From: Haladaptatus sp. ZSTT2
GTDB taxonomy: Archaea; Halobacteriota; Halobacteria; Halobacteriales; Halococcaceae
Reading direction: 5' to 3'
Length of the DNA stretch: 64,000 nucleotides
Assembly (NCBI RefSeq): GCF_037081775.1
Contig: NZ_JBAMHQ010000001.1
Coordinates: 310,001 to 374,000 of the forward strand
Shown here: piece after piece, positions 1-64,000 of the stretch
How the letters are laid out: each line of letters begins with the position of its first letter
How positions within the stretch are numbered: position 1 is the stretch's first letter
Notes under the pieces: model-generated
What the model was told of the DNA's origin: nothing
The model's database searches: none
What the model saw: only the letters and a program-made list of their open reading frames with translations
Translations under genes and position numbers: made by a program

Positions 1-241
1 CGACGGGTTGTTTCAGGAGATTTTCGATCCAGTAGTCTTTGTCCATCTCGAGGCCACCAATCTTGACGGTCTCGACTGGCCAGGCTTCGGGGTGGTTCTT
101 CCAGTAGCCTGGCGAGCGAGCACACACAACCGTTCCACAGCCTGCTGCGGAAACGGTTCCCGGAATACCAATTGCCGCCGCCCCCGCGATGAGCGCACCG
201 CGCTTGAGTAATGTGCGCCGTGATGTTTGCATTTCTGTCAT
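1..241 (-). CDS. Tat-exported hypothetical protein, C-terminus cut by window edge
   Basis: The reading frame is open from an ATG at 241 down to the first base of the window, so only the first 80 residues are visible. Residues 7-13 are SRRTLLK, a twin-arginine export motif, followed by a hydrophobic alanine/glycine stretch and an AxA-like cleavage region near residue 33. The mature part starts with a Cys pair (C35, C40) and the motif GYWKNHPEAWP at 45-55, which I recognise from haloarchaeal secreted proteins of unknown function. ATG at 232 is an alternative start. It is divergent from hisC. The function is unknown; the protein should act outside the cell membrane. Confidence 0.75.
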   Translation of the reverse strand, partial: MTEMQTSRRTLLKRGALIAGAAAIGIPGTVSAAGCGTVVCARSPGYWKNHPEAWPVETVKIGGLEMDKDYWIENLLKQPV

Positions 242-373
242 AATGGGTTTCCCCGAAGGGAAAGATGAGGGTTGGGGATATTGTTATCAACAAACAATCT
301 TTGTGAAAGCTCATTTTACCGGAAACCGGAATGGTGGGCTTAAACCAACTCACCACTCGCCCGAGGTGGGTGC

Positions 374-381
374 GTTTAAGG
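374..381 (+). promoter_or_regulatory. TATA-like element for the hisC operon
   Basis: The element gtttaag lies about 26 bases before the ATG at 405, the distance expected for an archaeal leaderless transcript. It is the only reasonable box in the 160-base divergent spacer on the hisC side. The call rests on position and A/T content alone. Confidence 0.4.
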
Positions 382-404
382 GCGCACGCCGATAGCAGAC
401 AGAT

Positions 405-1478
405 ATGCAACCACGGGACCTCTCCTCGCACACCGCCTACCGAGCGGGGCGTGGCATCGAGGAGGTCGCACGCGAATTGGGCCTCGACCCAGCGAATCTG
501 GTAAAACTCTCTTCTAACGAGAACCCACACGGGCCGAGTCCGAAGGCCGCAGCGGCCGTCGAAGCCGCCGCGCCGACCATCCATACCTACCCGAAAACGT
601 CGGCCGCGGACCTGACTGACGCCCTCGCAACAAAGTGGAGCGTCACCGGCGAACAAATCTGGCTCGCAAACGGCGGCGACGGTGCACTCGACTACCTCTG
701 TCGAGCGATGCTCGAACCCGGCGACGAAGTGCTCGTCACGAAACCCGGCTTCGCCTACTACGCGATGAGCGCCCGCTACCACCACGGAGAGGTGAACGAG
801 TATCCGCTGCAGAAAGCAGACGACTTCGCCCAAACCGCAGCGGGCGTGCTCGACCACTACGACGGCGAGCGCATCATCTTCCTCACGAGCCCGCACAACC
901 CGACGGGGTCAGTCATGGCACTCGACGAGGTCGTGACGGTAGCAGACGAAACAGCCGAGGAAACCCTCGTCGTCGTCGATGAGGCTTACGGCGAGTTCGC
1001 GGAGATGGACAGCGCAATCTCACTGCTCTCTGACCGCGACGATATCGCCGTTCTCCGCACGTTCTCGAAGGCCTACGGCATCGCAGGGCTTCGACTCGGA
1101 TACGCCGTTGTCCCCGAAGTGTGGGCCGACGCCTACGCCCGAGTGAACACGCCCTTCGCCGCGAGCGAACTGGCCTGTCGGGCCGGACTCGCCGCGCTCT
1201 CTGACGACGAGCACGTCGAGAAATCCGTCGCAACCGCCGCGTGGGCGCGCGAGTACATCTCCGAGAATCTCGAGGCAAAGACGTGGGAGAGCGCCGGAAA
1301 CTTCGTTCTCGCGGACGTCGGTGACGGCTCTGCGGTCACGAAAGCCGCCCAGCGCGAAGGCATCATCGTCCGCGACTGTTCGAGCTTTGGGCTGCCCGAG
1401 TCCATCCGCATCACCTGTGGCACTGAGGAGACGACGAAGCGCGCGGTGTCCGTGTTGAACGAGGTGCTCACGTCGTGA
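405..1478 (+). CDS. hisC: Histidinol-phosphate aminotransferase
   Basis: This is a fold-type I PLP aminotransferase that converts histidinol phosphate and 2-oxoglutarate to imidazole-acetol phosphate and glutamate in histidine biosynthesis. At 357 residues it has the usual family length. Visible signatures are SSNENPHGPSP near 36-46, the SPHNPTG loop at 162-168, the PLP-ring aspartate in VVDEAYGEF (D192) and the Schiff-base lysine in TFSKAYG (K222). The gene ends in a 4-base GTGA overlap with the next gene, so the three genes from 405 to 2586 very likely form one operon. HisC-like enzymes can act on other substrates, so the exact specificity is inferred. Confidence 0.9.
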   Translation: MQPRDLSSHTAYRAGRGIEEVARELGLDPANLVKLSSNENPHGPSPKAAAAVEAAAPTIHTYPKTSAADLTDALATKWSVTGEQIWLANGGDGALDYLCRAMLEPGDEVLVTKPGFAYYAMSARYHHGEVNEYPLQKADDFAQTAAGVLDHYDGERIIFLTSPHNPTGSVMALDEVVTVADETAEETLVVVDEAYGEFAEMDSAISLLSDRDDIAVLRTFSKAYGIAGLRLGYAVVPEVWADAYARVNTPFAASELACRAGLAALSDDEHVEKSVATAAWAREYISENLEAKTWESAGNFVLADVGDGSAVTKAAQREGIIVRDCSSFGLPESIRITCGTEETTKRAVSVLNEVLTS

Positions 1479-1984
1479 GAGTCGTCGTCACCGGCACGCC
1501 CGGAACGGGCAAGACGACGGCCACAACCCTCATCGATACCGACCTCGACGTGATTCACCTGAACCACGTGATTCGAGACGAAGACGGCCTCTATAGCGAA
1601 GTTGACGAGGAGCGCGACAGCCTCGTTGCCGACTTGGATGCCGTCCGCGAGTGGCTCGGTGACCGCGACGACGTGCTCGTCGATTCCCACCTCGCTCATC
1701 ACCTGACGGCGGACAAAGTCATCGTGCTTCGCTGTCACCCAGACCAGCTCGAACAGCGCCTGCTTGAGCGCGGCGAAACCGCCCAAAAAGCGCGCGAAAA
1801 TGCAGAGAGCGAGGCGCTTGACGTAATCCTCTCGGAAGCCGTCAACGAACACGGTCTCGAAGCCGTCTACGAAATCGACACGACTGACCGAACCCCCGAG
1901 GCGGTTGCCGCGGCCATCGAAGCCGCCATCGTTGGTGACCGCGCACCGTCTGCGGGCGAAGTGTCCTTCATCGACTATCTATAA
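1475..1984 (+). CDS. Adenylate kinase-like NTPase (archaeal Fap7 type)
   Basis: This 169-residue P-loop kinase has the Walker A motif GTPGTGKTT at residues 7-15 and a charged C-terminus. It matches the small AK6/Fap7 family, nucleoside monophosphate kinase-like ATPases linked to small-subunit ribosome maturation through uS11. The start is GTG at 1475, overlapping the hisC stop in GTGA, and the stop overlaps the ATG of the next gene by one base. This points to translational coupling. Putting it between hisC and a lipid synthase is a common haloarchaeal arrangement that does not by itself reveal function. Confidence 0.85.
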   Translation: MRVVVTGTPGTGKTTATTLIDTDLDVIHLNHVIRDEDGLYSEVDEERDSLVADLDAVREWLGDRDDVLVDSHLAHHLTADKVIVLRCHPDQLEQRLLERGETAQKARENAESEALDVILSEAVNEHGLEAVYEIDTTDRTPEAVAAAIEAAIVGDRAPSAGEVSFIDYL

Positions 1985-2586
1985 TGCTCGACAAATTCAG
2001 ACCCGTCGCAGACCGGCTGCTCGCCCCCTTCGTCACCCTCGCCGCCCGACTCAATCTCACCCCCGACAGCGTGAGCGTCGTGGCGTTCGTGCTTGCGGTC
2101 GCCGCCGGTGGCGTGTACTACCTCGCCGGGCAGACGCCCAGCTACTATCTCGTTGGCGCGATACTTGTCTTCTTGAACGGCTGGTTCGACCTCGTCGACG
2201 GGGCGCTCGCCCGCGAGTTGAACGTGGCCTCACGCTCCGGTGACCTCCTCGACCACGTCCTCGACCGCTACGCCGACATCGTCGTGATTGCCGGGTTGAT
2301 GGCAGGGATTGGCGAATACGCCATTGGCTTTGCCGCCATCACGGGCGTGCTCATGACCTCGTATCTCGGAACGCAAGCCCAAGCAGTCGGCTTAGACCGC
2401 GTGTACGGCGGTCTCGTCGGGCGGGCAGACCGCCTCGCGCTTATCGGTCTCACAACCGTCGTGGCAACGTTCGTCCAGCAGGTCGGTGGCGTGTCGCTGG
2501 TCGTCGCGCTCCTCGTGTTCTTCGCGATCATCGGCCACGTGACGGCGCTCCAACGCTTTTACTACTCAATGCGGGCGCTCGCCTAA
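1984..2586 (+). CDS. CDP-alcohol phosphatidyltransferase family protein
   Basis: This is an integral membrane enzyme of 200 residues with about five or six hydrophobic helices. It carries the full family motif D-G-x2-A-R-x8-G-x3-D-x3-D at residues 72-94 (D72, G73, A76, R77, G86, D90, D94), so the metal and CDP binding site is intact. The family joins a CDP-activated lipid to an alcohol; in archaea the product is usually archaetidylinositol phosphate, archaetidylglycerol phosphate or archaetidylserine. The sequence does not decide between these. The ATG overlaps the preceding stop codon (TAATG). Confidence 0.9.
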   Translation: MLDKFRPVADRLLAPFVTLAARLNLTPDSVSVVAFVLAVAAGGVYYLAGQTPSYYLVGAILVFLNGWFDLVDGALARELNVASRSGDLLDHVLDRYADIVVIAGLMAGIGEYAIGFAAITGVLMTSYLGTQAQAVGLDRVYGGLVGRADRLALIGLTTVVATFVQQVGGVSLVVALLVFFAIIGHVTALQRFYYSMRALA

Positions 2587-2615
2587 ACCGCCTGCGGGCG
2601 GCCATCCGGCGTGCC

Positions 2616-2623
2616 ATTTATAC
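2616..2623 (+). promoter_or_regulatory. TATA box for aMBF1
   Basis: The sequence atttatac is centred about 27 bases before the ATG at 2646, which fits a leaderless transcript and supports that start over the in-frame codon at 2631. Confidence 0.6.
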
Positions 2624-2645
2624 ACGCCCCTTGCTAAGTGGGGCT

Positions 2646-3176
2646 ATGGCTCAATGTGAGATGTGCGGAGCCGAGTCTGGTTCGCTCAAGACCGTCAAGG
2701 TCGAGGGAGCTGAACTCCAGCTTTGCGACAGCTGTTCGCAGTTCGGGACGGAGGTTCGGACGCAAAAATCTTCTTCCAGTTCGTCCACCAAGTACTCGAC
2801 CAGCAGCTCCTCTGGGAAGTCGTCTTCGAGTAGCAGCACGTCGAGCTCGTCGAGTAGCGGCTCCTCGACGCGCCGTCGTCGGGACATGTTCGACGACATG
2901 GACGAGGTGGCATCTGATTACGACGACCGCATCCGCGAGGCGCGCGAGGACAAGGGATTGAGTCAGGAAGAACTCGCAAAGAGTCTCAACGAGAAGGCGA
3001 GTTTAATCCGCAAACTCGAACGCGGCGACATCCTGCCAAACGACTCCGTCCAGAAGAAACTCGAACGCGCGCTCAACATCAGCCTCTCTGAGAGCGCCGA
3101 TACGGACTCAGAGTGGGAAGGAAGCGCCTCCACGACCACCACGCTCGGTGACGTGGTAAAACGCAAAGACAAGTAA
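2646..3176 (+). CDS. Archaeal multiprotein bridging factor 1 (aMBF1), with Ser-rich linker
   Basis: This is a basal transcription/translation-associated factor of 176 residues. The N-terminus is a zinc ribbon (C4, C7, C27, C30), the C-terminal half (about 93-147) is a Cro-type helix-turn-helix with the helix [21 protein letters not shown], and an acidic tail follows. Between them lies a low-complexity linker, residues 42-74, made almost only of serine with a few Thr, Gly, Lys and Tyr, ending in a basic RRRR patch. The ATG at 2646 is chosen because the zinc ribbon begins right after it and a TATA box lies 27 bases upstream. The gene stands alone between the lipid operon and tpiA. Confidence 0.88.
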
Positions 3177-3228
3177 CGCGACTACTTCGTCTCGCAATCT
3201 ATTTGTCGCCGGGGAATCGCCTCCCGGT

Positions 3229-3873
3229 ATGTTCGTTCTCGTAAACCTGAAAGCCTACCCCTGTGACCCGGTCGCCGTCGCAGAGGCCGCAGCAGCCGTT
3301 GCCACAGACACAGACGCCCGTATCGCCGTTGCACCGCAGGCCGCACACCTCTCTGCGGTCGCAGAAACCGGCGTCGAGACGTGGGCACAGCACGTGAGTC
3401 CCGTCGAATACGGCAGCGCCACCGGCAGCACGCTCGCAGAAGCTGTCGCAGAGGCCGGTGCGCAAGGGACGCTCATCAACCACTCAGAAAAACGCCTCAA
3501 ACTTGCGGACATCGACGCGAGCGTCCGTGCCGCAGAGCGCGCTGGGTTAGAAACCATCGTCTGTGCGAACAACCCCGCACAGGTCGGTGCCGCGGCCGCC
3601 CTCGGCCCCGATTCCGTGGCCGTCGAACCACCGGAACTCATCGGGACGGGAACGCCCGTGAGCAAAGCCGACCCCGACATCGTGACAGGTGCAGTCGAAG
3701 CCGCGGCTGCGGTTGACGAGTCGGTCTCCGTCCTCTGTGGCGCGGGCATCTCGACGGGCGAAGACGTCGTTGCCTCGCAAAAACTCGGCGCGGAGGGCGT
3801 CCTCCTCGCAAGTGGCGTGGCAAAAGCAGACGACCCGCGCGCCGCCCTCAAAGACCTCGTCTCCGGACTTTAA
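3229..3873 (+). CDS. tpiA: Triosephosphate isomerase
   Basis: A glycolytic and gluconeogenic enzyme that interconverts glyceraldehyde-3-phosphate and dihydroxyacetone phosphate. At 214 residues it has the short archaeal form. Catalytic residues are visible: lysine in NLKAY (K8), histidine in NHSEKR (H85) and glutamate in [10 protein letters not shown] (E133). The phosphate-binding loop [10 protein letters not shown] follows at 171-180. Its stop codon interlocks with the stop of the convergent ATPase gene in the tetranucleotide TTAA at 3870-3873. Confidence 0.95.
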
Positions 3874-5387
3874 GCGCGCTGGAGGTCAGGGAGGAACTGC
3901 GATTCGATGACGTCAATAATTTCTTCGAACTCTGCGTCGCTGAGCCGGCCGTCGTGGGCGGCTTCGATGAACTGCGGAACGCTGTAGTCGTAGTGACCTC
4001 GCCCGAGGTGGGTGACGACGCCCACCTCTTTGAGCGTCGCGTTGCAGTTGTACGCAATCGTTCGGTCTGCATCTCCACCCGCGGCGACGTAGGCGTCCAT
4101 CGGCTCTGCCGGACCGTGCTCGCAGTAGTAGGCGAGCATCCCGCGTTCGATAGTGTCGAGGCCGGCTATCGAGCGACAGAGCTGTTTGACGAGCGGGCGA
4201 TTCCCGCCAATCTGGAGTTCGTCGAAGTCTGGTTCCGAGAGCGGGGTTTCGGGTTCCGGTTCAGGCTCAGATTCCGGCTCCGGCGCGTCGCGCTCGTAGT
4301 TATCGAGCCCGGACTGTTCTGCCTCGCGCATCCGCGAGGGTTGGGTGGTGTCGAGCATCGCCTGGGCGAACTGGTCTGCCATGCGGCTCATGTCGCGGGC
4401 GTCTGCGAGTTCGGCTTCGAGCTGGGCGATGTGTTCGTCCTTTTTTTCCAGTTGGGCCGTGAGGCGTTCGACCTCGTCGTCGTGTTGGGCGCGCTTGTCG
4501 GTAATTTGTTTCAACTCGGAGACGAGCGAGTCGCTCACCGATTTGAGGTCGGGACGCTCGAAGTCGTCCAAGCCGGGGGTTGCGCCCGCGTCGAACGTCG
4601 TTTTTCGCTGGAACTGGACGCGACGAATGCTCTCTGCCCAGTCGGTCATCAAGAACGCCTCGCCGTCGCCCATGTTCTCGATGGCGTTCGCGTACTCCGT
4701 GCCGATGACGCGCTGGACGACTTTGGTGTCGTTGCCCCACGTCAGGCGATGCCAGACGAGCCAGTCACACTGGGTGATGAAGTCCTTTTTCACGTCAGCC
4801 GGGCGCTGGCTGATGCCGGTGATACCGAGGCCGTGTTTCCGCCCGCGTTTTCCGATTTTGATGAGCATGCGCCCACACTCGTCGAGGCCGGGGCCTTCGG
4901 GGAGATACTCGTGGACTTCCTCTACGAGCATCAAGAAGGGCTTTTTCAGCTTCTTTTCCTTGGCGAACAGTTGTTTCGTGACCGCGGTCAGGAGGTCTTT
5001 GGCTTCGTCCTCATCGAGATAGCCAGACACGTCGAGAATGATGGGGACGTTGCCTTCGAGGGCGAGCGACGCGATTTTCTCTGCGTGCTCCGGGCCGACC
5101 ATGATGTCACACTCCTCGTCTGCGCCGACGTGGAGCAGCTCGAATTTCTCCTTTAGCCCGTAGTACTCGCCGTCGGTATCGACGATGAGGATGGGAAAGT
5201 TATTCGAGAGCAGTTTCTCTGCGACGACGCTCGCCGTATTCGATTTTCCCGACCCTGATTTACCCGTGATGAAGCCACGACCGGTGAGCACCTCGACGAC
5301 GGGCAGAGAGACTTCCTCCCCAACGGTACCCTCGCCCCCCGGACCCTCGCTCACGTCCGCGACTGTGATAGTTTCTACGTCTGCCAT
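3870..5387 (-). CDS. HerA/DUF87-type ATPase with C-terminal winged-helix region
   Basis: This 505-residue protein begins with a short beta-barrel-like leader and then a Walker A motif GKSGSGKSN (42-50). A hydrophobic Walker B strand ending in acidic residues ([13 protein letters not shown], about 170-182) and the downstream GRKHGLGI and SQRP motifs place it in the DUF87/HerA superfamily of FtsK-like ATPases. After the ATPase come a coiled coil (about 285-345), a linker of Glu-Pro repeats (about 370-390) and a region that looks like a winged helix. Members can move or process DNA, but the substrate here is unknown. A TATA-like element on the minus strand sits near 5422-5432. Confidence 0.8.
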
Positions 5388-5452
5388 GTGCGCGTATCAC
5401 ACTGGTCGCAGGCCTGCCCTATATACTGTTGGCTGTCGATTCCTGCGAAAAT

Positions 5453-5725
5453 TCAGGCGCGGATAACGAAGTGACTATTCCCTTGGTCTTCGAGCGTCGC
5501 AGACTCCAGCATTCTGACAATGTAGCCCGTCTGGGTCTGGCTCACGTTGCAGTCTGCGTCCACCCGCACGAGGTGCCCGATTAACTGGGCAGACGGTGGT
5601 TTCTGCGCTGCGCCACAGTCGTAAATGGTGAGCAGTTCGTCACCGGCTGGTGACTCGTAGACGATGATGTACGCGTGCGGTGCGAGTTCCCAGCGCCCGT
5701 CTCCTGCGCCCGCGAGCTTGTTCAT
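5453..5725 (-). CDS. Small conserved-looking hypothetical protein
   Basis: This is a 90-residue protein with no recognisable domain. The ATG at 5725 is chosen because the sequence upstream in this frame looks non-coding and overlaps the divergent aldo/keto reductase gene, and a minus-strand TATA-like element tgatttatc lies about 25 bases further upstream. The middle contains a hydrophobic, beta-rich segment (AYIIVYES, LLTIYDCGAA). Two cysteines are present, too few for a zinc ribbon. Function is not known. Confidence 0.6.
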   Translation of the reverse strand: MNKLAGAGDGRWELAPHAYIIVYESPAGDELLTIYDCGAAQKPPSAQLIGHLVRVDADCNVSQTQTGYIVRMLESATLEDQGNSHFVIRA

Positions 5726-5806
5726 GCCGAGAGTTCGTGTGCGCGCAGATAAATCACCACTCTCAGTTCCACAAACATTATTTTGTTCGGATATATTGTT
5801 GCGTGC

Positions 5807-6625
5807 ATGGATGACGCTGTGAACCGTTCGCCAGTCAACGGGATTCCCGCGCTCGGACTTGGAACGTACAAAAACACCAACTTCGGTTCGTGCGTGGCAA
5901 GCGTCAGAAACGCCCTCGATATTGGGTTTCGCCACATCGACACCGCCCAGTACTACGAGAACGAGGCCGCGGTTGGCGAGGGTATCAGGACGTCTCCCGT
6001 TTCGCGGGAAGCGGTCTTCCTCGCGTCGAAAGTGTGGTTCGATGACCTCGCCTACGACGACGTGGTTCGGACGGCGCGAGAGAGTCTTGACCGGTTGGGC
6101 GTCGACTCACTCGACATGCTGTACGTCCACTGGCCAGCCGAAAGCTACGACCCGGAAGCCACGCTCACAGCCTTCAGCGACCTCAAACGGGACGGTCTAA
6201 TCGACAATATCGGCGTGAGCAACTTCACCCCGGAACTGCTCACCGAAGCACGCGAACAGTGTGACGCCCCCATCAAAGCGAATCAAGTCGAGATGCACCC
6301 CTTGCTCCAACAAGACGAGTTGCGCGCCTACGCAGAGCGCCACGATATCGCGCTCGTCGCCTACTCGCCACTCATGCACGGCAACGTAGGCGACGTGCGC
6401 GAAGTGTGCGAGGTGACAGAAAAACACGAGACGACGCCCGAACAGGTCACGCTCGCGTGGCTCCTCGACAAAGGCGTGGTTCCCATCCCGAAAGCGACGA
6501 GTCGCGCCCACATCCGAGCCAATTGGGAGAGTCAGTTTTTGGCGTTGGACGACGAGGACATCGCGCACATCGACGGAATCTCAGAGGAAAAGCGGCTTGG
6601 CAACCCGGCGTTCGCGCCGTGGTGA
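5807..6625 (+). CDS. Aldo/keto reductase
   Basis: This 272-residue TIM-barrel oxidoreductase is of the NAD(P)H-dependent carbonyl reductase type. The catalytic tetrad is visible: D45 and Y50 in FRHIDTAQYYENE, K75 in LASKVW and H108 in YVHWP. The C-terminal cofactor-binding segment VPIPKATSRAHI is also present. The ATG at 5807 is chosen because the TTG-started extension upstream has no family similarity. The gene is divergent from a small hypothetical gene across 81 bases. The physiological substrate cannot be told from the sequence. Confidence 0.9.
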   Translation: MDDAVNRSPVNGIPALGLGTYKNTNFGSCVASVRNALDIGFRHIDTAQYYENEAAVGEGIRTSPVSREAVFLASKVWFDDLAYDDVVRTARESLDRLGVDSLDMLYVHWPAESYDPEATLTAFSDLKRDGLIDNIGVSNFTPELLTEAREQCDAPIKANQVEMHPLLQQDELRAYAERHDIALVAYSPLMHGNVGDVREVCEVTEKHETTPEQVTLAWLLDKGVVPIPKATSRAHIRANWESQFLALDDEDIAHIDGISEEKRLGNPAFAPW

Positions 6626-6626
6626 G

Positions 6627-7883
6627 TTAGAAATCAGTCAGCGACTGTTGGCCTTCCCGAGATTGTTCACTCACGGGCTGGCTCGATTTTTCTCGTGGTT
6701 CGCTTGACGTCGCCCCACTCCAGCTATCGAGGCTGGCCTGGTCTTCTGCGGCGAACGAGAGTTTGGAGACGCGAACGCCGAGTTTGCGCGCCGTTTCGCC
6801 CTCGAACTCGGTGAGCAACGAGAGCGCCACCGACTCGACGAGGGCCGGGTCTTGAACGGGGCCGGGCAGCGACCGGGCACGCGTGTGGACGTCGAACGGC
6901 GGGGTCACCACCTTGATGCCAATGGTCTGGTAGAGCGCGCCTTCGCGGTCTGCGCGCGCGGCGACTGCTTCCGCAAGCCGCGAAACCGTGGTTTGGTGCT
7001 CGCTTACGTCTGCCGTCGGGGGAAAGGCCGATTCCCGTGAGAAACTCTTTGGCTTGCCAACCGGCTCTACGACCCGCGTGTCCCTGCCGTTCGCTCGCTC
7101 GTAGAGTTCGCGGCCGCGTTCGCCAAACTGGTCTACGAGGTCGTCGCGGTCTGCGGCAGCGAGGTCGCCCGCAGTTTCGATACCGAGGTCGCGCAGCGAA
7201 CGGGCCGTGACCGGGCCGATTCCGTGGACGGCCTCGATGGAGAGTGGCGCGAAAAATTCGCGGACAGTTCCCGGCTCAACCACGGTCAGCCCGTCGGGTT
7301 TGTCGAAATCGCTTGCGACCTTCGCCGCGCTCATGTTCGGCGCGACGCCGATGCTCGCGGTCACGCCCACCTCGCGTTCGATGCGCTGTTTGATGTAGCG
7401 GGCGTAGCCTTCTGCGAGCGTCCGGCTCCCATCTGCGGTTTTGTCCCACGCGGTGCGCTCGGTCACGTCGAGATAGGCTTCGTCGATGCTCACCTCCCGG
7501 AGGGTGTCCGCGCAGTCGCGGAGGATGGCTTTGACCTCCGCGCTCACGGACTTGTAGAAGTCGAGGTCGACAGACCGGTAGTAGCCGCCTGCCTCGCCGT
7601 CGGCTACGGCTTCGATGCGCGGGAGCGTGTCGAGGGCTTTCGAGATGGCTTGGGCGCTCTCGATGCCGAACGCGCGCGCCTCGTAGCTCGCCGTCGCCAC
7701 CGCGCCAATCGTCTCACCGGGTTCGTAGCCCATGCCGACGATGACGGGCTTGCCGACCAGCTCGGGCTCGCGCAGGCGCTCACAGGCGGCATAAAAACAG
7801 TCCATATCGACGTGCAAGATGATGCGCGCAGGGCCGTCTTCGTCGGGAACCCCCGGCAGCCGGGCACCATCTCGATTGGCCAT
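6627..7883 (-). CDS. dinB: DNA polymerase IV (Y-family translesion polymerase)
   Basis: At 418 residues this has the full family length. The palm signature HVDMDCFYAACE (24-35) carries the first metal-binding acidic residues, and SIDEAYLDVT supplies the rest. Thumb and little-finger regions follow (GIGPVTARSLRDLGI is a helix-hairpin-helix). The last seven residues, QQSLTDF (412-418), match the Q-x2-L-x2-F PCNA-interacting motif, so recruitment by the sliding clamp is very likely. It catalyses error-prone synthesis past damaged bases. It ends one base after the convergent reductase gene. Confidence 0.93.
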   Translation of the reverse strand: MANRDGARLPGVPDEDGPARIILHVDMDCFYAACERLREPELVGKPVIVGMGYEPGETIGAVATASYEARAFGIESAQAISKALDTLPRIEAVADGEAGGYYRSVDLDFYKSVSAEVKAILRDCADTLREVSIDEAYLDVTERTAWDKTADGSRTLAEGYARYIKQRIEREVGVTASIGVAPNMSAAKVASDFDKPDGLTVVEPGTVREFFAPLSIEAVHGIGPVTARSLRDLGIETAGDLAAADRDDLVDQFGERGRELYERANGRDTRVVEPVGKPKSFSRESAFPPTADVSEHQTTVSRLAEAVAARADREGALYQTIGIKVVTPPFDVHTRARSLPGPVQDPALVESVALSLLTEFEGETARKLGVRVSKLSFAAEDQASLDSWSGATSSEPREKSSQPVSEQSREGQQSLTDF

Positions 7884-8018
7884 ACGAACAGTACTCAGTG
7901 GAGGCGTGTTAAGGTTCCTGAAGCGAGCGCAGACGCTCTGTGGAATTGGTGGTTGACTCAGCGGTTCACCCAGACCGACGGGCGAGCCGCTTGAGCCAGT
8001 TTCAAAAGGTGTTCTCGA

Positions 8019-8207
8019 TTACAGGCCGACGTCTTTCCACCGGACGCTGCTCGCGTGTTCGGTGTGGCCGTACGTCGTCCCCGCGTACTTCTCTAAGTCG
8101 GTAATCGTCGTACAGTTCAAGCACGCAAACACTTCATCATTGTTGGTCCCGAACACTCTGACAAAGTCTGGCGTAACGAATCCCCCACAGTTTGAACATT
8201 GTTTCAT
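8019..8207 (-). CDS. Small zinc-ribbon protein (DUF7563-like)
   Basis: This 62-residue protein has two Cys pairs, CSNCG (4-8) and CLNC (about 29-32), flanking a short beta hairpin with the segment FVRVFG. That pattern matches a family of tiny haloarchaeal zinc-ribbon proteins that I associate with DUF7563; the family name is from memory and not checked. The C-terminal half is not conserved in any family I know. Function is unknown, possibly nucleic acid or protein binding. Confidence 0.7.
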   Translation of the reverse strand: MKQCSNCGGFVTPDFVRVFGTNNDEVFACLNCTTITDLEKYAGTTYGHTEHASSVRWKDVGL

Positions 8208-8610
8208 GTTAACTTCCCCCTTACAACTTTGAACTGATGGTTGGACTGACTATTAAGTGTATCTATCGTTTACTTTCGTTATTGGGCGACTACTCGATAG
8301 AAATGTATGAAACGTTATTTTTTGGCCCAAATCCATGACGTTCAGCCATTCTTCTCTTTGTAGAATTCCGTTTTCCCACCCCCGTGGGGTCGTCCGTCGA
8401 TTATCAATCAAAAATACCGACAGTATGCTTTGACTGACAGTAGATTGCTTGACACTCGCGGAGTGGAGAATTATTTATTTATTTTTACAATTTTGGAGAA
8501 GCAAATCAAAAACGTGACCAATAATCGCTATGCTGTAGTCCGGTAAGCTGTTCCTAACTTACGAAACAAATATGCGGTGATAGAAACATTATACTCGTTG
8601 GTGTAAAACT
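8208..8610. other. AT-rich divergent intergenic region
   Basis: About 400 bases separate the zinc-ribbon gene from the MscS-like gene. The stretch is much richer in A/T than its neighbours and has no convincing reading frame. It holds promoters for both sides: tattatac near 8588-8594 fits a leaderless start at 8611. A small palindrome ccccgtgggg lies near 8383-8392. I see no tRNA or repeat in it. Confidence 0.6.
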
Positions 8611-9363
8611 GTGAGTGACTTGTTCATCCTTCAAGTGGGAACCATCGGGGATACGCTGACAAACATGCTAAACGAGATGATTGCGTTCGTGCCGAACTTG
8701 GTCGGCGCAATTCTCATCTTGCTCATCGGTTGGCTCGTCGCCCGAGGGGCAATGCGGTTGGTCGAGTACGTCTCAGACCGCATCGAACTCGACCGCGTCG
8801 TCCTCGCCACGCCGCTTGGCGACATCCTTGGTGGGACAGAGAAAGCAGTCTCCCATTCGTTTGGGCTACTCGCCTACGCATTCGTTTTCGCGCTCGCCGT
8901 CCTCGCGGCCGCAGAGGCACTCGCCATTCCACTCCTGTCGCTGTGGATTTCAGAGGCCGTGTCCTACCTGCCGTCGCTGATCGCCGGCTTGCTCATCATC
9001 GTCCTCGGCTTCGTCGTCGCTGACTTCATCGGCGACGCCATCCAGCGCACCCGCGCGGCGACCGAGACGATGTACACGAGCTGGTTTGCGACGGGCGTTC
9101 GCCTGTTCCTCTACTTCACCGTCGTCGTCATCGGACTCGACACGATGGGCGTCGACGTAGAACTGCTCTACATCCTCGCAACCGCCTTCGCCGGCGGGGT
9201 GGCAATCGCGCTCGCCCTCGGTGTTGGTATCGCGGTTGGCTGGGGTGGCAAAGACTACGTCGCTCAGAACATCGCAAGCTGGATGAGCGCCGCACGCGGT
9301 GGCATCACGCCCCGCTCTGACGGCCCAATGACCGGTGGCGAAACCCCGGCTGACGACGACTAA
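8611..9363 (+). CDS. MscS-like conserved TM-helix membrane protein
   Basis: This 250-residue protein has about five transmembrane helices. Two copies of the conserved TM-helix repeat of small-conductance mechanosensitive-channel relatives are recognisable, the first being MLNEMIAFVPNLVGAILILL, the second near YLPSLIAGLLIIVLGFVVAD. A glycine-rich helix near the end (ALALGVGIAVGWGGKDYVA) resembles the pore helix, but there is no cytoplasmic MscS beta domain. It could be a channel subunit or a structural membrane protein. The start is GTG at 8611, supported by a TATA box 20 bases upstream. Confidence 0.8.
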   Translation: MSDLFILQVGTIGDTLTNMLNEMIAFVPNLVGAILILLIGWLVARGAMRLVEYVSDRIELDRVVLATPLGDILGGTEKAVSHSFGLLAYAFVFALAVLAAAEALAIPLLSLWISEAVSYLPSLIAGLLIIVLGFVVADFIGDAIQRTRAATETMYTSWFATGVRLFLYFTVVVIGLDTMGVDVELLYILATAFAGGVAIALALGVGIAVGWGGKDYVAQNIASWMSAARGGITPRSDGPMTGGETPADDD

Positions 9364-9399
9364 GTACGAACAATTTTCGCGTTTTTAGAAAACTACCGA

Positions 9400-11001
9400 C
9401 TAGCGACGGCGATACCACCACACGGCTGCCGCCGCGACGACGACCACTGCGAGGCCAATCGCCTCCATCGGAATCTGCTGTGGAGCACCTTCGACAACTT
9501 CCACCGGAACCTGCTGGGTTTCGGTGCGCATCGTGCCGTCTGCTTGTTCGTAGTCGATAGCGAGCGTCACCGCCTTGGTTTTCGGAATCGCGTCGTCTGA
9601 CACCTCGAGGTCGAACGACATGGTGGTCGATTCACCGGCGTTGAGGCGGGAGACGAATGTCGAAGCGTCGGCACTCGAAACGGGTTCTTCTGCGAGCAGT
9701 CTAACGTTGACGTTCGTGACCGCCTCCATCCCGTCGTTCGTGAGGCGGACCACGAGGATGCCGTCTGAATCGACTTCGAACGTCGCGTTCACGGGTTCGA
9801 TGTTGAAGCGGTCTTGTTTCTCGGCCACCGCGACCGAAAGCGAGAACGGGTCGGAGGTTTGTCTCCCAGTAAGCAACTCATATTCGACCGTCGCCGAAAG
9901 TCGTCTCATCCCAGTCGTGGCGTTCCCCGTCACCGTAATCGGGAACTCGAACTGGGTGCTTTCGCCGGGTTCGAGCGAACCGACCGGCACCGCAAGGGAG
10001 TGGGCGATAAACGGCGGCGAGACGGGTTGGAGGACGACCACCACGTCGTTTGCCGTCGTCAGGCCGGTGTTCGTCACCGTCCCCGTAACCGTCCCAAGGT
10101 CGCCGACGCTGAGCGTGCTCGACACGTTGTCGATGGTGAACTGCTGGCCCGTCTGCGGGCGAACCCCAATCGAAAGCGGGCTGGAGAGCCTGCTCAGCCC
10201 GTCTTTATCTTTATACGCCACTTCCACTTCTGCGGCGTAGTCACGCACGAGCGCATCGGAAGTGATGCCGACGCGGGTGGTCACCCGCTTTGTCTCCCCC
10301 GGTTGCCACGTCCCGATGAAGCTTTCTGCACTCTGTGCACCGCTTCCGAAGTTGAGTTCGCTGTCCGAAGACTTCACGAGCAGGGTGGCGTCTCTCGCGG
10401 TGGCAGTGCCGTCGTTTCTGAGGGTGAGCGTGACCATGCCCGTTTCACCGACCGCGACATCTGATTCCACGTCGAGAACGGTGAAGCGTGACTGGTTTTC
10501 GATGACCACAGTCACCATGAGTTCCTGCGTACGGCTGCGCTCTACGAACCGATGTGACCCGTCTGCACGGGTGATAACCTTCGAAGTGTACTCGTATTCC
10601 ACATCAACCGCGAGGCGGTAGGTTCCCGGCGCGGCATCCTCAGCCACGGTGAGTCGAATCGGATACGGCCCCGCGACGCCCTCGGGAAGCATGCCGACCG
10701 GTGTGGTCGCAGTTTTCACGGTGATAGGGCTGTCCTCCGGCGCGGAGACAGACACCGTGGTCTGGCGTGCCGTCTGTACTAGCTGTTCGAACTCGTCGTC
10801 ACCAGTTATCTGCACCTTCCCGTTGTTGACGAGGTACAGCGACACGGTTCCGGTCATTCCCGGCGCGAGGGTGTTTTCTGGGATAAACGCCGTAAAATCA
10901 GGGCGGCCGGCGACGCTCGTATCCTCTTGGAGCCCCGCAACGGGGCCAACACTACAGGCAAGGAGCAAGCAAAAAACACCGATAACCCGCAAAACGTCCA
11001 T
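9400..11001 (-). CDS. Secreted NEW3/CARDB-like surface protein with C-terminal membrane anchor
   Basis: This 533-residue protein has an N-terminal signal peptide (residues 1-23, hydrophobic, ending VAGLQ) and a C-terminal transmembrane helix followed by YRRR, so it sits on the outer face of the membrane. Between them are four or so repeated Ig-like beta domains, each with the recurring motif of a basal strand, TLRNDGTATA or VTNTGLTTANDV, and a GxWxPGETK or LEPGES turn. This is the COG1361-like S-layer/CARDB architecture often found next to membrane exporters in haloarchaea. It is divergent from two ABC exporters, which suggests a shared export or cell-surface role. Confidence 0.8.
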   Translation of the reverse strand: MDVLRVIGVFCLLLACSVGPVAGLQEDTSVAGRPDFTAFIPENTLAPGMTGTVSLYLVNNGKVQITGDDEFEQLVQTARQTTVSVSAPEDSPITVKTATTPVGMLPEGVAGPYPIRLTVAEDAAPGTYRLAVDVEYEYTSKVITRADGSHRFVERSRTQELMVTVVIENQSRFTVLDVESDVAVGETGMVTLTLRNDGTATARDATLLVKSSDSELNFGSGAQSAESFIGTWQPGETKRVTTRVGITSDALVRDYAAEVEVAYKDKDGLSRLSSPLSIGVRPQTGQQFTIDNVSSTLSVGDLGTVTGTVTNTGLTTANDVVVVLQPVSPPFIAHSLAVPVGSLEPGESTQFEFPITVTGNATTGMRRLSATVEYELLTGRQTSDPFSLSVAVAEKQDRFNIEPVNATFEVDSDGILVVRLTNDGMEAVTNVNVRLLAEEPVSSADASTFVSRLNAGESTTMSFDLEVSDDAIPKTKAVTLAIDYEQADGTMRTETQQVPVEVVEGAPQQIPMEAIGLAVVVVAAAAVWWYRRR

Positions 11002-11019
11002 ATCTACATGTAAGTTAAG

Positions 11020-11026
11020 AATATAG
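11020..11026 (-). promoter_or_regulatory. TATA box for the surface-protein gene
   Basis: Read on the minus strand this is ctatatt, about 22 bases before the ATG at 11001. Together with the box at 11086-11095 it defines a compact divergent promoter region. Confidence 0.55.
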
Positions 11027-11085
11027 ATAACTGCTTTTACTATTCTCAGCTCGAATCGTCGCGTCGTGAGAACTCCCCAGCGATG

Positions 11086-11095
11086 CTATATGTTC
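11086..11095 (+). promoter_or_regulatory. TATA box for the ABC transporter operon
   Basis: The sequence ctatatgttc lies about 25 bases before the GTG start at 11115, supporting a leaderless transcript. Confidence 0.55.
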
Positions 11096-11114
11096 GGATA
11101 GCTTACCGTCATAT

Positions 11115-12008
11115 GTGACTGCGCTTATCGAAACCGATGGGCTCACCAAGTTCTACGGCGAGGTCCGGGGCATCGAGGATTTGACCTTCTCCGTAGAAGA
11201 AGGGGCGATATTCGGCTTTCTCGGGCCGAACGGGGCCGGAAAGAGCACGACCATCAGGACGCTCCTTGGCCTCTTGCACCCGACGGGCGGGGAGGCGCGT
11301 CTCCTTGGCTGCGACGTGACCGACACGACCGCGCTCACGGAGGCCAAACAGGAAATCGGCCACATCCCCGGCGACTTCCACTTTTATCGAAACACGACCG
11401 GCGAGAAGGTGCTCGATTACTTCGCCCGACTCCGTGGCGACGAGCGCCGCGAAGAACTGCTCGAACTGTTTCCCGTGCCCGAAGACCGCAAGGTGAAAGC
11501 CTACTCGCGGGGGAATCGCCAAAAACTCGCCATCGTCCAGGCGTTCATGCACAACCCGCGACTTGTCATCATGGACGAGCCAACGTCCGGCCTCGACCCA
11601 CTCGTCCAAGAAACGTTCTACGACTTTCTGCTCGCAGAACAGGACCAGGGCGTCACGACGTTCTTTTCGACGCACATCCTGAGCGAGGTGCGCAAAATCT
11701 GTGAGCGCGTGGCCATCATCCGCGACGGCAAACTCGTCGCGCTCGAAGACATCGACACGCTGCTCGAAAAAAGTGGGAAGGTCGTCCGCGTCTCGCTCGC
11801 AGAGGACGTTGCCCCGGAGACGTTCAAAATGCCCGGCATCGCCCGCACCGAGAGAGACGACGACGGCTACCTGCGACTCATCGTCACCGAAAATTTCGAT
11901 GGGCTCATCGACGCACTCGCAGCGTACACCGTCCAAGATGTGGACATACGCGAAACCTCCATCGAGGACGTGTTCATGCACTTTTACGACGGTGATGTGG
12001 ATGCTTGA
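11115..12008 (+). CDS. ABC transporter ATP-binding protein (first pair)
   Basis: This 297-residue ABC-2 type ATPase has Walker A GPNGAGKST (37-45), a Q-loop in the HIPGDFHFYR region, an ABC signature that reads YSRGNRQKLA instead of LSGGQ, Walker B LVIMDEPTSGLD and the switch histidine in FFSTHILSE. A C-terminal DUF4162-like domain follows. The start is GTG at 11115. The stop overlaps the start of the permease gene, so the two are coupled. It should power drug, lipid or polysaccharide export; the cargo is not known. Confidence 0.9.
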   Translation: MTALIETDGLTKFYGEVRGIEDLTFSVEEGAIFGFLGPNGAGKSTTIRTLLGLLHPTGGEARLLGCDVTDTTALTEAKQEIGHIPGDFHFYRNTTGEKVLDYFARLRGDERREELLELFPVPEDRKVKAYSRGNRQKLAIVQAFMHNPRLVIMDEPTSGLDPLVQETFYDFLLAEQDQGVTTFFSTHILSEVRKICERVAIIRDGKLVALEDIDTLLEKSGKVVRVSLAEDVAPETFKMPGIARTERDDDGYLRLIVTENFDGLIDALAAYTVQDVDIRETSIEDVFMHFYDGDVDA

Positions 12009-12801
12009 GATTGCGCGTTTCGAAGCAAGGCGACGAACACGGAGCGCCGCGGCGCTGACGATTCTCATCCTCGCGCTCATCGCGCTCACGATTGGGCTGT
12101 ACCCCTCGATTTCCGACACGGGCGTCGATTTAGACGCGTACTTAGACACCCTCTCGCCGGAACTCCGCCAAAGCTTCGTCGGCAGCGTTACCTCGCTCAC
12201 CACCATCGACGGCTACCTCGTCTCGCAGTTGTACGTGCTCGTGTGGTTGCTCATCCTCGGCATCTACTTCGCCTACGCTTCCGCGTCGCTCGTCTCCGCG
12301 GAAATCGAACACCGCTCTATCGACTTGCTGCTCGTCAATCCCATCTCGCGGACCAGATTCATTGTCGAAAAATTCCTGGCGCTCCTCCCGGTGAACATCG
12401 CGGTCAACGGAATCGCGCTCGTTACCGTTTACTTCGGCGTCCAGTTCGTGGGTGAGTCGCTACCGCTCGCAGACCTCATTGCACTCCACGCGCTGTTCGT
12501 CATCTACCTCGCGGCGTGTTCGGGTCTCGGTCTCGTCGCTTCCGTGATATTCGACGACGTGCGCAGGGCACAGGGCGTCGGCATTGGCCTGCTGTTTGCG
12601 ACCTACTTCCTCGACTCGCTCACCCGCGGGACGGATTACGAGTGGGCGGGCCAGTTCTCGTTTGCCCGATATCTCGATCCTGCAGACGTGCTCTCCCTCG
12701 GGGAAATCGACTGGCTCGGCACGGCGATTCTCCTCGCAGTCACCATCGGTCTCGTGATACTCGCCGCAGAGCTGTTCGAGCGAAAGGACATCAACGGCTG
12801 A
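12001..12801 (+). CDS. ABC-2 type transporter permease (first pair)
   Basis: This 266-residue membrane protein has six predicted transmembrane helices. The first helix follows MLEIARFEARRRTRSAA, a typical cytoplasmic amphipathic start of ABC-2 permeases. Position 11995 offers an alternative ATG. The start overlaps the end of the preceding ATPase gene, so the two proteins form one exporter. Confidence 0.85.
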   Translation: MLEIARFEARRRTRSAAALTILILALIALTIGLYPSISDTGVDLDAYLDTLSPELRQSFVGSVTSLTTIDGYLVSQLYVLVWLLILGIYFAYASASLVSAEIEHRSIDLLLVNPISRTRFIVEKFLALLPVNIAVNGIALVTVYFGVQFVGESLPLADLIALHALFVIYLAACSGLGLVASVIFDDVRRAQGVGIGLLFATYFLDSLTRGTDYEWAGQFSFARYLDPADVLSLGEIDWLGTAILLAVTIGLVILAAELFERKDING

Positions 12802-12848
12802 CCCACTCCTCGGAACAATTACATCTGCGCCGAGACTACTTACAGGAA

Positions 12849-13820
12849 ATGGCGACACACGACGAGGGGCCTGCAGTTACCGTGTCAGGACTCTCGAAGG
12901 TGTTCGGACGGCGGGGGAACCCACCCGTCACGGCCGTCGATGACGTATCGTTTTCTGTCGAGCGCGGGAGTGTCGTCGGGCTGCTCGGGCCGAACGGCGC
13001 GGGCAAAACGACCACCATCAAAGCCATCCTTGGCCTCTTGACGCCGACTGCCGGGAACATTCAGGTGGGTGGCGTTGACGTACAAACCAACCCACGGGGG
13101 GTGTACCGAAACGTGAGCGCCGTCCTCGAAGGCTCGCGCAACATCTACTGGCGACTCTCGCCACGACAGAACGTCGAATTTTTCACCAGTTTACAGGGGA
13201 TTCACCCGAAAACCGTCCGGGAGGACCACGACGAGGTGTTCGACTGGCTCGGCCTTACGGACAAGGTGGACGACCCAGTCACGAACCTCTCGCGCGGGAT
13301 GAAACAGAAGACGGCCCTCGCCTGTGCGATTGCGCGGGACACGGACGTGCTGTTTCTCGACGAACCGACGCTCGGCCTCGATGTCGAAACCTCACTCGAC
13401 TTGCGGCGCGAACTCAGGCGCTTGGCCGAACACGACGGAAAGACCATCCTCATCTCCAGTCACGACATGGACGTGGTCCAAGACGTGTGCGACCGCGTCA
13501 TCATCATGAACGAGGGGCGCGTCGTCGCAGACGAGCGCATCGACGACCTGATTGCCCTGTTTCGCTCACAGACCTACCGCATCGCAGTGTCCCACGACGA
13601 AGCCGCGCTCAGAACCCATCTCCACGAGTTCGAAGTGACCAACTGGGCAGTGCGTGACGGTCGCATCGAGTTCGACGTGGTGCTCAGAGACGGCGACCGA
13701 TTTTACGACCTGATGGACACGCTCCGGGAAGGAGGGGTACGCCTCGACTCGGTCACAGCAATCGAGCCGGATTTAGAAGACGTGTTCCTCACCGTCACCG
13801 AAAACGGGGGGATGCAATGA
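12849..13820 (+). CDS. ABC transporter ATP-binding protein (second pair)
   Basis: This 323-residue ABC ATPase has Walker A GPNGAGKTT, the signature LSRGMKQKTA, Walker B VLFLDEPTLGLD and the switch region ISSHDMDVVQ, followed by a C-terminal extension rich in beta structure. The ATG at 12849 is preceded by 47 bases after the first permease, so all four genes are probably transcribed together. The signature again reads RG in place of GG. Confidence 0.9.
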   Translation: MATHDEGPAVTVSGLSKVFGRRGNPPVTAVDDVSFSVERGSVVGLLGPNGAGKTTTIKAILGLLTPTAGNIQVGGVDVQTNPRGVYRNVSAVLEGSRNIYWRLSPRQNVEFFTSLQGIHPKTVREDHDEVFDWLGLTDKVDDPVTNLSRGMKQKTALACAIARDTDVLFLDEPTLGLDVETSLDLRRELRRLAEHDGKTILISSHDMDVVQDVCDRVIIMNEGRVVADERIDDLIALFRSQTYRIAVSHDEAALRTHLHEFEVTNWAVRDGRIEFDVVLRDGDRFYDLMDTLREGGVRLDSVTAIEPDLEDVFLTVTENGGMQ

Positions 13821-14590
13821 GGCCAACGCTCGTCCTTTTTCGGGGCATCTTCCTGAAATCGATTATCCTCCTGACTCGGTATGCGTTCAACACGGTGAGC
13901 GAACTCGTCACAATCTACCTGTTTTTCGCGCTCATCTTCTTCGGCGGGCAGGCGTTCATCGGGACGGCGTTCACCGACTCGCTCGAAGGCATCATCGTCG
14001 GCTTTTTCGTGTTCACGATTGCGGTCGGTGCCTACTCCTCTGTGTCGTGGGACATCATTCGCGAGGCGCAGTGGGGAACGCTCGAACAGCTCTATATGTC
14101 GCCGTTTGGCTTCGGACGGGTAACGACCGTCAAAGTCTGCGTGAACGTCCTCATCAGCTTCCTGTGGGGCGGCGCGATGCTCGCGCTCATGTTGCTCACG
14201 ACCGGGGAAACGCTCGCCCTCGATCTCGTGACCATCGTCCCACTACTCATCCTCACACTCGCGTCTGCTGTGGGGGTTGGCTTCGTCACCGGCGGACTCG
14301 CGCTCTTGTACAAGCGCATCGAGAATCTGTTTGCCATCATCCAGTTTACGTTCATTGGCCTGCTCGCGGCCCCCGTCGACACCTACCCGTTCTTGAAATT
14401 CCTGCCGCTCGCGCTTGGTGGCGACCTGCTCGGCGCGGCGATGGCCGGAGACGTGCGCCTGTGGGACCTGCCGACCGGCGACCTGCTGTTGCTCACCGCC
14501 AACGCCGTGGGCTACGTCGTGCTTGGCTACGCGATTTTCCAGTACATTAGCAAGAAAGCGCGCGAGAGGGGCGTTTTAGGCCACTACTGA
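13817..14590 (+). CDS. ABC-2 type transporter permease (second pair)
   Basis: This 257-residue permease has six transmembrane segments and the ABC-2 pattern of a cytoplasmic start (GIFLKSIILLTRY) and a middle region with WDIIREAQWGTLEQLYMSP, which is the coupling-helix region of this family. The ATG overlaps the previous stop by 4 bases (ATGA), so the pair is translationally coupled. Confidence 0.87.
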   Translation: MRPTLVLFRGIFLKSIILLTRYAFNTVSELVTIYLFFALIFFGGQAFIGTAFTDSLEGIIVGFFVFTIAVGAYSSVSWDIIREAQWGTLEQLYMSPFGFGRVTTVKVCVNVLISFLWGGAMLALMLLTTGETLALDLVTIVPLLILTLASAVGVGFVTGGLALLYKRIENLFAIIQFTFIGLLAAPVDTYPFLKFLPLALGGDLLGAAMAGDVRLWDLPTGDLLLLTANAVGYVVLGYAIFQYISKKARERGVLGHY

Positions 14591-14689
14591 GATTGTCTGA
14601 TTTTCACGCCAAAGTGCGGCAACTCGTCCACGCACTCTTGCCTCCACATCGACAATTCTGCAGCGAGACAACTCGAAACCCTCGATTTC

Positions 14690-14699
14690 ACCATATATA
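14690..14699 (+). promoter_or_regulatory. TATA box upstream of a 39-residue gene
   Basis: The sequence accatatata is a very good archaeal TATA box. Transcription would start near 14720, leaving a leader of about 60 bases that contains the palindrome gttactgagtaac at 14764-14776. Confidence 0.5.
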
Positions 14700-14763
14700 A
14701 GGTCATGCATATGCTAATAAGTGTTATTACCACACCAACGAAATGGTTAAGTAACGGACCTAT

Positions 14764-14776
14764 GTTACTGAGTAAC
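14764..14776. repeat. Perfect palindrome just before a small gene
   Basis: GTTAC-TGA-GTAAC has two 5-base arms around a 3-base centre and ends three bases before the ATG at 14780. A related gttaagtaac occurs 12 bases upstream. The position in the leader suggests an operator or a translation-control site. Confidence 0.5.
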
Positions 14777-14779
14777 ACC

Positions 14780-14899
14780 ATGTCAAAACGAAGCCGACGA
14801 CCGACAATGAAAGATGTTGACCACACACCGCCAGCAGGCGAGTCCGTGACGAACGTGTGGAATCGAGGACGGAAGCCGGAACCAGAGCCAAGCGACTAA
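14780..14899 (+). CDS. Very small hypothetical protein (39 residues)
   Basis: The frame encodes a hydrophilic 39-residue peptide starting MSKRSRRPTMKDVDHTPPAG and ending in an acidic EPEPSD tail. The basic start and central THTPP-like turn look like a real small protein and not a shadow frame, and a strong TATA box lies upstream. I recognise no domain. The in-frame codon at 14705 would add a leader that overlaps the palindrome and is less likely. Confidence 0.5.
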   Translation: MSKRSRRPTMKDVDHTPPAGESVTNVWNRGRKPEPEPSD

Positions 14900-15003
14900 G
14901 CAGCTACCAGTAGTTCTGAACAGTCTCAGTTTTCAACCAGTAGAGGCATCATTTTCCGCTCAGCGCGCGTTCTAGAGTCCGTTGCACCCCGACAGTGAGG
15001 CAA

Positions 15004-15681
15004 ATGAACAGTGAGTATCAACGAATCGTAGACGACGCAGAACACGAGTGGCGAGCCAGCTTCGACCAGGGGCCAACCCGAACCAGATGGACCATCCTTC
15101 CGGTTCAGATTGGCGACCTGGCCCCCGATTTCACCCTCTCTGACCACCAGGGAAACGAGCGCACGCTGAGCGAGTTTTGGACCGGTGGCCCCGCACTTAT
15201 CCTCTTTTTCCGGCACTTTGGCTGTCGGTGTAGCATGGCTCGGGCCGCCCGCCTGAAAGACGAACTGGCGAGTTATGATGAGGCGGGCGGAACCGTCGTC
15301 ATCGTGGGGCAAGGCGACCCCGAGCGAGCCGCCGCCTACGCCCGTGACCACGACATCGTCTGTCCGATTCTCTGTGATACCTCGATGCGCGCGTACAGCG
15401 AATATGGCCTGCTCGAAGGCCTCCCATCGCAAATTCTCTACGGCTTAGACGAACAGGTTCGCAACCGCGACCCGGCGGCCACAGACACACTCGTTGCAGA
15501 ACGGAGACGCGAGGGTCGCCCGTTCGTGGACAACCCGTGGCAACTGCCCGGGGAGTTCATCGTCGACGAAGCTGGCATCATTCAACTGGCCTACCGCTAT
15601 CAGTACTGCGAGGACTTCCCCGACCCGCGCATCCTCGAGACGACGCTTCACTCGCTCACCAACACGGAGAGCGAAGTCTAA
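15004..15681 (+). CDS. Peroxiredoxin-like (AhpC/TSA fold) protein
   Basis: This 225-residue thioredoxin-fold protein has the N-terminal redoxin signature QIGDLAPDFTLSD (35-47) and, where peroxiredoxins have the catalytic Cys, the segment FFRHFGCRCSMAR with a CxC pair (C74, C76). The C-terminal part is longer than in classic peroxiredoxins. It probably reduces peroxides or disulfides in the cytoplasm, but the unusual CxC site makes the exact chemistry uncertain. GTG at 14995 is an alternative start. Confidence 0.75.
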   Translation: MNSEYQRIVDDAEHEWRASFDQGPTRTRWTILPVQIGDLAPDFTLSDHQGNERTLSEFWTGGPALILFFRHFGCRCSMARAARLKDELASYDEAGGTVVIVGQGDPERAAAYARDHDIVCPILCDTSMRAYSEYGLLEGLPSQILYGLDEQVRNRDPAATDTLVAERRREGRPFVDNPWQLPGEFIVDEAGIIQLAYRYQYCEDFPDPRILETTLHSLTNTESEV

Positions 15682-15742
15682 GCCCTCCGCGCGCCTATCT
15701 TCCATTATTCCGGTGGCGCACGCGCCACCAGCGAAGCCAGCC

Positions 15743-16030
15743 ATGTACGTAGAACTCGAACGAGACGACGCGACGCGCTCACCGGTTGCCGGTGACGAAC
15801 CACTCGTGCCCGGCGCGACTATGTCGTGTCGCTCGCATCTCGTGACAACCGTGTACCGAAATATCTGGGTCATCACCGTCGATTCTATCGAGGAACTCGA
15901 AAAACTGATTCCAGAGCCGATTTCGGTGCACCCGGCGGAGCGAAACGGTACCGACGCGAAAGTCGTCATCCACGCGAAGCCGGAACGAACCGCAGAGAAG
16001 CAAAAACGCGAGCCGATTCCGGCCGCGTAA
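15743..16030 (+). CDS. Hypothetical protein
   Basis: A 95-residue acidic protein starting MYVELERDD, with no domain I recognise. A conserved-looking beta segment (HLVTTVYRNIWVITV) sits in the middle and the C-terminus is charged (ERTAEKQKREPI). The start was chosen as the ATG 62 bases after the preceding stop; the frame continues upstream as a shadow of the peroxiredoxin-like gene. The two genes may be cotranscribed. Confidence 0.6.
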   Translation: MYVELERDDATRSPVAGDEPLVPGATMSCRSHLVTTVYRNIWVITVDSIEELEKLIPEPISVHPAERNGTDAKVVIHAKPERTAEKQKREPIPAA

Positions 16031-16307
16031 CCGAGTACCGATTTTGCGCAATTTCCCAGCGCGGATTCTATGAGGCCGATTTTCGAGACTTTGAGGAGTT
16101 TTTCAAGATGAGTGCTGAGTTCGCACAGAGAGGTGCCTGTGCTGGCAGCGACAAAACACCCAGTAGAATTTACCATAATTTTATGGCAATTTGGCTTCTT
16201 TTGCACACTATATCGGAACACTTTGCGACATTTGTGTGGAATTTGGGTGAGAGTCTGGCAAATCCCTTTCAAGCAATTCGCCAACGCTTCGAGTGGAGTT
16301 AGAGACA

Positions 16308-17009
16308 ATGACTACCAAATCGCCCGAAAACGACTCCGTGTCCGCGCTGCAACAAGCAATCTCCGCGGTGAACGACCGCTTTGCCTCCCGGCGTGACTTC
16401 ATCACAAAGGGGACCGCAGCCGGTGTGGTCTTACTCGGCATGGGTGGGGGCGCAGTCAGCGCAGCCGGTGCCCAAGAAGACGACGAACCAACCGACGTGG
16501 ACGTGCTCAACTACGCACTCACGCTCGAACACTTAGAGGACGCCTTCTACCGCGAGGGCATCGAGACGTTCTGCAGCAAGGACTTCAACAGCTGCAAAAC
16601 GCTGAACGGCTTCAGTGCACGCGTCCGCGGCGACGTGTACGACAACATCGTGGACATCGGCGACCACGAATCGACGCACACCGATGTCCTCACCCAGGTC
16701 ATCACCGACCTCGGTGGCGACCCAGTTCCCGAACTCGACTACGAATTCGGCTTTGAGACGCCAGCCGAGTTCCTCGGTATCGCCCAAGTCCTCGAAAACA
16801 CCGGCGTATCCGCCTACGACGGCGCAATAAACCGCATCGAGAACAAAGAACTGGTCACCGCTGGCGCAACCATCGCAACCGTGGAAGCCCGCCACGCTTC
16901 GTACCTGAACCTCCTCAACGGGGCAGACCCCTTCCCTGCCGCCTTCGACGAGGCGAAATCCCAAGAGGCAATTCTCGAAGCCGCCGGTGGCTTCATCGTT
17001 CAGGAATAA
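16308..17009 (+). CDS. Tat-exported ferritin-like domain protein
   Basis: This 233-residue protein starts MTTKSPENDS, has a twin-arginine motif SRRDFITKG near residues 28-36 and a following hydrophobic segment ending in AGA, so it is exported folded. The mature part is a four-helix ferritin-like domain of the desiccation-related/Ferritin_2 type: LTLEHLEDAFYREG, DHESTHTDVLTQVI and ATVEARHASYLNLL carry the Glu and His residues expected for a di-iron site. The start at 16308 is used because the upstream GTG adds only MELET. Function on the outside of the cell is not known. Confidence 0.85.
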   Translation: MTTKSPENDSVSALQQAISAVNDRFASRRDFITKGTAAGVVLLGMGGGAVSAAGAQEDDEPTDVDVLNYALTLEHLEDAFYREGIETFCSKDFNSCKTLNGFSARVRGDVYDNIVDIGDHESTHTDVLTQVITDLGGDPVPELDYEFGFETPAEFLGIAQVLENTGVSAYDGAINRIENKELVTAGATIATVEARHASYLNLLNGADPFPAAFDEAKSQEAILEAAGGFIVQE

Positions 17010-17084
17010 CGCGGCGTTCACCCTCCGTTCCATATTTCGGCTGTGTCGTGCGATTTACCGGACCGATACTGTTAGCTGAATGAA

Positions 17085-17093
17085 AAATTATTT
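17085..17093 (+). promoter_or_regulatory. TATA-like element for a 79-residue membrane protein gene
   Basis: The run aattattt lies about 28 bases before the ATG at 17118 and fits a leaderless start. The call is by position and composition only. Confidence 0.45.
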
Positions 17094-17117
17094 CCAGATA
17101 GTTCCAAAACTACCCCC

Positions 17118-17357
17118 ATGGCCGGATTCAGTATCCACATCTCGGGGCCGTTTGCGCTCGCTATTGCGCTCATCGGAGCCATCCTGATCTACCGAGACGG
17201 AAAGAAGCGTGGGATGGACACCGCCGACATGTGGGCCGTTGGCTTCTTCGTCGGATTCTTCATCCCGCCGCTTATCGGCGCGGTCGTCGTTCTCGTGTTC
17301 TATTTCCAGAAGCGAAAGCCGAGACGGCGCGTACCGTATGGGGTTCCGCCAGAATAG
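17118..17357 (+). CDS. Small two-helix membrane protein
   Basis: A 79-residue protein with two transmembrane segments (about 10-25 and 40-63) separated by a charged YRDGKKRGMD turn, and a basic proline-rich C-terminus (KRKPRRRVPYGVPPE). No family that I can name with certainty. It stands alone between the ferritin-like gene and a pair of further small genes. Confidence 0.65.
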   Translation: MAGFSIHISGPFALAIALIGAILIYRDGKKRGMDTADMWAVGFFVGFFIPPLIGAVVVLVFYFQKRKPRRRVPYGVPPE

Positions 17358-17435
17358 CCGACCGACAGTTCTCCAGTCAGATGAATAGCGGCTGTTCGCA
17401 GAAGGCTTATGCCAATTTTCTGAGTGGGAACGCCA

Positions 17436-17528
17436 ATGGCCGCGCTCTCACGTTTTCTAACAGTACTTGGCGTTATTCTCATTCTCAGCGGTGGCGTGGG
17501 TGCAGTTTTGAGCTACGACCAACATTAA
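17436..17528 (+). CDS. 30-residue membrane peptide
   Basis: The frame ATG at 17436 to TAA at 17528 encodes MAALSRFLTVLGVILILSGG and ten more residues: a single hydrophobic helix with charged or polar ends. It lies 27 bases before the next gene in the same direction, so it is probably cotranscribed with it. The size is below common gene-calling limits. It could be a real membrane microprotein or a decayed leader. Confidence 0.45.
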   Translation: MAALSRFLTVLGVILILSGGVGAVLSYDQH

Positions 17529-17555
17529 AAGAACCAGTGTGAATCTGGGTATCAA

Positions 17556-17903
17556 GTGCGAATCACGCAGTTGGGACCGAACGAAGAGCCCCGATTCACC
17601 AAGCAAGAGGTTGACTTCAAGAATTTATCTGGTGCAGACCAGCGTGTCTTCGAGGAGCTTGTGGCTGCCGACGAGCCGCCAGTGTATCAGAATGTCTCTG
17701 CACTCACCGGCATTGAGCGGAAAGTCGTCACCTACCAAGGTGGGCGATACGAGACAAGCGGGCTCACCGCTCATGATTGCGAAGCCGAGGGACTCGTGCT
17801 CATGTATATGGGGATTTCGACCGCACTCGGTGGGGTAGGGCTGGTTGCATCGCCCTACCTGTGGCGGGGTGGAACGCAGTTGCTTGCGTCTCTCAGAAGG
17901 TGA
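17556..17903 (+). CDS. Hypothetical protein with C-terminal membrane helix
   Basis: This 115-residue protein starts with GTG at 17556. The first 75 residues are soluble (FKNLSGADQRVFEELVAAD, a short helix, then a beta region with VTYQGGRYET), and a single hydrophobic helix (MYMGISTALGGVGLVASPYL) ends the protein. The soluble part reminds me of small haloarchaeal domains such as DUF7979, but I could not check this. The gene probably forms a unit with the 30-residue peptide upstream. Confidence 0.55.
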   Translation: MRITQLGPNEEPRFTKQEVDFKNLSGADQRVFEELVAADEPPVYQNVSALTGIERKVVTYQGGRYETSGLTAHDCEAEGLVLMYMGISTALGGVGLVASPYLWRGGTQLLASLRR

Positions 17904-18221
17904 GAGGAGTGAACGGCCGATTGCGAACCCTTATCCCGACACGACGGGTAGAACAGATGCTTCGGCTTCATCACCGAAGAATTGCAGTCTGCAATGATAC
18001 GCAGATTCGCTAAGTATGGTGGATTTCTCCACCGATACTTCTCACAACCCACGAGTGGTGATGCTGTGACTCAAAGAAGCAACCCCCTTATCTACGTTTG
18101 AGTCACGTCAATGAATGTCCACAATCGTCGCCGTCAGGCACGGAGAAATCATGGGGAATCGAGAGCAGTTCGGGTTTACAGCGATACCGCGGGACAAGAT
18201 TTTAAGTCGAAATACGCGTGA
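17904..18221. other. Intergenic region with a row of hairpins and a TATA-spanning inverted repeat
   Basis: No convincing gene fills these 318 bases. Three short inverted repeats follow one another: ttcgg/ccgaa near 17961-17980, attgca/tgcaat at 17981-17995 and an imperfect 11-base pair at 18013-18039. Then comes a perfect 10-base inverted repeat (18066-18106). A 36-codon open frame starts at 18111 but shows no gene-like features. Confidence 0.55.
18066..18106. repeat. Perfect 10-base inverted repeat around a TATA-like core
   Basis: GTGACTCAAA at 18066-18075 and its exact reverse complement TTTGAGTCAC at 18097-18106 are separated by 21 bases that include ccttatcta. Such a layout, two arms flanking a possible promoter core, is typical of an operator for a dimeric repressor. 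The next gene in plus direction is the FAD oxidoreductase about 115 bases away. Confidence 0.55.
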
Positions 18222-19358
18222 ATGATGACGATGGAGCCGATAGTCATCGTCGGTGGAGGCATCATTGGAGCCAGCATTGCCTCTCACCTCAAAGACGACG
18301 AGCGCCCGGTGGTGGTCTACGAACAGGACACCGTCGGCTCTGGAACGTCCGGCGACTCGGTTGCAGTCTTCGTCTGGCACCAATCGACGCCCGACCCGCT
18401 GAGCCACCGACTCAGAGCACGAGCGTGGGACACCTACGAACCGCTCATCCGCGACGGGACGCTCAGCTTCGAGCAGATTGGCACGCTCGACGTCGCATTC
18501 GGAGCCGAAGGCGCAACGATGCGCAAAGAAGTCGCCGCGACGCTCGACTCGTTCGGCGTTTCCGCGTCATTTCTGGAACCCGAATCGCTGGCCGCACACG
18601 GACTCGAACCAGCAGCCGTCGCAGGCGCGCTTTACACGCCCGACGACGGCTATCTCGACCCCTCGGAGATTATCCAACACTTCCTCAAGGAAGCCAGTTC
18701 ACAGGACGTCACTGTCGAGACGAAGACGGCCGTCACCGCAATTCGGATCGACGCCGATGGCGTAACCGGCGTCGAAACGGAAGCCGGGTTTCAGCCAGCC
18801 CACGCGGTGATAAACGCCGCTGGCCCGTGGGCGCCGGCGGTCAACCGAATGGTGGGCATCTCGCTCCCGCTTCGGCACAACCTCGGCCCGGTCGTAGTCC
18901 TCCAGAAAGACGCGCCGTTCACGCTCCCGTTCATCGAATTCGAAGACGGCCTGTACGTCCGGGGCGAAGGCGACCGGCAGGCGTTCGCCGGCCAGTTCGG
19001 CGCGAGCTACGATGAAGCAGACGAGTTACAGCCGGACGAGGCACGCTCCGTTGCCCACGACTTCTATCTTGACATCGACGCCCGAATCGAGGACGCGATT
19101 CCCCGACTCTCAGGGGTTGAACTCGTAAACGAGTGGGTCGGGATGCGCACGCTGACACCGGATGGCGTCCCGTTCGTCGGTGAAACTGCAGTTACAGGTT
19201 TCTACGTCGCCTGTGGCATGAATGGGCTTGGAGTTACACTTGCTCCAGCGATTGGAGAGGTGCTTGCGGAGATGGTTGGCAGTGGCTCGGTTAATTCGGA
19301 AATTGAGGAGTATCTGCGTCCGGGTCGGGTGGAAAAAATGGGTTCAGAGGGATTGTGA
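18222..19358 (+). CDS. FAD-dependent oxidoreductase (DAO family)
   Basis: This 378-residue protein has the dinucleotide-binding motif GGGIIGAS near residues 11-18, the family segment GDSVAVFVWHQSTPDPL and a C-terminal FAD-binding region NGLGVTLAPAIGE. It resembles glycine oxidase, sarcosine oxidase and D-amino acid dehydrogenase relatives, which oxidise the amine of small amino acids. The last residues, KMGSEGL, and the stop codon come from a sequence that closely matches a copy of the tRNA-Trp 3' end found at 21846, so the end of the gene may have been replaced by an integration event. ATG at 18225 or 18231 are alternative starts. Confidence 0.83.
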   Translation: MMTMEPIVIVGGGIIGASIASHLKDDERPVVVYEQDTVGSGTSGDSVAVFVWHQSTPDPLSHRLRARAWDTYEPLIRDGTLSFEQIGTLDVAFGAEGATMRKEVAATLDSFGVSASFLEPESLAAHGLEPAAVAGALYTPDDGYLDPSEIIQHFLKEASSQDVTVETKTAVTAIRIDADGVTGVETEAGFQPAHAVINAAGPWAPAVNRMVGISLPLRHNLGPVVVLQKDAPFTLPFIEFEDGLYVRGEGDRQAFAGQFGASYDEADELQPDEARSVAHDFYLDIDARIEDAIPRLSGVELVNEWVGMRTLTPDGVPFVGETAVTGFYVACGMNGLGVTLAPAIGEVLAEMVGSGSVNSEIEEYLRPGRVEKMGSEGL

Positions 19359-19364
19359 ACCTCA
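19339..19364. repeat. att-like direct repeat, copy A (end of FAD oxidoreductase gene)
   Basis: The last 18 bases, 19347-19364, are identical to 21846-21863; the preceding 8 bases match with two differences. Both copies carry a G after ggatt that the real tRNA-Trp 3' end lacks, so copies A and B are closer to each other than to the tRNA. This fits the left boundary of an integrated segment. Confidence 0.55.
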
Positions 19365-19408
19365 ACCACCTTCATTTAGGTTTTATATTGACAGATTGAA
19401 AGGATGAT

Positions 19409-19813
19409 ATGGCTGATGAACAAACAACATTCGCGCTTTTAGAATTAGTTGCATTGGTATTACCTGCTGTCGCCATATATCTGGAAATTCCCTCTTCCAG
19501 ACATGACCTGTCTCAAATGGACGATGGCATTGCGGCAAATTACCATGCAATTAGACTAACATTTGGATATCTTCTTTTTGCAGGTTTTACTCTGATAATT
19601 GCCTTGTTGATTCCAGATATTGGTCAGATTCTTAACCAAATTGCTCTTTGTGTTCTTGCAATTTCCCTCCTGACGTTTGGTTTGCCAGTTGTATTCAGTC
19701 GGGTGGGATTATCGAATCCACATTCCATTCTATACCCTTACATGAATACGTATCACCGAATTAGTGATACAGTGAAGAAATTCACTCAGAATAAGAATCC
19801 CGAACGAGAGTAA
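19409..19813 (+). CDS. AT-rich membrane protein of unknown function
   Basis: A 134-residue protein with three transmembrane segments (about 8-25, 48-68, 72-95) and a basic, Asn/Lys-rich C-terminus (KKFTQNKNPERE). Codon use is strikingly A/T-rich compared with surrounding genes, and the protein is not acidic, both signs of transfer from another genome. No domain recognised. It is the first gene inside the tRNA-Trp-associated island. Confidence 0.65.
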   Translation: MADEQTTFALLELVALVLPAVAIYLEIPSSRHDLSQMDDGIAANYHAIRLTFGYLLFAGFTLIIALLIPDIGQILNQIALCVLAISLLTFGLPVVFSRVGLSNPHSILYPYMNTYHRISDTVKKFTQNKNPERE

Positions 19814-19919
19814 CACCATGGCACACCTACGGTATTCATTATCCGAAATCCGAAAAGTTGGCACTGTCGAAATCCTCAGAATTTGATGCGTACGGCGTGC
19901 AACCTACAGAGCGTGTATG

Positions 19920-19960
19920 CAGCACCAGGTGCTGGTTGGTTTCACCTTGACTTGGGTGAA
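19920..19960. repeat. Two nested palindromes resembling an IS200/IS605-type element end
   Basis: CAGCACC-A-GGTGCTG (19920-19934) is a perfect 7+1+7 palindrome. Seven bases on comes TTCACC-8 bases-GGTGAA (19941-19960), followed by ctaccc. Haloarchaeal IS605/IS1341-group elements often end in hairpins close to a gtgaactaccc string, which is the resemblance. There is no transposase gene nearby, so at most this is a remnant. Confidence 0.3.
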
Positions 19961-20057
19961 CTACCCGCCGTTGTATTGCGAGTCGGTTAGAGAAGTCTGT
20001 TTCAGAGCGAGAGGTAGCTTCGGTCCAGTATGTTTCTCAGAGAAACTGAACCGGAGT

Positions 20058-20663
20058 TCAGTCGTCTCTCACCAGCACCGCTCCGCGCATTCCCACGAGG
20101 TTGTAGTCGAACCCGCTATTGTCGTGGAACGGGTAGCCATGTGGGTGGCAGAAGTAGAGGTTCGTCCCCACCTCTTCGAACGTATATTCAAAAGATTTGT
20201 CATTTCCTGCCAGGAACATATCGCTGGCGAACTTGTAGGTACCTCCTATTTTTTCGAGGGATGCGACATCGTGCGGCCATGGAGCACCAGGGGGAACCGG
20301 GATTCCCGGGGGAGCAGATTCCCACGGGTTACCAGTCCAGACCCACTTAACAGTCGTCCCGGGCGAGACCTTGACCACACGAGGGGCAAATGCAAAGGGC
20401 CCCTCTTCAAACGGAGGAACCATCGACGTCAACGTCCCGACCTCTACCTCGACTGTTCCTTCACCCCTCTGGTCAGAGATGCCGTCATCCCAGATTGGGG
20501 GCTTTTTTAATTCGGCTTTGTCGTTGAGGAACGCTCCGATACCGTTTCCATTACCGAACGATTTCTCAGCACTCGCAGAGCCGCTCAAGAGAACACTCCC
20601 TACGGCACCTGCCCCGAGTACTTTCAATACCTTCCGTCGAGTTGTCCGCGCTACGTTGTTCAT
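20058..20663 (-). CDS. Tat-exported halocyanin-like blue copper protein
   Basis: This 201-residue protein starts at ATG 20663, where a twin-arginine motif TTRRKVLKVLG (7-17) and a hydrophobic segment ending SASA begin; the in-frame ATG at 20783 would place 40 unrelated residues ahead of the signal. The mature domain is a cupredoxin beta-sandwich with possible copper ligands H131 (WPHDVA), C172 (YFCHPHG), H175 and M192 (VGMRGAV). The ligand loop between H175 and M192 is about 12 residues longer than in ordinary halocyanins. It would act as an electron carrier on the outer face of the membrane. Confidence 0.82.
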   Translation of the reverse strand: MNNVARTTRRKVLKVLGAGAVGSVLLSGSASAEKSFGNGNGIGAFLNDKAELKKPPIWDDGISDQRGEGTVEVEVGTLTSMVPPFEEGPFAFAPRVVKVSPGTTVKWVWTGNPWESAPPGIPVPPGAPWPHDVASLEKIGGTYKFASDMFLAGNDKSFEYTFEEVGTNLYFCHPHGYPFHDNSGFDYNLVGMRGAVLVRDD

Positions 20664-20828
20664 ATATTTATTGCGTGAGTCTTGTAACCACCGTTCGATA
20701 ACCAACGTTCTAACGCCTCGGTGGAGATGCCAAAGGTCCGTCTCAGTCCTTTTTGACACCTCTTGGTTCTCGGGGATAGGCATAGTTATAGACTCAATCT
20801 GTCGAATATTGGCCGCTTAAATTCGTAA

Positions 20829-21023
20829 TCACGCGATCTTGTTGAAAACGTAGACAGAGACCTGTGACCAGATTTGTGCTACATTTTCTGTATCGAACGG
20901 CTCGTCGGGACACTCCCACTCATCCTTCGTGACCGACTCAAGCGCTCTATGCAGCACGGTCGTAGAAACCTCGCCAGTCCCTGTCAGAAGTGCCGTGCGA
21001 GATCCAGAGGGTGTATCGCGCAC
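20829..21023 (-). CDS. Short doubtful reading frame (64 residues)
   Basis: A GTG-started frame of 64 residues begins MRDTPSGSRTALLTG and ends in a hydrophobic, aromatic segment (WSQVSVYVFNKIA). It is acidic like other proteins here and has no overlap with another gene, but it has no promoter that I can see and no recognised domain. It could be a small gene or the remnant of a longer one lost in the island. Confidence 0.35.
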   Translation of the reverse strand: MRDTPSGSRTALLTGTGEVSTTVLHRALESVTKDEWECPDEPFDTENVAQIWSQVSVYVFNKIA

Positions 21024-21062
21024 AAACAATTGATGGAAGCTCCCCGGAAACTACACGCGTAG

Positions 21063-21509
21063 CTAGTTTCGACAGTCGTTCGAAGTGAGAAGCGAGACAG
21101 CAGTTGGTGGTTGGTCGGAGAGTTCGACGTGTGCCCGTACCATATGGCATCTGTTGCCTTGTTCGTGAAGTGCGAGGGTGTTCCAGCCAGACTGGTTGTC
21201 AAGTCTTGCGTAAACAGTGAGTTGTTCGGGCGTAGCGGGCCACTCGTTCTCGATAGCGACCCCGGTTGATTCGCTTACACCATCTTCTCTGGTCGTTGCA
21301 GGGGCTAAATCGAGCGATGACCAGTACGCGATCTCGCCGTTGTGTTCGACAATCAGGTGAACTGTGTGTGATTCCTCGCGCTCGTTCACCACCCGGATGA
21401 CTTCGAGCGTCGCACCCGACTGCCCAACGACAGAGGAACATCCTGCAATACCGGTAGCGAGAACGGCAGCACCAGCTTGGAGGGCCTTCCGGCGAGAGAT
21501 AGATGGCAT
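21063..21509 (-). CDS. Tat lipoprotein of unknown function
   Basis: A 148-residue protein with a twin-arginine motif ISRRKALQAG (4-13) and the lipobox GIAGC with C24 as the lipidated cysteine. The mature part begins with a Ser-rich stretch and continues as a beta-rich domain of about 115 residues with a Cys near the end (C117) and C146. It is predicted to be anchored on the outer side of the membrane. A minus-strand TATA box (ttataatat) lies just upstream. Confidence 0.75.
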   Translation of the reverse strand: MPSISRRKALQAGAAVLATGIAGCSSVVGQSGATLEVIRVVNEREESHTVHLIVEHNGEIAYWSSLDLAPATTREDGVSESTGVAIENEWPATPEQLTVYARLDNQSGWNTLALHEQGNRCHMVRAHVELSDQPPTAVSLLTSNDCRN

Positions 21510-21837
21510 CTTGTTAGAATATTATAACAAAGACAACATAGCCCTTCCGCTCAGGTGAGTCTCCGGTGTTCAGCACCGACATTCTAGACGACGATTTCGA
21601 CTAGCCCGTATTGCGAGACTCGCGCCCTCTATTCAGCACGGCCCCGAGAACATATCATCGATTGAGGCTTTCAACAGAGCCGATAAATTCTATTACATTC
21701 ACCATCCTCTAATAGTTGTAACCAACCGATGACGGCTCCGCCCAACCAATAAATGGTTGAAATCAAACGTCGAGTTTCGACAAAGAGTATAACAAAAGCT
21801 CCGCCGTCTTTCGATTTGTGTCCGGGAATAAATTAAG
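21510..21837. other. Intergenic stretch without recognisable gene
   Basis: These 328 bases hold the promoter of the lipoprotein gene at their left end and then an A/T-rich sequence with no reading frame above about 30 codons in a plausible context. Nothing else stands out before the tRNA-derived repeat at 21838. Confidence 0.5.
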
Positions 21838-21863
21838 TGGGGTCGGAGGGATTGTGAACCTCA
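21838..21863. repeat. att-like direct repeat, copy B (degenerate tRNA-Trp 3' end)
   Basis: The sequence repeats the 3' end of the tRNA-Trp gene at 21947-21967 (16 matching bases from tggggtcggagggatt) with one extra G, then gaacc. Its last 18 bases are identical to copy A at 19347-19364. Confidence 0.6.
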
Positions 21864-21886
21864 GTCGCTCACTGCGTTCGCTCCGT

Positions 21887-21900
21887 GGTTCAAATCCTCC
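21887..21900. repeat. Inverted T-arm-like copy forming a hairpin with copy B
   Basis: The sequence GGTTCAAATCCTCC is the reverse complement of the T-arm side of copy B (ggagggattgtgaacc, 21845-21860), with one base of difference in length. The two arms are separated by 26 bases that include the string cgctcactgcgttcgct. It suggests either a folded-back duplication or a second degenerate tRNA end in opposite orientation. Confidence 0.5.
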
Positions 21901-21913
21901 TCGTTGATTACAG

Positions 21914-21939
21914 TCCGCGCTCAGGAGTTTGAGCGCGGA
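21914..21939 (-). terminator. Hairpin just after tRNA-Trp
   Basis: TCCGCGCTC at 21914-21922 and its exact reverse complement GAGCGCGGA at 21931-21939 form a 9-base perfect stem with an 8-base loop. On the minus strand it starts 8 bases after the tRNA-Trp 3' end and follows a short T-rich run, so it may end or protect the transcript. Haloarchaeal termination signals are poorly defined, so the role is inferred. Confidence 0.45.
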
Positions 21940-21946
21940 ATAGAAA

Positions 21947-22124
21947 TGGGGTCGGAGGGATTTGAACCCCCGATCGACTGATATCTCCGGTACGCCTCGG
22001 TACTCCAGAGGGTCGTCAACGCACCCAATGATCAGTCAGGTGCTCTGTATATCAGTTCTGGAGTGTCGTCACCGTGCGTGTTACCTCTGGAGTCAGTCGC
22101 CATGCCGGGCTTGGCCACGACCCC
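21947..22124 (-). tRNA. tRNA-Trp (CCA) with a 104-nt intron
   Basis: On the minus strand, exon 1 is 22124-22087 and exon 2 is 21982-21947. The acceptor stem GGGGUCG pairs exactly with CGACCCC, the anticodon stem ACUGA pairs with UCAGU, the anticodon is CCA, and the T-loop reads UUCAAAU. The intron lies one base after the anticodon at the usual haloarchaeal site. It contains C-box-like (ggtgacga) and D-box-like (ctga) sequences, as expected because haloarchaeal tRNA-Trp introns act as box C/D guides for 2'-O-methylation of the tRNA. CCA is not encoded; the discriminator is A. Confidence 0.92.
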
Positions 22125-22253
22125 GCGCATCTCTTCGTTGGACAATGCTACCTAAAGTGGTTTCGATTCGGGAACGGAAAAACACGCCGCGTGCGTTGGG
22201 TTTGTCCAGCTTCACACAGCCATTCGCTCAGTCGATGGGGTGGCCCGTAGGAC

Positions 22254-22631
22254 TTAGAACGAGGTGTGCGCGCTTGCGGCCTCACACGGAGAAACTGTGA
22301 GTTCGAGGCCGTGTTCGCTCGATACAGAGACGACGATGTTCTCGACCGCACGCACGTACTCACTCGTGTGGTTTCCAGAGAGCGACAGCCGGGTTCGCTC
22401 TTCGAGGAGGCCAACATCGGTGAGCTGGTTGACCTTCCGGTAGGTCGTCGACACGGGGAGGTCACAGGCCGCTGCAATCTCGTGGGCCGAGAGCGCCGAA
22501 TCCTTCGTTGCCATGAGAACCGCTCGGCACGCCGTGTCGTCGAGCGCCTTGAGCAGTGGTTCGACGTTCTCTTGGGCGACGGTGGTAGATTCGTTCGAGC
22601 GACCGGGGGCGAAAGCGAGTGCAGTGGACAT
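22254..22631 (-). CDS. Winged-helix transcriptional regulator (ArsR-like)
   Basis: This 125-residue protein has a helix-turn-helix from about residue 36 to 90: LLKALDDTACRAVLMATKD, LSAHEIAAACDLPVSTTYRK (recognition helix) and LTDVGLLEER (wing). It matches the haloarchaeal group of one-domain regulators that control neighbouring genes. No metal-binding Cys cluster is visible (a single Cys near the recognition helix). The gene lies alone, upstream of tRNA-Trp. Confidence 0.75.
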   Translation of the reverse strand: MSTALAFAPGRSNESTTVAQENVEPLLKALDDTACRAVLMATKDSALSAHEIAAACDLPVSTTYRKVNQLTDVGLLEERTRLSLSGNHTSEYVRAVENIVVSVSSEHGLELTVSPCEAASAHTSF

Positions 22632-22757
22632 AGTGATTCTCTACTCTGTAGGAGGCGCGCTACGGGAACCAATGGACTGCCCGGATAACACGGGTGGTTT
22701 ATATACTCGGGACGATGGCGAGTGATTCTGGAGCCACTGATTCCCGATGCAGCCCGG

Positions 22758-23408
22758 CTACCCGTCGTGTTCGAGGAGCTGGTCGAACACTTTCGATTGG
22801 GCGGCGGCGAGGTGCTGGGCGAACGTCGACTGGCTGATGTCGAGTGTCGACGCAACCTCGGTCGCGTTTGCCTCTCGTGGCTGGGAAAAATAGCCCATGT
22901 CGTAGGCCGTTTGGAGGACTTCGAGTTGTCTCGCGGTCAGCCGACTCCTATCGACGAAGACGTTGTCTTTCGCGGTTCCTTCGGTCGGTGATCGAACGAG
23001 CCGTTTGATGTCGATGTCGGGGAATCGGTCGCGGAGTTCGGCGATGACCTCCTGTAACTGGTGAAAATCCGTCGCGTGAAAGACGATGGTGAACGTTCCT
23101 TCGTGGGCGAAGTAGCGTTCGATTGGGCAGCCAAACAGACCAAGACACTCACACGGGCAGGTGACCCCCTTGTCGTGGGTGTATCGATAGAGTCGGGTTG
23201 GTCCGTACGCAAAGATGGGGTCGATGGCAGCGTCGAGGGTGGGTGGTTCGCCTTGCAACAAAAACTCGGTGACGCTGTGGGTCGATTCGAGCGGCGAGAC
23301 CGAGGTTGACCGAGAGTAAATCGGGTAGTCGACCTCGGTTGAGAGGTCGGCAATCGGGCACGTTTCGGCGGCGGTGAACGCAACCGTGGCGCGGATTCCC
23401 GACAACAT
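22758..23408 (-). CDS. Bacterio-opsin activator-type HTH regulator
   Basis: This 216-residue protein ends with the HTH_10 domain of haloarchaeal activators: LTARQLEVLQTAYDMGYF, then ATEVASTLDISQSTFAQHLAAAQSKV. The N-terminal sensing half carries a Cys-rich segment GVTCPCECLGLFGCPI (C84, C86, C88, C94), a feature common in this family and possibly a metal or redox sensor. It should bind DNA and regulate a gene set that the sequence does not reveal. Confidence 0.82.
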   Translation of the reverse strand: MLSGIRATVAFTAAETCPIADLSTEVDYPIYSRSTSVSPLESTHSVTEFLLQGEPPTLDAAIDPIFAYGPTRLYRYTHDKGVTCPCECLGLFGCPIERYFAHEGTFTIVFHATDFHQLQEVIAELRDRFPDIDIKRLVRSPTEGTAKDNVFVDRSRLTARQLEVLQTAYDMGYFSQPREANATEVASTLDISQSTFAQHLAAAQSKVFDQLLEHDG

Positions 23409-23411
23409 TGA

Positions 23412-23870
23412 CTATGCGTTGGCTGTTTGGTCGATTTCGACCCGGCGGCCGCCGATGTCGTCTGGGTCGAGTTCGTACAGTTTAATGTCCAAATTGTCCT
23501 TGGCCTGTCCCCAGATTTCGAACAGCGGGCGTTTTGCGTTGCCGTACTGGACGATGTGTTCGACGGTCACCTCGTCGGGCGAAATTTCGTGGAGTGTGCC
23601 AACGGCGACCGCACTTCGGTACACCGTGTCTTCTTGGTCGTGGACGACGAGTCGAACCATCGGTGCAGAAGAGAGGAATCGGCGTTTTTCGCTCTCTGGA
23701 GTCGAGACGAGTCGCATGTAGAACCGCCGGTTAGTGGCGTCGTAGCCGTAGGAAATCGGGATTGCATAGGGGGTATCATCGTCTGCGAGAGAGAGAACGG
23801 CTGTTTCGTGAGCGCTCAGAAGAGCATCGGTTTCTGACTCGCTCATCTTGGTCTGCTGGTCAAGAACCAT
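23412..23870 (-). CDS. Pyridoxamine 5'-phosphate oxidase-like flavin-binding protein
   Basis: A 152-residue split-barrel protein of the PNPOx-like / flavin-nucleotide binding group. The start at ATG 23870 gives MVLDQQTKMSESETDALL. Family features are the segment AVLSLADDDTPYAIPISYGYD, FYMRLVSTPESEKRRFLSSA and VAVGTLHEISPDEV, which form the FMN pocket. It may bind F420 or FMN. It lies three bases after the HTH regulator in the same direction, so the two could be cotranscribed and functionally linked. Confidence 0.78.
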   Translation of the reverse strand: MVLDQQTKMSESETDALLSAHETAVLSLADDDTPYAIPISYGYDATNRRFYMRLVSTPESEKRRFLSSAPMVRLVVHDQEDTVYRSAVAVGTLHEISPDEVTVEHIVQYGNAKRPLFEIWGQAKDNLDIKLYELDPDDIGGRRVEIDQTANA

Positions 23871-23996
23871 AGTGCCTACTCGTGTATCTTTCCCGAAAGA
23901 CTGTATAGTTATTGTTGGTGGCGTCCCCCCGCAGTTGCCCATTGTTCGCGTGGTGAAACGCCGCCCAGATCGAACGAGTCGGGAGGTTTGGCAGGT

Positions 23997-24143
23997 TCAG
24001 ACCGTTGAGAAAGCGCTAGAAGATACCGCGGAACCGCAGATGACGCACCCGTTGTCGATGAGCGCATCGCGCATCGATGCGTTCACAACCAATGATTCTC
24101 CGCACTCGGGGCAGGAGAACGTTAGGTCTCGTTCAATACTCAT
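23997..24143 (-). CDS. Small zinc-ribbon protein (48 residues)
   Basis: A 48-residue protein with two Cys pairs, CPECGES (11-17) and CVICGSA (33-39), spaced like the DUF7560 zinc ribbons that I know from haloarchaea (name from memory). Start at ATG 24143; a second ATG directly upstream is also possible. The small size and the strong motif make a real gene likely. The role is unknown, probably nucleic-acid or protein binding. Confidence 0.8.
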   Translation of the reverse strand: MSIERDLTFSCPECGESLVVNASMRDALIDNGCVICGSAVSSSAFSTV

Positions 24144-24294
24144 CATTGGTTACTAGTATGCTCGTAAAAGATAAATGGAACCCCTACGGTTCTCACTCAC
24201 CGAGAATTTCGCTCAGTCTCTCGATTGCAGGCGAGAGAGCCGTCGTGGGTGTGAACCAGCCAACTCTTCTGAACGCACCCCTAACTAGCGCCTA

Positions 24295-24756
24295 ATGCTC
24301 GATTGGCGGGCCATCGGTCTCGGCGTTCTCGCACAGGCGGGCTATCTGGGGGTGCTCTACGCCGCGTGGCCACTACGAGGGAAACTCGTCCAGAGTCTCG
24401 CGCTCGTCGCGCTCACCGGCGTCCTCGGCGGGGTCATCGCAGGGCGGCTCGCTGACGAACACGGCTTCGACCGAGCGCGCCATGGGTTGTTGAGCGGCCT
24501 CGGTGGTGGGGCGGCGTTCGCCGTCTCCTTTTTCTGCATCAAATCGACGCTCGGCCTCGCAGAAGGGGCGTATTGGAGCGTCGGATTCGTCATGGCGACG
24601 ACCATCCCGTTTCCCGACCTCATGCTCCGCGACGGTGGGCTGTGGCTCGTCGTTGGGTGGAGTCTCCTTGGCGGTGTGGTGATTGCTCTCCTCGGACTGC
24701 TCGCGGGTTATCTCGCACCGCCTGCGAGCGAAGAACTCGTGTTTATCAAAGAGTAG
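24295..24756 (+). CDS. Small membrane protein with glycine-rich helices (DUF5518-like)
   Basis: A 153-residue protein with four transmembrane helices rich in Gly and small residues (GLGVLAQAGYLGVLYAAW, GVLGGVIAGRLAD, GLLSGLGGGAAFAVSFF, GWSLLGGVVIALLGLLAGYL). It resembles the DUF5518 group of haloarchaeal membrane proteins, but I could not verify this. It faces the DUF5795-like gene on the opposite strand; the two end in adjoining positions. Confidence 0.65.
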   Translation: MLDWRAIGLGVLAQAGYLGVLYAAWPLRGKLVQSLALVALTGVLGGVIAGRLADEHGFDRARHGLLSGLGGGAAFAVSFFCIKSTLGLAEGAYWSVGFVMATTIPFPDLMLRDGGLWLVVGWSLLGGVVIALLGLLAGYLAPPASEELVFIKE

Positions 24757-24987
24757 TCAGTCGTCGCGGTCGTCTGCGCTCCACTCGCAGTCTTGGCACT
24801 TCCACCCGGTGACGAACTCCATTACCGAGGGCATGTAACCGACTTCGAGGACGTTTCCCCCACACTCGGGGCATTCGCGGTCTGCGTCTCGAATCGGTTC
24901 TGCATCCATCACATCAGCGCCTTCGATGAGCGCGGCGAGTCGCTTGGGCGTGACCATCCGGCCCTCTACGACGCGATTATCAGCCAT
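24757..24987 (-). CDS. DUF5795-like zinc-ribbon protein
   Basis: A 76-residue protein that begins MADNRVVEGRMVTPKRLAAL and ends in a zinc ribbon (CPECGG and CQDCEW). I recognise this as the haloarchaeal DUF5795 family, whose members sit beside DUF5794 genes as here. Molecular role unknown. Cotranscription with the membrane gene at 25032 is likely as it lies 44 bases downstream. Confidence 0.82.
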   Translation of the reverse strand: MADNRVVEGRMVTPKRLAALIEGADVMDAEPIRDADRECPECGGNVLEVGYMPSVMEFVTGWKCQDCEWSADDRDD

Positions 24988-25031
24988 GAAAAGACACAGG
25001 AACGCCGTCCCCTAAGTGTTAGCGCTCTCGG

Positions 25032-25961
25032 TTAGAGCCACGGGGCACGACTGTCGGGTTCGCCGGGGTAGCCGTAGGCGCCCGAATCGTCTTCTTCGTC
25101 GTCGCCACCGTCGGTGACCGCCTGTGCGGCCACTGACTGTTGGCGGGTTGCCGTCGGTTCTGGCGTTGGTTCGGGCATTGGCTCTGGCTCCTCTGCCACC
25201 GTCTTCGTCCGCTTTGGAATCGTCGCGTTGTCCGGGTCGAACGCGAGAATGGTCGCGATGCCGAGGACGGCGAGTGCGATTGGTGCGTCGCTCGGAACAC
25301 CCGGGACGTGCAGGATGGAGAGGGGCAACATCCCGAGGGCGACCGCACTGCCGAAGCGGAAGCGGTCGATGTCGACCACGCCACGCAGCCACGGGCCGAG
25401 CAGGGCAATTGAGAGGGCAAAGCCGACGCCGACGCCCGCCGCTGCTGCAGACCGGACGATGAGGTCTGGGTTGAGCGTGAGGGCGAGTTCGAAGCCGGAT
25501 ACGTCGAGGCTTGCGAGCAGGCCGAGGCCGATGATGACGCCGGGCCGGGGCAGGTACTCGCCAATCGTCGCGCTCGCGGTTTTGGCCGCGATGGCGAGGA
25601 TGACGAGCGCGGCGAAGCGCTCGAACGTGGCGAGGTTCAGCACGCTTTCGATAGTCGGTGCGAACGCCGCCTCTGCGGCGGCGAGTGCGATGAGTGGCAG
25701 CCCGACGATCAGAATCGTCTGTGCCTGTTCGCGCGGGCTTCCGTCCATTTCAGCGAGGATGACCGCGACGGTTGCAGAGCCACCGAAGACGAGAAGTCCG
25801 ACTTCGAGGATGCCAGTGATGCTGTCGAGTGCGCCAGCGAGAACGAGCGCAGGAAAGATGCCATCGATAAGTGGCAACGCCATGACCGTGACGAGAAGCT
25901 TTGCCGCGCCGCCTACCTGCTGCTCTAAGCGAAGTGCGATTGGGTGTTGGGAGCTACTCAT
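25032..25961 (-). CDS. DUF5794-like multi-pass membrane protein
   Basis: A 309-residue protein with about seven to eight transmembrane segments followed by an acidic, Pro/Glu-rich cytoplasmic tail (PEPMPEPTPEPTA, DDEEDDSGAYG). The membrane part starts LLVTVMALPLIDGIFPALVLAG. I recognise it as the DUF5794 family, conserved in haloarchaea and found next to DUF5795. The function is unknown. Confidence 0.82.
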   Translation of the reverse strand: MSSSQHPIALRLEQQVGGAAKLLVTVMALPLIDGIFPALVLAGALDSITGILEVGLLVFGGSATVAVILAEMDGSPREQAQTILIVGLPLIALAAAEAAFAPTIESVLNLATFERFAALVILAIAAKTASATIGEYLPRPGVIIGLGLLASLDVSGFELALTLNPDLIVRSAAAAGVGVGFALSIALLGPWLRGVVDIDRFRFGSAVALGMLPLSILHVPGVPSDAPIALAVLGIATILAFDPDNATIPKRTKTVAEEPEPMPEPTPEPTATRQQSVAAQAVTDGGDDEEDDSGAYGYPGEPDSRAPWL

Positions 25962-26445
25962 TTCGGACTACTGGTGGCCGTCACCTTCGGCCAAACGGCG
26001 ATAGTGGAGACGATACTGGCGTTCAGCGTGGTCGCGTTTTCGCCAGAGTCCTACCGACGGGAATCCTGCCAGTGTAAAAATGGATTTCATCGCGTTAAAG
26101 AGTGTCAGCTTGTCGGAACGGATGTTCTGACTGACCGTACTCCGTGCGATGGGACTGGCAGCGTCCATACGCTCACAACAATAGTTATAGACATAAACGT
26201 TGTGTGAGAGACGGTTCCATGGCTCTCGAATATCGAACGTGAATCGTTCTCAAGGCCCGGGAAGCCACACTTGTGTACAGATTTGGTGGACAATTGTCTA
26301 CACATAGCCGTAAACTATATTGGGTTATGTTGGTCGTTTACCCGCGAAGTGAGGGCGATTTTGGTTCTTATGGACTGTCGTGTCACGTCTCAACATAGAG
26401 GGGATATCTCGCAACGTTTTTGAGGAACCCTTTCCGACGGTTTAT
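25962..26445. other. Intergenic region before guaB with a TATA-centred dyad
   Basis: Nearly 500 bases without a persuasive gene. A 66-codon minus-strand frame (25968-26168) gives a basic protein unlike its neighbours. Near the middle lies an inverted repeat, CTCACAAC (26172-26179) against GTTGTGTGAG (26199-26208), with ttatag between; just after it is a 7-codon frame at 26219-26242. A second weak repeat with tgtgta/tacaca arms lies at about 26272-26304, and the box aactatatt near 26308-26316 may be the guaB promoter. Confidence 0.5.
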
Positions 26446-27939
26446 ATGGCGAACGACGTTCCCGAAGACGACCCATTCTCCCAGAAGTTGCGCGTCCCAG
26501 AGGCGCTCACATTCGACGACGTACTGCTCAGACCCAAAGAGAGCCGTGTCGAACCCGACGACGCGGACGTGAAGACGCACGTCTCGAAAAACGTCACTAT
26601 CAACGTGCCCGTGCTCTCTGCGGCGATGGACACTGTCACCGAGAGCGAGCTCGCAACCGCGATGGCTCGACAAGGCGGCATCGGCGTCCTTCACCGAAAC
26701 ATGGACGTCGAGACAATGGTCGAAGAGATCAACCGTGTCAAAGCCGCAGACGACCTCATCATCCGCGAAGTCGTCACCGCGAGCCCGGACATGACCATCC
26801 GCTCTGTCGACCAACTCATGGAACAGCGCGGCATCAGTGGCGCACCCGTCGTCGACGACGACGACAAGGTGCTCGGCATCATCAGCGCGACGGACGTGCG
26901 CCCGTACCTCGAAGTCGGTGAAGGTGACGAAGTCCGCGAAGCGATGACCGACGAGGTCATCACCGCGACGGAAGCCGTCACCGCACGCGAGGCGCTCGAA
27001 CTCATGTACGAGCACAAAATCGAGCGCGTCCCAATCGTGGACGATGAGAACAAGCTCATCGGCCTCGTGACGATGCAAGGTATCCTCCACCGCCGCGAGT
27101 ACGACAACGCCGCCCGCGACGAGACGGGCAGTCTCGTGTGTGGGGTCGCAGTTGGCCCGTTCGAACTCGACCGCGCGCAAGCCGCGGACGAAGCCGGTGC
27201 GGACGTGCTCTTCATCGACTGCGCCCACGCGCACAACATGAACGTCATCGACAGCGCCCGCGAGATTCAGGAGACGGTCTCCGCGGACGTCGTCGTGGGG
27301 AACGTCGGCACGCGCGAAGCAGCCGCCGAAATCGTGGACTTCGCAGACGGCATCAAGGTCGGCATCGGCCCCGGCAGCATCTGTACGACCCGCGTCGTCA
27401 CGGGTGCCGGGATGCCACAGATTACGGCCATCGCACAGGTCGCAGACGTGGCCTCGAAACACGACGTGCCCGTTATCGCAGACGGCGGGATTCGTTACTC
27501 CGGCGACGCCATCAAGGCACTTGCCGCGGGCGCAGACGCCGTGATGCTCGGTTCGTACTTCGCCGGAACCGACGAGGCCCCAGGCCGCGTCATCACGATG
27601 AACGGCAAGAAATACAAGCAGTACCGCGGCATGGGCAGCGTCGGTGCGATGCGCTCGGGCGGCGGCGACCGCTACCTCAAAGACGAACCGGAGGACGAAG
27701 ACGACTACGTCCCAGAGGGCGTCGAGGCCGCAACGCCGTACAAGGGCAGTCTCGCGAGCGAACTCCACCAGCTCGCCGGCGGGATGAAAAGCGGGATGGG
27801 CTACGTCGGCGCAGCCACCATTCCTGCGTTCAAAAAACGCGCTGAGTTCGTCCGCATCTCCTCGGCAGGCCAGACCGAAGGCCACCCACACGACGTGATG
27901 ATTACGGACGAAGCGCCGAACTACAGCCCACAGCAATAA
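26446..27939 (+). CDS. guaB: Inosine-5'-monophosphate dehydrogenase
   Basis: This 497-residue enzyme oxidises IMP to XMP with NAD+, the rate-limiting step of GTP synthesis. It has the TIM-barrel catalytic domain with two CBS domains inserted at about residues 100-220 ([19 protein letters not shown] and [18 protein letters not shown]). The catalytic cysteine is in [11 protein letters not shown] (C313), followed by the flap residues ([20 protein letters not shown]). The start at 26446 matches the family N-terminus [12 protein letters not shown]; a GTG at 26380 would add 22 residues. Confidence 0.95.
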
Positions 27940-27972
27940 GCCAGCAGGGAGCGTTTTTTCGCGGTTTTTCGA

Positions 27973-28515
27973 CTACTGTGTAGCCACATCGCGCCACTCG
28001 GCTTCGAGCAAGCCAAAGTAGTGCGTGTCGTGGTACGCACCATTGATGAACACGTCCTCGCGGTGGACGCCTTCTTCAGTGAAGCCGAGCCGTTTCAGTA
28101 GACCCATCGACGCCTCGTTGAAGGAGAATACGGCGGCCTGAACCCGGTGCATCCTGAGCTGGTCGAAGCAGTACTCGATGGTGAGTTCAAGCGCGGCTTT
28201 CGCGTAGCCTTCGCCCTGATAGTCGGGGACGAGCCAGTAGGCAACCTCGACCTGTCCCGTCTCGCGGTCGATGGGGTCTAATTCGACGACACCGACGCGG
28301 CGGTCGTTGCTGACGATGAGCAGTTGGAGGCTGTTTTTGTCCGTGCTCATCTCCTCGAAGTACTCGCGCTCTTGGTAACCGTTCGTCGGGAGTTGCTGGC
28401 CAACGGGTACCCGCACAGCAGGGTGGTTGACGTTGTCGCGCAGAAAGTCTATGTCTTCCTCTTCGACGGTCGCAAGCGAGACGCGCTTCCCTTCGAGAAC
28501 GATGGCCCCGGGCAT
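27973..28515 (-). CDS. GNAT acetyltransferase (RimJ/RimL type)
   Basis: A 180-residue GNAT-fold protein. The acetyl-CoA binding loop is WLVPDYQGEGYAKAALELTI (Q-x-x-G-x-G/A), followed by the LGFTEEGVHRED segment typical of N-terminal or small-molecule acetyltransferases of the RimJ/RimL group. The start at 28515 leaves out an upstream extension that is a shadow of the gene at 28600. The substrate, a protein N-terminus or an amine, is unknown. Confidence 0.83.
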   Translation of the reverse strand: MPGAIVLEGKRVSLATVEEEDIDFLRDNVNHPAVRVPVGQQLPTNGYQEREYFEEMSTDKNSLQLLIVSNDRRVGVVELDPIDRETGQVEVAYWLVPDYQGEGYAKAALELTIEYCFDQLRMHRVQAAVFSFNEASMGLLKRLGFTEEGVHREDVFINGAYHDTHYFGLLEAEWRDVATQ

Positions 28516-28599
28516 GGTACGAACGACTCCACAGAGGCTGAAAAACTTTCCTTGCACCGACCTACTCCCCGAGAACTGGCTTATGCACGCGCACAGCCT

Positions 28600-28998
28600 A
28601 TGAGAGCCATGGTTGTGTCCCCTGCCATCGAAACCCTCCTCTCGTCCGGGCGGGCGAGTGCCCACCTTGCAACCTCCCACAACGACCGCCCGCACGTCGC
28701 CCCCGTCTGGTACGTCTACGCCGATTCGAAGCTGTACCTGATGACTGGCGGGCGAAAGCTCCGAAACATGAAGGAGAATCCACGCGTCGCCGTGTCCATC
28801 GAGAACACGCGCGAGAACTACTGGGCGATCTGCATCCTTGGCACGGCCCGCATCGTCACCGACCGGGAGAAGGTGGGCGAGATTCGGCGGAAGCTGAACG
28901 AGAAATACACGACCGCAGAAACGGATGGCGGCGAGTCGAGTTACGAGTACCGACTGGTCGAAATCGAGATTGGCAGCGCGACGCGAGCCAGTGGGTGA
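28600..28998 (+). CDS. Pyridoxamine 5'-phosphate oxidase-related protein
   Basis: A 132-residue split-barrel flavoprotein: ALHS-like ASAHLATSHNDRPHVAPVWYVY, LYLMTGGRKLRNMKENPRVAVSI and GTARIVTDREKVGEI are family hallmarks of the F420-or FMN-dependent PNPOx-like group. ATG 28609 is also possible. It faces the acetyltransferase gene and could reduce small molecules. Physiological substrate unknown. Confidence 0.78.
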   Translation: MRAMVVSPAIETLLSSGRASAHLATSHNDRPHVAPVWYVYADSKLYLMTGGRKLRNMKENPRVAVSIENTRENYWAICILGTARIVTDREKVGEIRRKLNEKYTTAETDGGESSYEYRLVEIEIGSATRASG

Positions 28999-29020
28999 GC
29001 GACCACCCGAAATCTTCAGC

Positions 29021-29028
29021 CTTATTTT
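29021..29028 (+). promoter_or_regulatory. TATA-like element for nucS
   Basis: The run cttatttt is 28-35 bases before the ATG at 29056 and only about 10 bases before the GTG at 29035, which argues for the ATG as the translation start. Confidence 0.5.
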
Positions 29029-29055
29029 TGGGCCGTGAGTTCACTCAGAGAACGC

Positions 29056-29808
29056 ATGCCTCTCTCGCAACTCGAATCTCCCGAACCAGCCGCGGTCGTG
29101 GAAGCCGCGAAGGCAGCCGCCCGCGACGGCTCGATGCTCACCGTCGAAGCGCGTTGTGAAGTCACCTACGAGGGTCGAACAAGCGGCTACCTCGCCACGG
29201 GCGACCGCATTCTCGTCGCCAAGCCCGACGGCACGTTCCTCGTCCACCAACCGACGGGCCACAAACCAGTCAATTGGATGCCCGGCGGCGGCAGTGTCTC
29301 GGCTCGTCTCAGCGACGGCGACGCCGTCCTTCTCGCCCGCCGGACGAATCCGAGCGAGCGCGTCGAAGTCCGAATCGAGGAAACCTACGGCCTCACGCGG
29401 TTCGACGCGGTAGACGGCGCGACCTACGAGGATTCAGGGACGGAAGCCGAGATGCACGAGTTCATCAAATCGAACCCGGACACGCTCGGCGCAGACATCC
29501 GCATCGTCGAACACGAACGCGAGTCGAAGTACGGCTACATCGACTTCTACGCCGTCGACGATGACGGCGTCCCGGTCGTCATCGAAGTTAAGCGAATCCA
29601 AGCGACGCTCAACCACTTCGACCAACTCCAGCGCTACGTCTCGCTCTACGAAGAGACGAACGACGCCGTGCGCGGGATGCTCGTCGCACCGTCTGCCTCA
29701 GAGCGCGTAAAGCGGGCGCTCCGAGACAACGGGCTGGAGTTCGTCGCACTGGAGGAGTTTGGGCGCGACGCAAAAGGCGCGACAGAGGCGAAGTTGAGCG
29801 ATTTCTAA
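29056..29808 (+). CDS. nucS: Endonuclease NucS (EndoMS)
   Basis: A 250-residue mismatch- and flap-specific endonuclease. The N-terminal domain is a beta sandwich with the GHKPVNWMPGG segment. The C-terminal nuclease domain has the catalytic D-x-E-x-K layout: D163 in GYIDFYAV, E177 and K179 in VVIEVKR, followed by the LQRYVSLYEE region. The last residues, AKLSDF, resemble a degenerate PCNA-binding motif. With PCNA it cuts DNA near mismatches, a role that replaces MutS/MutL in archaea. ATG chosen because a TATA-like box lies 28 bases upstream. Confidence 0.93.
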   Translation: MPLSQLESPEPAAVVEAAKAAARDGSMLTVEARCEVTYEGRTSGYLATGDRILVAKPDGTFLVHQPTGHKPVNWMPGGGSVSARLSDGDAVLLARRTNPSERVEVRIEETYGLTRFDAVDGATYEDSGTEAEMHEFIKSNPDTLGADIRIVEHERESKYGYIDFYAVDDDGVPVVIEVKRIQATLNHFDQLQRYVSLYEETNDAVRGMLVAPSASERVKRALRDNGLEFVALEEFGRDAKGATEAKLSDF

Positions 29809-29959
29809 TTGAAAGGGCGACCGCGGGCAGAGAAAATTAATTCGAAGTATTCGTAATCAGCGGACATGAATACGGGCCGGTGCTCGTGAACGACTATCTC
29901 GATACGCAGCAGTCAGCGTAGGTCGCGCGTATCTTTTCTGTCTGCTCGCCGCGCAAAAC

Positions 29960-29966
29960 CTATACG
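29960..29966 (+). promoter_or_regulatory. TATA box for the universal stress protein gene
   Basis: The element cctatacg is 40 bases upstream of the ATG at 30006. The expected transcription start near 29988 falls inside the inverted repeat at 29973-30001. Confidence 0.5.
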
Positions 29967-29972
29967 ATGAAT

Positions 29973-30001
29973 TGATACTCATTGCGTGTGATAGAGTATC
30001 A
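29973..30001. promoter_or_regulatory. Perfect 8-base inverted repeat at a promoter (operator candidate)
   Basis: TGATACTC (29973-29980) and its exact reverse complement GAGTATCA (29994-30001) are separated by 13 bases and end five bases before the ATG at 30006. The position between TATA box and start codon, over the likely transcription start, is where a dimeric repressor would block transcription. Confidence 0.6.
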
Positions 30002-30005
30002 CAAT

Positions 30006-30710
30006 ATGGCTCCGATTGACGAACTAACAATTCTTGTCCCGGTCGATGTTTCGGAGTCAGAACTACCGCCGCTTCAGATTCTCGACCTCCTCAAACCAAT
30101 CGAGGTTGTACTGCTTGGCTACTTTCCCGTTCCAGACCAAGCAGAACCCGCGCTCATCAAAGACGAGTACGAAGCCGAGGCGGTAACCAAACTGCAAACG
30201 CTCGCTCACGGCCGCGACCTGACCGACGTGCTCGTTTTCACGCACGACCGAGCAGCCACTATCGACCGGATCGCCCACCAATACGACTCTGACGCAGTAT
30301 TAGCAGGTGGTGACACAGCCGTCATCAATCGCATTCTCGTCCCACTCCGTGGTGATGTGAACCTTGACCGCATCGTCTCGGTCGTTGCTGACCTCGCACG
30401 AGCATGCGATGCGACGATCACCCTGTTTCACTCGGTCACCGAAGACACGAACCAGAGCCACGGGGAATTCCTCCTTCGTGGGGCGGTCGAGCGACTGACT
30501 GACTACGGCATCGACGAAGGGAAAATCGATTGGCGACTCGGAGCGGGCGGCAGTCCACAGGACGAAATCATCGCCCTCTGTGACGAGTACGACATCGTCA
30601 TTCTCGGCGAGACAGAACCCTCGCTGCGAGAACGCATCATCGGAGACGTGCTCTCGCGGATTATCGACGAAATCGAGATTCCCGCACTCATCGTCCGGGA
30701 TGTGGAGTAA
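30006..30710 (+). CDS. Universal stress protein (tandem Usp)
   Basis: A 234-residue protein of two Usp-like halves. The first half starts LTILVPVDVSESELPPLQIL; the second starts NRILVPLRGDVNLDRIVSV and ends YDIVILGETEPSLRERIIGDVL, close to the G-x2-G-x9-G(S/T) nucleotide-binding end of UspA, though the glycines of the ATP loop are only partly kept. It may bind ATP weakly or not at all. It lies 40 bases before the APC transporter gene that itself carries Usp domains, so the two are likely to work together. Confidence 0.85.
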   Translation: MAPIDELTILVPVDVSESELPPLQILDLLKPIEVVLLGYFPVPDQAEPALIKDEYEAEAVTKLQTLAHGRDLTDVLVFTHDRAATIDRIAHQYDSDAVLAGGDTAVINRILVPLRGDVNLDRIVSVVADLARACDATITLFHSVTEDTNQSHGEFLLRGAVERLTDYGIDEGKIDWRLGAGGSPQDEIIALCDEYDIVILGETEPSLRERIIGDVLSRIIDEIEIPALIVRDVE

Positions 30711-30750
30711 TGACCGCTAGCGTGTTGTGTGAATTGCGTGTGGGTCGGCC

Positions 30751-32931
30751 ATGAGTTCTGGTGGCGGTGAGTTAGAGCGCACCCTCGGCTTCCTCGAAGC
30801 GATGACGCTCGGCGGCGGGACGATGATTGGGGCAGGGATTTTCATCCTCCCCGGCATCGCGGCGGAACTCGCCGGGCCTGCGAGTTCGGTGTCGTACGCC
30901 ATCGCTGGCTTTGTGGCGTTGCTCGCGGCGCTCTCGCTCTCGGAACTCGCCACGGGGATGCCGATTGCAGGCGGAAGCTATCACTACGTCAACCGCGCGC
31001 TTGGTGGCCTGTTCGGCGCAATCGTCGGGTGGGGAATGTGGACCGGGCTGATGTTCGCGAGCGCCTTCTACATGGTGGGCTTCGGCCAGTATCTGGTCGC
31101 ACCCATTCCCTTCCTCGATGGTCGAGTTTTCATCATCCTCCTCGGACTCATTGGCTTAGTGTTGCTCATCGGGGTCAACTACTACGGGACAGAAGAGTCG
31201 AGTTCCTTCCAGAACGTGATGATTGTAGCAGAGACGGCAATCATCATCGTGTTCGTCTCCCTCGGGGTGTTCTTCATCGTCCCGGAAAATCTGGAGCCAT
31301 TTGCACCAACCGGGCCAAGCGGGATTCTGGCCACGACGGGCATCGTGTTCATCTCGTTTCTCGGCTTCGAAATCATCGCCACCGTCGCAGGTGAAATCAA
31401 GAATCCAAGTCGGACGATTCCGCTGTCGATGATACTCTCGGTGGTGCTCGTGACGTTCCTCTACGTCCTCGTCATGCTCGTCAGCACGGGCGTCCTCCCG
31501 TTCGAATCGCTCGGGGAGTCGCCCATTCCGGTCTCCGACGTGGCCGCGGTGTACATGGGTTCGATTGGGGCGATTGCCATCGTGTTCGCCGCGATTATCG
31601 CCGCGATTTCGAGTTCGAACTCGTCGATTCTCGCCGCCTCGCGCGTCGTCTACGCCATGGGCCGAGATGGACTCGTGACCAACTGGATGAACGTGAGCCA
31701 CGCGCGCTTCCGGACGCCCCACCGTGCGATTCTCGCAACCGGTGGGCTCACAGCACTCCTCATCCTAATCGGCCTCAGAGTTGACGCCATCATCGCGCTT
31801 CTCGCGGAAGCGGCGAGTTTCAGCTTTCTTGTCTCCTACTCGCTCGTTCACCTCGCGCTAATCGTCTTTCGTCGGGCCGACCCTGACGAGTACGACCCCT
31901 CGTTCAGGCTTCCGTTCCCGCTCTATCCGGTCGTCCCCGTCCTCGGCGTCTTCCTCTCGTTCGTCGTCATCTCACAGATGGCTCCCGTCATCATCTTCAT
32001 CGGGTCAAGCATCGTCGCGCTCGGCATCGTCTGGTACTTCGTCTACGCCAGAAGCCGTGTCGTGGGCGAGGGACTCATCCGCGAGGCGTTCCGGAGAGCT
32101 CCAACCAAGGTGTATCGCGTCGTGGTTCCGGTCGCCAATCCAGCCACACAGCGGGGGCTTCTCAGGCTCGCTGCAGCCAGCGCGCAAGCCAACGACGAAC
32201 GAGGGACGCCCGAACTCGTCGCGGTAAACGTGGTTCAAGTCGAACACCCCTCGCCGTATCAAAACGTCGAATCCGACCGCTTCGACCACCAGCACGAACT
32301 GCTCGAAGCTGCCCACGAAATCGCCGCGACCGAAGGCGTCCACCTCCGTACCCGAGCGATGGTCGCCCCAACAATCGACATGGCAGTTCTCGACGTGCTC
32401 GACGCGGAAAACGCAGACCACCTTCTCCTCGGTTGGGACGGGACGCTTAGAGACGGCGATACGCTGTTTGGCCACACGCTCGATACAATCGTGAAAAATG
32501 CTCACTGCCCGACGTCGCTCGTCACCCTCAGAACCGACACGATTGGCTCGCCAGTGGCGCTCGTCGCACCCGGCCCGAACGCCCCGGTCGTCGCCAGACG
32601 CGCCGTGGAATTTGCTACTGTCGAGGGAACTACCCCAACCCTGTTGAACGTCCAACGACCCCGAGAAAGCGAAGCAGACGCGATACAGCGCGGTGAGGCA
32701 CTCGTCGCCGAAATCGCGGAGCGAGCGGGCCTCGAACCCGAGGAGTACACTGTCGAAGTCATCGTCAGCGACGACGTCGATGCCGCAATTGTCGACGCAC
32801 TCGACCGGTTCGACACCATCTGTGTTGGCTTGTCCCAACGAAACGACGGCGCTCGAATCCCGTTCGGCACGATTACAGAACAGGTGGTTACGCGTGGCGT
32901 CGGCAACGTTGCGATGATACGCGGGTCGTGA
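30751..32931 (+). CDS. APC-family amino acid permease fused to C-terminal Usp domains
   Basis: A 726-residue protein. Residues 1-445 are an amino acid-polyamine-organocation permease with twelve transmembrane helices; helix 1 contains GGTMIGAGIFILPG, the substrate-binding unwound helix of the family. Residues 455-726 are soluble and contain two Usp-like domains (VYRVVVPVANPATQRGLLRL, LLGWDGTLRDGDTLFGHTLDTI and the C-terminal half SPVALVAPGPNAPVVAR). The fused domains likely sense nucleotide and tune transport. Substrate not determined. Confidence 0.9.
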   Translation: MSSGGGELERTLGFLEAMTLGGGTMIGAGIFILPGIAAELAGPASSVSYAIAGFVALLAALSLSELATGMPIAGGSYHYVNRALGGLFGAIVGWGMWTGLMFASAFYMVGFGQYLVAPIPFLDGRVFIILLGLIGLVLLIGVNYYGTEESSSFQNVMIVAETAIIIVFVSLGVFFIVPENLEPFAPTGPSGILATTGIVFISFLGFEIIATVAGEIKNPSRTIPLSMILSVVLVTFLYVLVMLVSTGVLPFESLGESPIPVSDVAAVYMGSIGAIAIVFAAIIAAISSSNSSILAASRVVYAMGRDGLVTNWMNVSHARFRTPHRAILATGGLTALLILIGLRVDAIIALLAEAASFSFLVSYSLVHLALIVFRRADPDEYDPSFRLPFPLYPVVPVLGVFLSFVVISQMAPVIIFIGSSIVALGIVWYFVYARSRVVGEGLIREAFRRAPTKVYRVVVPVANPATQRGLLRLAAASAQANDERGTPELVAVNVVQVEHPSPYQNVESDRFDHQHELLEAAHEIAATEGVHLRTRAMVAPTIDMAVLDVLDAENADHLLLGWDGTLRDGDTLFGHTLDTIVKNAHCPTSLVTLRTDTIGSPVALVAPGPNAPVVARRAVEFATVEGTTPTLLNVQRPRESEADAIQRGEALVAEIAERAGLEPEEYTVEVIVSDDVDAAIVDALDRFDTICVGLSQRNDGARIPFGTITEQVVTRGVGNVAMIRGS

Positions 32932-33002
32932 ACAGTCGGAAAACGAAGACATCAGATGAACCGAACCCGCGCCGACGTGCGCGCTGTGATGGAACCTTTA
33001 TG

Positions 33003-33017
33003 CCTCGAAATTCGAGG
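33003..33017 (-). terminator. Perfect 7-base palindrome after two convergent genes
   Basis: CCTCGAA-A-TTCGAGG lies between the permease gene and the zinc-ribbon gene on the opposite strand, 11 bases before the latter's stop. It could be a shared transcription end or a regulator site. Confidence 0.4.
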
Positions 33018-33027
33018 AGCGACGGAG

Positions 33028-33231
33028 CTACCGATCCGCGTAGTGGCGAATGAGGCCACACTCCGGGCAGACTGTGACAACAGTTTTGACCTTCTCTTTC
33101 ACGCCAAGGCCGCCTAGAAAACCCGGCTTCGGTTCGTTCGTCACGAGATAGAGTTTGAAGCCGTCACCGGTCTGCATCTCCATCTCTTCCATCGTGACCC
33201 CACAATCTGGACACCGCCGCATGGTCGTCAT
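33028..33231 (-). CDS. Zinc-ribbon nucleic-acid-binding-like protein
   Basis: A 67-residue protein with CPDCG (6-10) and CPECG (57-61) pairs framing a beta sheet that contains FKLYLVTNEPKPGFLGGLGV. The arrangement is a single zinc ribbon split by a long hairpin. ATG at 33231 or 33222 are both possible starts. The function is not known; such proteins often bind RNA or other proteins. Confidence 0.75.
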   Translation of the reverse strand: MTTMRRCPDCGVTMEEMEMQTGDGFKLYLVTNEPKPGFLGGLGVKEKVKTVVTVCPECGLIRHYADR

Positions 33232-33344
33232 GTCCCGTGTAAAATGTTCGTTGCGTACAATAAATGCGATGTCCAATTAGCGGAGAGCATGGCCCACTGT
33301 GTGATGGAGAACTAAATAGCCCCAAAATAAAAACGATATCAGAG

Positions 33345-33926
33345 ATGAAAATGAATCTCCGAGTCGGATTGTGCATTCTCGGAGTGAGCCTCTTGGGGCT
33401 GGCAGTGTTCTTTTCTGAAGGGCGAGATTGGCAGGTTGCGGCAAAGGCAACCCTCGCAGGTTTACTTGGGGTGACGTATCTGTCCGTTGGCATCGTCGCG
33501 CTTCGGACGAGTAGCTTTGACGAGCTCTTGCGGTGGTCTGTGGCGACACTCCCCGTCGCCTATCTTCTATTACGAACCTTGACTGCCCTCGCACAATTCC
33601 TTGCCGTTGGCGAACTCTCACTTTCTGCGTTCACTAGCCTCAGCGTGCTCTGTTTCACATTGCTCTGTTTCCCCGCTGGCCTTGGCTACGTGTATGGACG
33701 GTCTAGCTCTAGATTACAAGAGCAATCGGTCGGCGCAGTCGCAGTCGGAAGTCTTCTCATAGGCGCGCTCATCGCGGGAGTGACATGGAGAGAACTCAAC
33801 CCGACATCGATGCTCACGCGATTCATGATAGTCGCGTTTGTCGGACTCATTGTCGTCCCAATCTGTGGGCTTCCACCCTACCTGCTTGCGAGAGTCGAGA
33901 TACGCGTGGAATCGACCACGAAGTAG
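33345..33926 (+). CDS. Membrane protein, six to seven helices, unknown function
   Basis: A 193-residue protein of almost only transmembrane segments (for example LGVSLLGLAVFF, ATLAGLLGVTYLSVGIVAL, FTLLCFPAGLGYVYG and VGSLLIGALIAGVTW) with a short soluble loop around SSSRLQEQ. No family recognised. It stands alone between a zinc-ribbon gene and the metzincin-like lipoprotein gene. Confidence 0.6.
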   Translation: MKMNLRVGLCILGVSLLGLAVFFSEGRDWQVAAKATLAGLLGVTYLSVGIVALRTSSFDELLRWSVATLPVAYLLLRTLTALAQFLAVGELSLSAFTSLSVLCFTLLCFPAGLGYVYGRSSSRLQEQSVGAVAVGSLLIGALIAGVTWRELNPTSMLTRFMIVAFVGLIVVPICGLPPYLLARVEIRVESTTK

Positions 33927-34018
33927 TGAACCCGCCGGTACGGTGTCCCGAACGAACCACCGATTCGAGTTCCACCGCCACCCAGCCTTTATATTGTTGA
34001 CAAATCTAGTACATTATT

Positions 34019-35107
34019 GTGAAGGCTGTGTTCGTTGTCGTGGTATTGCTCATCGCTGGCTGTAGTGCCATCCCTGTCGATAACGCGACGGAAACGACGG
34101 CGACCACGGACGCAGTGACGACTGAGACGCAGACGGTGGCGGATTCGACCACAGGGACAGCCCCGACTTCCACACCGGCCACGACGCAGACGACGGTTCA
34201 AGCAACCACCACCGAAGTGCCGCCGGTCAACCCGTGGGACAAGAATCCGGTAACAGTGGCCATCGAGAAGCCAGAGGGAGATTCACGCGACTACACCCCA
34301 TTGGTCGAGGAGGCGCTCGACTACTGGGAGGAAAACAGCCAGCAGTACGCGGATGCAGAAATCGAGTTCGAACTAGTCGAAAATGCGAGCGAGGCTGACC
34401 TGATACTCAGAATGTCGCCGTCGATTGGGCAGTGTGGCTCGATATCCTCTGAAGACCTCCTCGGGTGTGCACCTCGATACTCGCCCGACAACGATCTGCC
34501 CTCGCCAACGGTCGTCTACATCGCCGCTGGCTTCGTCAACGAGACGACCGTGAAAACAATCAAGCACGAAGTCGGTCACACGCTCGGCTTGGGCCACGAG
34601 ACGCCACCGGCGTTCATGACGGCGTACACGAACGCCACCTCCCTCTCGATTCCGAACGCGACCGAACGCCGGATCCCGTTCGAGGAGTCCACAATCACCG
34701 TCTACGTCAACTATTCGAACGTGGACGACGGTATCGACTACGCCTACGAGACGAAAGTCGAGCAAGCGTTTGACTACTACAACAACGGAGCGGAGGGAAC
34801 CGAACCCGACCACCTTGAGTTGGTCGTCGTGGACACCCGCGAGGAGGCGGACATCGTCATCAACCTGGGCGACGACCGAGCAGAGCGCTACACCGACATC
34901 AGCGTCTTCGGCTACGACACAGACGACGACCCAGCGCTCGAATACTACTCGAACGCCACCATCACCGTGACCGGATACAACTCGGGCGACACCGGCTGGA
35001 TTGTCGGCTATTATCTTGGGTACGCGCTCGGCGCTGAATCGAACGAGGAGTTGGCTCGGCCCTTCCAAGACGGGCAGATAGACGACCCGAACTGGTGGGA
35101 GTACTGA
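34019..35107 (+). CDS. Metzincin-like (matrixin fold) lipoprotein with a degenerate second domain
   Basis: A 362-residue protein starting with GTG at 34019. The signal peptide ends in a lipobox, LIAGC, with C15 as the lipidated residue, then a Thr-rich linker (residues 20-70). A first domain (about 73-210) holds the zinc motif HEVGHTLGLGH (183-193) followed by a Met-turn candidate in AFMTAY. A second domain (about 225-355) repeats the same order of strands (ITVYVNYS, EADIVINLG) but has YYLGYALGAE at the zinc-motif position. The first domain should be an extracellular zinc protease; the second looks like a dead copy. Confidence 0.8.
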   Translation: MKAVFVVVVLLIAGCSAIPVDNATETTATTDAVTTETQTVADSTTGTAPTSTPATTQTTVQATTTEVPPVNPWDKNPVTVAIEKPEGDSRDYTPLVEEALDYWEENSQQYADAEIEFELVENASEADLILRMSPSIGQCGSISSEDLLGCAPRYSPDNDLPSPTVVYIAAGFVNETTVKTIKHEVGHTLGLGHETPPAFMTAYTNATSLSIPNATERRIPFEESTITVYVNYSNVDDGIDYAYETKVEQAFDYYNNGAEGTEPDHLELVVVDTREEADIVINLGDDRAERYTDISVFGYDTDDDPALEYYSNATITVTGYNSGDTGWIVGYYLGYALGAESNEELARPFQDGQIDDPNWWEY

Positions 35108-35260
35108 CGTTTCTGTGTACCTCCAGCGAAGAGATGTCCGTTGGTTGTTATCCGCGCCAATACTCTGCGCTGAGTAACCGCTTGGGAACAGAGGTGTGTC
35201 TGGACAACGCGGGCAATCTGCCAACGAGCTAATAGCTGTATCTGACGTATCATCTGTGTA

Positions 35261-36025
35261 ATGTCTTTGGCTGCGAAAAATCGAATCGTCGTTATCACTG
35301 GGGCGAATGAGGGCATTGGCTACCACATGCTCACGTCGCTCCTCGAACGCGGCTACCGCGTTGCTGGGCTCGATATCAACGGAGAACACATCTCCGCGCT
35401 TCAAAAAATTCACCCCGAGCGAGTCCGATTCATTGCGTGCGATGTGACCGAAGACGACGCGGTTACAACAGCAATTGAGGGAATTATTGACGACTGGGGC
35501 CGCATCGATATTCTCGTGAACAACGCCGGAGTATTCAATTTCGCGCCCTTCGAAGCTCAGACGCTTGCCGACACGAAACGCGAGTTTGAGGTGAACTACT
35601 TCGGCTACCTCCGGATGATTCACGCCGTCTTACCACATATGAGAGCGCAAAATGAGGGCATCATCCACAACGTGAGTTCTGGAGCAGGACTCGTTGGCCA
35701 TCCGGGACTGACTGGATATGCATCAACAAAGGGTGCAATCGAGGCGCTCGTCCGGTCTCTGCGACTGGAACTGCAACATGAAAACGTCTCGTGTACGCTG
35801 ATGCACCCACCGCTTTCGAACACTGAGTCGGCAGCGGAACTCGGATACCCAAAATCACTGTTAAGTGATCCCGCTGATGTGGGCCGGAAACTGGCTGCAC
35901 AAATCGAATCGACTGACCGAGTAATCACCGCTGATTGGCAAACGAAACTCGGGCTGTATCTCTCTCAACGCCTTCCGTACATGGTGAAAAAAGGCACTGA
36001 GCGATTCGTCTCTCCTGCAAAATAG
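35261..36025 (+). CDS. Short-chain dehydrogenase/reductase (SDR)
   Basis: A 254-residue Rossmann-fold oxidoreductase. The NAD(P) motif is TGANEGIG (13-20), the NNAG motif is at 87-90, and the catalytic Ser, Tyr and Lys are S139/S140, Y153 and K157 in VSSGAGLVGHPGLTGYASTK. It would oxidise or reduce a hydroxyl or carbonyl on an unknown substrate. The gene is 153 bases after the metzincin gene and shows no other functional partner. Confidence 0.9.
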   Translation: MSLAAKNRIVVITGANEGIGYHMLTSLLERGYRVAGLDINGEHISALQKIHPERVRFIACDVTEDDAVTTAIEGIIDDWGRIDILVNNAGVFNFAPFEAQTLADTKREFEVNYFGYLRMIHAVLPHMRAQNEGIIHNVSSGAGLVGHPGLTGYASTKGAIEALVRSLRLELQHENVSCTLMHPPLSNTESAAELGYPKSLLSDPADVGRKLAAQIESTDRVITADWQTKLGLYLSQRLPYMVKKGTERFVSPAK

Positions 36026-36120
36026 TTGGTCTGCACACCGCACGTGGTTTTTCGAATGAGATGGGCTCGACCCGGCATCGAATGTAGCACACGCTCAAGA
36101 ATTGTGAGCGTGATGCAAAA

Positions 36121-36134
36121 CGGGCCGGGCGCGA
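36121..36134. repeat. att-like partial copy of the tRNA-Lys 3' end
   Basis: The 14 bases cgggccgggcgcga are identical to the end of the tRNA-Lys gene at 37432-37445. The copy stands on the side of the tRNA 3' end, as expected of an integration attachment site. Confidence 0.6.
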
Positions 36135-36208
36135 AATCACTGTAGCCTGGATAAATACGATTCTAACTATCCGACAAACTGCGACCCATTTCTGAGTGAG
36201 GAATTATC

Positions 36209-36745
36209 ATGACAGGCATACTAATTGTATCGATGACCTTCTCCACGGTTGCTGCCACCGGGAATCAAGTTCCAGCCACTCAAGAGGTGAGCATCACAGT
36301 CGAGGTCGTTGACCAGTTTTCCGTCCAAACACCAGCCCGCATTCAGATTACGTTCCAGAATACCTCCGAAAGGTCTCGTGAGTTTCTGCTGGGGCCGGAT
36401 GTTCCCTTTGGTCCACTCACCGGAACGTCCGAAATAGGCGCTCAACTGCACGCGATTTCCGATACTCGCTACTATGACTCGATTATGCCACCACAGCCTC
36501 TCGACGGGTGCTGGAAACTTGCAGGTGAATACGGTATTCCGGACAGAGGGGTTATCTGGCAGGCAAATCCGCACGAGGAACAAACGCAGACATACGTGCT
36601 GCTGAATGAGCCGAAGAACGAAAGATGTCTCTCGTCGGGAGTGTATCGGTTTGAAGGAACATGGGGTGAGAGGTATTCCACAGGTAGGGATGATTACTTT
36701 TCATGGGAATTTGAGGTCAGTCTCGACAGGAGGGATGGTAGATGA
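36209..36745 (+). CDS. Secreted-looking hypothetical protein
   Basis: A 178-residue protein that opens with a hydrophobic stretch (GILIVSMTFSTVAATG), likely a signal peptide, and then a beta-rich region of about 150 residues (VEVVDQFSVQTPARIQITF, TQTYVLLNEPKNERCLSSGV) with two Cys residues. It reads like a single Ig-like domain. A TATA-like box (gataaata) lies near 36150. It sits in the tRNA-Lys-associated segment. Confidence 0.55.
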   Translation: MTGILIVSMTFSTVAATGNQVPATQEVSITVEVVDQFSVQTPARIQITFQNTSERSREFLLGPDVPFGPLTGTSEIGAQLHAISDTRYYDSIMPPQPLDGCWKLAGEYGIPDRGVIWQANPHEEQTQTYVLLNEPKNERCLSSGVYRFEGTWGERYSTGRDDYFSWEFEVSLDRRDGR

Positions 36746-36946
36746 GCCACGATACAGATAATTCAATTTCTTACTCAATTGGTTTTGAGTAAGCCTATCT
36801 GGCGTTCCAAAATCACCAAAAATTTTCATGCCTACTAACGCTCCCCTGAACGAGTATTTTCGCCCAATGTCACAACCGTTCTCGTTGCGGGGCTTCCCGC
36901 TGGTAAACAGACAGATTGTGAGAACGGAAGAGGAGTCAGTATCGTA

Positions 36947-37207
36947 TTACATCGCTTGAGCGCTTCGTCGAGAAATCACTATTTGAGCGATACCAAACAC
37001 AACAATCCCTATGAATGTGAGTGCGATACCACCAAACAATTCCATAAGGCCGGGTTCCTCACATGCTCCCCCAGCTGTTTCGCCCTGTGGGAGGTCGGAA
37101 CACGGAGGGGCTGAATAATCTTCATACAAACCCCACCCTCCAAGGAGGAGACCAATGAGCATGACGGATATACCCATCAATCGAATGTAATGTTGTTTGG
37201 AAGGCAT
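36947..37207 (-). CDS. Small two-helix membrane protein
   Basis: An 86-residue protein starting at ATG 37207, with two hydrophobic helices (LMGISVMLIGLLLGGWGLY, and ELFGGIALTFIGIVVFGIAQIV) and a small Cys-containing loop (PPCSDLPQGETAGGACEEP). No family recognised. Its codons are A/T-rich in keeping with the segment around it. Confidence 0.55.
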   Translation of the reverse strand: MPSKQHYIRLMGISVMLIGLLLGGWGLYEDYSAPPCSDLPQGETAGGACEEPGLMELFGGIALTFIGIVVFGIAQIVISRRSAQAM

Positions 37208-37431
37208 GATTGTGTATCTCGACAACTCCACATAGATTTTCTGTTTGAGCTACATTAACTACCCCTTTTTTGAACAGTGACATACGCTTATGCTAGTCGG
37301 AGTTGACTACAGATTATCGCAGGACTGTGGCCCAATCGATTCGGTACGTGACGAACTCAATCGCCTAATCCCAGTTCAGTATTTAACTGACGGACTCCCG
37401 TCTATTGGATACAATTCCTCACGAAGTGAAG

Positions 37432-37505
37432 CGGGCCGGGCGCGATTTGAACACGCGACCGTCTGATTAAGAGTCAGACGCTCTGCCTAACTGAGCTACC
37501 GGCCC
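37432..37505 (-). tRNA. tRNA-Lys (CTT)
   Basis: Read on the minus strand, the acceptor stem GGGCCGG pairs exactly with CCGGCCC, the D-arm reads GCUC-AGUUAGGCA-GAGC, the anticodon loop is CUCUUAA between UCUGA and UCAGA, and the T-arm is GCGUG-UUCAAAU-CGCGC. The anticodon is CUU (Lys). The discriminator base is G and CCA is not encoded. A minus-strand TATA box (ctatattaat, 37531-37540) lies about 26 bases upstream. Confidence 0.95.
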
Positions 37506-37530
37506 ACGCAAATTCACCTAACGGCGGTTG

Positions 37531-37540
37531 ATTAATATAG
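37531..37540 (-). promoter_or_regulatory. TATA box for tRNA-Lys
   Basis: On the minus strand the element reads ctatattaat and lies about 26 bases before the 5' end of the tRNA, the distance typical for archaeal stable-RNA promoters. Confidence 0.6.
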
Positions 37541-37721
37541 GTTGTGTTTCGGCAAGCGGCCGTCACGTCGTCGCATGACACCGATTTCGAATTCATCGCC
37601 GACAGAGAGATTTGCGTTGGTGTGGAAGTCACGATACGTGACGAACGGTGGGAAGAAGCAAGCCAAATGAGGGACAGAAGGTGGGCAATATAAGTATCGT
37701 CCGCGGGATAGTCCGATTACG

Positions 37722-39182
37722 ATGAGTACAGGCATCACGATGGCTTCGATGTCGTCCTACGCGATCCTTGGCTGCGGGAGCGTCGGACACGCCGTCGCAG
37801 AGGAGTTGGTTGATGAGGGAAAGGATGTTCTCATCTTAGACCAAGACCCCGGACGCGTCGAGGCCCTGCGTGACCAGGATTTGAACGCGAAAACCGCAGA
37901 CATCCGTGAAGAAGATGTCATCGCAGACTTAGACGAGACGGACGTTATCTTGATTCTCTCTTCAGATGTGGCCGCAAACCGCGAGGCAGTCGAGAACATC
38001 CGCGAGCGCGGCGGTGAGCAGTTCATCGTCGTCCGCGCCTCGGACCCCGTTTCGGCCGACGAACTCACCAAAGCCGGTGCGGACGTGGTCATCAACCCGT
38101 CTTCTGTCATTGCGGATTCCGCGCTGCGCGCACTCGAAAGCGGCGAACTCGAATACAAAGCCGAACAGCTCGCAGAGGTCATCGACGACACGGAGTCGAA
38201 GATGGCGATTATCACTCACGACAACCCCGGCCCCGACTCCATCGCGAGCGCGGTTGCCCTCCAGGCGATTGCGAGCGCCCGCGGCGTCGAATCCGACATC
38301 CTCTACGACGGCGAGATTGGCCACCAAGAGAATCGCGCCTTCGTCAACCTCCTCGGCATCGACCTCGTGTCCCGCGACGGCGTCGACTTCGATGACTACG
38401 ACACTATCGCGCTCGTAGACCACGCGAAAGCCGCGGAGAATGCGGTGGCGGTCGAGGCGGACATCTTCATCGACCATTTCGAACCCGACCCGGACTACGA
38501 CGCCACGTTCATGGACGTGCGCCCGAACGTCTCTTCGACCTCGACGATTCTCACTAAATACGTCCAAGAGTTCGATTTAACGCTCGGCAAGGAAGTCGCC
38601 ACTGCACTGCTCTACGGCATTCGTGCAGAGACGCTCGATTTCAAACGCGATACGACGCCCGCAGACCTGACCGCCGCGGCGTATCTCTATCCGTTCGCAG
38701 ACCACGACACGCTCGAACAGGTCGAATCTCCGAGCATGAGCCCCGAAACGCTCGACGTGCTCGCAGAAGCCATCCGCAACCGAGACGTGAAAGGCAGCCA
38801 CCTCGTCTCGAATGCGGGATTCATCCGCGACCGCGATGCCCTGACCCAAGCCGCCCAACACCTCCTCAACTTAGAGGGCATCACGACGACTGCGGTGTTC
38901 GCCTTGGACGACGACACCATCTACCTCGCCGCCCGTTCGAAGGACATCCGCCTGAACATCAGAAACGTCCTCCAAGACGCCTTTGGCGAACTCGGTGAGG
39001 CAACGGGTCACTCGACTGACGCCAACGTCTCGATTCCACTCGGCATCTTCACGGGTATCGAAACGACCGAAAGCAACCGCGATACGCTCCTCCAACTCGT
39101 CGAGGAAGCCGTCCGCAGAAAGCTCTTTCAGGCGATGGGTGTCGAAGGAAGCAGCAGTAGCGAAAGCGGAAACGGAAATTAA
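37722..39182 (+). CDS. TrkA-N/DHH-family phosphoesterase fusion
   Basis: A 486-residue protein. The first 120 residues are a Rossmann-like TrkA-N domain, AILGCGSVGHAVAEELVDEG, that would bind NAD or NADH. Then follows a DHH-family domain: THDNPGPDSIASAVALQ is motif I, ALVDHAKA motif III (DHA in place of DHH) and FIDHFEPD motif IV, and the DHHA1 substrate-binding part follows (VSNAGFIRDRDALTQAAQHL). Family members hydrolyse small nucleotides such as nanoRNA or cyclic dinucleotides. The fusion suggests regulation by NAD(H). Confidence 0.85.
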   Translation: MSTGITMASMSSYAILGCGSVGHAVAEELVDEGKDVLILDQDPGRVEALRDQDLNAKTADIREEDVIADLDETDVILILSSDVAANREAVENIRERGGEQFIVVRASDPVSADELTKAGADVVINPSSVIADSALRALESGELEYKAEQLAEVIDDTESKMAIITHDNPGPDSIASAVALQAIASARGVESDILYDGEIGHQENRAFVNLLGIDLVSRDGVDFDDYDTIALVDHAKAAENAVAVEADIFIDHFEPDPDYDATFMDVRPNVSSTSTILTKYVQEFDLTLGKEVATALLYGIRAETLDFKRDTTPADLTAAAYLYPFADHDTLEQVESPSMSPETLDVLAEAIRNRDVKGSHLVSNAGFIRDRDALTQAAQHLLNLEGITTTAVFALDDDTIYLAARSKDIRLNIRNVLQDAFGELGEATGHSTDANVSIPLGIFTGIETTESNRDTLLQLVEEAVRRKLFQAMGVEGSSSSESGNGN

Positions 39183-39469
39183 GCCGCGACTTCTTCGTCT
39201 TCTTCTGGCTGGCGCAGGCGTTCGACAACGTCGTTGATGAGCACCACGTCGCCTACAGCGCGCACCCAGCGGTACGGAATGATGACTCCCCGGTGTCCGT
39301 CGAGCCGGTTTCGGAACAGGTCGGTGTTGAGCTGACTCAGCGCGAGCCCCGTCACAACCTCCTGATCGAGGTCGAGTCGAATGTCCTCGACCTCACCCAC
39401 GAACACCCCGTTGTTGGAGTAGACTTCGCGGCCGACAAGGCTCGTAATTTCTTGCGGCATTGCGTCCAT
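39179..39469 (-). CDS. PRC-barrel domain protein
   Basis: A 96-residue protein with a single PRC-barrel domain (VGREVYSNNGVFVGEVEDIRL and RGVIIPYRWVRAVGDVVLI). PRC barrels bind RNA or other proteins, for example as ribosome-maturation or photosynthetic-complex factors. ATG at 39460 would remove three residues. Its stop interlocks with that of the preceding gene in the tetranucleotide TTAA at 39179-39182. Confidence 0.85.
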   Translation of the reverse strand: MDAMPQEITSLVGREVYSNNGVFVGEVEDIRLDLDQEVVTGLALSQLNTDLFRNRLDGHRGVIIPYRWVRAVGDVVLINDVVERLRQPEEDEEVAA

Positions 39470-39536
39470 ACATTCGAGGTCTGTCCAAGGGGCCTTAACT
39501 CTTGGCTGAGCGTCTGACGCAACGCCGCCGCGGGTG

Positions 39537-41708
39537 TCAGGGCTGTATCAGTTCGATGGGGTGTGGCGGCGACTCGGTTCTGAACGCCGCGAGCTGTTCT
39601 TGACACGACGTGCCGCTCGCCACGACGTGGTCTGCGCCCTCGAACTCGCCTACCAACTGCTCGCCAACGTCAATGCTCACCTCGTAGTACTCGGCCTTGT
39701 AGCCGAAACTCCCCGCCATCCCACAGCAGTCCGCAGACGAGGTTTGGACGTCGTAGCCGAGGTCAGCGAGGACGGCTTCCGTATAGACCGCCAACCCGTG
39801 CGAGCGTTGCTGACAGTGGCTATGATAGGAGAGGTCGGTTCCCGAACCAGCAGTGAGGGCGGACGCATCCGCACCGTTTTCGAGCAGGCCGTAGACGTAT
39901 TCGAACACCTCGTAGCTTGCCTCAGAAATGCGCTCGAAGGAGGGGGGTTCGAGGAACTTCTCGTAGTCGTCACGGAACATCGTGAGGTCGCTCGGTTCGA
40001 TGACCACGATGTCTCGCCCAGCGTCGATGTGCTCTGCCACCTGCCCGTAGACGGTTTTCGCCTGCGAACGAGCGGTTTCGACCATCCCCTGTGACAACGG
40101 CGCGCGACCGCTCTCTGCTAGGTCCGGAATCTGCACCCGACAGCCGAGCGCTTCGAGCACGCGAACGGCGGCTTTCCCGCGTGCTGGATTCACGTAGTTC
40201 GTGTAGATGTCGGGATAGAGCACCACGTCGCGGTCGTAGTCGGTCACCAGTTCGCGGGCTGCCATCCACTCGCGCAGTGTCTCGCCCGCGAACTCGGGTA
40301 GGTCGCGGCGGGCGTCGATTCCTGCGACCGATTCGAGCAGCGTTCGGGCTGGGCCGAACTTCCCCACCCAGTTCGAGACGGGGGCGAACCGACTGCCCAG
40401 TTTGAACAACGTACCCGCGTTGCCGAACACGCGCTTTTGCAGGTCGAGGCTCCCGGGTTCTTCGTCCGGCGTCAAGCCTTCGACGAGAAAGCCGAGTTCG
40501 TCCTGTGGCTTGCCGCGATTCACGCGGTCGCGCACCACCGTGTTCACCCACGGAATGTCGATTTTCACCGGGCAGGTGGGCACGCACTGCGAGCAGCCGG
40601 TACAGAGGTCGTTGAACTCTGCTGCGGTGTCGAGTCCAGAAATACCGGCTTCCCAGCCCGTACCGATACCGCCGGTGTACGTCTCCCCTCCGAAGCCGTG
40701 ACCGCCGACGGCTTGGAAGTTCGCACAAGTGTTCGCACACGCCCCACACCGAATGCAGTAGAGCGTTTCGCGGAGGTCTTCGTCCGCGCGCATCTCGCGG
40801 CGGCCGTTGTCGACGAGCACGAGGTGGAAGTCGCGCTCGCCTGTCCCGAACTCGTCTGCCTCGAAATCGATTGTGGGAGTCTCGACCGGCGGGGTGAGCA
40901 GCGAGACGTACGACGTGATATCTTGTCCCGTTCCCGTGCGAGCGATGAGTTCGACGAACGGCTGAAGGTCTTCGAGGGTCGGCACGAGTTTTTCGATGCC
41001 TGCGACTGCGATGTGGGTGTCCGGGGTCACCGCTGATTTCCGGGCGTTACCCTCGTTCGTGACGATGGCGAGCGTCCCCGACTCTGCGACGATGAAGTTC
41101 GCGCCGGTCATGCCCACGTCGGCGTCGAGAATCTTCTCGCCGACGATGTCGCGGGCGAATTTGGTGAGCGCCTGTGGGTCGTCCGGGAGCGGCTCGGCGA
41201 GGTCGAAGTGGTCGTTGAACAGCGCGGCGATTTCGCCGGTCGATTTGTGGAGTGCCGGGCCAATCAGGTGACTCGGCGTTTCGTGGGCCAACTGGATGAC
41301 GAATTCTCCGAGGTCGGTTTCCCACACCTCGTACCCGGCGGCTTCGAGGTGGGCGTTGAGTTCGAGTTCCTCGGTCGTCATCGACTTGCTCTTGACGAGC
41401 GACTCTGCGTCCTTCTCGGCCATCACGTCCTCGACGTAGCGGTTCGCCTCTTCTGCGTTCGCTGCGACGTACACCTGCCCGCCGTTGGCTTCGACGGCCT
41501 CTGTCACCTCCTCGATGAGGTCGGGAAGGTGCTCGATAGCATCTTCTTTTATGGCTCTCGCTTCCTCCCTGAGTTCCTCGTAGCGGTCGAAGTGCGAGAC
41601 GTTGTAGTCGGTGAGTTCTGCGAGGCCGCGTGTGTTCGTTCTGATGGCGTCGCCCTCTTCGTCCATGAGTTTTCGCAACGCGGCGGCCTTCTGGCGGCGG
41701 GAACTCAT
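39537..41708 (-). CDS. LutB-LutA-type fusion: LUD domain plus iron-sulfur and Cys-rich domains
   Basis: A 723-residue protein. Residues 60-300 form a LUD domain of the lactate-utilisation type. Two [4Fe-4S] ferredoxin motifs follow, C-x2-C-x2-C-x3-C at 318-328 and 369-379. The C-terminal part (about 490-723) resembles the Cys-rich CCG domain of LutA/GlpC (SHCQQRSHG, ADCCGMAGSFGYK). So domains that are separate LutA and LutB proteins in Bacillus are joined here. It is coupled to the LutC-like gene upstream by a 4-base overlap and probably oxidises lactate or a related 2-hydroxy acid. Confidence 0.85.
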   Translation of the reverse strand: MSSRRQKAAALRKLMDEEGDAIRTNTRGLAELTDYNVSHFDRYEELREEARAIKEDAIEHLPDLIEEVTEAVEANGGQVYVAANAEEANRYVEDVMAEKDAESLVKSKSMTTEELELNAHLEAAGYEVWETDLGEFVIQLAHETPSHLIGPALHKSTGEIAALFNDHFDLAEPLPDDPQALTKFARDIVGEKILDADVGMTGANFIVAESGTLAIVTNEGNARKSAVTPDTHIAVAGIEKLVPTLEDLQPFVELIARTGTGQDITSYVSLLTPPVETPTIDFEADEFGTGERDFHLVLVDNGRREMRADEDLRETLYCIRCGACANTCANFQAVGGHGFGGETYTGGIGTGWEAGISGLDTAAEFNDLCTGCSQCVPTCPVKIDIPWVNTVVRDRVNRGKPQDELGFLVEGLTPDEEPGSLDLQKRVFGNAGTLFKLGSRFAPVSNWVGKFGPARTLLESVAGIDARRDLPEFAGETLREWMAARELVTDYDRDVVLYPDIYTNYVNPARGKAAVRVLEALGCRVQIPDLAESGRAPLSQGMVETARSQAKTVYGQVAEHIDAGRDIVVIEPSDLTMFRDDYEKFLEPPSFERISEASYEVFEYVYGLLENGADASALTAGSGTDLSYHSHCQQRSHGLAVYTEAVLADLGYDVQTSSADCCGMAGSFGYKAEYYEVSIDVGEQLVGEFEGADHVVASGTSCQEQLAAFRTESPPHPIELIQP

Positions 41709-42211
41709 TGTTCCTCCACAATGAGCACGTGAATGCTCTCCGGGCCGTGGACGCCGCGAACGAGCGACCCCATGTCGGCGGTCGCACTCGGGCCGGTGGC
41801 GAGAATTTGGGTGCGCGTGCCCGCCTCGAACTCAGTACCAAGTTGGGTGAACGCGTCTGCCATCCCCGGCGTGATGTCGTCCTCCTCAACGACGATGACG
41901 TGACGGGACGGGTAGAGTGAGATGAACTCGTCTGCCTCACTCGTCGTCCGGAGGGTGACGGTTCCGTACTCGGCCACGGCGAGTCCAGCCTGTGAGACAC
42001 CAGTGTTCGCCGCAAGTATCTCTGTGGGTGTCGGAGTCACGGTGACTGAGGCATCGCCGTAGGAGAGCGACCCGCGGAGCTCGGTGCCGACGATCGGCGG
42101 GTCGAGGAGGGCGGCGAGATCGGTCGAAAACGTGTCCGGAGACGTTCGCACGACGTCGTCCGCTTTATCGTCGAGTGCGGACTCGAAGCTGCGGACGGTA
42201 TCGGTACTCAT
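41705..42211 (-). CDS. LutC-like LUD domain protein
   Basis: A 168-residue LUD-domain protein (segments ILAANTGVSQAGLAVAEYGTV, HVIVVEEDDI, GPSATADMGSLVRGVHGPES). This pattern matches LutC/YkgG, the third partner of LutAB. The start at 42211 is used because upstream residues do not fit the family. It overlaps the start of the LutAB fusion gene, so the two are translated from one message. Confidence 0.83.
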   Translation of the reverse strand: MSTDTVRSFESALDDKADDVVRTSPDTFSTDLAALLDPPIVGTELRGSLSYGDASVTVTPTPTEILAANTGVSQAGLAVAEYGTVTLRTTSEADEFISLYPSRHVIVVEEDDITPGMADAFTQLGTEFEAGTRTQILATGPSATADMGSLVRGVHGPESIHVLIVEEQ

Positions 42212-42255
42212 GGCACGAACTGCCACGGCCTGCTAAATGATTGTTCGGGAACCGG

Positions 42256-43359
42256 TTACAGCGAGTCGAGAAAGTCACCGAACGCCGCGAGTGCGGCTTC
42301 CACGTCGGCTGGCGAGCGCGAGGCAGCGATTCGGAACCCTTCCGGAACCCCAAAGAACCTACCGGGGACGATGAGAATGTCTTCATTCCACGCGGCTTCA
42401 GAGAGTGCGTCGCCATCGAGTTCCTCGTGAAACAGCAGGCCAAACGTACAGCCGGGGCGAATGGTTCCTGTGAGGTCGTCGCGGTCTTCGACGAACGCGC
42501 TGAGCTGGGTGTGATTCTCAGTGAGATGTGCTTGGGCACGGTCTCTGAGCTGGCCTGCGTTGTGAAAGGCGCGGCGGGCGAGGGCGACGCTCGGGCCGGA
42601 AATCGACGGCACGTACTGCAAGATGTGGTTCGCCCGGTTCACAAACGCCGCATCCGCGATGAGCCAGCCAATGCGGAGTTCGCCAAGGCCGAGGAACTTC
42701 GTGAGCGACCCCGTGACGACGATGTTGTCGAGTCCGGCCGCCGTGACGCCGCCAAAGGCGAGGTCTCCCACTGGCGCTTCGACGAATGCACCGTACACTT
42801 CATCGACGAGCAAGCGCGCACCCACTTTGGCACAGTCGTCTGCGAGGGCTGCGAGGTCGTTGCGGGAGGTCAAGACGCCCGTGGGGTTGTGGCGATTAGT
42901 GACCATGACGAGCGCTGTTTCGTCGGTGAGTGCACTGTTGACCCGTTCAGCATCGAGTTGCCAGTCGTTTTCTTCCACCCTGAGAAAGCGGTCGGTTTGG
43001 CTGTTGAGCGCCTCTGGTGTCACGACGAGCGGTTCGTAGCCCGGTTTTTCGACGAGGATTCGGTGGTCTGGATCCTCTTCCGCTGTATTTTCGTCTCCAA
43101 CCGTCGCCGCGACAGCGAGAAAGTTCGCATGCGTCGCACCGGCGGTGATGAGCACGTTTTTCGGAGAGACACCATAGGCGGCGGCAATCTGTGATTCGAG
43201 GGAAACCTCCTCGGAAGGGTTTTCGAGCCCAGAGAGAACCGATGGCGTCACGCGCGTATAGGAGGGCGTGTCCGTGCGAAGGTCGCTCGACCCGAGGTCG
43301 TATGTGGCTGCCTCTGGTCGCCCCGCAATCCAGTCGAGATACGAAATGACAGGGAACAT
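42256..43359 (-). CDS. PLP-dependent aminotransferase class I/II
   Basis: A 367-residue fold-type I aminotransferase. The substrate loop LITAGATHANFLAV, the NRHNPTG motif, the PLP aspartate segment LLVDEVYG and the lysine region VTGSLTKFLGLGELRIGW are visible. It resembles the haloarchaeal group of tryptophan/aspartate-like or capreomycidine-like aminotransferases; the amine donor and acceptor are not known. It stands next to the LUD pair and may use its keto acid product, but this is an inference from neighbourhood. Confidence 0.85.
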   Translation of the reverse strand: MFPVISYLDWIAGRPEAATYDLGSSDLRTDTPSYTRVTPSVLSGLENPSEEVSLESQIAAAYGVSPKNVLITAGATHANFLAVAATVGDENTAEEDPDHRILVEKPGYEPLVVTPEALNSQTDRFLRVEENDWQLDAERVNSALTDETALVMVTNRHNPTGVLTSRNDLAALADDCAKVGARLLVDEVYGAFVEAPVGDLAFGGVTAAGLDNIVVTGSLTKFLGLGELRIGWLIADAAFVNRANHILQYVPSISGPSVALARRAFHNAGQLRDRAQAHLTENHTQLSAFVEDRDDLTGTIRPGCTFGLLFHEELDGDALSEAAWNEDILIVPGRFFGVPEGFRIAASRSPADVEAALAAFGDFLDSL

Positions 43360-43463
43360 AGTTCTGTTGTATCACGATACGAGTTTAGCTTTCCGCCGTT
43401 GGCAATCAGCCCCACGCGCAGTGTGCGTGCAATTCAGTGACGGGACAAATAAATGGGGGAAAT
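43360..43463. other. Short intergenic stretch before the structured region
   Basis: This A/T-richer segment contains the minus-strand promoter of the aminotransferase gene and no reading frame. The plus-strand TATA box of the structured region starts at its right end. Confidence 0.5.
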
Positions 43464-43465
43464 AA

Positions 43466-43472
43466 TTATATA
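43466..43472 (+). promoter_or_regulatory. TATA box for a candidate small RNA
   Basis: The sequence ttatata is a near-ideal archaeal TATA box with no coding gene directly downstream; transcription would start near 43497, just before the row of inverted repeats. Confidence 0.55.
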
Positions 43473-43496
43473 GGGGAGTTCACTTGGTGAGCAGCT

Positions 43497-43722
43497 ATGC
43501 AGGCAGTGAAGTAAATAGGTAAGCCAACAAAGAATCGGTTGCCGGGTGCCTCTGACAAACCGGCAATGTAGACCGGTGGGGTGGCTTTGCCCGGGGCCAC
43601 CACACTTGGTTTCACTTTCACTGAAAATTCATCTTGCTACCAATGGGTGGCGCTGAATTTTCGAGGGATTGGGTGGGCTCAGGGGGGACACAATCCCCCT
43701 GAGGCCGAACATCACGGCTATT
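43497..43722 (+). ncRNA. Candidate structured small RNA, about 225 nt
   Basis: Following a strong TATA box the sequence folds into consecutive perfect inverted repeats: TTGCCGG/CCGGCAA (43539-43566), GGTGGC/GCCACC (43580-43601), GAAAATTCA/TGAATTTTC (43623-43662) with an inner gctacc/ggtggc pair, CTCAGGGGG/CCCCCTGAG (43678-43703) and finally gccg/cggc followed by tattttg (43704-43724), a terminator-like end. No protein frame fits. It matches none of the archaeal RNA genes I know (not RNase P, 7S or a tRNA). The right end overlaps the last bases of cutA on the other strand. The boundaries are approximate. Confidence 0.5.
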
Positions 43723-44029
43723 TTGTCGAATCGATGGCGTCGTCACGCCACTCGGCGTATACATCGAGAATCGAAGTTTCGTCAAACCGCTCGATACACG
43801 GCACGTCGTAGGGGTGAAGCTCTACAACACGGTTGACGAGCGCATCGTACTGCTCTGCAGTGGTTTTTGCGAGCAGTGCAACTTCGTCGTCCTCGTGGAC
43901 AGTGCCCTCCCAACGGTACACCGACCGACACGGCACGAGATTCACGCAGGCTGCGAGCCGGTCTTCGACCAGTGCGTGCGCGATGGAGTCGGCCGCCTCC
44001 GGCGGTGCGGTGATGTAGACGGTAGGCAT
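43718..44029 (-). CDS. cutA: Divalent cation tolerance protein CutA
   Basis: A 103-residue protein of the CutA1 trimer family: MPTVYITAPPEAADSIAHAL at the start, LAACVNLVPCRSVYRWEGTV and LLAKTTAEQYDALVNRVVELHPYDVPCIE as diagnostic blocks. CutA proteins bind divalent metals and are linked to copper tolerance. Start at ATG 44029. It sits next to the structured region and upstream of a small HEWD gene in the same direction. Confidence 0.9.
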   Translation of the reverse strand: MPTVYITAPPEAADSIAHALVEDRLAACVNLVPCRSVYRWEGTVHEDDEVALLAKTTAEQYDALVNRVVELHPYDVPCIERFDETSILDVYAEWRDDAIDSTK

Positions 44030-44049
44030 CGGTGAGAAAATCGGGTCGC

Positions 44050-44232
44050 TCAGGCTTCGAACGGATTGTACGTGCCGTTTATATCCCACTCGTGGATGCA
44101 GTGGGGCTTGCCGATGCGCTTTTCGCCGTCTATCGTTGCGATTCGCCAGCTTCCGACCGTGTCGTCCCAAACGTCAGCGCGCCCACACTGGGTACAGGTG
44201 CGCTCTCGGGGTGGGACAATCGTTTCAGGCAT
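44050..44232 (-). CDS. HEWD family small zinc-ribbon-like protein
   Basis: A 60-residue protein with the motif CIHEWDINGTYNPFE at its end, the feature that names the haloarchaeal HEWD family, plus a CTQCG motif near residue 13 and a third Cys near the motif. The start at ATG 44232 gives MPETIVPPRE. Function unknown; it lies 20 bases upstream of cutA on the same strand, so the two may be cotranscribed. Confidence 0.8.
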   Translation of the reverse strand: MPETIVPPRERTCTQCGRADVWDDTVGSWRIATIDGEKRIGKPHCIHEWDINGTYNPFEA

Positions 44233-44385
44233 GCGTGGTAACAGACCACGCGACATAATGAATCCCTCGCCTGCGTCCGGTCTGTCCACCGACCCCACCG
44301 AAAGCACAAAGTGGTGTGCGAGCGACCCAACGGCAATGGGTCACACGGCCTGCTCGCTTGCTCACCAATCGACACGGTACCTCGC

Positions 44386-46071
44386 ATGAACACCGCAACC
44401 CACCTCTCAGAAACCCTCGTAGAACTGGACGTTGAGTTCGTCTTTGGCTACCCCGGTGGCCGCGTCATCGAACTGTTCTCCGACCTCGGTGACACGCCGA
44501 TTCAGGTCATCCGCCCGCGCGACGAGCGCGAAGCGAGCGTGATGGCCGAGATGTACGGTCGGCTCACCCGCAAGCCGGGCGTCCTCGCCGGACAGGGGCC
44601 GTGGATTGGTAGCCTCGGCGCAATCGGACAGATGGAAGCCCGACTCGGCTCCTCACCGATGGTCGTCCTCACCGAAGCCTCAGAGCGTGGCGAGTATTCG
44701 ACGCTCGCGCCTTACCAACAGGCACGCGGCGATTACGGCGGGCTCTCGCTGCCCGACATCCTCGGGGCGATAACGAAAGAACACTGGTTCCCTCGCACGC
44801 CAGTCGAAACCCTCCGGAGCGTCCACCTCGCGTTCAAACACGCGACGAGTGGACGACCCGGCCCGACGGCCGTCATCCTCGATGGTGGCGCAATCTCGAA
44901 GGACGTACCCGAAAATCCGGTACCGCCGCTCTGGGACGCCAACGCACAGACGAAAACGTGGAAGTCCCGGCCAACGGACGCAGACCTCGACCAAGCGGTG
45001 ACGGCGCTCGAAGCCGCCGAACGCCCGGTCATCGTCGCCGGAAACGGCATCCACGCCGCGAACGCCTACGACGAACTCGTCACGGTTGCAGACCAGTTCG
45101 ATTGCGCCGTGGCCACTTCGTATCTCGGGAAATCAACCATCGCAGAAACCCACCCCCGTGCCGCCGGCGTCATCGGCTCGTTCGGCCACGAAGGCGCGAA
45201 CCAAGTCGTGAGCGAGGCGGACGTGCTGCTCGTGGTTGGCTCACGACTCAATCCTATGGACTCGAACTGGCAGGCCCCGGAGTTCATTCGCCCCGATGAA
45301 CAAACCATCATCCACGCGGACGCAGACACGCGAAACGCCGGGTGGGTGTACCCCGCGGATGTGGGCCTCATCGGCGACGCAAAGGAGACGCTTGCCGCGC
45401 TCGCTACCCGTGGCGAGGCGACTTCCGGGTGGGCGAAAGACCGAGTCGCTGAGGCACAACAGGACTTCACCGCACCGGAATGCGAAGCCAACAGTTCGCC
45501 CGTCAAACCACAGCGTGCCGTCAAGGAAATTGAGCGCGTCGTTGACGAGGACACGATTGTCACCGCAGACTCCGGGAACAATCGCTTCTGGCTGTTGAAC
45601 TACCTTCAGACACCTGCGCCGCGAACCTACTTCGGGAGCGGTGGCGTCGGTGGGATGGGCTGGGCAGGTCCCGCCGCCGTGAGCGCGGCGCTTGCGACCG
45701 ACAAAGACGTGATTGCAGTGGCCGGAGACGGCGGCTTTGCGATGACGATGACCTCCATCGAGACGGCCGTCGAGTACGGTGTTGCACCCACGTACGTCGT
45801 GCTCAACGACACGAGCCTCGGCATGGTCCGCGAGATGGACGCCGACATGCCGGGCGTGGAGTTCCAGAACACGGACTTTGTCGCCGTGGCCGACGCGCTC
45901 GGCGGGAATGGCATTCGCGCAGAGTCACCCGACGAACTCCGCGCCGGGTTACAAACGGGCAACGCCGCGGACACGCCGACGGTCATCGACGTGCGTATCG
46001 ACCGGTCAGAGCGGATGGCAGACACCCTGCAGTCGTCGTTCTACGCCTCGGTCGGTGGGCTTCACGAGTGA
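44386..46071 (+). CDS. Thiamine diphosphate-dependent enzyme (acetolactate synthase-like)
   Basis: A 561-residue protein with the three-domain TPP fold: N-terminal Pyr domain with the catalytic glutamate in RDEREASVMAEMYGR, a central transhydrogenase-like domain and the C-terminal PP domain with the thiamine diphosphate motif GDGGFAMTMTSIETAVEYGV (about 447-466) and VVLNDTSLG. It belongs to the acetolactate synthase/sulfopyruvate decarboxylase/benzaldehyde lyase group. A regulatory subunit gene is not adjacent, so acetolactate synthase itself is not proven. It overlaps the end of the convergent ATPase gene by 10 bases. Confidence 0.8.
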   Translation: MNTATHLSETLVELDVEFVFGYPGGRVIELFSDLGDTPIQVIRPRDEREASVMAEMYGRLTRKPGVLAGQGPWIGSLGAIGQMEARLGSSPMVVLTEASERGEYSTLAPYQQARGDYGGLSLPDILGAITKEHWFPRTPVETLRSVHLAFKHATSGRPGPTAVILDGGAISKDVPENPVPPLWDANAQTKTWKSRPTDADLDQAVTALEAAERPVIVAGNGIHAANAYDELVTVADQFDCAVATSYLGKSTIAETHPRAAGVIGSFGHEGANQVVSEADVLLVVGSRLNPMDSNWQAPEFIRPDEQTIIHADADTRNAGWVYPADVGLIGDAKETLAALATRGEATSGWAKDRVAEAQQDFTAPECEANSSPVKPQRAVKEIERVVDEDTIVTADSGNNRFWLLNYLQTPAPRTYFGSGGVGGMGWAGPAAVSAALATDKDVIAVAGDGGFAMTMTSIETAVEYGVAPTYVVLNDTSLGMVREMDADMPGVEFQNTDFVAVADALGGNGIRAESPDELRAGLQTGNAADTPTVIDVRIDRSERMADTLQSSFYASVGGLHE

Positions 46072-48608
46072 GCGACGACCCGGCGGACGGCGAGTGCGAT
46101 GAGGATGAAGAGGAAACCGCCGGTCACGCCAACAACTCCGAGGAGCCCCCAGTCACCGAGACTGAGCGAAACCGTGCCGAAATAGCCGCGAAGTGGCGTG
46201 TAGACGACAGCAAGTTGGAGCACCAACGAACATGCGACGGCGAGAAACAGCCACCAGTTGATGACCGGCGTGTGACGGAGCCAGCGCACGACGAACAGTT
46301 TCACGAATTCGAGCAGGACAAACCCCGTGAACACCATCGTGAGCGCGTAGGGCGTCACCGTCGGCGCGCCGTCGAGGACGACCACCATCAGTCCGAGCAT
46401 GACGAGGGCGGCCGCCACGCCAGCCCCGCCGACGAAGCCGAGCAGTTCGCGGTCGAGAATGCCACTCGCCCGCTCTCGGGGCTGTCTGTCCATCACATCC
46501 TCGCCCGAACTATCGACGCCGAGGGCGAGGGCTGGCAGGCCGTCGGTGAGCAGATTTATCCAGAGCAATTGCACCGCCGGGAGGATGAGATACCCCGCGA
46601 GCGAGGCGACGAACACCAACAGTACCTCCGCGAAGTTCGCAGAGAGCAGGTAGGCGACGAACTTCCAGATGTTGTCGAACACGGCCCGGCCGTTTCTGAT
46701 TGCCGTGCGTATCGTGGCGAAGTTGTCGTCGAGAAGCACGATATCGCTGCTTTGAGCGGCCACGTCCGTCCCTCGAACGCCCATCGCCACGCCCACGTCT
46801 GCGCGCTTTAAGGCGGGTGCGTCGTTCACGCCATCGCCGGTCATCGCCACGACGTGCCCCTGTGCTTGTAACGCGGTTAAAATCCGCACCTTGTGGGCGG
46901 GCGTCGCCCGGGCGAACACGGTGGTTTCAGACAGGCGTGCGGTGAGTTCGTCGTCGTCCATCGCATCGAGTTCCGTGCCGTCGAGGGAGTCTCCCTGAAG
47001 GCCAATCTGTTCGGCGATGACGGTTGCCGTGACGCGGTTGTCACCCGTGATGAGTTTCACGTCGATACCGGCGCGGCGACAGTCAGCGATTGCGGCGACG
47101 ACTTCGGGTCGGGGTGGGTCGAGCAAGCCCTGTAATCCGACGAACACGAGCGAGTCGTCCGGCTCGTCGCTGGTGCTGTAGGCGAAGCCGAGGACGCGGA
47201 GCGCCGCCGTGGCGAAGGCGTCCGTCTGCTCGCGGATTCGCCCACGCATCTCGTCTGTGAGCGGGACGACACCCGCCTCGGTGTGGACGTGCGAACAGTG
47301 GTCGAGCACCGGACGCGGTGCGCCTTTGACGTAAGCCACGTCGTCGTGGACGGTCATCATCTGCTGGGTTTCAGCAGAAAACGGGCGTTCTGCAATCCGT
47401 GGGTGGGCGGCTCTGACGGCGTCCGGGTCGAGGCCGTACCAGCGCGCAGAGCCGAGCAACGCCTGTTCGGTTGGGTCGCCCACGTCGTCGGTGGCGTCGT
47501 TGCAGACGACGCCGATTTCGAACAGATGACGAAGTCTGTCGTCCGCAGGTGGCTCGTCGTCGAGCGAATAGACGGTGTCTGGCACCCAGACCTGATTCAC
47601 GACCATCTCGCCTTCGGTGACGGTTCCCGTCTTGTCCGTGCAGATGACATCGACCGTCCCGAGCGCTTCGACCGCCGGGAGTGCTCTGACGAGAGCGTGT
47701 TCTGCGGCCATCCGCCGAACGCCGAGGGCGAGTGTGAGCGTCACCACCGCGGGAAGCCCCTCGGGGATAGCGGCCACCGCGAGCGAGACGGCCGCGAGCA
47801 CGGCTTGCACGGCGTCGGTTCCGGCGACCACGACGAGGATTGGGGCGAGCAGCGCAGAGACGAGGAGAATGCCGATACCAAGGGACTTCCCGAGCGCCGC
47901 GAGGTCGCGTTGGAGCGGCGTCAGTGGCGCGGTGGCAGAAGCGAGCGCCCCAGCAATTTCGCCCATCTCGGTGTCCATTCCGGTCGCCACGACGACGGCT
48001 TCACCGCGTCCACGGGTGACGGTCGTTCCTCGGTACACCATGTTCGTCCGTTCTGCGAGCGGCGTGTCGCTCGGGAGCGTCTCGACTGACTTCTCGACGG
48101 GGAGGCTCTCGCCGGTCAGCGGCGCTTCGTCGCATTCGAGCGTCTGGGCGGCAGAGAGCCGCGCGTCCGCCATCACTGCATCACCATGCGTGAGAACGAG
48201 CACGTCGCCGGGAACGACTTCTGTCGCCGGGATTTTGTACTCGCGGCCGTCTCTGCGGACGGTAGCGGTCGGCGTTGCGAGTTCTCGCAGGGCGAGCAGG
48301 CTCTGTTCTGCACGGTAGTCCTGTGCGAACCCGAACGCGCCGTTCGCGGCGACGATGATGCCGATGAGGAGGGCGTCGATAGTGTTTCCAACCGCCGCAG
48401 AGAGGAGGGCCGCGACGACGAGCACGCCGATGAGCGGGCTCGAAAACTGGGCTGTGAGAATCGAAAGTGGCCGCCTGCCCTCGGTGTCGATGAGGTCGTT
48501 TTCGCCGTGAGAGGCGAGACGGCGGGCAGCCTCGTCGCTCGCCAATCCCTCTCTGCTACTATCGACGGCACCGAACACCTCCTCGACCGTCGAGTCGTGG
48601 CTCACCAC
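46062..48608 (-). CDS. P-type cation-transporting ATPase (Ca2+-type, PMR1-like)
   Basis: An 848-residue P2A-type ATPase with the actuator motif LTGES (164-168), the phosphorylation motif DKTGT (D325) and the hinge [17 protein letters not shown]. The cation-binding motifs PEGLP (282-286) in M4 and [15 protein letters not shown] in M6 match Ca2+/Mn2+ pumps. About ten transmembrane segments are present. It would export Ca2+ or Mn2+ using ATP. Start is GTG at 48608; 48605 is equally good. Confidence 0.88.
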
Positions 48609-48693
48609 AGCCTACAGTTCGTCAGACTGATAGATAGGCGTAGCGTCCCTGCCACGACAACGTTTTTCGCATTTCCAACCAACGTTCGTGACA

Positions 48694-49650
48694 ATGGCAG
48701 AAACGGTACTCGTCACCGGCGGCACTGGCTTCATCGGCGCATACGTGGCCCAAGACCTCGTCCACGCGGGCCACGACGTGGTCGCGTACGACCTCTCAAC
48801 CGACAAAACCCGCCTCGACAAACTCGGCGTCGCAGACGATGTGAGGGTGATCCGCGGCGACGTGACCGACCCAACCGCCGTCGTCCGCGCGGTCAAAGAG
48901 TCGGGCGCGACGCGCATCATCCATCTCGCTGCCCTCCTCACGACCGCTGCAGAAGCGAACCCGCGCGCCGCGATGGACGTGAACATCCAAGGGACGAACA
49001 ACGTCTTCGAGGCGGCGCGCACGCTCTCTGACCAAGTAGAGCGCGTCGCGTGGGCTTCAAGCGCCGCCGCCTTCGCTCCGCCGAGCAACTACGGCGAGTG
49101 GGTGACCGAGGACGATCTCGTGTATCCTGACACGCTCTACGGCGCGACGAAGGTGTACAATGAACATCAGGCGAAAGTGTATCTCGAAGAGTTCGGCGTC
49201 TCGCACGTCGCGCTTCGCCCGACGGTGGCCTACGGCCCCTACCGCGAAACCGGCGGCTCAGCCTTCCTCGCGCAGATGATAGAACGCCCCGCTCTTGGCA
49301 AGTCCTTCGCCGTTGAGTTCGGCGACCAAATCATCGACTGGCAGTACGTCCGCGACATCGCCCAAGCGTTCCGACTTGCCGCCTTCGCACCCGACGAAGA
49401 CCTGACCCAGCGCGTGTACAACGTTCGGGGCGAACTCGCCACGATTCGAGAGGCCGCAGAGGTCGTGAAGAAGGTGATTCCCGAGGCAGACCTCTCTGTC
49501 TCTGACGAAGGCGAACTGCCGTGGACGCAGGTGCTCGACATGACCAAAGCCCAGCAAGACCTCGGCTACGTCCCCGAGTACGACCTCGAAACGGGGATTC
49601 GTGAGTACGTGAAAGTGCTCCGCGAGGAAGCAGGGCTGGAACCGCTCTAG
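48694..49650 (+). CDS. NAD-dependent epimerase/dehydratase (extended SDR)
   Basis: A 318-residue Rossmann-fold protein with the NAD motif TGGTGFIG (8-15), a HLAALLT motif for the substrate pocket and the YGATK motif in place of YxxxK (about 150). It resembles UDP-glucose epimerase/dTDP-glucose dehydratase relatives; the exact sugar is not known. Start at ATG 48694; 48688 is alternative. It ends in CTAG shared with the stop of the convergent cupin gene. Confidence 0.88.
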   Translation: MAETVLVTGGTGFIGAYVAQDLVHAGHDVVAYDLSTDKTRLDKLGVADDVRVIRGDVTDPTAVVRAVKESGATRIIHLAALLTTAAEANPRAAMDVNIQGTNNVFEAARTLSDQVERVAWASSAAAFAPPSNYGEWVTEDDLVYPDTLYGATKVYNEHQAKVYLEEFGVSHVALRPTVAYGPYRETGGSAFLAQMIERPALGKSFAVEFGDQIIDWQYVRDIAQAFRLAAFAPDEDLTQRVYNVRGELATIREAAEVVKKVIPEADLSVSDEGELPWTQVLDMTKAQQDLGYVPEYDLETGIREYVKVLREEAGLEPL

Positions 49651-50006
49651 TCTACGTTCAACACCACGCCGTCGTCTTTGGCGTTCGGCGCGCCGACGAT
49701 GAACGCCTCGCCCGACGTCACGCAGACGAGTTGGCGGATTTCGTCGGGCGAGACGAGGACCATGTCACCCGCTTTCAACTCCTCAGTCGAGTTTTCGTAA
49801 CGCATCTCGAACGTGCCGCTGAGGATGTGGTAGAGTTCTTCTTGCGTTTTCTGTCGGTGACGGTTCAGCCGCTGACCGGGTTCGAACACCCAGACGTTGG
49901 GACGCATCTTCTTTGGCCTGAGTTCGTAGCCAACAGCTTTCAGGCGCGGGGAGTCCTCGCCAACGTCTCGCACGTCGATTTCGTCCAGATTCACCTTCGC
50001 GTGCAT
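49647..50006 (-). CDS. Cupin domain protein
   Basis: A 119-residue single cupin with motif 1 in RLNRHRQKTQEELYHILSGT and motif 2 in LVSPDEIRQLVC, both keeping most metal-binding His/Glu positions. It could be a small metalloenzyme or a sensor of sugars or small acids. It faces the epimerase gene, with which it may share a pathway. Start at ATG 50006 is used as the family core begins soon after. Confidence 0.82.
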   Translation of the reverse strand: MHAKVNLDEIDVRDVGEDSPRLKAVGYELRPKKMRPNVWVFEPGQRLNRHRQKTQEELYHILSGTFEMRYENSTEELKAGDMVLVSPDEIRQLVCVTSGEAFIVGAPNAKDDGVVLNVD

Positions 50007-50045
50007 ACCTGCATTTCGTCGGCTCACCGCAAAAAATCGCGCTCG

Positions 50046-50630
50046 CTACTCTTGGGTCTGTGAATACCGTTTGACCCACTCTTTCAGACTAATCCCCATC
50101 GCTGCCTGCGTGATAGCGTTCGAGGACGCCGAGTTCGCGCTTTTGACGAGTTCGGCTTCCATCGTCCGGCGGGGAATCTCGCCGATGAAGTGTGGGATGG
50201 CGCGCTGGACGGCGAGCGGAACGCCGACCTCGTGGGCGAGCGCGTAGCCCGACATCGAATGGGGAATGTCCTCGGTGACGTAGGTCGGGTCGGGGTCCGT
50301 CAAATGGTCGTCCACGTGCGTAACGTACTCGTAGCACTTGCCCACGTCGTGGAGCAGGCAGGCGGCGCGAATCACGTCGAAGTCGGGGTCTGCGCCGTGG
50401 AAGTCGCGCTGGATTTCCGCGCTCGCCACGGCGATTTTCACGACGCCGCGGGTGTGTTCGACGTTGGTCACATCGTGGATGTTCCACGCGTACGGGATGT
50501 CCGCGATGTCGCGCCACCCGCCGCGTTCGAGGCCGCGCGCCCACGCTTCGACCACCTTTTCGCGGAGGTCGTCGTCGCGGATGTCGGCGAGTTCGGGAAA
50601 CGCCTCTCTGACCTGTGCTGCGCGGTCCAT
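50046..50630 (-). CDS. HD-domain phosphohydrolase
   Basis: A 194-residue protein with the HD metal-binding pattern: NVEHT (H59), CLLHDVGK (H94, D95) and later HSMSG and the D of DPTYVTEDIPHS. It could hydrolyse nucleotides or related phosphates, but the substrate is not evident. It lies two bases after the EthD-domain gene in the same direction, so they form one operon. Confidence 0.83.
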   Translation of the reverse strand: MDRAAQVREAFPELADIRDDDLREKVVEAWARGLERGGWRDIADIPYAWNIHDVTNVEHTRGVVKIAVASAEIQRDFHGADPDFDVIRAACLLHDVGKCYEYVTHVDDHLTDPDPTYVTEDIPHSMSGYALAHEVGVPLAVQRAIPHFIGEIPRRTMEAELVKSANSASSNAITQAAMGISLKEWVKRYSQTQE

Positions 50631-50632
50631 GG

Positions 50633-51355
50633 TCAGTGCCCCGTCTCGTCTTTCTGTACTGTTTCTGTGCCGATGAAGCGCGGTCGGTCGCCAATCGAGA
50701 GGAAGTTGTTCACGTCCTCGCGGGCTTCTTTTGCCTTGCCCTTTGCTGGGTCGTAGTCGCGCGACCCTTCGCTCCCGAGCGCGTCGTGGAGCGCGTCTAA
50801 GTCCTCGAAGTAGAGCTCGGCCACGCCGTCGAACTCGGCGTTCTCGGGGTCGGTCGGCAGGATGGTGTCGTACTTGACGACGCCTTCGATTTCACGGGCG
50901 ATTGGCGTGTGGTTGTTCTGCCAGTGGTCGACGAACGCCTCGTGGCTCATCCCATCCTTGCGAACGAGGAATGCAGAGTGCTTGTAGAGGCCGTCGGTGT
51001 CGCCGCCCACGTCATCTCGTTGGACGATGACTTCGCCGATGAATCGCGGGCGGCGCTGGATGTCGAGGAAGCTATCCACATCTTGACGGGCTTCTTTCGC
51101 CTTGCCCATTGCGGGGTTGTAGTCGCGCGAGCCTTCGCTCCCGAGCGCGTCGTGCAGCGCATCCAAGTCCTCGAAGTAGAGTTCCGCGAGGCCGTCGAAC
51201 TCGGCCGCTTCTGGCGTGACCGGGAGCACCGTCGCGTACTTCACGACGCCCTCAATTTCGCGAGCAATCGGGACGTGATTCGTCTGCCAGTAGTCAACGA
51301 ACTCCTCGTGGGTCATGCCCTCCTTTCTGACCAAAAGCGCGACGTGCTTGTACAT
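50633..51355 (-). CDS. Tandem EthD-domain protein
   Basis: A 240-residue protein made of two near-identical EthD domains. The first runs from about 1 to 110, the second from 124 to 232; blocks such as REIEGVVKYxTxLP, AELYFEDLDALHDALGSEGSRDY and RPRFIG occur twice with a few changes. EthD domains form dimeric beta-barrels and are part of ether and other aromatic degradation pathways. The internal duplication would make a pseudo-dimer in one chain. It is cotranscribed with the HD-domain gene. Confidence 0.85.
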   Translation of the reverse strand: MYKHVALLVRKEGMTHEEFVDYWQTNHVPIAREIEGVVKYATVLPVTPEAAEFDGLAELYFEDLDALHDALGSEGSRDYNPAMGKAKEARQDVDSFLDIQRRPRFIGEVIVQRDDVGGDTDGLYKHSAFLVRKDGMSHEAFVDHWQNNHTPIAREIEGVVKYDTILPTDPENAEFDGVAELYFEDLDALHDALGSEGSRDYDPAKGKAKEAREDVNNFLSIGDRPRFIGTETVQKDETGH

Positions 51356-51467
51356 GCGTCAGCGGATAAACTCGGGATATCACAATAAACTATGAGGAAC
51401 GAACTCGAGAATTCAGTCAATTTGGCGGAACTTCTACGGTTAAGCCCTTACCCATCGAAGATGCTGT

Positions 51468-52313
51468 ATGAACCGTTCAGTATTCGCAACGGTCCTCATG
51501 GGGCTGGTGGTAGTTCTTGCAGGATGTTCTGGGGGCGTCACAGACAACACAACGACGACGGCAGGAGCCGGAAACGATGTCACCACGACGACACAGACGA
51601 CCGCGCTCGGGGAACCGTACACGGCGTCGGGTGACGAACTCGATGCGACGACGCTGGCTGCAGCGCACGAAGCGGCGCTCAAAAACGCGGGCAGTTTCAC
51701 GAATCAGCTGAACATCTCGGTTGATACGACCAACGGGACGCTCGACCTCAACGCGACGACGCGGGCGAATCTGAACGACGGGACGGCCAGCCAGACGAAC
51801 CTGCTCGCGTTCGAGGAGTTCCGCTTTGAGTCGACGGTGTACACCGCAGGGTCGTCCTCCTACGAGCGCACGTACTTCCAGTCGAACGACTCTGAGTACA
51901 CCGAGTACCGCCAAGGAAGCGAGCCGTACAGTAACATAGAGGAGGCAGAGCCGGTCGACGTGAACGACGCGATGCAGATTGACATCGTCACCGACACGGT
52001 CGACGGCGCAGACTGGACGCAGGTCGGTGTCGAACAGTTCGACGGCGTCTCCGTGACGCGATACGAGGCAAAGGGAGTAGAGAGCTTCAAAGACCTCCGT
52101 GAGGACATCGACCCGGCGAGCAACCAGACGATTACGAACGCAGAAGCCGTGTTACTCGTCGATGAGAACGGCATTGCTCGCTTCATCGAGATTCGCTTCG
52201 AGGTCGAAGACGACGATGTTTCGGGGACGATTTACCTCATTTCGAAGGTGACCGACGTTGGCTCCACGACGGTCGCAGAACCCGATTGGCTCGACCGCGC
52301 GAAACAGAGCTGA
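51468..52313 (+). CDS. Lipoprotein of unknown function with Thr-rich linker
   Basis: A 281-residue protein with a signal peptide and lipobox LAGC (C20), then a Thr-rich linker (about 25-45), then a beta-rich domain (about 60-270) of alternating hydrophobic strands (FEEFRFESTVYTAGSSSYERT, ARFIEIRFEVEDDD). It resembles the haloarchaeal DUF7537-like lipoproteins, but that is from memory. It should be anchored to the outer face of the membrane. Start ATG 51468 follows a short intergenic stretch. Confidence 0.7.
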   Translation: MNRSVFATVLMGLVVVLAGCSGGVTDNTTTTAGAGNDVTTTTQTTALGEPYTASGDELDATTLAAAHEAALKNAGSFTNQLNISVDTTNGTLDLNATTRANLNDGTASQTNLLAFEEFRFESTVYTAGSSSYERTYFQSNDSEYTEYRQGSEPYSNIEEAEPVDVNDAMQIDIVTDTVDGADWTQVGVEQFDGVSVTRYEAKGVESFKDLREDIDPASNQTITNAEAVLLVDENGIARFIEIRFEVEDDDVSGTIYLISKVTDVGSTTVAEPDWLDRAKQS

Positions 52314-52379
52314 TCGAATTCGATTTTTCACGAACACAGCGCTGAAAAAGTTCTTCACGGTTGTCGGTGTTGGTGACGT

Positions 52380-53654
52380 ATGACGCGAAATCGTCGAGAT
52401 TTCATGGAGGGAACCCGCGGCACGCAAGCGGTTGATTGGGAAGCACGCATCGACACCCACCGCCTCCGCGAAGAGCGCCACGCACGAGCGCTCGCACAGC
52501 TCAAAGCGGAAGGCCTCGGGAGCATGCTCCTCATCGACGACCCGAACGTCCGGTACGTGACCGGCCTCGCCATGACCGGCGGAAGCGGCGCAGACCACTA
52601 CACCCTGCTCACCGAAGACGGCTCGGTCGTCCACTGGGACACCGCAGACCACGCGAGCAACCAGCGGTTCAACTGCCCGTGGCTAGATGACATTCGCTAC
52701 GCCTGCCCCGGCCTCGGCAACGTCCCCCGCGCCTCCGGCAGTCCGTCTGCCCGCAAATTCCTGCTCAACACGATGGCTGAAACCGTCGTTGAGGCGATGG
52801 AGGAGTACGGCGTTGCAGACCAGCCCATGGGCATCGACGTGGCGAACGGCGGCCTCGTTTCCGCCTTCGAGGACCACGGCGTACAGGTCGAAGCCGAGAA
52901 GTGTTCGCGGGCGATGGAGACGGCGCGAAAGACGAAGACCAAAGACGAAATCGAGTGTTTGCGACAGGTTGCGGCCATCTGTGAGGCAGGCTTCCAGAAA
53001 ATTAAGGAGGTCGCCCGCCCCGGAATGCGCGAATCTGAGGTGTGGGGCGAGGCCGTCCGCGAACTCTGGCGACACGGTGCGTTCGTCGGCGGGGGCTACC
53101 TAACCTCGGGGCCGAACACCTGGCCGAAACATCAGGCGAACACCACAGACCGGATTCTCCGCCCCGGCGACCTCGTGTACGCTGACTTCTACAACATCGG
53201 CTATCTCGGTTATCGCTCGTGTTACTACCGCACCTTCTCGCTCGGCGAGCCGACGAAAGCGCAAAAAGAGGCCTACGAACTCGCCCGGTCGAACCTGTAC
53301 GCCGTCCTCGACCGCATCGAACCGGGTGCGACGACTGATGAGGTGTGCAAAGGCTTCCCCGACATGGAGGGCGAGCACGCCGACTACTACGGTGCGACCG
53401 ACCACTGGCAGATGACAACCAATCACTGGGCACACGGCCTCGGCCTCCAACTCTACGAAGTGCCGCTCATCTGGCGGGGCATCTCCGAAGACCACCCAAT
53501 CGAACTCGAAGAGGGCATGACGATGGCCGTCGAAACGCAAGAACCCGCAGACAATCAGGGCGTGCGCTTAGAGGAGATGGTCGTCGTGCGCGAAAATGGC
53601 GTCGAAATCCTGAGTCAGTGGCCGGCAGACGAGATTACCGTCATCGACTACTAA
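52380..53654 (+). CDS. M24 peptidase-fold protein (creatinase/DMSP-lyase-like)
   Basis: A 424-residue pita-bread fold protein of the M24 superfamily. The usual metal ligands can be followed: the first aspartate is D269 in VYADFYNIG, then H352 in HGLGLQL, E385 in AVETQEP and E399 in LEEMVV. The second aspartate, normally in a GYxSD-x-TRT context, is replaced by Cys (YRSCYYRT, C281). So the dinuclear site seems altered and the protein may not be a normal aminopeptidase; DddP-type DMSP lyases also belong to this fold. The neighbours do not reveal a substrate. Confidence 0.78.
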   Translation: MTRNRRDFMEGTRGTQAVDWEARIDTHRLREERHARALAQLKAEGLGSMLLIDDPNVRYVTGLAMTGGSGADHYTLLTEDGSVVHWDTADHASNQRFNCPWLDDIRYACPGLGNVPRASGSPSARKFLLNTMAETVVEAMEEYGVADQPMGIDVANGGLVSAFEDHGVQVEAEKCSRAMETARKTKTKDEIECLRQVAAICEAGFQKIKEVARPGMRESEVWGEAVRELWRHGAFVGGGYLTSGPNTWPKHQANTTDRILRPGDLVYADFYNIGYLGYRSCYYRTFSLGEPTKAQKEAYELARSNLYAVLDRIEPGATTDEVCKGFPDMEGEHADYYGATDHWQMTTNHWAHGLGLQLYEVPLIWRGISEDHPIELEEGMTMAVETQEPADNQGVRLEEMVVVRENGVEILSQWPADEITVIDY

Positions 53655-54136
53655 CGGTGGATGACGTAGACGGCTTCGGGGTAGGCTTTCTCACCGATGT
53701 ACGTCTCGCCTTCGCTTTCGAGGGTGAAGCCGTAACCTTCGTAAAACGCGTTGCCGAGTCGATTGTCTTTGAGTACCATCGCTCGGACGAGGTCGACGCC
53801 GCGGTCGAACAGTTCGGTGACCGCACTTTGGAGAAGGGCCGTCCCGACGCCGCTTCGTCTGGCTTCGGGGTGGACATATAGTCGGAGAATGTCGCCCTCG
53901 TCGTGATTCCAGAGGGCGTGGACGAACCCCCAGACGGTGTCGTCTTTCTCTGCGACGAGCATGACGGTGTCCGTCCGGGCAATCTCTTTTTGGATGAGGT
54001 CGGGATTGTACCAGTCTACGACGCCCTCGCTCGCGGTTTCCCGGCTTAGAATCGTTGGATAGTCACCCTCCCACGACGCCTGCGCAACTGTCAAAATCCC
54101 CGTCGCATCCTCCGGCATCGCGGCCCTCACTGACAT
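53651..54136 (-). CDS. GNAT acetyltransferase
   Basis: A 161-residue GNAT with the acetyl-CoA motif LYVHPEARRSGVGTALLQSA (R-x2-G-x-G/A), the beta-4 stretch DDTVWGFVHALWNHDEG and the C-terminal NAFYEGYGF segment. The substrate is not known. Its stop codon interlocks with that of the M24 gene (CTAA at 53651-53654). Confidence 0.83.
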   Translation of the reverse strand: MSVRAAMPEDATGILTVAQASWEGDYPTILSRETASEGVVDWYNPDLIQKEIARTDTVMLVAEKDDTVWGFVHALWNHDEGDILRLYVHPEARRSGVGTALLQSAVTELFDRGVDLVRAMVLKDNRLGNAFYEGYGFTLESEGETYIGEKAYPEAVYVIHR

Positions 54137-54213
54137 GCATACTCATAGCACGACAGGTCGATTAGTCTTTTCGTCGAAGCCACATCTATAACGGTCGCTT
54201 GCGTGGGTCGCGT

Positions 54214-55218
54214 ATGCAGATTGGTACGGGGCTGTTCACCTGTCAGCATCGCCCTGACGATGACCGCACACTGAGTGACCTCTATCAGGAGATGCTCACG
54301 CTCGGGCGCGCCATCGAGGATGCGGGGCTTGCGAGTGCGTGGGTCTCAGAGCACCATTTTACCGACGACGGCTACCTTTCAGGGACGATGCCCGCCCTCG
54401 GCGCGATCGCCGCCACCACCGATTCACTCGAGATTGGGACGTGTATCGCCCTCGCGCCGCTTTACGACTCGGTTCGCCTCGCAGAGGACGCCGCCACCGT
54501 CTCCCTGCTCGCAGACGGCCGCCTCTCGCTCGGGATGGCCGTTGGCTACGTAGACGACGAGTTCGACCGCTTTGGCGTGCCGAAAGACGAACGAACCGCC
54601 CGCCTCGAAGACGCGATTCACGTCCTCCGGGGCGCGTGGTCGGACGGCCCGCTCGATTTCGACCCGCAGTTTCACGATGCGCCCGCAGATACGCTGGTGA
54701 CGCCGAAACCAGAGAAGGCGCCGCCAGTTTTGCTCGGCGGAAAGGCCAAACCCGCCGTTCGTCGCGCCGCCCGACTTGCGGATGGGTGGATCGCACCCTC
54801 CTCGCTCTCCATCGAGGGCGTGAAACTCCGGCAAGACGATATCCACGCCATCCGCGAGAAAGAGGGACTCGACGGCGAGTTCACGACGTATCTGATTCAA
54901 CACGGCTTTGTCGGAGAATCGAAGGAGGAAGCGTGGGAGACGATGAAGTCTGGCTATCTCTATCTCCAGCGAAAGTACGCAGAATGGGCCACCGGCGAGA
55001 CCATCGACGAACTATCCGCAGCGCGCGTTGAGGAACTCAAAGAACAGGCCATCTTCGGCACGCCTGCGCAGGTCGTAAACCAACTCGAATCCTATCGCGA
55101 GGCGCTCGGCGACGACGTCCACTTCATCTTCCGGACGTACTACCCCGGCATCGGCACCGACGAGATGGTCGCGTGTATCGACCGACTCGGCGACGAGGTC
55201 GTCCCACACTTCGCCTGA
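54214..55218 (+). CDS. LLM class flavin-dependent oxidoreductase (F420 or FMN)
   Basis: A 334-residue TIM-barrel of the luciferase-like monooxygenase family. Typical blocks are AWVSEHHFTDDGYLSG, SLLADGRLSLGMAVGYVDDEFDRFG and APPVLLGGKAKPAVRRAARLADGW. Haloarchaea make F420, so an F420-dependent dehydrogenase is as likely as a monooxygenase. Start at ATG 54214; the upstream 54199 codon adds five residues. A methyltransferase gene follows, 40 bases downstream in the same direction. Confidence 0.85.
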   Translation: MQIGTGLFTCQHRPDDDRTLSDLYQEMLTLGRAIEDAGLASAWVSEHHFTDDGYLSGTMPALGAIAATTDSLEIGTCIALAPLYDSVRLAEDAATVSLLADGRLSLGMAVGYVDDEFDRFGVPKDERTARLEDAIHVLRGAWSDGPLDFDPQFHDAPADTLVTPKPEKAPPVLLGGKAKPAVRRAARLADGWIAPSSLSIEGVKLRQDDIHAIREKEGLDGEFTTYLIQHGFVGESKEEAWETMKSGYLYLQRKYAEWATGETIDELSAARVEELKEQAIFGTPAQVVNQLESYREALGDDVHFIFRTYYPGIGTDEMVACIDRLGDEVVPHFA

Positions 55219-55258
55219 CCTCGGCTACACTTTTCGCGCTGCCGCCCGTAGGCAGGCT

Positions 55259-55816
55259 ATGGGCTTTCACACCTTCAACAAAGACCACGCGGACTTTCTC
55301 GATGACCCGATTCGTTATCGCTTTCTCTCGGTTGACGAACTCCTCGCCCACCTCGCACTCGAACGCGAGATGACCGTCGTAGACCTCGGTAGTGGGACGG
55401 GATTCTACACCGACCACGTCGCCCCGTACGTCTCGAAGGTGCACGCGGTGGACGTACAGGAGGCGATGCACGACCTGTATCGCGAGAAAGGCATCCCTGA
55501 AAACGTCTCGTTGACCACGGCGGAAATCGGCGACTTGCCGTTCGCAGACGAGTCGCTCGATGCGGCGCTCTCGACGATGACGTATCACGAGTTCGCGGAC
55601 GAATCAGCGCTTTCGGAGGTGCGTCGCGTGTTGAAACCCGGCGGGAGACTGGTCGTCGCAGACTGGTCTGCAAACGGTGAGCACGTCGAAGGGCCGCCAC
55701 TCACAGAGCGATTCTCGCTTGCGGAGGCGAACGCGCAGCTCGAAGCCGCCGGATTCACCATCGACTACGCGAGCGAACGCGTGGAGACGTTCCTGATTGC
55801 CGCGACGAAAAACTAG
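55259..55816 (+). CDS. Class I SAM-dependent methyltransferase
   Basis: A 185-residue enzyme with motif I VVDLGSGTGFYTDHVA, the acidic strand AVDVQEAM, motif IV region LPFADESLDAALSTMTYHEF and motif VI LKPGGRLVVADWS. It is of the small-molecule methyltransferase (UbiE-like) type. Substrate unknown. It lies directly behind the LLM oxidoreductase, so the two may form one pathway. The stop interlocks with the convergent gene in CTAG. Confidence 0.87.
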   Translation: MGFHTFNKDHADFLDDPIRYRFLSVDELLAHLALEREMTVVDLGSGTGFYTDHVAPYVSKVHAVDVQEAMHDLYREKGIPENVSLTTAEIGDLPFADESLDAALSTMTYHEFADESALSEVRRVLKPGGRLVVADWSANGEHVEGPPLTERFSLAEANAQLEAAGFTIDYASERVETFLIAATKN

Positions 55817-56274
55817 CTGAAGTCGGGGAGGTCTTCTGGCGCTTCGTACTCGGCTTCCCAGTCTACGTACTCCTCTTTCAACACGTCGCTCACGATTTGG
55901 CCGAGTTCGGTGAGTCCGGCGTTGATGGCAGAGACGTCACCCCACGAGGTGAGGCCTGGGTGGAGGTTCTGTTCTTTCCAGTTCTCGGGGAGGCCGGGTG
56001 CGTGATAGCCAACTCGATTGGCGAAATCGTCCCAGAAGAAATCGAACTCGGAGATGAGCGAGAGGTCTTCGACGACAGTGAACTGGGCTTCGGTCACGTC
56101 CGTGTGCTCTGCCCACTCGTTGAACGAGCGCTCCCACGCGCCGTCCACTAAGAACTCCTGTAACTCCTCTCTGCGGTAGTCTTGGGAGCCAAACACCTCC
56201 GCGTCCTCGTAGTCGGCAACGTCGGTGTTGGTGACGATGCGGGGGGCCGGTGGGGCGTCGATGTCGAGACTCAT
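55813..56274 (-). CDS. Conserved-looking acidic hypothetical protein
   Basis: A 153-residue strongly acidic protein starting MSLDIDAPPAPRIVTNTDV. It has helical segments such as YRREELQEFLVDGAWERSFNEW and LTELGQIVSDVLKEEYVDW. No domain recognised. The strict acidity and clean codon use indicate a real gene. The function is unknown. Confidence 0.65.
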   Translation of the reverse strand: MSLDIDAPPAPRIVTNTDVADYEDAEVFGSQDYRREELQEFLVDGAWERSFNEWAEHTDVTEAQFTVVEDLSLISEFDFFWDDFANRVGYHAPGLPENWKEQNLHPGLTSWGDVSAINAGLTELGQIVSDVLKEEYVDWEAEYEAPEDLPDFS

Positions 56275-56313
56275 AGAAGGCAGTATGTGAGAAGAGCGGA
56301 TAAAACCGCGTCC

Positions 56314-56769
56314 CTACGCCGTCCCGTTCATTTCGGCTTCGGCGCTGAGCGCTTCTTCGAGGAGGCGCTCGCCGTCGGTGGTGGCGACGGTAAGTTCCGG
56401 CACTTCGGTTGGCACGTGGTGGTCGTCGATGGCGACGTAGACGAAAAACGACTCCGTCGTGAGTTCGGTGTCGCCGGTGAGCGGGTCTTCGCGGTAGGCA
56501 CGCAGGCGAACCCGAACGCTCGTGCGCCCGGATTTGTAGACGTAGGCGCGGATGAGGGCGGTTTCACCGAGGGGGATCGGCCGGTGGAAGTTCACCTGGT
56601 CCATGCGCGCGGTGACACAGGTTTCACCGGCAAAGCGCATCGCTGACATCGCGCCGACTTCGTCCATCCACTTCATCACGTTGCCACCGTGGGCGATTTC
56701 GTAGGTGTTGGTGTGGTTCGGCAAGATGAGTTCACGATTCTCGATATACGTCTCCATGAGCGACGGCAT
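56314..56769 (-). CDS. Acyl-CoA thioesterase, hot-dog fold
   Basis: A 151-residue single hot-dog domain of the cytosolic acyl-CoA thioester hydrolase family: SYTEITELILPNHTNTYEIAHGG is matched by the block NRELILPNHTNTYEIAHGG, and KWMDEVGAMSAMRFAG and FHRPIPLGETALIRAY follow. The enzyme would hydrolyse acyl-CoA. ATG 56769 is used; 56757 is possible. It is divergent from the RHH regulator gene. Confidence 0.87.
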   Translation of the reverse strand: MPSLMETYIENRELILPNHTNTYEIAHGGNVMKWMDEVGAMSAMRFAGETCVTARMDQVNFHRPIPLGETALIRAYVYKSGRTSVRVRLRAYREDPLTGDTELTTESFFVYVAIDDHHVPTEVPELTVATTDGERLLEEALSAEAEMNGTA

Positions 56770-56888
56770 ACGTCGGGGTTTTCGCGGGAGGGAAATGAGT
56801 CTGCTGTCTCCGCGCCTCGAATGCGAACTGGTACGATTCCAGACACGAGTCGTGACCTTTACCGCACTGCGCCTCTGAGTGTGAGTGT

Positions 56889-57437
56889 ATGTCACATGAC
56901 AGGGTGACAGTTTCGCTCGATACCGACGCACGGGCGGCGCTCGAAGACCTGACGAGCCGCACCGGTGTGGGCCAGAGTGAGATGGTTCGACGTGCGCTCA
57001 CCTTCTACGCCGCGAACTTCCAAGCCGCAACGACAGAGACGAGTGCGAATCTGCAAGACTACCACAAGATGCTCTCGGGTGGCGAGCACGCGCTGCTCGA
57101 CATCGACTTCCTCCACTGTTTTCTCGACTATGTCGAAGGAGAAAACGGCGAGCCAGACCCGGAGTTTCTCGCGGATGCGGACAAGGTTTCAGACTACCAC
57201 GCCCACGAGTACAAAGGGCAGTTCGACAACTTAGGTGACATGCTCGAATGGCTCTCACTCTGTGGCTTTCTCACCGTCAGGCGCAGCGAGGAGAACACCT
57301 ATCATGTCGTCTATCCGTCAGAACAGCTTCGCTGGTTCATGACCCGATTCATCGAACGCAGTTCGGTTCACCTGCCGTTCACCATCGAAACTGAAGAGGG
57401 TCTCACAAAGGTGCTGATGACTGAAATTCCGGAGTAG
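56889..57437 (+). CDS. Ribbon-helix-helix regulator with C-terminal domain
   Basis: A 182-residue protein. The first 48 residues form a CopG/Arc-type ribbon-helix-helix DNA-binding domain (VTVSLDTDARAALEDLTSRT and GVGQSEMVRRALTFY). The C-terminal 130 residues form an unfamiliar helical, acidic domain (LLDIDFLHCFLDYVEG) that may bind a ligand. It lies 113 bases upstream of the hydantoin/oxoproline operon and in the same direction, so it is the obvious candidate regulator. Confidence 0.78.
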   Translation: MSHDRVTVSLDTDARAALEDLTSRTGVGQSEMVRRALTFYAANFQAATTETSANLQDYHKMLSGGEHALLDIDFLHCFLDYVEGENGEPDPEFLADADKVSDYHAHEYKGQFDNLGDMLEWLSLCGFLTVRRSEENTYHVVYPSEQLRWFMTRFIERSSVHLPFTIETEEGLTKVLMTEIPE

Positions 57438-57521
57438 CAGACTGTCTCTGCATAACTTTTCACACCTTCCCACAACTGTTCATACTCAGTGTTGCTACTG
57501 TGAGACAGGGTAACAAGAGCC

Positions 57522-57528
57522 TATATAT
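57522..57528 (+). promoter_or_regulatory. TATA box for the substrate-binding protein gene
   Basis: The element tatatat is about 26 bases before the ATG at 57551. This supports that start and a leaderless transcript of the operon. Confidence 0.6.
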
Positions 57529-57550
57529 GGATGGTGGTCTGACTCCGACC

Positions 57551-58912
57551 ATGGCATCGGGTGACAAGTTCGTACGAGAACTCCAGCGTCGGCGGTTCCT
57601 GCGCCTCGCAGGACTCGCAGGCGCGACCGGGCTCGCAGGGTGTATCAGTCAAGAAGACGTCCAAGACGACGGCGGCTCCGACGGCGGAGGCGGTGGCGGC
57701 GGAACCGAAGAAGGAACCGACGGCGGCTCTGAGACCGACAACGGCGATTCGGGCGACAGCGGTGGCGACAGTTCGTCAGTCGATGTCGGCGTGGTCATCC
57801 CGTTCAGCGGTGACCTCTCTGACTTCGGTGGTCCAATGATGAACGCGCTTCGGATGGCCCAAGAGGACATCAACGCGGCGGGCGGCCCGCTCGGGCGCGA
57901 GATTGAACTGCACGACGAGGACTCGGGCACCGACTCGACGCAGGGCGTGAACGCGGCGAACAAACTCGTGGATACGAACGGCGTGAGCGCCCTCATCGGG
58001 GCGGTGTCGAGTGGAGTCACCATCAGCATCGCAAAGTCGGTGACGGTGCCGAACAACGTGCTCCACATCACGTCGGCGTCGTCCTCACCGAGCATTTCGA
58101 CCTTAGATGACAACGACCTCGTCTTCCGGACGCGGACGAACGACCGCTTCGTCGCGAAGGTGATGGCGAAAATCATCGAAGATCAAGGCGTCGAGAAAGC
58201 CGCGGTCATCTACATCAACAACGACTTCGGCGAGGCACTTGCAGACACGTTCGAATCATCCTTCTCGGGGACGACAACCACGACCATCGGCTACGAATCC
58301 GGGCAGTCGTCGTACCAGCAGATTCTCGCAAAGGCGTTCGAAGACGACCCCGGCTTCGTCGCGTTCGCGGGCTACCCCGAGAGCGGGACGACCATGCTCA
58401 GCCAGTGGGCAGAGGAAGGCTACGGCGGCAACTGGGTGCTCCACACCAGCCTGCTCTCCGAGGACGTTATCGAGAACGTCGGTGCAGACGTGATGAACGG
58501 GATGTACGGCGTCCGCACCCAACCACCGAGCGGTGGCGCGACGGAATCGTTCGTCGCTGATTACAAGGAAGCCTATCCCGACGCGCAGGTGTTCGACCCG
58601 TACTCGTGGAACTCCTACGACGCGCTCGTCTCCTACGCGCTCGCCGTCCACAAGGCGGGTACGGACGACGCAGCCGAAGTCAAGAAGGCGATGCGCGAAG
58701 TCTCGAACCCCGACGGCGAGGCCGTGAGCTACGGAGAGTTCGGCGGCGGTGTCGAGAAGTTAGACGCCGGGACGGCCATCGACTACAGTGGGCCGAGCGG
58801 GAACGTCAACTACGACGACAACGGCGACGTGGCCAGCGACATGGTCATCGTCCAAGTCGAAGATGGCGAGTTCACAAACAAGGACACGATTCCAGCGGAC
58901 GAACTCGTCTAA
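57551..58912 (+). CDS. Branched-chain amino acid-type ABC substrate-binding lipoprotein
   Basis: A 453-residue periplasmic-type binding protein of the LivK/urea family (Peripla_BP_6). A twin-arginine motif LQRRRFLRLAGLAG and the lipobox LAGC make it a Tat lipoprotein, then an acidic Gly/Asp/Thr-rich linker (about 35-65) and the binding domain (VDVGVVIPFSGDLSDFGGPMM, NAANKLVDTNGVSALIGAVS, YINNDFGEALADTF). It should deliver a small molecule to the LivH-type permease at the right edge. Because HyuAB genes follow, the substrate may be a hydantoin, pyroglutamate or similar compound, not a branched-chain amino acid. Confidence 0.88.
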   Translation: MASGDKFVRELQRRRFLRLAGLAGATGLAGCISQEDVQDDGGSDGGGGGGGTEEGTDGGSETDNGDSGDSGGDSSSVDVGVVIPFSGDLSDFGGPMMNALRMAQEDINAAGGPLGREIELHDEDSGTDSTQGVNAANKLVDTNGVSALIGAVSSGVTISIAKSVTVPNNVLHITSASSSPSISTLDDNDLVFRTRTNDRFVAKVMAKIIEDQGVEKAAVIYINNDFGEALADTFESSFSGTTTTTIGYESGQSSYQQILAKAFEDDPGFVAFAGYPESGTTMLSQWAEEGYGGNWVLHTSLLSEDVIENVGADVMNGMYGVRTQPPSGGATESFVADYKEAYPDAQVFDPYSWNSYDALVSYALAVHKAGTDDAAEVKKAMREVSNPDGEAVSYGEFGGGVEKLDAGTAIDYSGPSGNVNYDDNGDVASDMVIVQVEDGEFTNKDTIPADELV

Positions 58913-58978
58913 CCACTCCAACGAACCCATATTTCAGTACATGACCACCACAGCAGTGTCTACAAACGCGGAGGCCCC

Positions 58979-61027
58979 ATGAGCGAGGAACGGCGCATCG
59001 GCGTCGATATCGGTGGGACGTTTACGGACATCGTCACCATCCACGACGGCGAGGTGACGGTGAGCAAGACGCCTTCGACGCCCGACTCGCCCGACGAGGG
59101 CGTCATCAACGGCCTCAGGAAAGTACGCGAGCGCGACGGCTTCGACGCCGCAGAAATCGGCTTTCTGGCCCACGGAACGACGGTTGCGACCAACGCCGTC
59201 TTGGAAGGCGAGTGGGCCGACACCGCCCTCATCACGACCGAAGGCTTTCGCGACGTGCTCGAAATCGGCAGACAGGCCCGCCCCGACATCTACGACTTTC
59301 AGGTCGAAAAACCGGTTCCGGTGGTCGAACGCGACCGCCGCTACGAAGTGCGCGAGCGCTTAGACGAACGCGGGAACGTCCTCACGGAACTCGACGAAGC
59401 CGAGGTTCGAAGCCTCGCCGCAAAACTCATCGACGCAGACGTGGATAGCGTGGCAATCAGCCTACTCTACTCGTTCGAGGACGACAGCCACGAGCGACGC
59501 ATCCGGGAACTCCTGCGCGAAGAAGGGTTAGACGCCTCCTACTCGCTGTCGAGCGGCGTGTTGCCCGAAATCCGCGAGTACGAGCGCACGCTGACAACGG
59601 CACTGAACGGCTCGCTCAAGCCGGTGATGGACCGGTACATCGGGAAACTTGAGGAAAAAGTCGAAGCCGAAGGCGTCGGTGCGGAACTCAAAATCATGCA
59701 GTCGAACGGCGGCATCATCACCGCCGACATCGCGCGCGAACGCCCGGTCAACACGCTCCTCTCGGGGCCTGCAGGCGGCGTCCAAGGCGCGACCTACGTC
59801 TGTGGCCTCTCCGACGAATCAAACCTCATCACGATGGACATGGGCGGCACCTCGTGTGACGTGTCGCTGGTCGAAGACGGTACGCCGCTCGTCTCGACTG
59901 ACACGAACATCGGGGAGTACCCCGTCTCTGTGCCGACCATCGACATACATACCGTCGGCGCGGGCGGCGGCTCTATCGCGTGGATTGACGCCGGTGGCGC
60001 GCTCCGCGTCGGCCCGAAATCCGCAGGCGCAGACCCCGGTCCAATCTGTTATGGGCGCGGTGGCACCCAACCGACGATTACCGACGCGAATCTCCTGCTC
60101 GGGCGCATCGACCCGAGCGCGTTCCTCTCTGGCGAACTCGACGTGGAACTCGACGACGTGCGTCGCATCGTCAACGACCAAATCGCAGACCCACTCGACA
60201 TGACGGTCACGGAGGCCGCCCAAGGCATCCTCGACGTTGCGAACGCGAACATGGCGCGGGCGCTCCGCGTCGTGAGCGTCGAACGCGGCTACGATCCCCG
60301 CGAGTTCGGCCTCGTCGCCTTCGGCGGCGCAGGTCCACTGCACGCCTGCAAACTCGCCGAAGAACTCGACATCCCGAAGGTCATCGTACCCCGGACGGCA
60401 GGCGTCCTCTCCGCACTCGGGTTGCTCATCAGCGACATCCTCTACGACTACAGCACCTCGCGCGTGCGGCCGTGGAAGGACATTACGCCAGAGTTACTCG
60501 GCGCGCAGTTCGCAGAGTTCGCCGAAAAAGGCGAGAAGCGTCTCGCCGCAGAGGACTTAGACGCAGCCGCGATGCAGTTCGAGCGGACGGTCGACCTGCG
60601 CTATGCGGGCCAAGCGTTCGAGTTGTCAGTACCGGTTCCGGCCGGCGAATTGGACGACGCGAAACTCTCGACCATCGCGGAGCGATTCCACGACCGCCAC
60701 GAACAGCGCTACGGGCACGCCTACCGCGACGAACCGGTCGAACTCGTCACCATCCGGCTGCGGGCGCGTGGTGTGGTCGAAACGCCAGACCTGCGCCCAA
60801 CCGATTCGGGCGGCGAGGTCGATGACGCCGTCACATCTTCCCGCGAGGTTGCCTTTGGCGGCGAGACGCACAACACGCTCATCTACGACCGCTCAGACCT
60901 CCCAACCGGCGCGAGCTTCGAGGGACCAGCCATCGTGAGCGGCGTCGAGAGTACGGTCGTCATCCACCCCGGCCAGCAGGTGTCGATAGACGACTTCGGC
61001 AGCCTGCACGTGGAGGTGTCCCAATGA
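58979..61027 (+). CDS. Hydantoinase/oxoprolinase subunit A (HyuA)
   Basis: A 682-residue protein of the HyuA/OPLA-N family with an actin-like ATPase core: GVDIGGTFTDIVTIH (7-21) at the start, the LLSGPAGGVQGA and DMGGTSCDVSLV phosphate loops and the AGGGSIAWIDAGGALRVGPKSAGADPGP block (shown in parts) near the middle. It uses ATP to open cyclic imides or amides such as hydantoin, 5-oxoproline or acetone-like substrates. It overlaps the next gene by 4 bases (ATGA), so the subunits are coupled. Confidence 0.92.
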   Translation: MSEERRIGVDIGGTFTDIVTIHDGEVTVSKTPSTPDSPDEGVINGLRKVRERDGFDAAEIGFLAHGTTVATNAVLEGEWADTALITTEGFRDVLEIGRQARPDIYDFQVEKPVPVVERDRRYEVRERLDERGNVLTELDEAEVRSLAAKLIDADVDSVAISLLYSFEDDSHERRIRELLREEGLDASYSLSSGVLPEIREYERTLTTALNGSLKPVMDRYIGKLEEKVEAEGVGAELKIMQSNGGIITADIARERPVNTLLSGPAGGVQGATYVCGLSDESNLITMDMGGTSCDVSLVEDGTPLVSTDTNIGEYPVSVPTIDIHTVGAGGGSIAWIDAGGALRVGPKSAGADPGPICYGRGGTQPTITDANLLLGRIDPSAFLSGELDVELDDVRRIVNDQIADPLDMTVTEAAQGILDVANANMARALRVVSVERGYDPREFGLVAFGGAGPLHACKLAEELDIPKVIVPRTAGVLSALGLLISDILYDYSTSRVRPWKDITPELLGAQFAEFAEKGEKRLAAEDLDAAAMQFERTVDLRYAGQAFELSVPVPAGELDDAKLSTIAERFHDRHEQRYGHAYRDEPVELVTIRLRARGVVETPDLRPTDSGGEVDDAVTSSREVAFGGETHNTLIYDRSDLPTGASFEGPAIVSGVESTVVIHPGQQVSIDDFGSLHVEVSQ

Positions 61028-62688
61028 ACATCGACTCAGTCACGCTTGAAGTCATCAGAAACGCCTGCATCGCCATCGCAGAGGAGATGAACGCGAACCT
61101 GATTCGCACCGGCTACTCGCCGAACATCAAAGAACGCCGTGACTGCTCGTGTGCGATGTTCGACGCGACGGGGGAACTCATCTCCCAAGCCGAAAACATG
61201 CCCGTCCACCTCGGCGCGATGCCGTTTTCGGTGGCCGCCGCCATCGACCGCTTCCCGCCGGAAACGCTCTCTGAAGGCGACGCCATCTTACTCAACGACC
61301 CGTTCCGCGGTGGGGCGCATCTGCCCGACCTGACGCTCGTGACGCCCGTGTTCGTAGACGGTGATATCGTCGCCTACGCCGCGAACCGCGCGCATCACGC
61401 CGACATCGGTGGGGCGCGTGCGGGCAGCGTGGCCGCAGACTCGACGGAAATTTATCAAGAAGGCCTGCGCATTCCACCCGTGAAGCTGTTTGCCGGTGGC
61501 GAGGTGAACGATCCGGTGATGGAGATGATTCTCTCGAACGTCCGCACACCGGACGAACGCCGCGGCGACCTCCGAGCACAGGAGGCAGCGAACCAGACGG
61601 GCAAACGCCGATTCACCGAATTGGTCGAAAAGTACGGCACAGAAACCTTAGAGACCGCACTCGACGAAATCAAAGACTACTCTGAACGCCGGATGCGCAC
61701 GGAAATCGAGGAGCTGCCCGACGGCACCTACCAGTTCGACGACGTGCTTGATGACGACGGCGCGGGAAACGAGAACCTCCCAGTGGTCGCAGAAGTACAG
61801 GTTGATGGTGACTCGGTTCACGTCGATTTCACCGGGACGGCCCCACAGACCGACGGCCCCGTGAACGCGGTGTTCGCGGTGACGGCGTCTGCGACCTACT
61901 ACGCCGTCCGCTGTGTGACCGACCCCGACATTCCGCCGAACCACGGCTGCTACCGGCCAATCGACATCCACGCGCCGGAAGGAACGATTTTGAATCCAAA
62001 GCTGCCGGCAGCGGTCGTCGGCGGGAACTTAGAAACCTCCCAGCGCGTGACCGACGTGGTGCTCGGCGCGTTCGGCGGACAGGTCCCAGAGCGCGTCGTC
62101 GCCGCCTGTCAGGGCACGATGAACAACATCACCTTCGGGGGCACTGACCCCCGCGACGGCTCGCCGTACGCCTTCTACGAGACCCAAGGCGGCGGCTTCG
62201 GCGGTCGTACAGGCAAAGACGGCATGGATGGCGTCCACGTCCACATGTCGAACACGATGAACACGCCAATTGAGGTACTGGAGACGGCCTACCCACTGCG
62301 GGTGACGCGCTACGAACTGCGCCAAGATTCGGGCGGTGCAGGTGAGTTCCGCGGCGGCCTCGGCCTCCGCAGAGACATTCAGGTGCGCGATCACCGCGCG
62401 ACGTTCAGCCTGCTCGCAGACCGCCACGTCAACGCCCCTTACGGACTTGCGGGCGGCGAGTCGGGCGGCACCGGCGCAGCCTACCTCACCGACGACGGCG
62501 AGGAGACGAAGCTGCCCCAGAAATCGACGCACAACCTCGAACCCGGCCAGACCGTGAGCGTGCGGACGCCGGGTGCGGGTGGCTACGGCACCCCCGAAGA
62601 CCGCGACCCCGAGGCAATCGCCCGGGACGTGCGGCTCGGCAAGGTGTCTGCCGAATTCGCCCGCGAACACTACGATTACGAGGACTAG
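61024..62688 (+). CDS. Hydantoinase/oxoprolinase subunit B (HyuB)
   Basis: A 554-residue protein of the HyuB family: LIRTGYSPNIKERRDCSCAMF, the metal-binding GGAHLPDLTLV and ANRAHHADIGG blocks, QPYV-like AVVGGNLETSQRVTDV, and ETQGGGFGGRTGKDGMDGVH. With HyuA it forms the ATP-dependent ring-opening enzyme. The stop is 4 bases before the transporter gene. Confidence 0.92.
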   Translation: MNIDSVTLEVIRNACIAIAEEMNANLIRTGYSPNIKERRDCSCAMFDATGELISQAENMPVHLGAMPFSVAAAIDRFPPETLSEGDAILLNDPFRGGAHLPDLTLVTPVFVDGDIVAYAANRAHHADIGGARAGSVAADSTEIYQEGLRIPPVKLFAGGEVNDPVMEMILSNVRTPDERRGDLRAQEAANQTGKRRFTELVEKYGTETLETALDEIKDYSERRMRTEIEELPDGTYQFDDVLDDDGAGNENLPVVAEVQVDGDSVHVDFTGTAPQTDGPVNAVFAVTASATYYAVRCVTDPDIPPNHGCYRPIDIHAPEGTILNPKLPAAVVGGNLETSQRVTDVVLGAFGGQVPERVVAACQGTMNNITFGGTDPRDGSPYAFYETQGGGFGGRTGKDGMDGVHVHMSNTMNTPIEVLETAYPLRVTRYELRQDSGGAGEFRGGLGLRRDIQVRDHRATFSLLADRHVNAPYGLAGGESGGTGAAYLTDDGEETKLPQKSTHNLEPGQTVSVRTPGAGGYGTPEDRDPEAIARDVRLGKVSAEFAREHYDYED

Positions 62689-62692
62689 ACAC

Positions 62693-63850
62693 ATGACCAG
62701 CGCACCTGCACGGACGCTCAAGTACGCCCCTCACCTCGCAATGGGAACCGTTGGGTACGTGACGTTCGCGTACGCCGCCGTCCCGGACGTGCTCATGGCG
62801 AAGTACGACGTGGGGTTTACCGCCGTTGGCTTGCTCATGAGCGCGGCGCTCGTCTCGTTCGTCCTCGTGCAGGTGCCCGCGAGCCACCTCGTCGCCCGGT
62901 TTGCGACGACCCGCCTGCTGTTCGGCGCGATGGTGTTTCACGCCGTCTTCGCCGTCGCCCTCGATTTCGCGACGAGCTACGAGACCCTCCTCGTCCTTCG
63001 GGCGTGCTGGGGACTCGCCGGTGGGTTCGTCCTCTCGGTCGGTGCGACGCACATCGCGCGGCTCTACGCTGGCACGTCCGCGACGCGCCACCAGGGCGTG
63101 TTCGGTGGGATGCTTACCTTCGGCGGCGCAATCGGCTTCGCCGCCGCCCCCACGCTCATCGAGGTTGGCTTGCTGCACAGCCCGGGCGCGCTGCTTTCCG
63201 TACCGGCGCTCGTCGCACTCTGGCGCGAGCGTCACGACGCACAGACGGCCCCCTCAGGGGAGAGGACCCGCGAAACCCTGTCATCCGTCCTCTCCCCGTC
63301 GGTCGTCCTCGCGTCACTTTGTTACATTGCGATTATCAGTTCATACATCACGCTCTCTACGTTCATCACGGCGTTCGCTACGGATTTGAACGTCACCGGC
63401 CCGCTCAACGTGGTCGTGTTGCTCACGGCGACCGCCGGGCGCATCGCCGGTGGCACCATCGTCTGGCAATGGTCGCTTGGCGACCCGTGGTTTATCGGCG
63501 GTGCAACCGCTGTCGCCGCAGTCTGTTTTGGCGCACTCGCCGTCCTCTCGCCGTCGCCGCTCTTGCTCATCTTGCCAGTCGTGGCGATGCTCGCCGTGTC
63601 GGTTCCCTTCGGCGCAGTGTTCAACGTCGCCGCCGGAGCGACGCTCTCTGCGGGGACGGCTATCGCGGTCGTCGTCGCGGCGGGAAACGTTGCGGCCCTG
63701 ATTTTGCCCGCGGTCACGGGCGCGCTCCGCGACGCAACCGGCGAGTACGCGAGTGGATTCGTCCTGCTCGCCGCGCTCAACCTCGTCGCGCTCGTCGCGG
63801 CCACTTTACTCGGCACGAAACAGTTCTCACCCCAGATTCAGCACTCATGA
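62693..63850 (+). CDS. MFS transporter
   Basis: A 385-residue major facilitator with ten to twelve transmembrane segments. The start at ATG 62693 lies 4 bases after HyuB, and the first helix (MGTVGYVTFAYAAVPDVLMA) follows at once. The loop 2-3 motif of the family is weak. It lies between HyuB and the ABC permease, so it is probably a second route for the same substrate or for a product. The stop is overlapped by the start of a tiny frame at 63847. Confidence 0.85.
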   Translation: MTSAPARTLKYAPHLAMGTVGYVTFAYAAVPDVLMAKYDVGFTAVGLLMSAALVSFVLVQVPASHLVARFATTRLLFGAMVFHAVFAVALDFATSYETLLVLRACWGLAGGFVLSVGATHIARLYAGTSATRHQGVFGGMLTFGGAIGFAAAPTLIEVGLLHSPGALLSVPALVALWRERHDAQTAPSGERTRETLSSVLSPSVVLASLCYIAIISSYITLSTFITAFATDLNVTGPLNVVVLLTATAGRIAGGTIVWQWSLGDPWFIGGATAVAAVCFGALAVLSPSPLLLILPVVAMLAVSVPFGAVFNVAAGATLSAGTAIAVVVAAGNVAALILPAVTGALRDATGEYASGFVLLAALNLVALVAATLLGTKQFSPQIQHS

Positions 63851-63900
63851 TTCGGAACACCACCCACACGGACGCACAGACCGCGGAGGTGACCCGCTGA
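63847..63900 (+). CDS. 17-residue frame linking MFS and permease genes
   Basis: An ATG at 63847 overlaps the MFS stop codon (ATGA), and the frame ends with TGA at 63898-63900, whose last base is the first base of the permease ATG (TGATG). The peptide begins MIRNTTHTDAQTAEVTR. So three reading frames in a row are joined with overlapping stop and start codons. It may be a leader or coupling peptide and not an independent protein. Confidence 0.4.
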   Translation: MIRNTTHTDAQTAEVTR

Positions 63901-64000
63901 TGGCATCGGCGGGCCTCCTCGACGCGATTTTACAGGGATTAATTACGGGCACGATTATTGCAGCGGGCGCACTTGGCCTCTCGCTCATCTACTCCATCGC
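63900..64000 (+). CDS. Branched-chain amino acid-type ABC permease (LivH-like), cut by window edge
   Basis: The ATG at 63900 begins MASAGLLDAILQGLITGT, and the visible 33 residues form the first transmembrane segment with the GALGLSLIYSI pattern that marks LivH permeases. It is the membrane partner of the binding protein at 57551. Only the start is in the window, so the rest of the transporter should lie to the right. Confidence 0.75.
   Translation, partial: MASAGLLDAILQGLITGTIIAAGALGLSLIYSI

Follow-up and report, generated by a model that had tools for sequence, protein, structure and literature searches.

Between an aminotransferase gene and a cutA-like gene of a haloarchaeal genome lies an intergenic stretch with a promoter-like sequence and a series of inverted repeats. 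We asked whether it encodes a separate RNA or only the leader of a neighboring gene, and which message such an RNA would act on. The window, meaning the whole 64,000-nt stretch of DNA analysed, corresponds to C1:310001-374000 of this 3.23 Mb genome.

The intergenic RNA gene and its surroundings

The analysis identified an RNA gene at 43494-43724 of the + strand that stands alone, has a BRE/TATA promoter of its own and folds strongly. The features of the locus are listed below; the promoter elements, the dyad and the terminator-like hairpin were assigned from the sequence alone.

42256..43359, - strand: divergent aminotransferase gene (class I/II), with PF00155 found in the relative L042_U
43445..43454, + strand: upstream AT-rich element ACAAATAAAT, TATA-like, about 17 nt 5' of the TATA box, function unknown
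43455..43472, + strand: BRE-like purine-rich stretch GGGGGAAATAA and TATA box TTATATA (43466-43472)
43478..43492, no strand assigned: dyad GTTCAC-N3-GTGAGC between TATA box and start, a possible operator
43494..43724, + strand: RNA gene of about 230 nt, predicted to start some 25 nt past the TATA box, ends not mapped experimentally
43506..43515, + strand: conserved 5' motif GUGAAGUAAA, family consensus RUGARGUAAAG (alignment A2)
43539..43566, + strand: hairpin HP1, stem UUGCCGG/CCGGCAA, a perfect repeat with arms 43539-43545/43560-43566
43546..43557, + strand: HP1 loop with the seed GUGCCUCUGACA, which perfectly complements nt 2-13 of the rosR mRNA
43576..43605, + strand: hairpin HP2, the second core element, variable stem with arms 43576-43585/43596-43605
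43588..43594, + strand: HP2 loop UGCCCGG, predicted to pair with CUGGGCA (nt 31-37) of the rosR mRNA of the same genome, one G-U pair included
43623..43662, + strand: hairpin HP3 GAAAAUUCA/UGAAUUUUC, arms 43623-43631/43654-43662, inner element GCUACC-N4-GGUGGC
43675..43724, + strand: terminator-like hairpin (12-nt repeat 43675-43686/43695-43706) and U-rich tail UAUUUU (TATTTT at 43719-43724)
43718..44035, - strand: convergent cutA-like gene, an open frame whose name comes from the preliminary description, without a family search

The preliminary description of this locus had reported a TATA box, consecutive inverted repeats and no gene frame. The TATA box is present and preceded by purines, the repeats that form HP1 and HP3 are perfect as described, the terminator-like repeat is followed by TATTTT, and no open frame is conserved. 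A 5-codon frame (MQAVK and a stop, 43497-43514) does begin at the predicted transcription start, as had been stated, but it is not kept outside the genus. Therefore, it is not a conserved peptide, and this candidate was rejected. The minimum free energy of the + strand (43495-43724) was -93.1 kcal/mol, compared to -75.3 +/- 4.4 kcal/mol for dinucleotide shuffles (z = -4.1; none of 200 shuffles equalled it).

The BRE/TATA arrangement was also found upstream of homologues, and the upstream AT element has a counterpart in relatives, TATAWAAA, at similar spacing at most of the listed homologous loci. Dyads of the form GTCA..TGAC, comparable to that at 43478..43492, were seen by eye and without statistics in several other loci. 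The promoter order of the family is the upstream AT element, 17 nt, the BRE/TATA, often a GTCA..TGAC-like dyad, and RUGARGUAAAG near the start. An inner element like that of HP3 was recognised by eye in part of the relatives.

The genes beside the RNA were compared at 88 matches of the covariance model R1 described below. The left neighbor is mostly divergent and encodes a FilR1-type winged-helix regulator (PF25213 and PF08350; 40 clustered neighbors), a PRC-barrel protein or an aminotransferase. The right neighbor is mostly convergent, being a DUF123 gene, an AAA_26/DRTGG gene or, in the genus of the window, cutA. This synteny is kept across families. Since the PRC-barrel, aminotransferase and regulator genes recur jointly on the left, the locus appears to be ancestral and the RNA a unit of its own. 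The same orientations and the cross-family synteny argue against a leader, which the preliminary description had left as its second option; a leader of cutA or of the aminotransferase gene was rejected on gene orientation and on the differing neighbors. The RNA does adjoin genes and contains ACA- and CUGA-like strings, so that a cis-acting leader or attenuator, or an H/ACA or C/D guide RNA, could be suspected. However, the neighbors point away or mostly run head-on at the 88 loci, and the Rfam covariance search, with 7S, RNase P, tRNA, C/D, H/ACA and riboswitches among its families, gave no match at the gathering score or at E up to 5. We regard these readings as hardly tenable. The earlier statement that known archaeal RNAs do not match is borne out by the same search.

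In the window, a PRC-barrel gene followed by LutB/LutC-like genes lies beside the aminotransferase gene (39266-42226, - strand). PRC-barrel, aminotransferase and FilR1-type regulator genes also adjoin the RNA in other families. Elsewhere in the window (21947-22124, - strand), Rfam recognised a tRNA that extends over 178 nt, probably with an intron, and that was missed by ARAGORN with bacterial settings.

Distribution, covariation and invariant loops of the RNA family

In a BLASTN comparison of 261 bases with 146 relatives, a check that had been proposed for this locus, one genome of the same genus had a nearly full-length homologue and the other matched over 139 bases. In three other families, seven genomes matched only in a core of 26-50 bases that contains HP1. 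Six of these carry, after HP1, a hairpin with an unrelated stem and a loop that reads CUUUGCCCGGG, CCUUGCCCGGG or similar. Of 392 Halobacteriales genomes, 53 contain the exact pattern GTGCCTCTGACA-N2-4-CCGG, and none contains the reversed control pattern. Among named genomes, the HP1 pattern was found in Natrialba, Halopiger, Halalkalicoccus, Halegenticoccus, Haloarchaeobius, Halorubellus, Halohasta, Halonotius, Halobellus, Halogranum, Natronocalculus and Halalkalirubrum, with a few chance matches in bacteria. Downstream of HP1, each of the 34 distinct loci has between one and three UGCCCGR sites, most of them in a clear hairpin.

The covariance model R1, built from 30 sequences, matched 112 of the 392 genomes in 42 of 95 genera (E <= 0.01; most below 1e-8). 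Up to four R1 copies were present in the genus g51, probably Haloferax. The exact HP1 core pattern had no match in viral contigs, and one Haloferax-like paralogue had none in plasmids. Extra paralogues in a Haloferax-like genus (L104-L106, L108, L109, L111, L112, L115, L117) lie away from the ancestral locus. Several have altered seeds, for example GCCUCUGUGUUAACA, and other targets may be possible for them.

In the first alignment, RNAalifold gave no covariation, MAFFT having misaligned HP2. Covariation was therefore measured in alignment A3, with 86 distinct sequences fitted to the model, a fit that in itself favors the structure. Paired cells made up 91.9% of the total, compared to 72.6% for shuffled sequences and at most 45% for slid structures. 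The covariation score was 0.50 (0.146 +/- 0.012 shuffled, at most 0.137 slid), and 185 cells held double changes (61.8 +/- 5.5 shuffled, at most 70 slid). HP1 was paired in 97% of cells, with double changes at 3 of its 5 pairs. HP2 was paired in 87.5%, with double changes at all 6 modelled pairs and up to 47 double-change sequences at a single pair. In a test that is independent of this alignment, a stem of at least 6 bp enclosed HP2 in 74% of real flanks and in 14% of flanks swapped between loci. Compensatory changes of the kind sought for this locus thus exceed the shuffled and slid controls.

The loops stay fixed while the stems vary: the HP1 loop reads GUGCCUCUGACA and the HP2 loop (U)UGCCCGR. 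The constancy of both loops on changing stems indicates that the loops are what matters. The comparison of genomes thus establishes the gene, the fold and the invariant loops, while transcription of the locus is inferred. A conserved promoter, a fold that carries compensatory changes in other genera and conserved synteny support the earlier proposal of a stable non-coding RNA of about 225 nt, and the stretch is almost certainly a real RNA gene. The term 'undescribed' means here not described as a family or with rosR as target; transcripts of the locus may figure in published lists of haloarchaeal sRNAs.

The start of rosR as the probable target of the HP1 loop

The HP1 loop is perfectly complementary (12 of 12) to nt 2-13 of the rosR mRNA, within its first nucleotides AUGUCAGAGGCAC. 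This match is new, as the preliminary description had given no function. The seed is unpaired in the minimum free energy fold, and the duplex with rosR reaches -24.3 kcal/mol, a value as good as which was found in none of 2000 shuffles. The complement of the HP1 loop, TGTCAGAGGCAC, occurs exactly three times in the 3.2 Mb genome: in the RNA of the window, at L164 and at L165.

L165 is the start of rosR, A followed by UGUCAGAGGCAC. Pfam places the encoded protein of 119 aa in the PadR family, and its sequence identifies it as RosR (phmmer 1.7e-44 to 6ez1, 6.6e-44 to hsRosR 6qfd). RosR is an oxidative-stress regulator in Halobacterium salinarum (PMC3443676, PMC4287449). The rosR AUG is preceded by a TTAAAT box, about 27 nt away in this genome and at a similar distance in many others, so the rosR mRNA is probably leaderless. 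At L164 (C1:2000754, outside the window), the seed lies on the opposite strand between two UGCCCGG hairpins, GUCGAG-CCAUGCCCGGA-CUCGAU and CCAGCCACA-CCUGCCCGG-UUGUGGCUGG. This is a second RNA that shares both motifs with the RNA of the window on other stems (model R2, E = 5e-5).

The target site itself is under constraint. The rosR 13-mer ATGTCAGAGGCAC was present in 325 of 392 genomes, compared to about 18 for a reversed control (manual count), and the sampled first matches were mostly rosR starts. Judged by codon use elsewhere in rosR, TCA-GAG-GCA would be expected in 0.7% of S-E-A triplets; these rare codons are kept at the start. The equally conserved peptide stretch LTAF is encoded in 44 different ways across 112 genes, with no version above 15%. 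Since these 112 rosR genes were picked by their start sequence, the frequency of the 13-mer was taken only from the 392-genome count.

Seed and target are strongly co-conserved. Where the rosR start differs, the evidence for compensation is partial. In the RNA-bearing genomes G284 and G311, rosR has GGCGC and still pairs through G-U. In the genus g4, the HP1 variant GCGCCUCUGACA (L149, G007) and the rosR variant GGCGC (G005) form a matching double change, found in different genomes. The genera g44 and g7, with the rosR start AGAGTCAC, had no consistently compensating seed. A search for the compensating seed GTGACTCTGACA in genera with a differing rosR start returned only rosR itself or scattered single matches.

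Two further observations concern rosR. In Halalkalicoccus-type genomes (L234-L248, L265-L273), several rosR paralogues all have identical first 13 nucleotides. In the family f17, the rosR leader repeats TGTCAGAGTCT directly 5' of ATGTCAGAGGCAC.

The rosR promoters of many lineages (e.g., L165, L028, L038, L232) have an inverted repeat, TGACAT-N10-ATGTCA, that overlaps the start codon and is possibly an autoregulatory operator. The 12-mer might accordingly be a DNA site, an operator for RosR or another factor located both at the rosR start and inside the RNA gene; a reverse complement is an identical DNA site, and the repeat over the start codon would fit. However, in the RNA the 12-mer is a hairpin loop on a covarying stem about 50 nt inside the transcript, the rosR repeat does not mirror its GAGGCAC part, and the published RosR motif of Hbt. 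salinarum, TCGnCGACGAGnTCGnCGAC (PMC4287449), is unrelated. A shared DNA site is therefore very unlikely.

The complementarity and the constraint on the target are results of the comparison; pairing in the cell is inferred, and no binding data exist. With good confidence, we take the rosR mRNA to be the main target of the RNA. The fuller reading, in which a separate gene encodes a trans-acting antisense small RNA that pairs with the start of the rosR mRNA, is likely as well, in the absence of expression, binding or mutant data. Counting against it are the altered seeds of several Haloferax-like paralogues, the lack of a consistently compensating seed in g44 and g7, the conservation of the rosR 13-mer in R1-negative genomes and, for the second contact described below, the rosR genes without GGGCA, the unexceptional HP2 duplex and the genome G264.

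The 12-mer was also examined in genomes without an R1 match (n = 49). It occurs beyond rosR in most of them, and the rosR 13-mer is conserved there too. Many of these seed sites resemble intergenic hairpins on unrelated stems (L343, L344, L367, L383, L387-L389, L361, L341, L370), and L392, L397 and L398 have a UGCCCGA hairpin 5' of the seed. Hairpins with a UGCCC loop lie near 5 of 63 R1-negative seeds, compared to 1.2% of random places (p = 9e-4). In the swapped-flank test, stems of at least 10 bp enclosed the seed in 22% versus 12%. This effect is weak, and not every R1-negative seed site is claimed as an RNA. An exchange of the scaffold around the seed is likely, not proved. At L383 (G233:C2:206100-207600), three tandem seed-bearing hairpin-like sites were observed within about 400 nt.

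A possible second contact, the predicted effect and related small RNAs

Of 55 rosR genes from RNA-bearing genomes, 22 carry GGGCA, the complement of the HP2-loop core, in the interval from the start site to the LTAFQ codons; of 55 from R1-negative genomes, none does (Fisher 3e-8). Counted per genus, this is 12 of 27 compared to 0 of 24 (p = 1e-4). No correction for kinship beyond this genus count was applied in this or the other comparisons. Where Pro-Gly is encoded at this position in both groups, the RNA-bearing genomes mostly use CCG-GGC, which gives CCGGGCA, whereas the seven R1-negative ones use other codons (manual count). G264, an R1-negative genome examined later, does carry CCGGGCA. 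In the genome of the window, CUGGGCA of rosR forms 7 bp with the HP2 loop (one G-U, -13.4 kcal/mol), which is not exceptional, as 11% of shuffled targets were as good.

The remaining 33 of the 55 rosR genes from RNA-bearing genomes have no GGGCA, so that HP2 is without a rosR complement in more than half of them. Together with repeated hairpins, a fixed loop, a free stem and a copy number of 1-3, this is what would be expected if the invariant loops, chiefly the repeated UGCCCGG, bound an RNA-binding protein in the manner of CsrB/RsmZ and the rosR match were secondary. The RNA resembles CsrB/RsmZ in its repeated hairpins with invariant loops and variable stems, but its loop is UGCCCGG, not GGA, in 1-3 copies only, and we know of no CsrA-type partner in archaea. 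Titration of a protein would leave unexplained why HP1 perfectly complements rosR over 12 nt, why this match is unique in the genome and why GGGCA is distributed 22/55 versus 0/55, and we consider it unlikely.

Under the preferred reading of an antisense RNA, the HP1 loop GUGCCUCUGACA would pair with nt 2-13 of the rosR mRNA and cover the start codon of an apparently leaderless message. Some lineages may have a second kissing contact, between the HP2 loop UGCCCGG and a CCGGGCA-like sequence that lies about 10-20 nt deeper in the coding region. The association of this second site with the RNA was observed; the contact is inferred. OxyS-fhlA of Escherichia coli offers a precedent, in which hairpin loops of a free-standing stress-related sRNA kiss the target mRNA at the translation start and further downstream. 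The likeness lies in this geometry of two kissing-loop contacts. There is no sequence relation, the target here is a leaderless archaeal mRNA without a Shine-Dalgarno sequence, and there is no evidence for Hfq; unlike OxyS, the RNA has a seed complementary over 12 nt and freely exchanged stems.

Pairing at the rosR AUG would mask the start codon. The 5' AUG is all that a leaderless mRNA presents to the ribosome, so initiation should be blocked there and RosR synthesis lowered, under conditions that would be set by the RNA's own promoter. Repression and the regulation of the RNA itself are inferences, and we lean only slightly toward translational repression as the effect; its sign is the weakest step, with no expression data. 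The RNA could also activate or stabilise the rosR mRNA by protecting its 5' end, without a translation block. The pairing evidence would be identical, and archaeal sRNA154 is described as stabilising its target (cited in PMC13286277). However, pairing over the start codon of a probably leaderless mRNA should hinder initiation, which makes such an activating role improbable.

More broadly, the data may reflect a modular, class-wide antisense system. An invariant 12-nt seed against the rosR start would be retained while stems, hairpin order and genomic places are freely exchanged, giving several unrelated scaffolds and up to several copies per genome. The UGCCCGG loop would co-evolve with rosR codons by kissing and exert post-transcriptional control through a leaderless start codon. 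This broader proposal is tentative, and we stop just short of favoring it.

Two haloarchaeal sRNAs can be compared. SHOxi of Haloferax volcanii, a 254-nt oxidative-stress sRNA encoded on pHV3, destabilises the malic enzyme mRNA by pairing (PMC12482152). It resembles the RNA described here as a haloarchaeal sRNA that is tied to oxidative stress and acts through mRNA pairing, but its target is different and no link to rosR is reported. sRNA132 of Haloferax is monocistronic and intergenic, with its own promoter and two hairpins; it belongs to the phosphate response, is confined to the genus and has predicted pairing in ORFs and 3' UTRs (PMC6560208). It is likewise an intergenic haloarchaeal sRNA with its own promoter and hairpins, but differs in its confinement to one genus, its pairing away from the start codon and its phosphate response. 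Both sRNAs differ from the RNA of the window in genomic context and taxonomic range. A literature search for the loop sequences and for rosR together with sRNA or antisense RNA found neither this RNA nor any sRNA directed at rosR; supplementary sRNA lists were outside its scope.

Leaderless messages are the majority in haloarchaea. The haloarchaeal sRNAs studied either occur in one genus only or pair within ORFs or 3' UTRs, and to our knowledge very few archaeal sRNAs have a known target. Found in 42 genera, the RNA gives a concrete single-gene, base-by-base prediction of pairing with the rosR start codon, which can be tested in a model haloarchaeon. If true, it would show how an antisense RNA can control the translation of leaderless messages, would supply a missing level of the RosR network, and may account for species differences in RosR function and expression.
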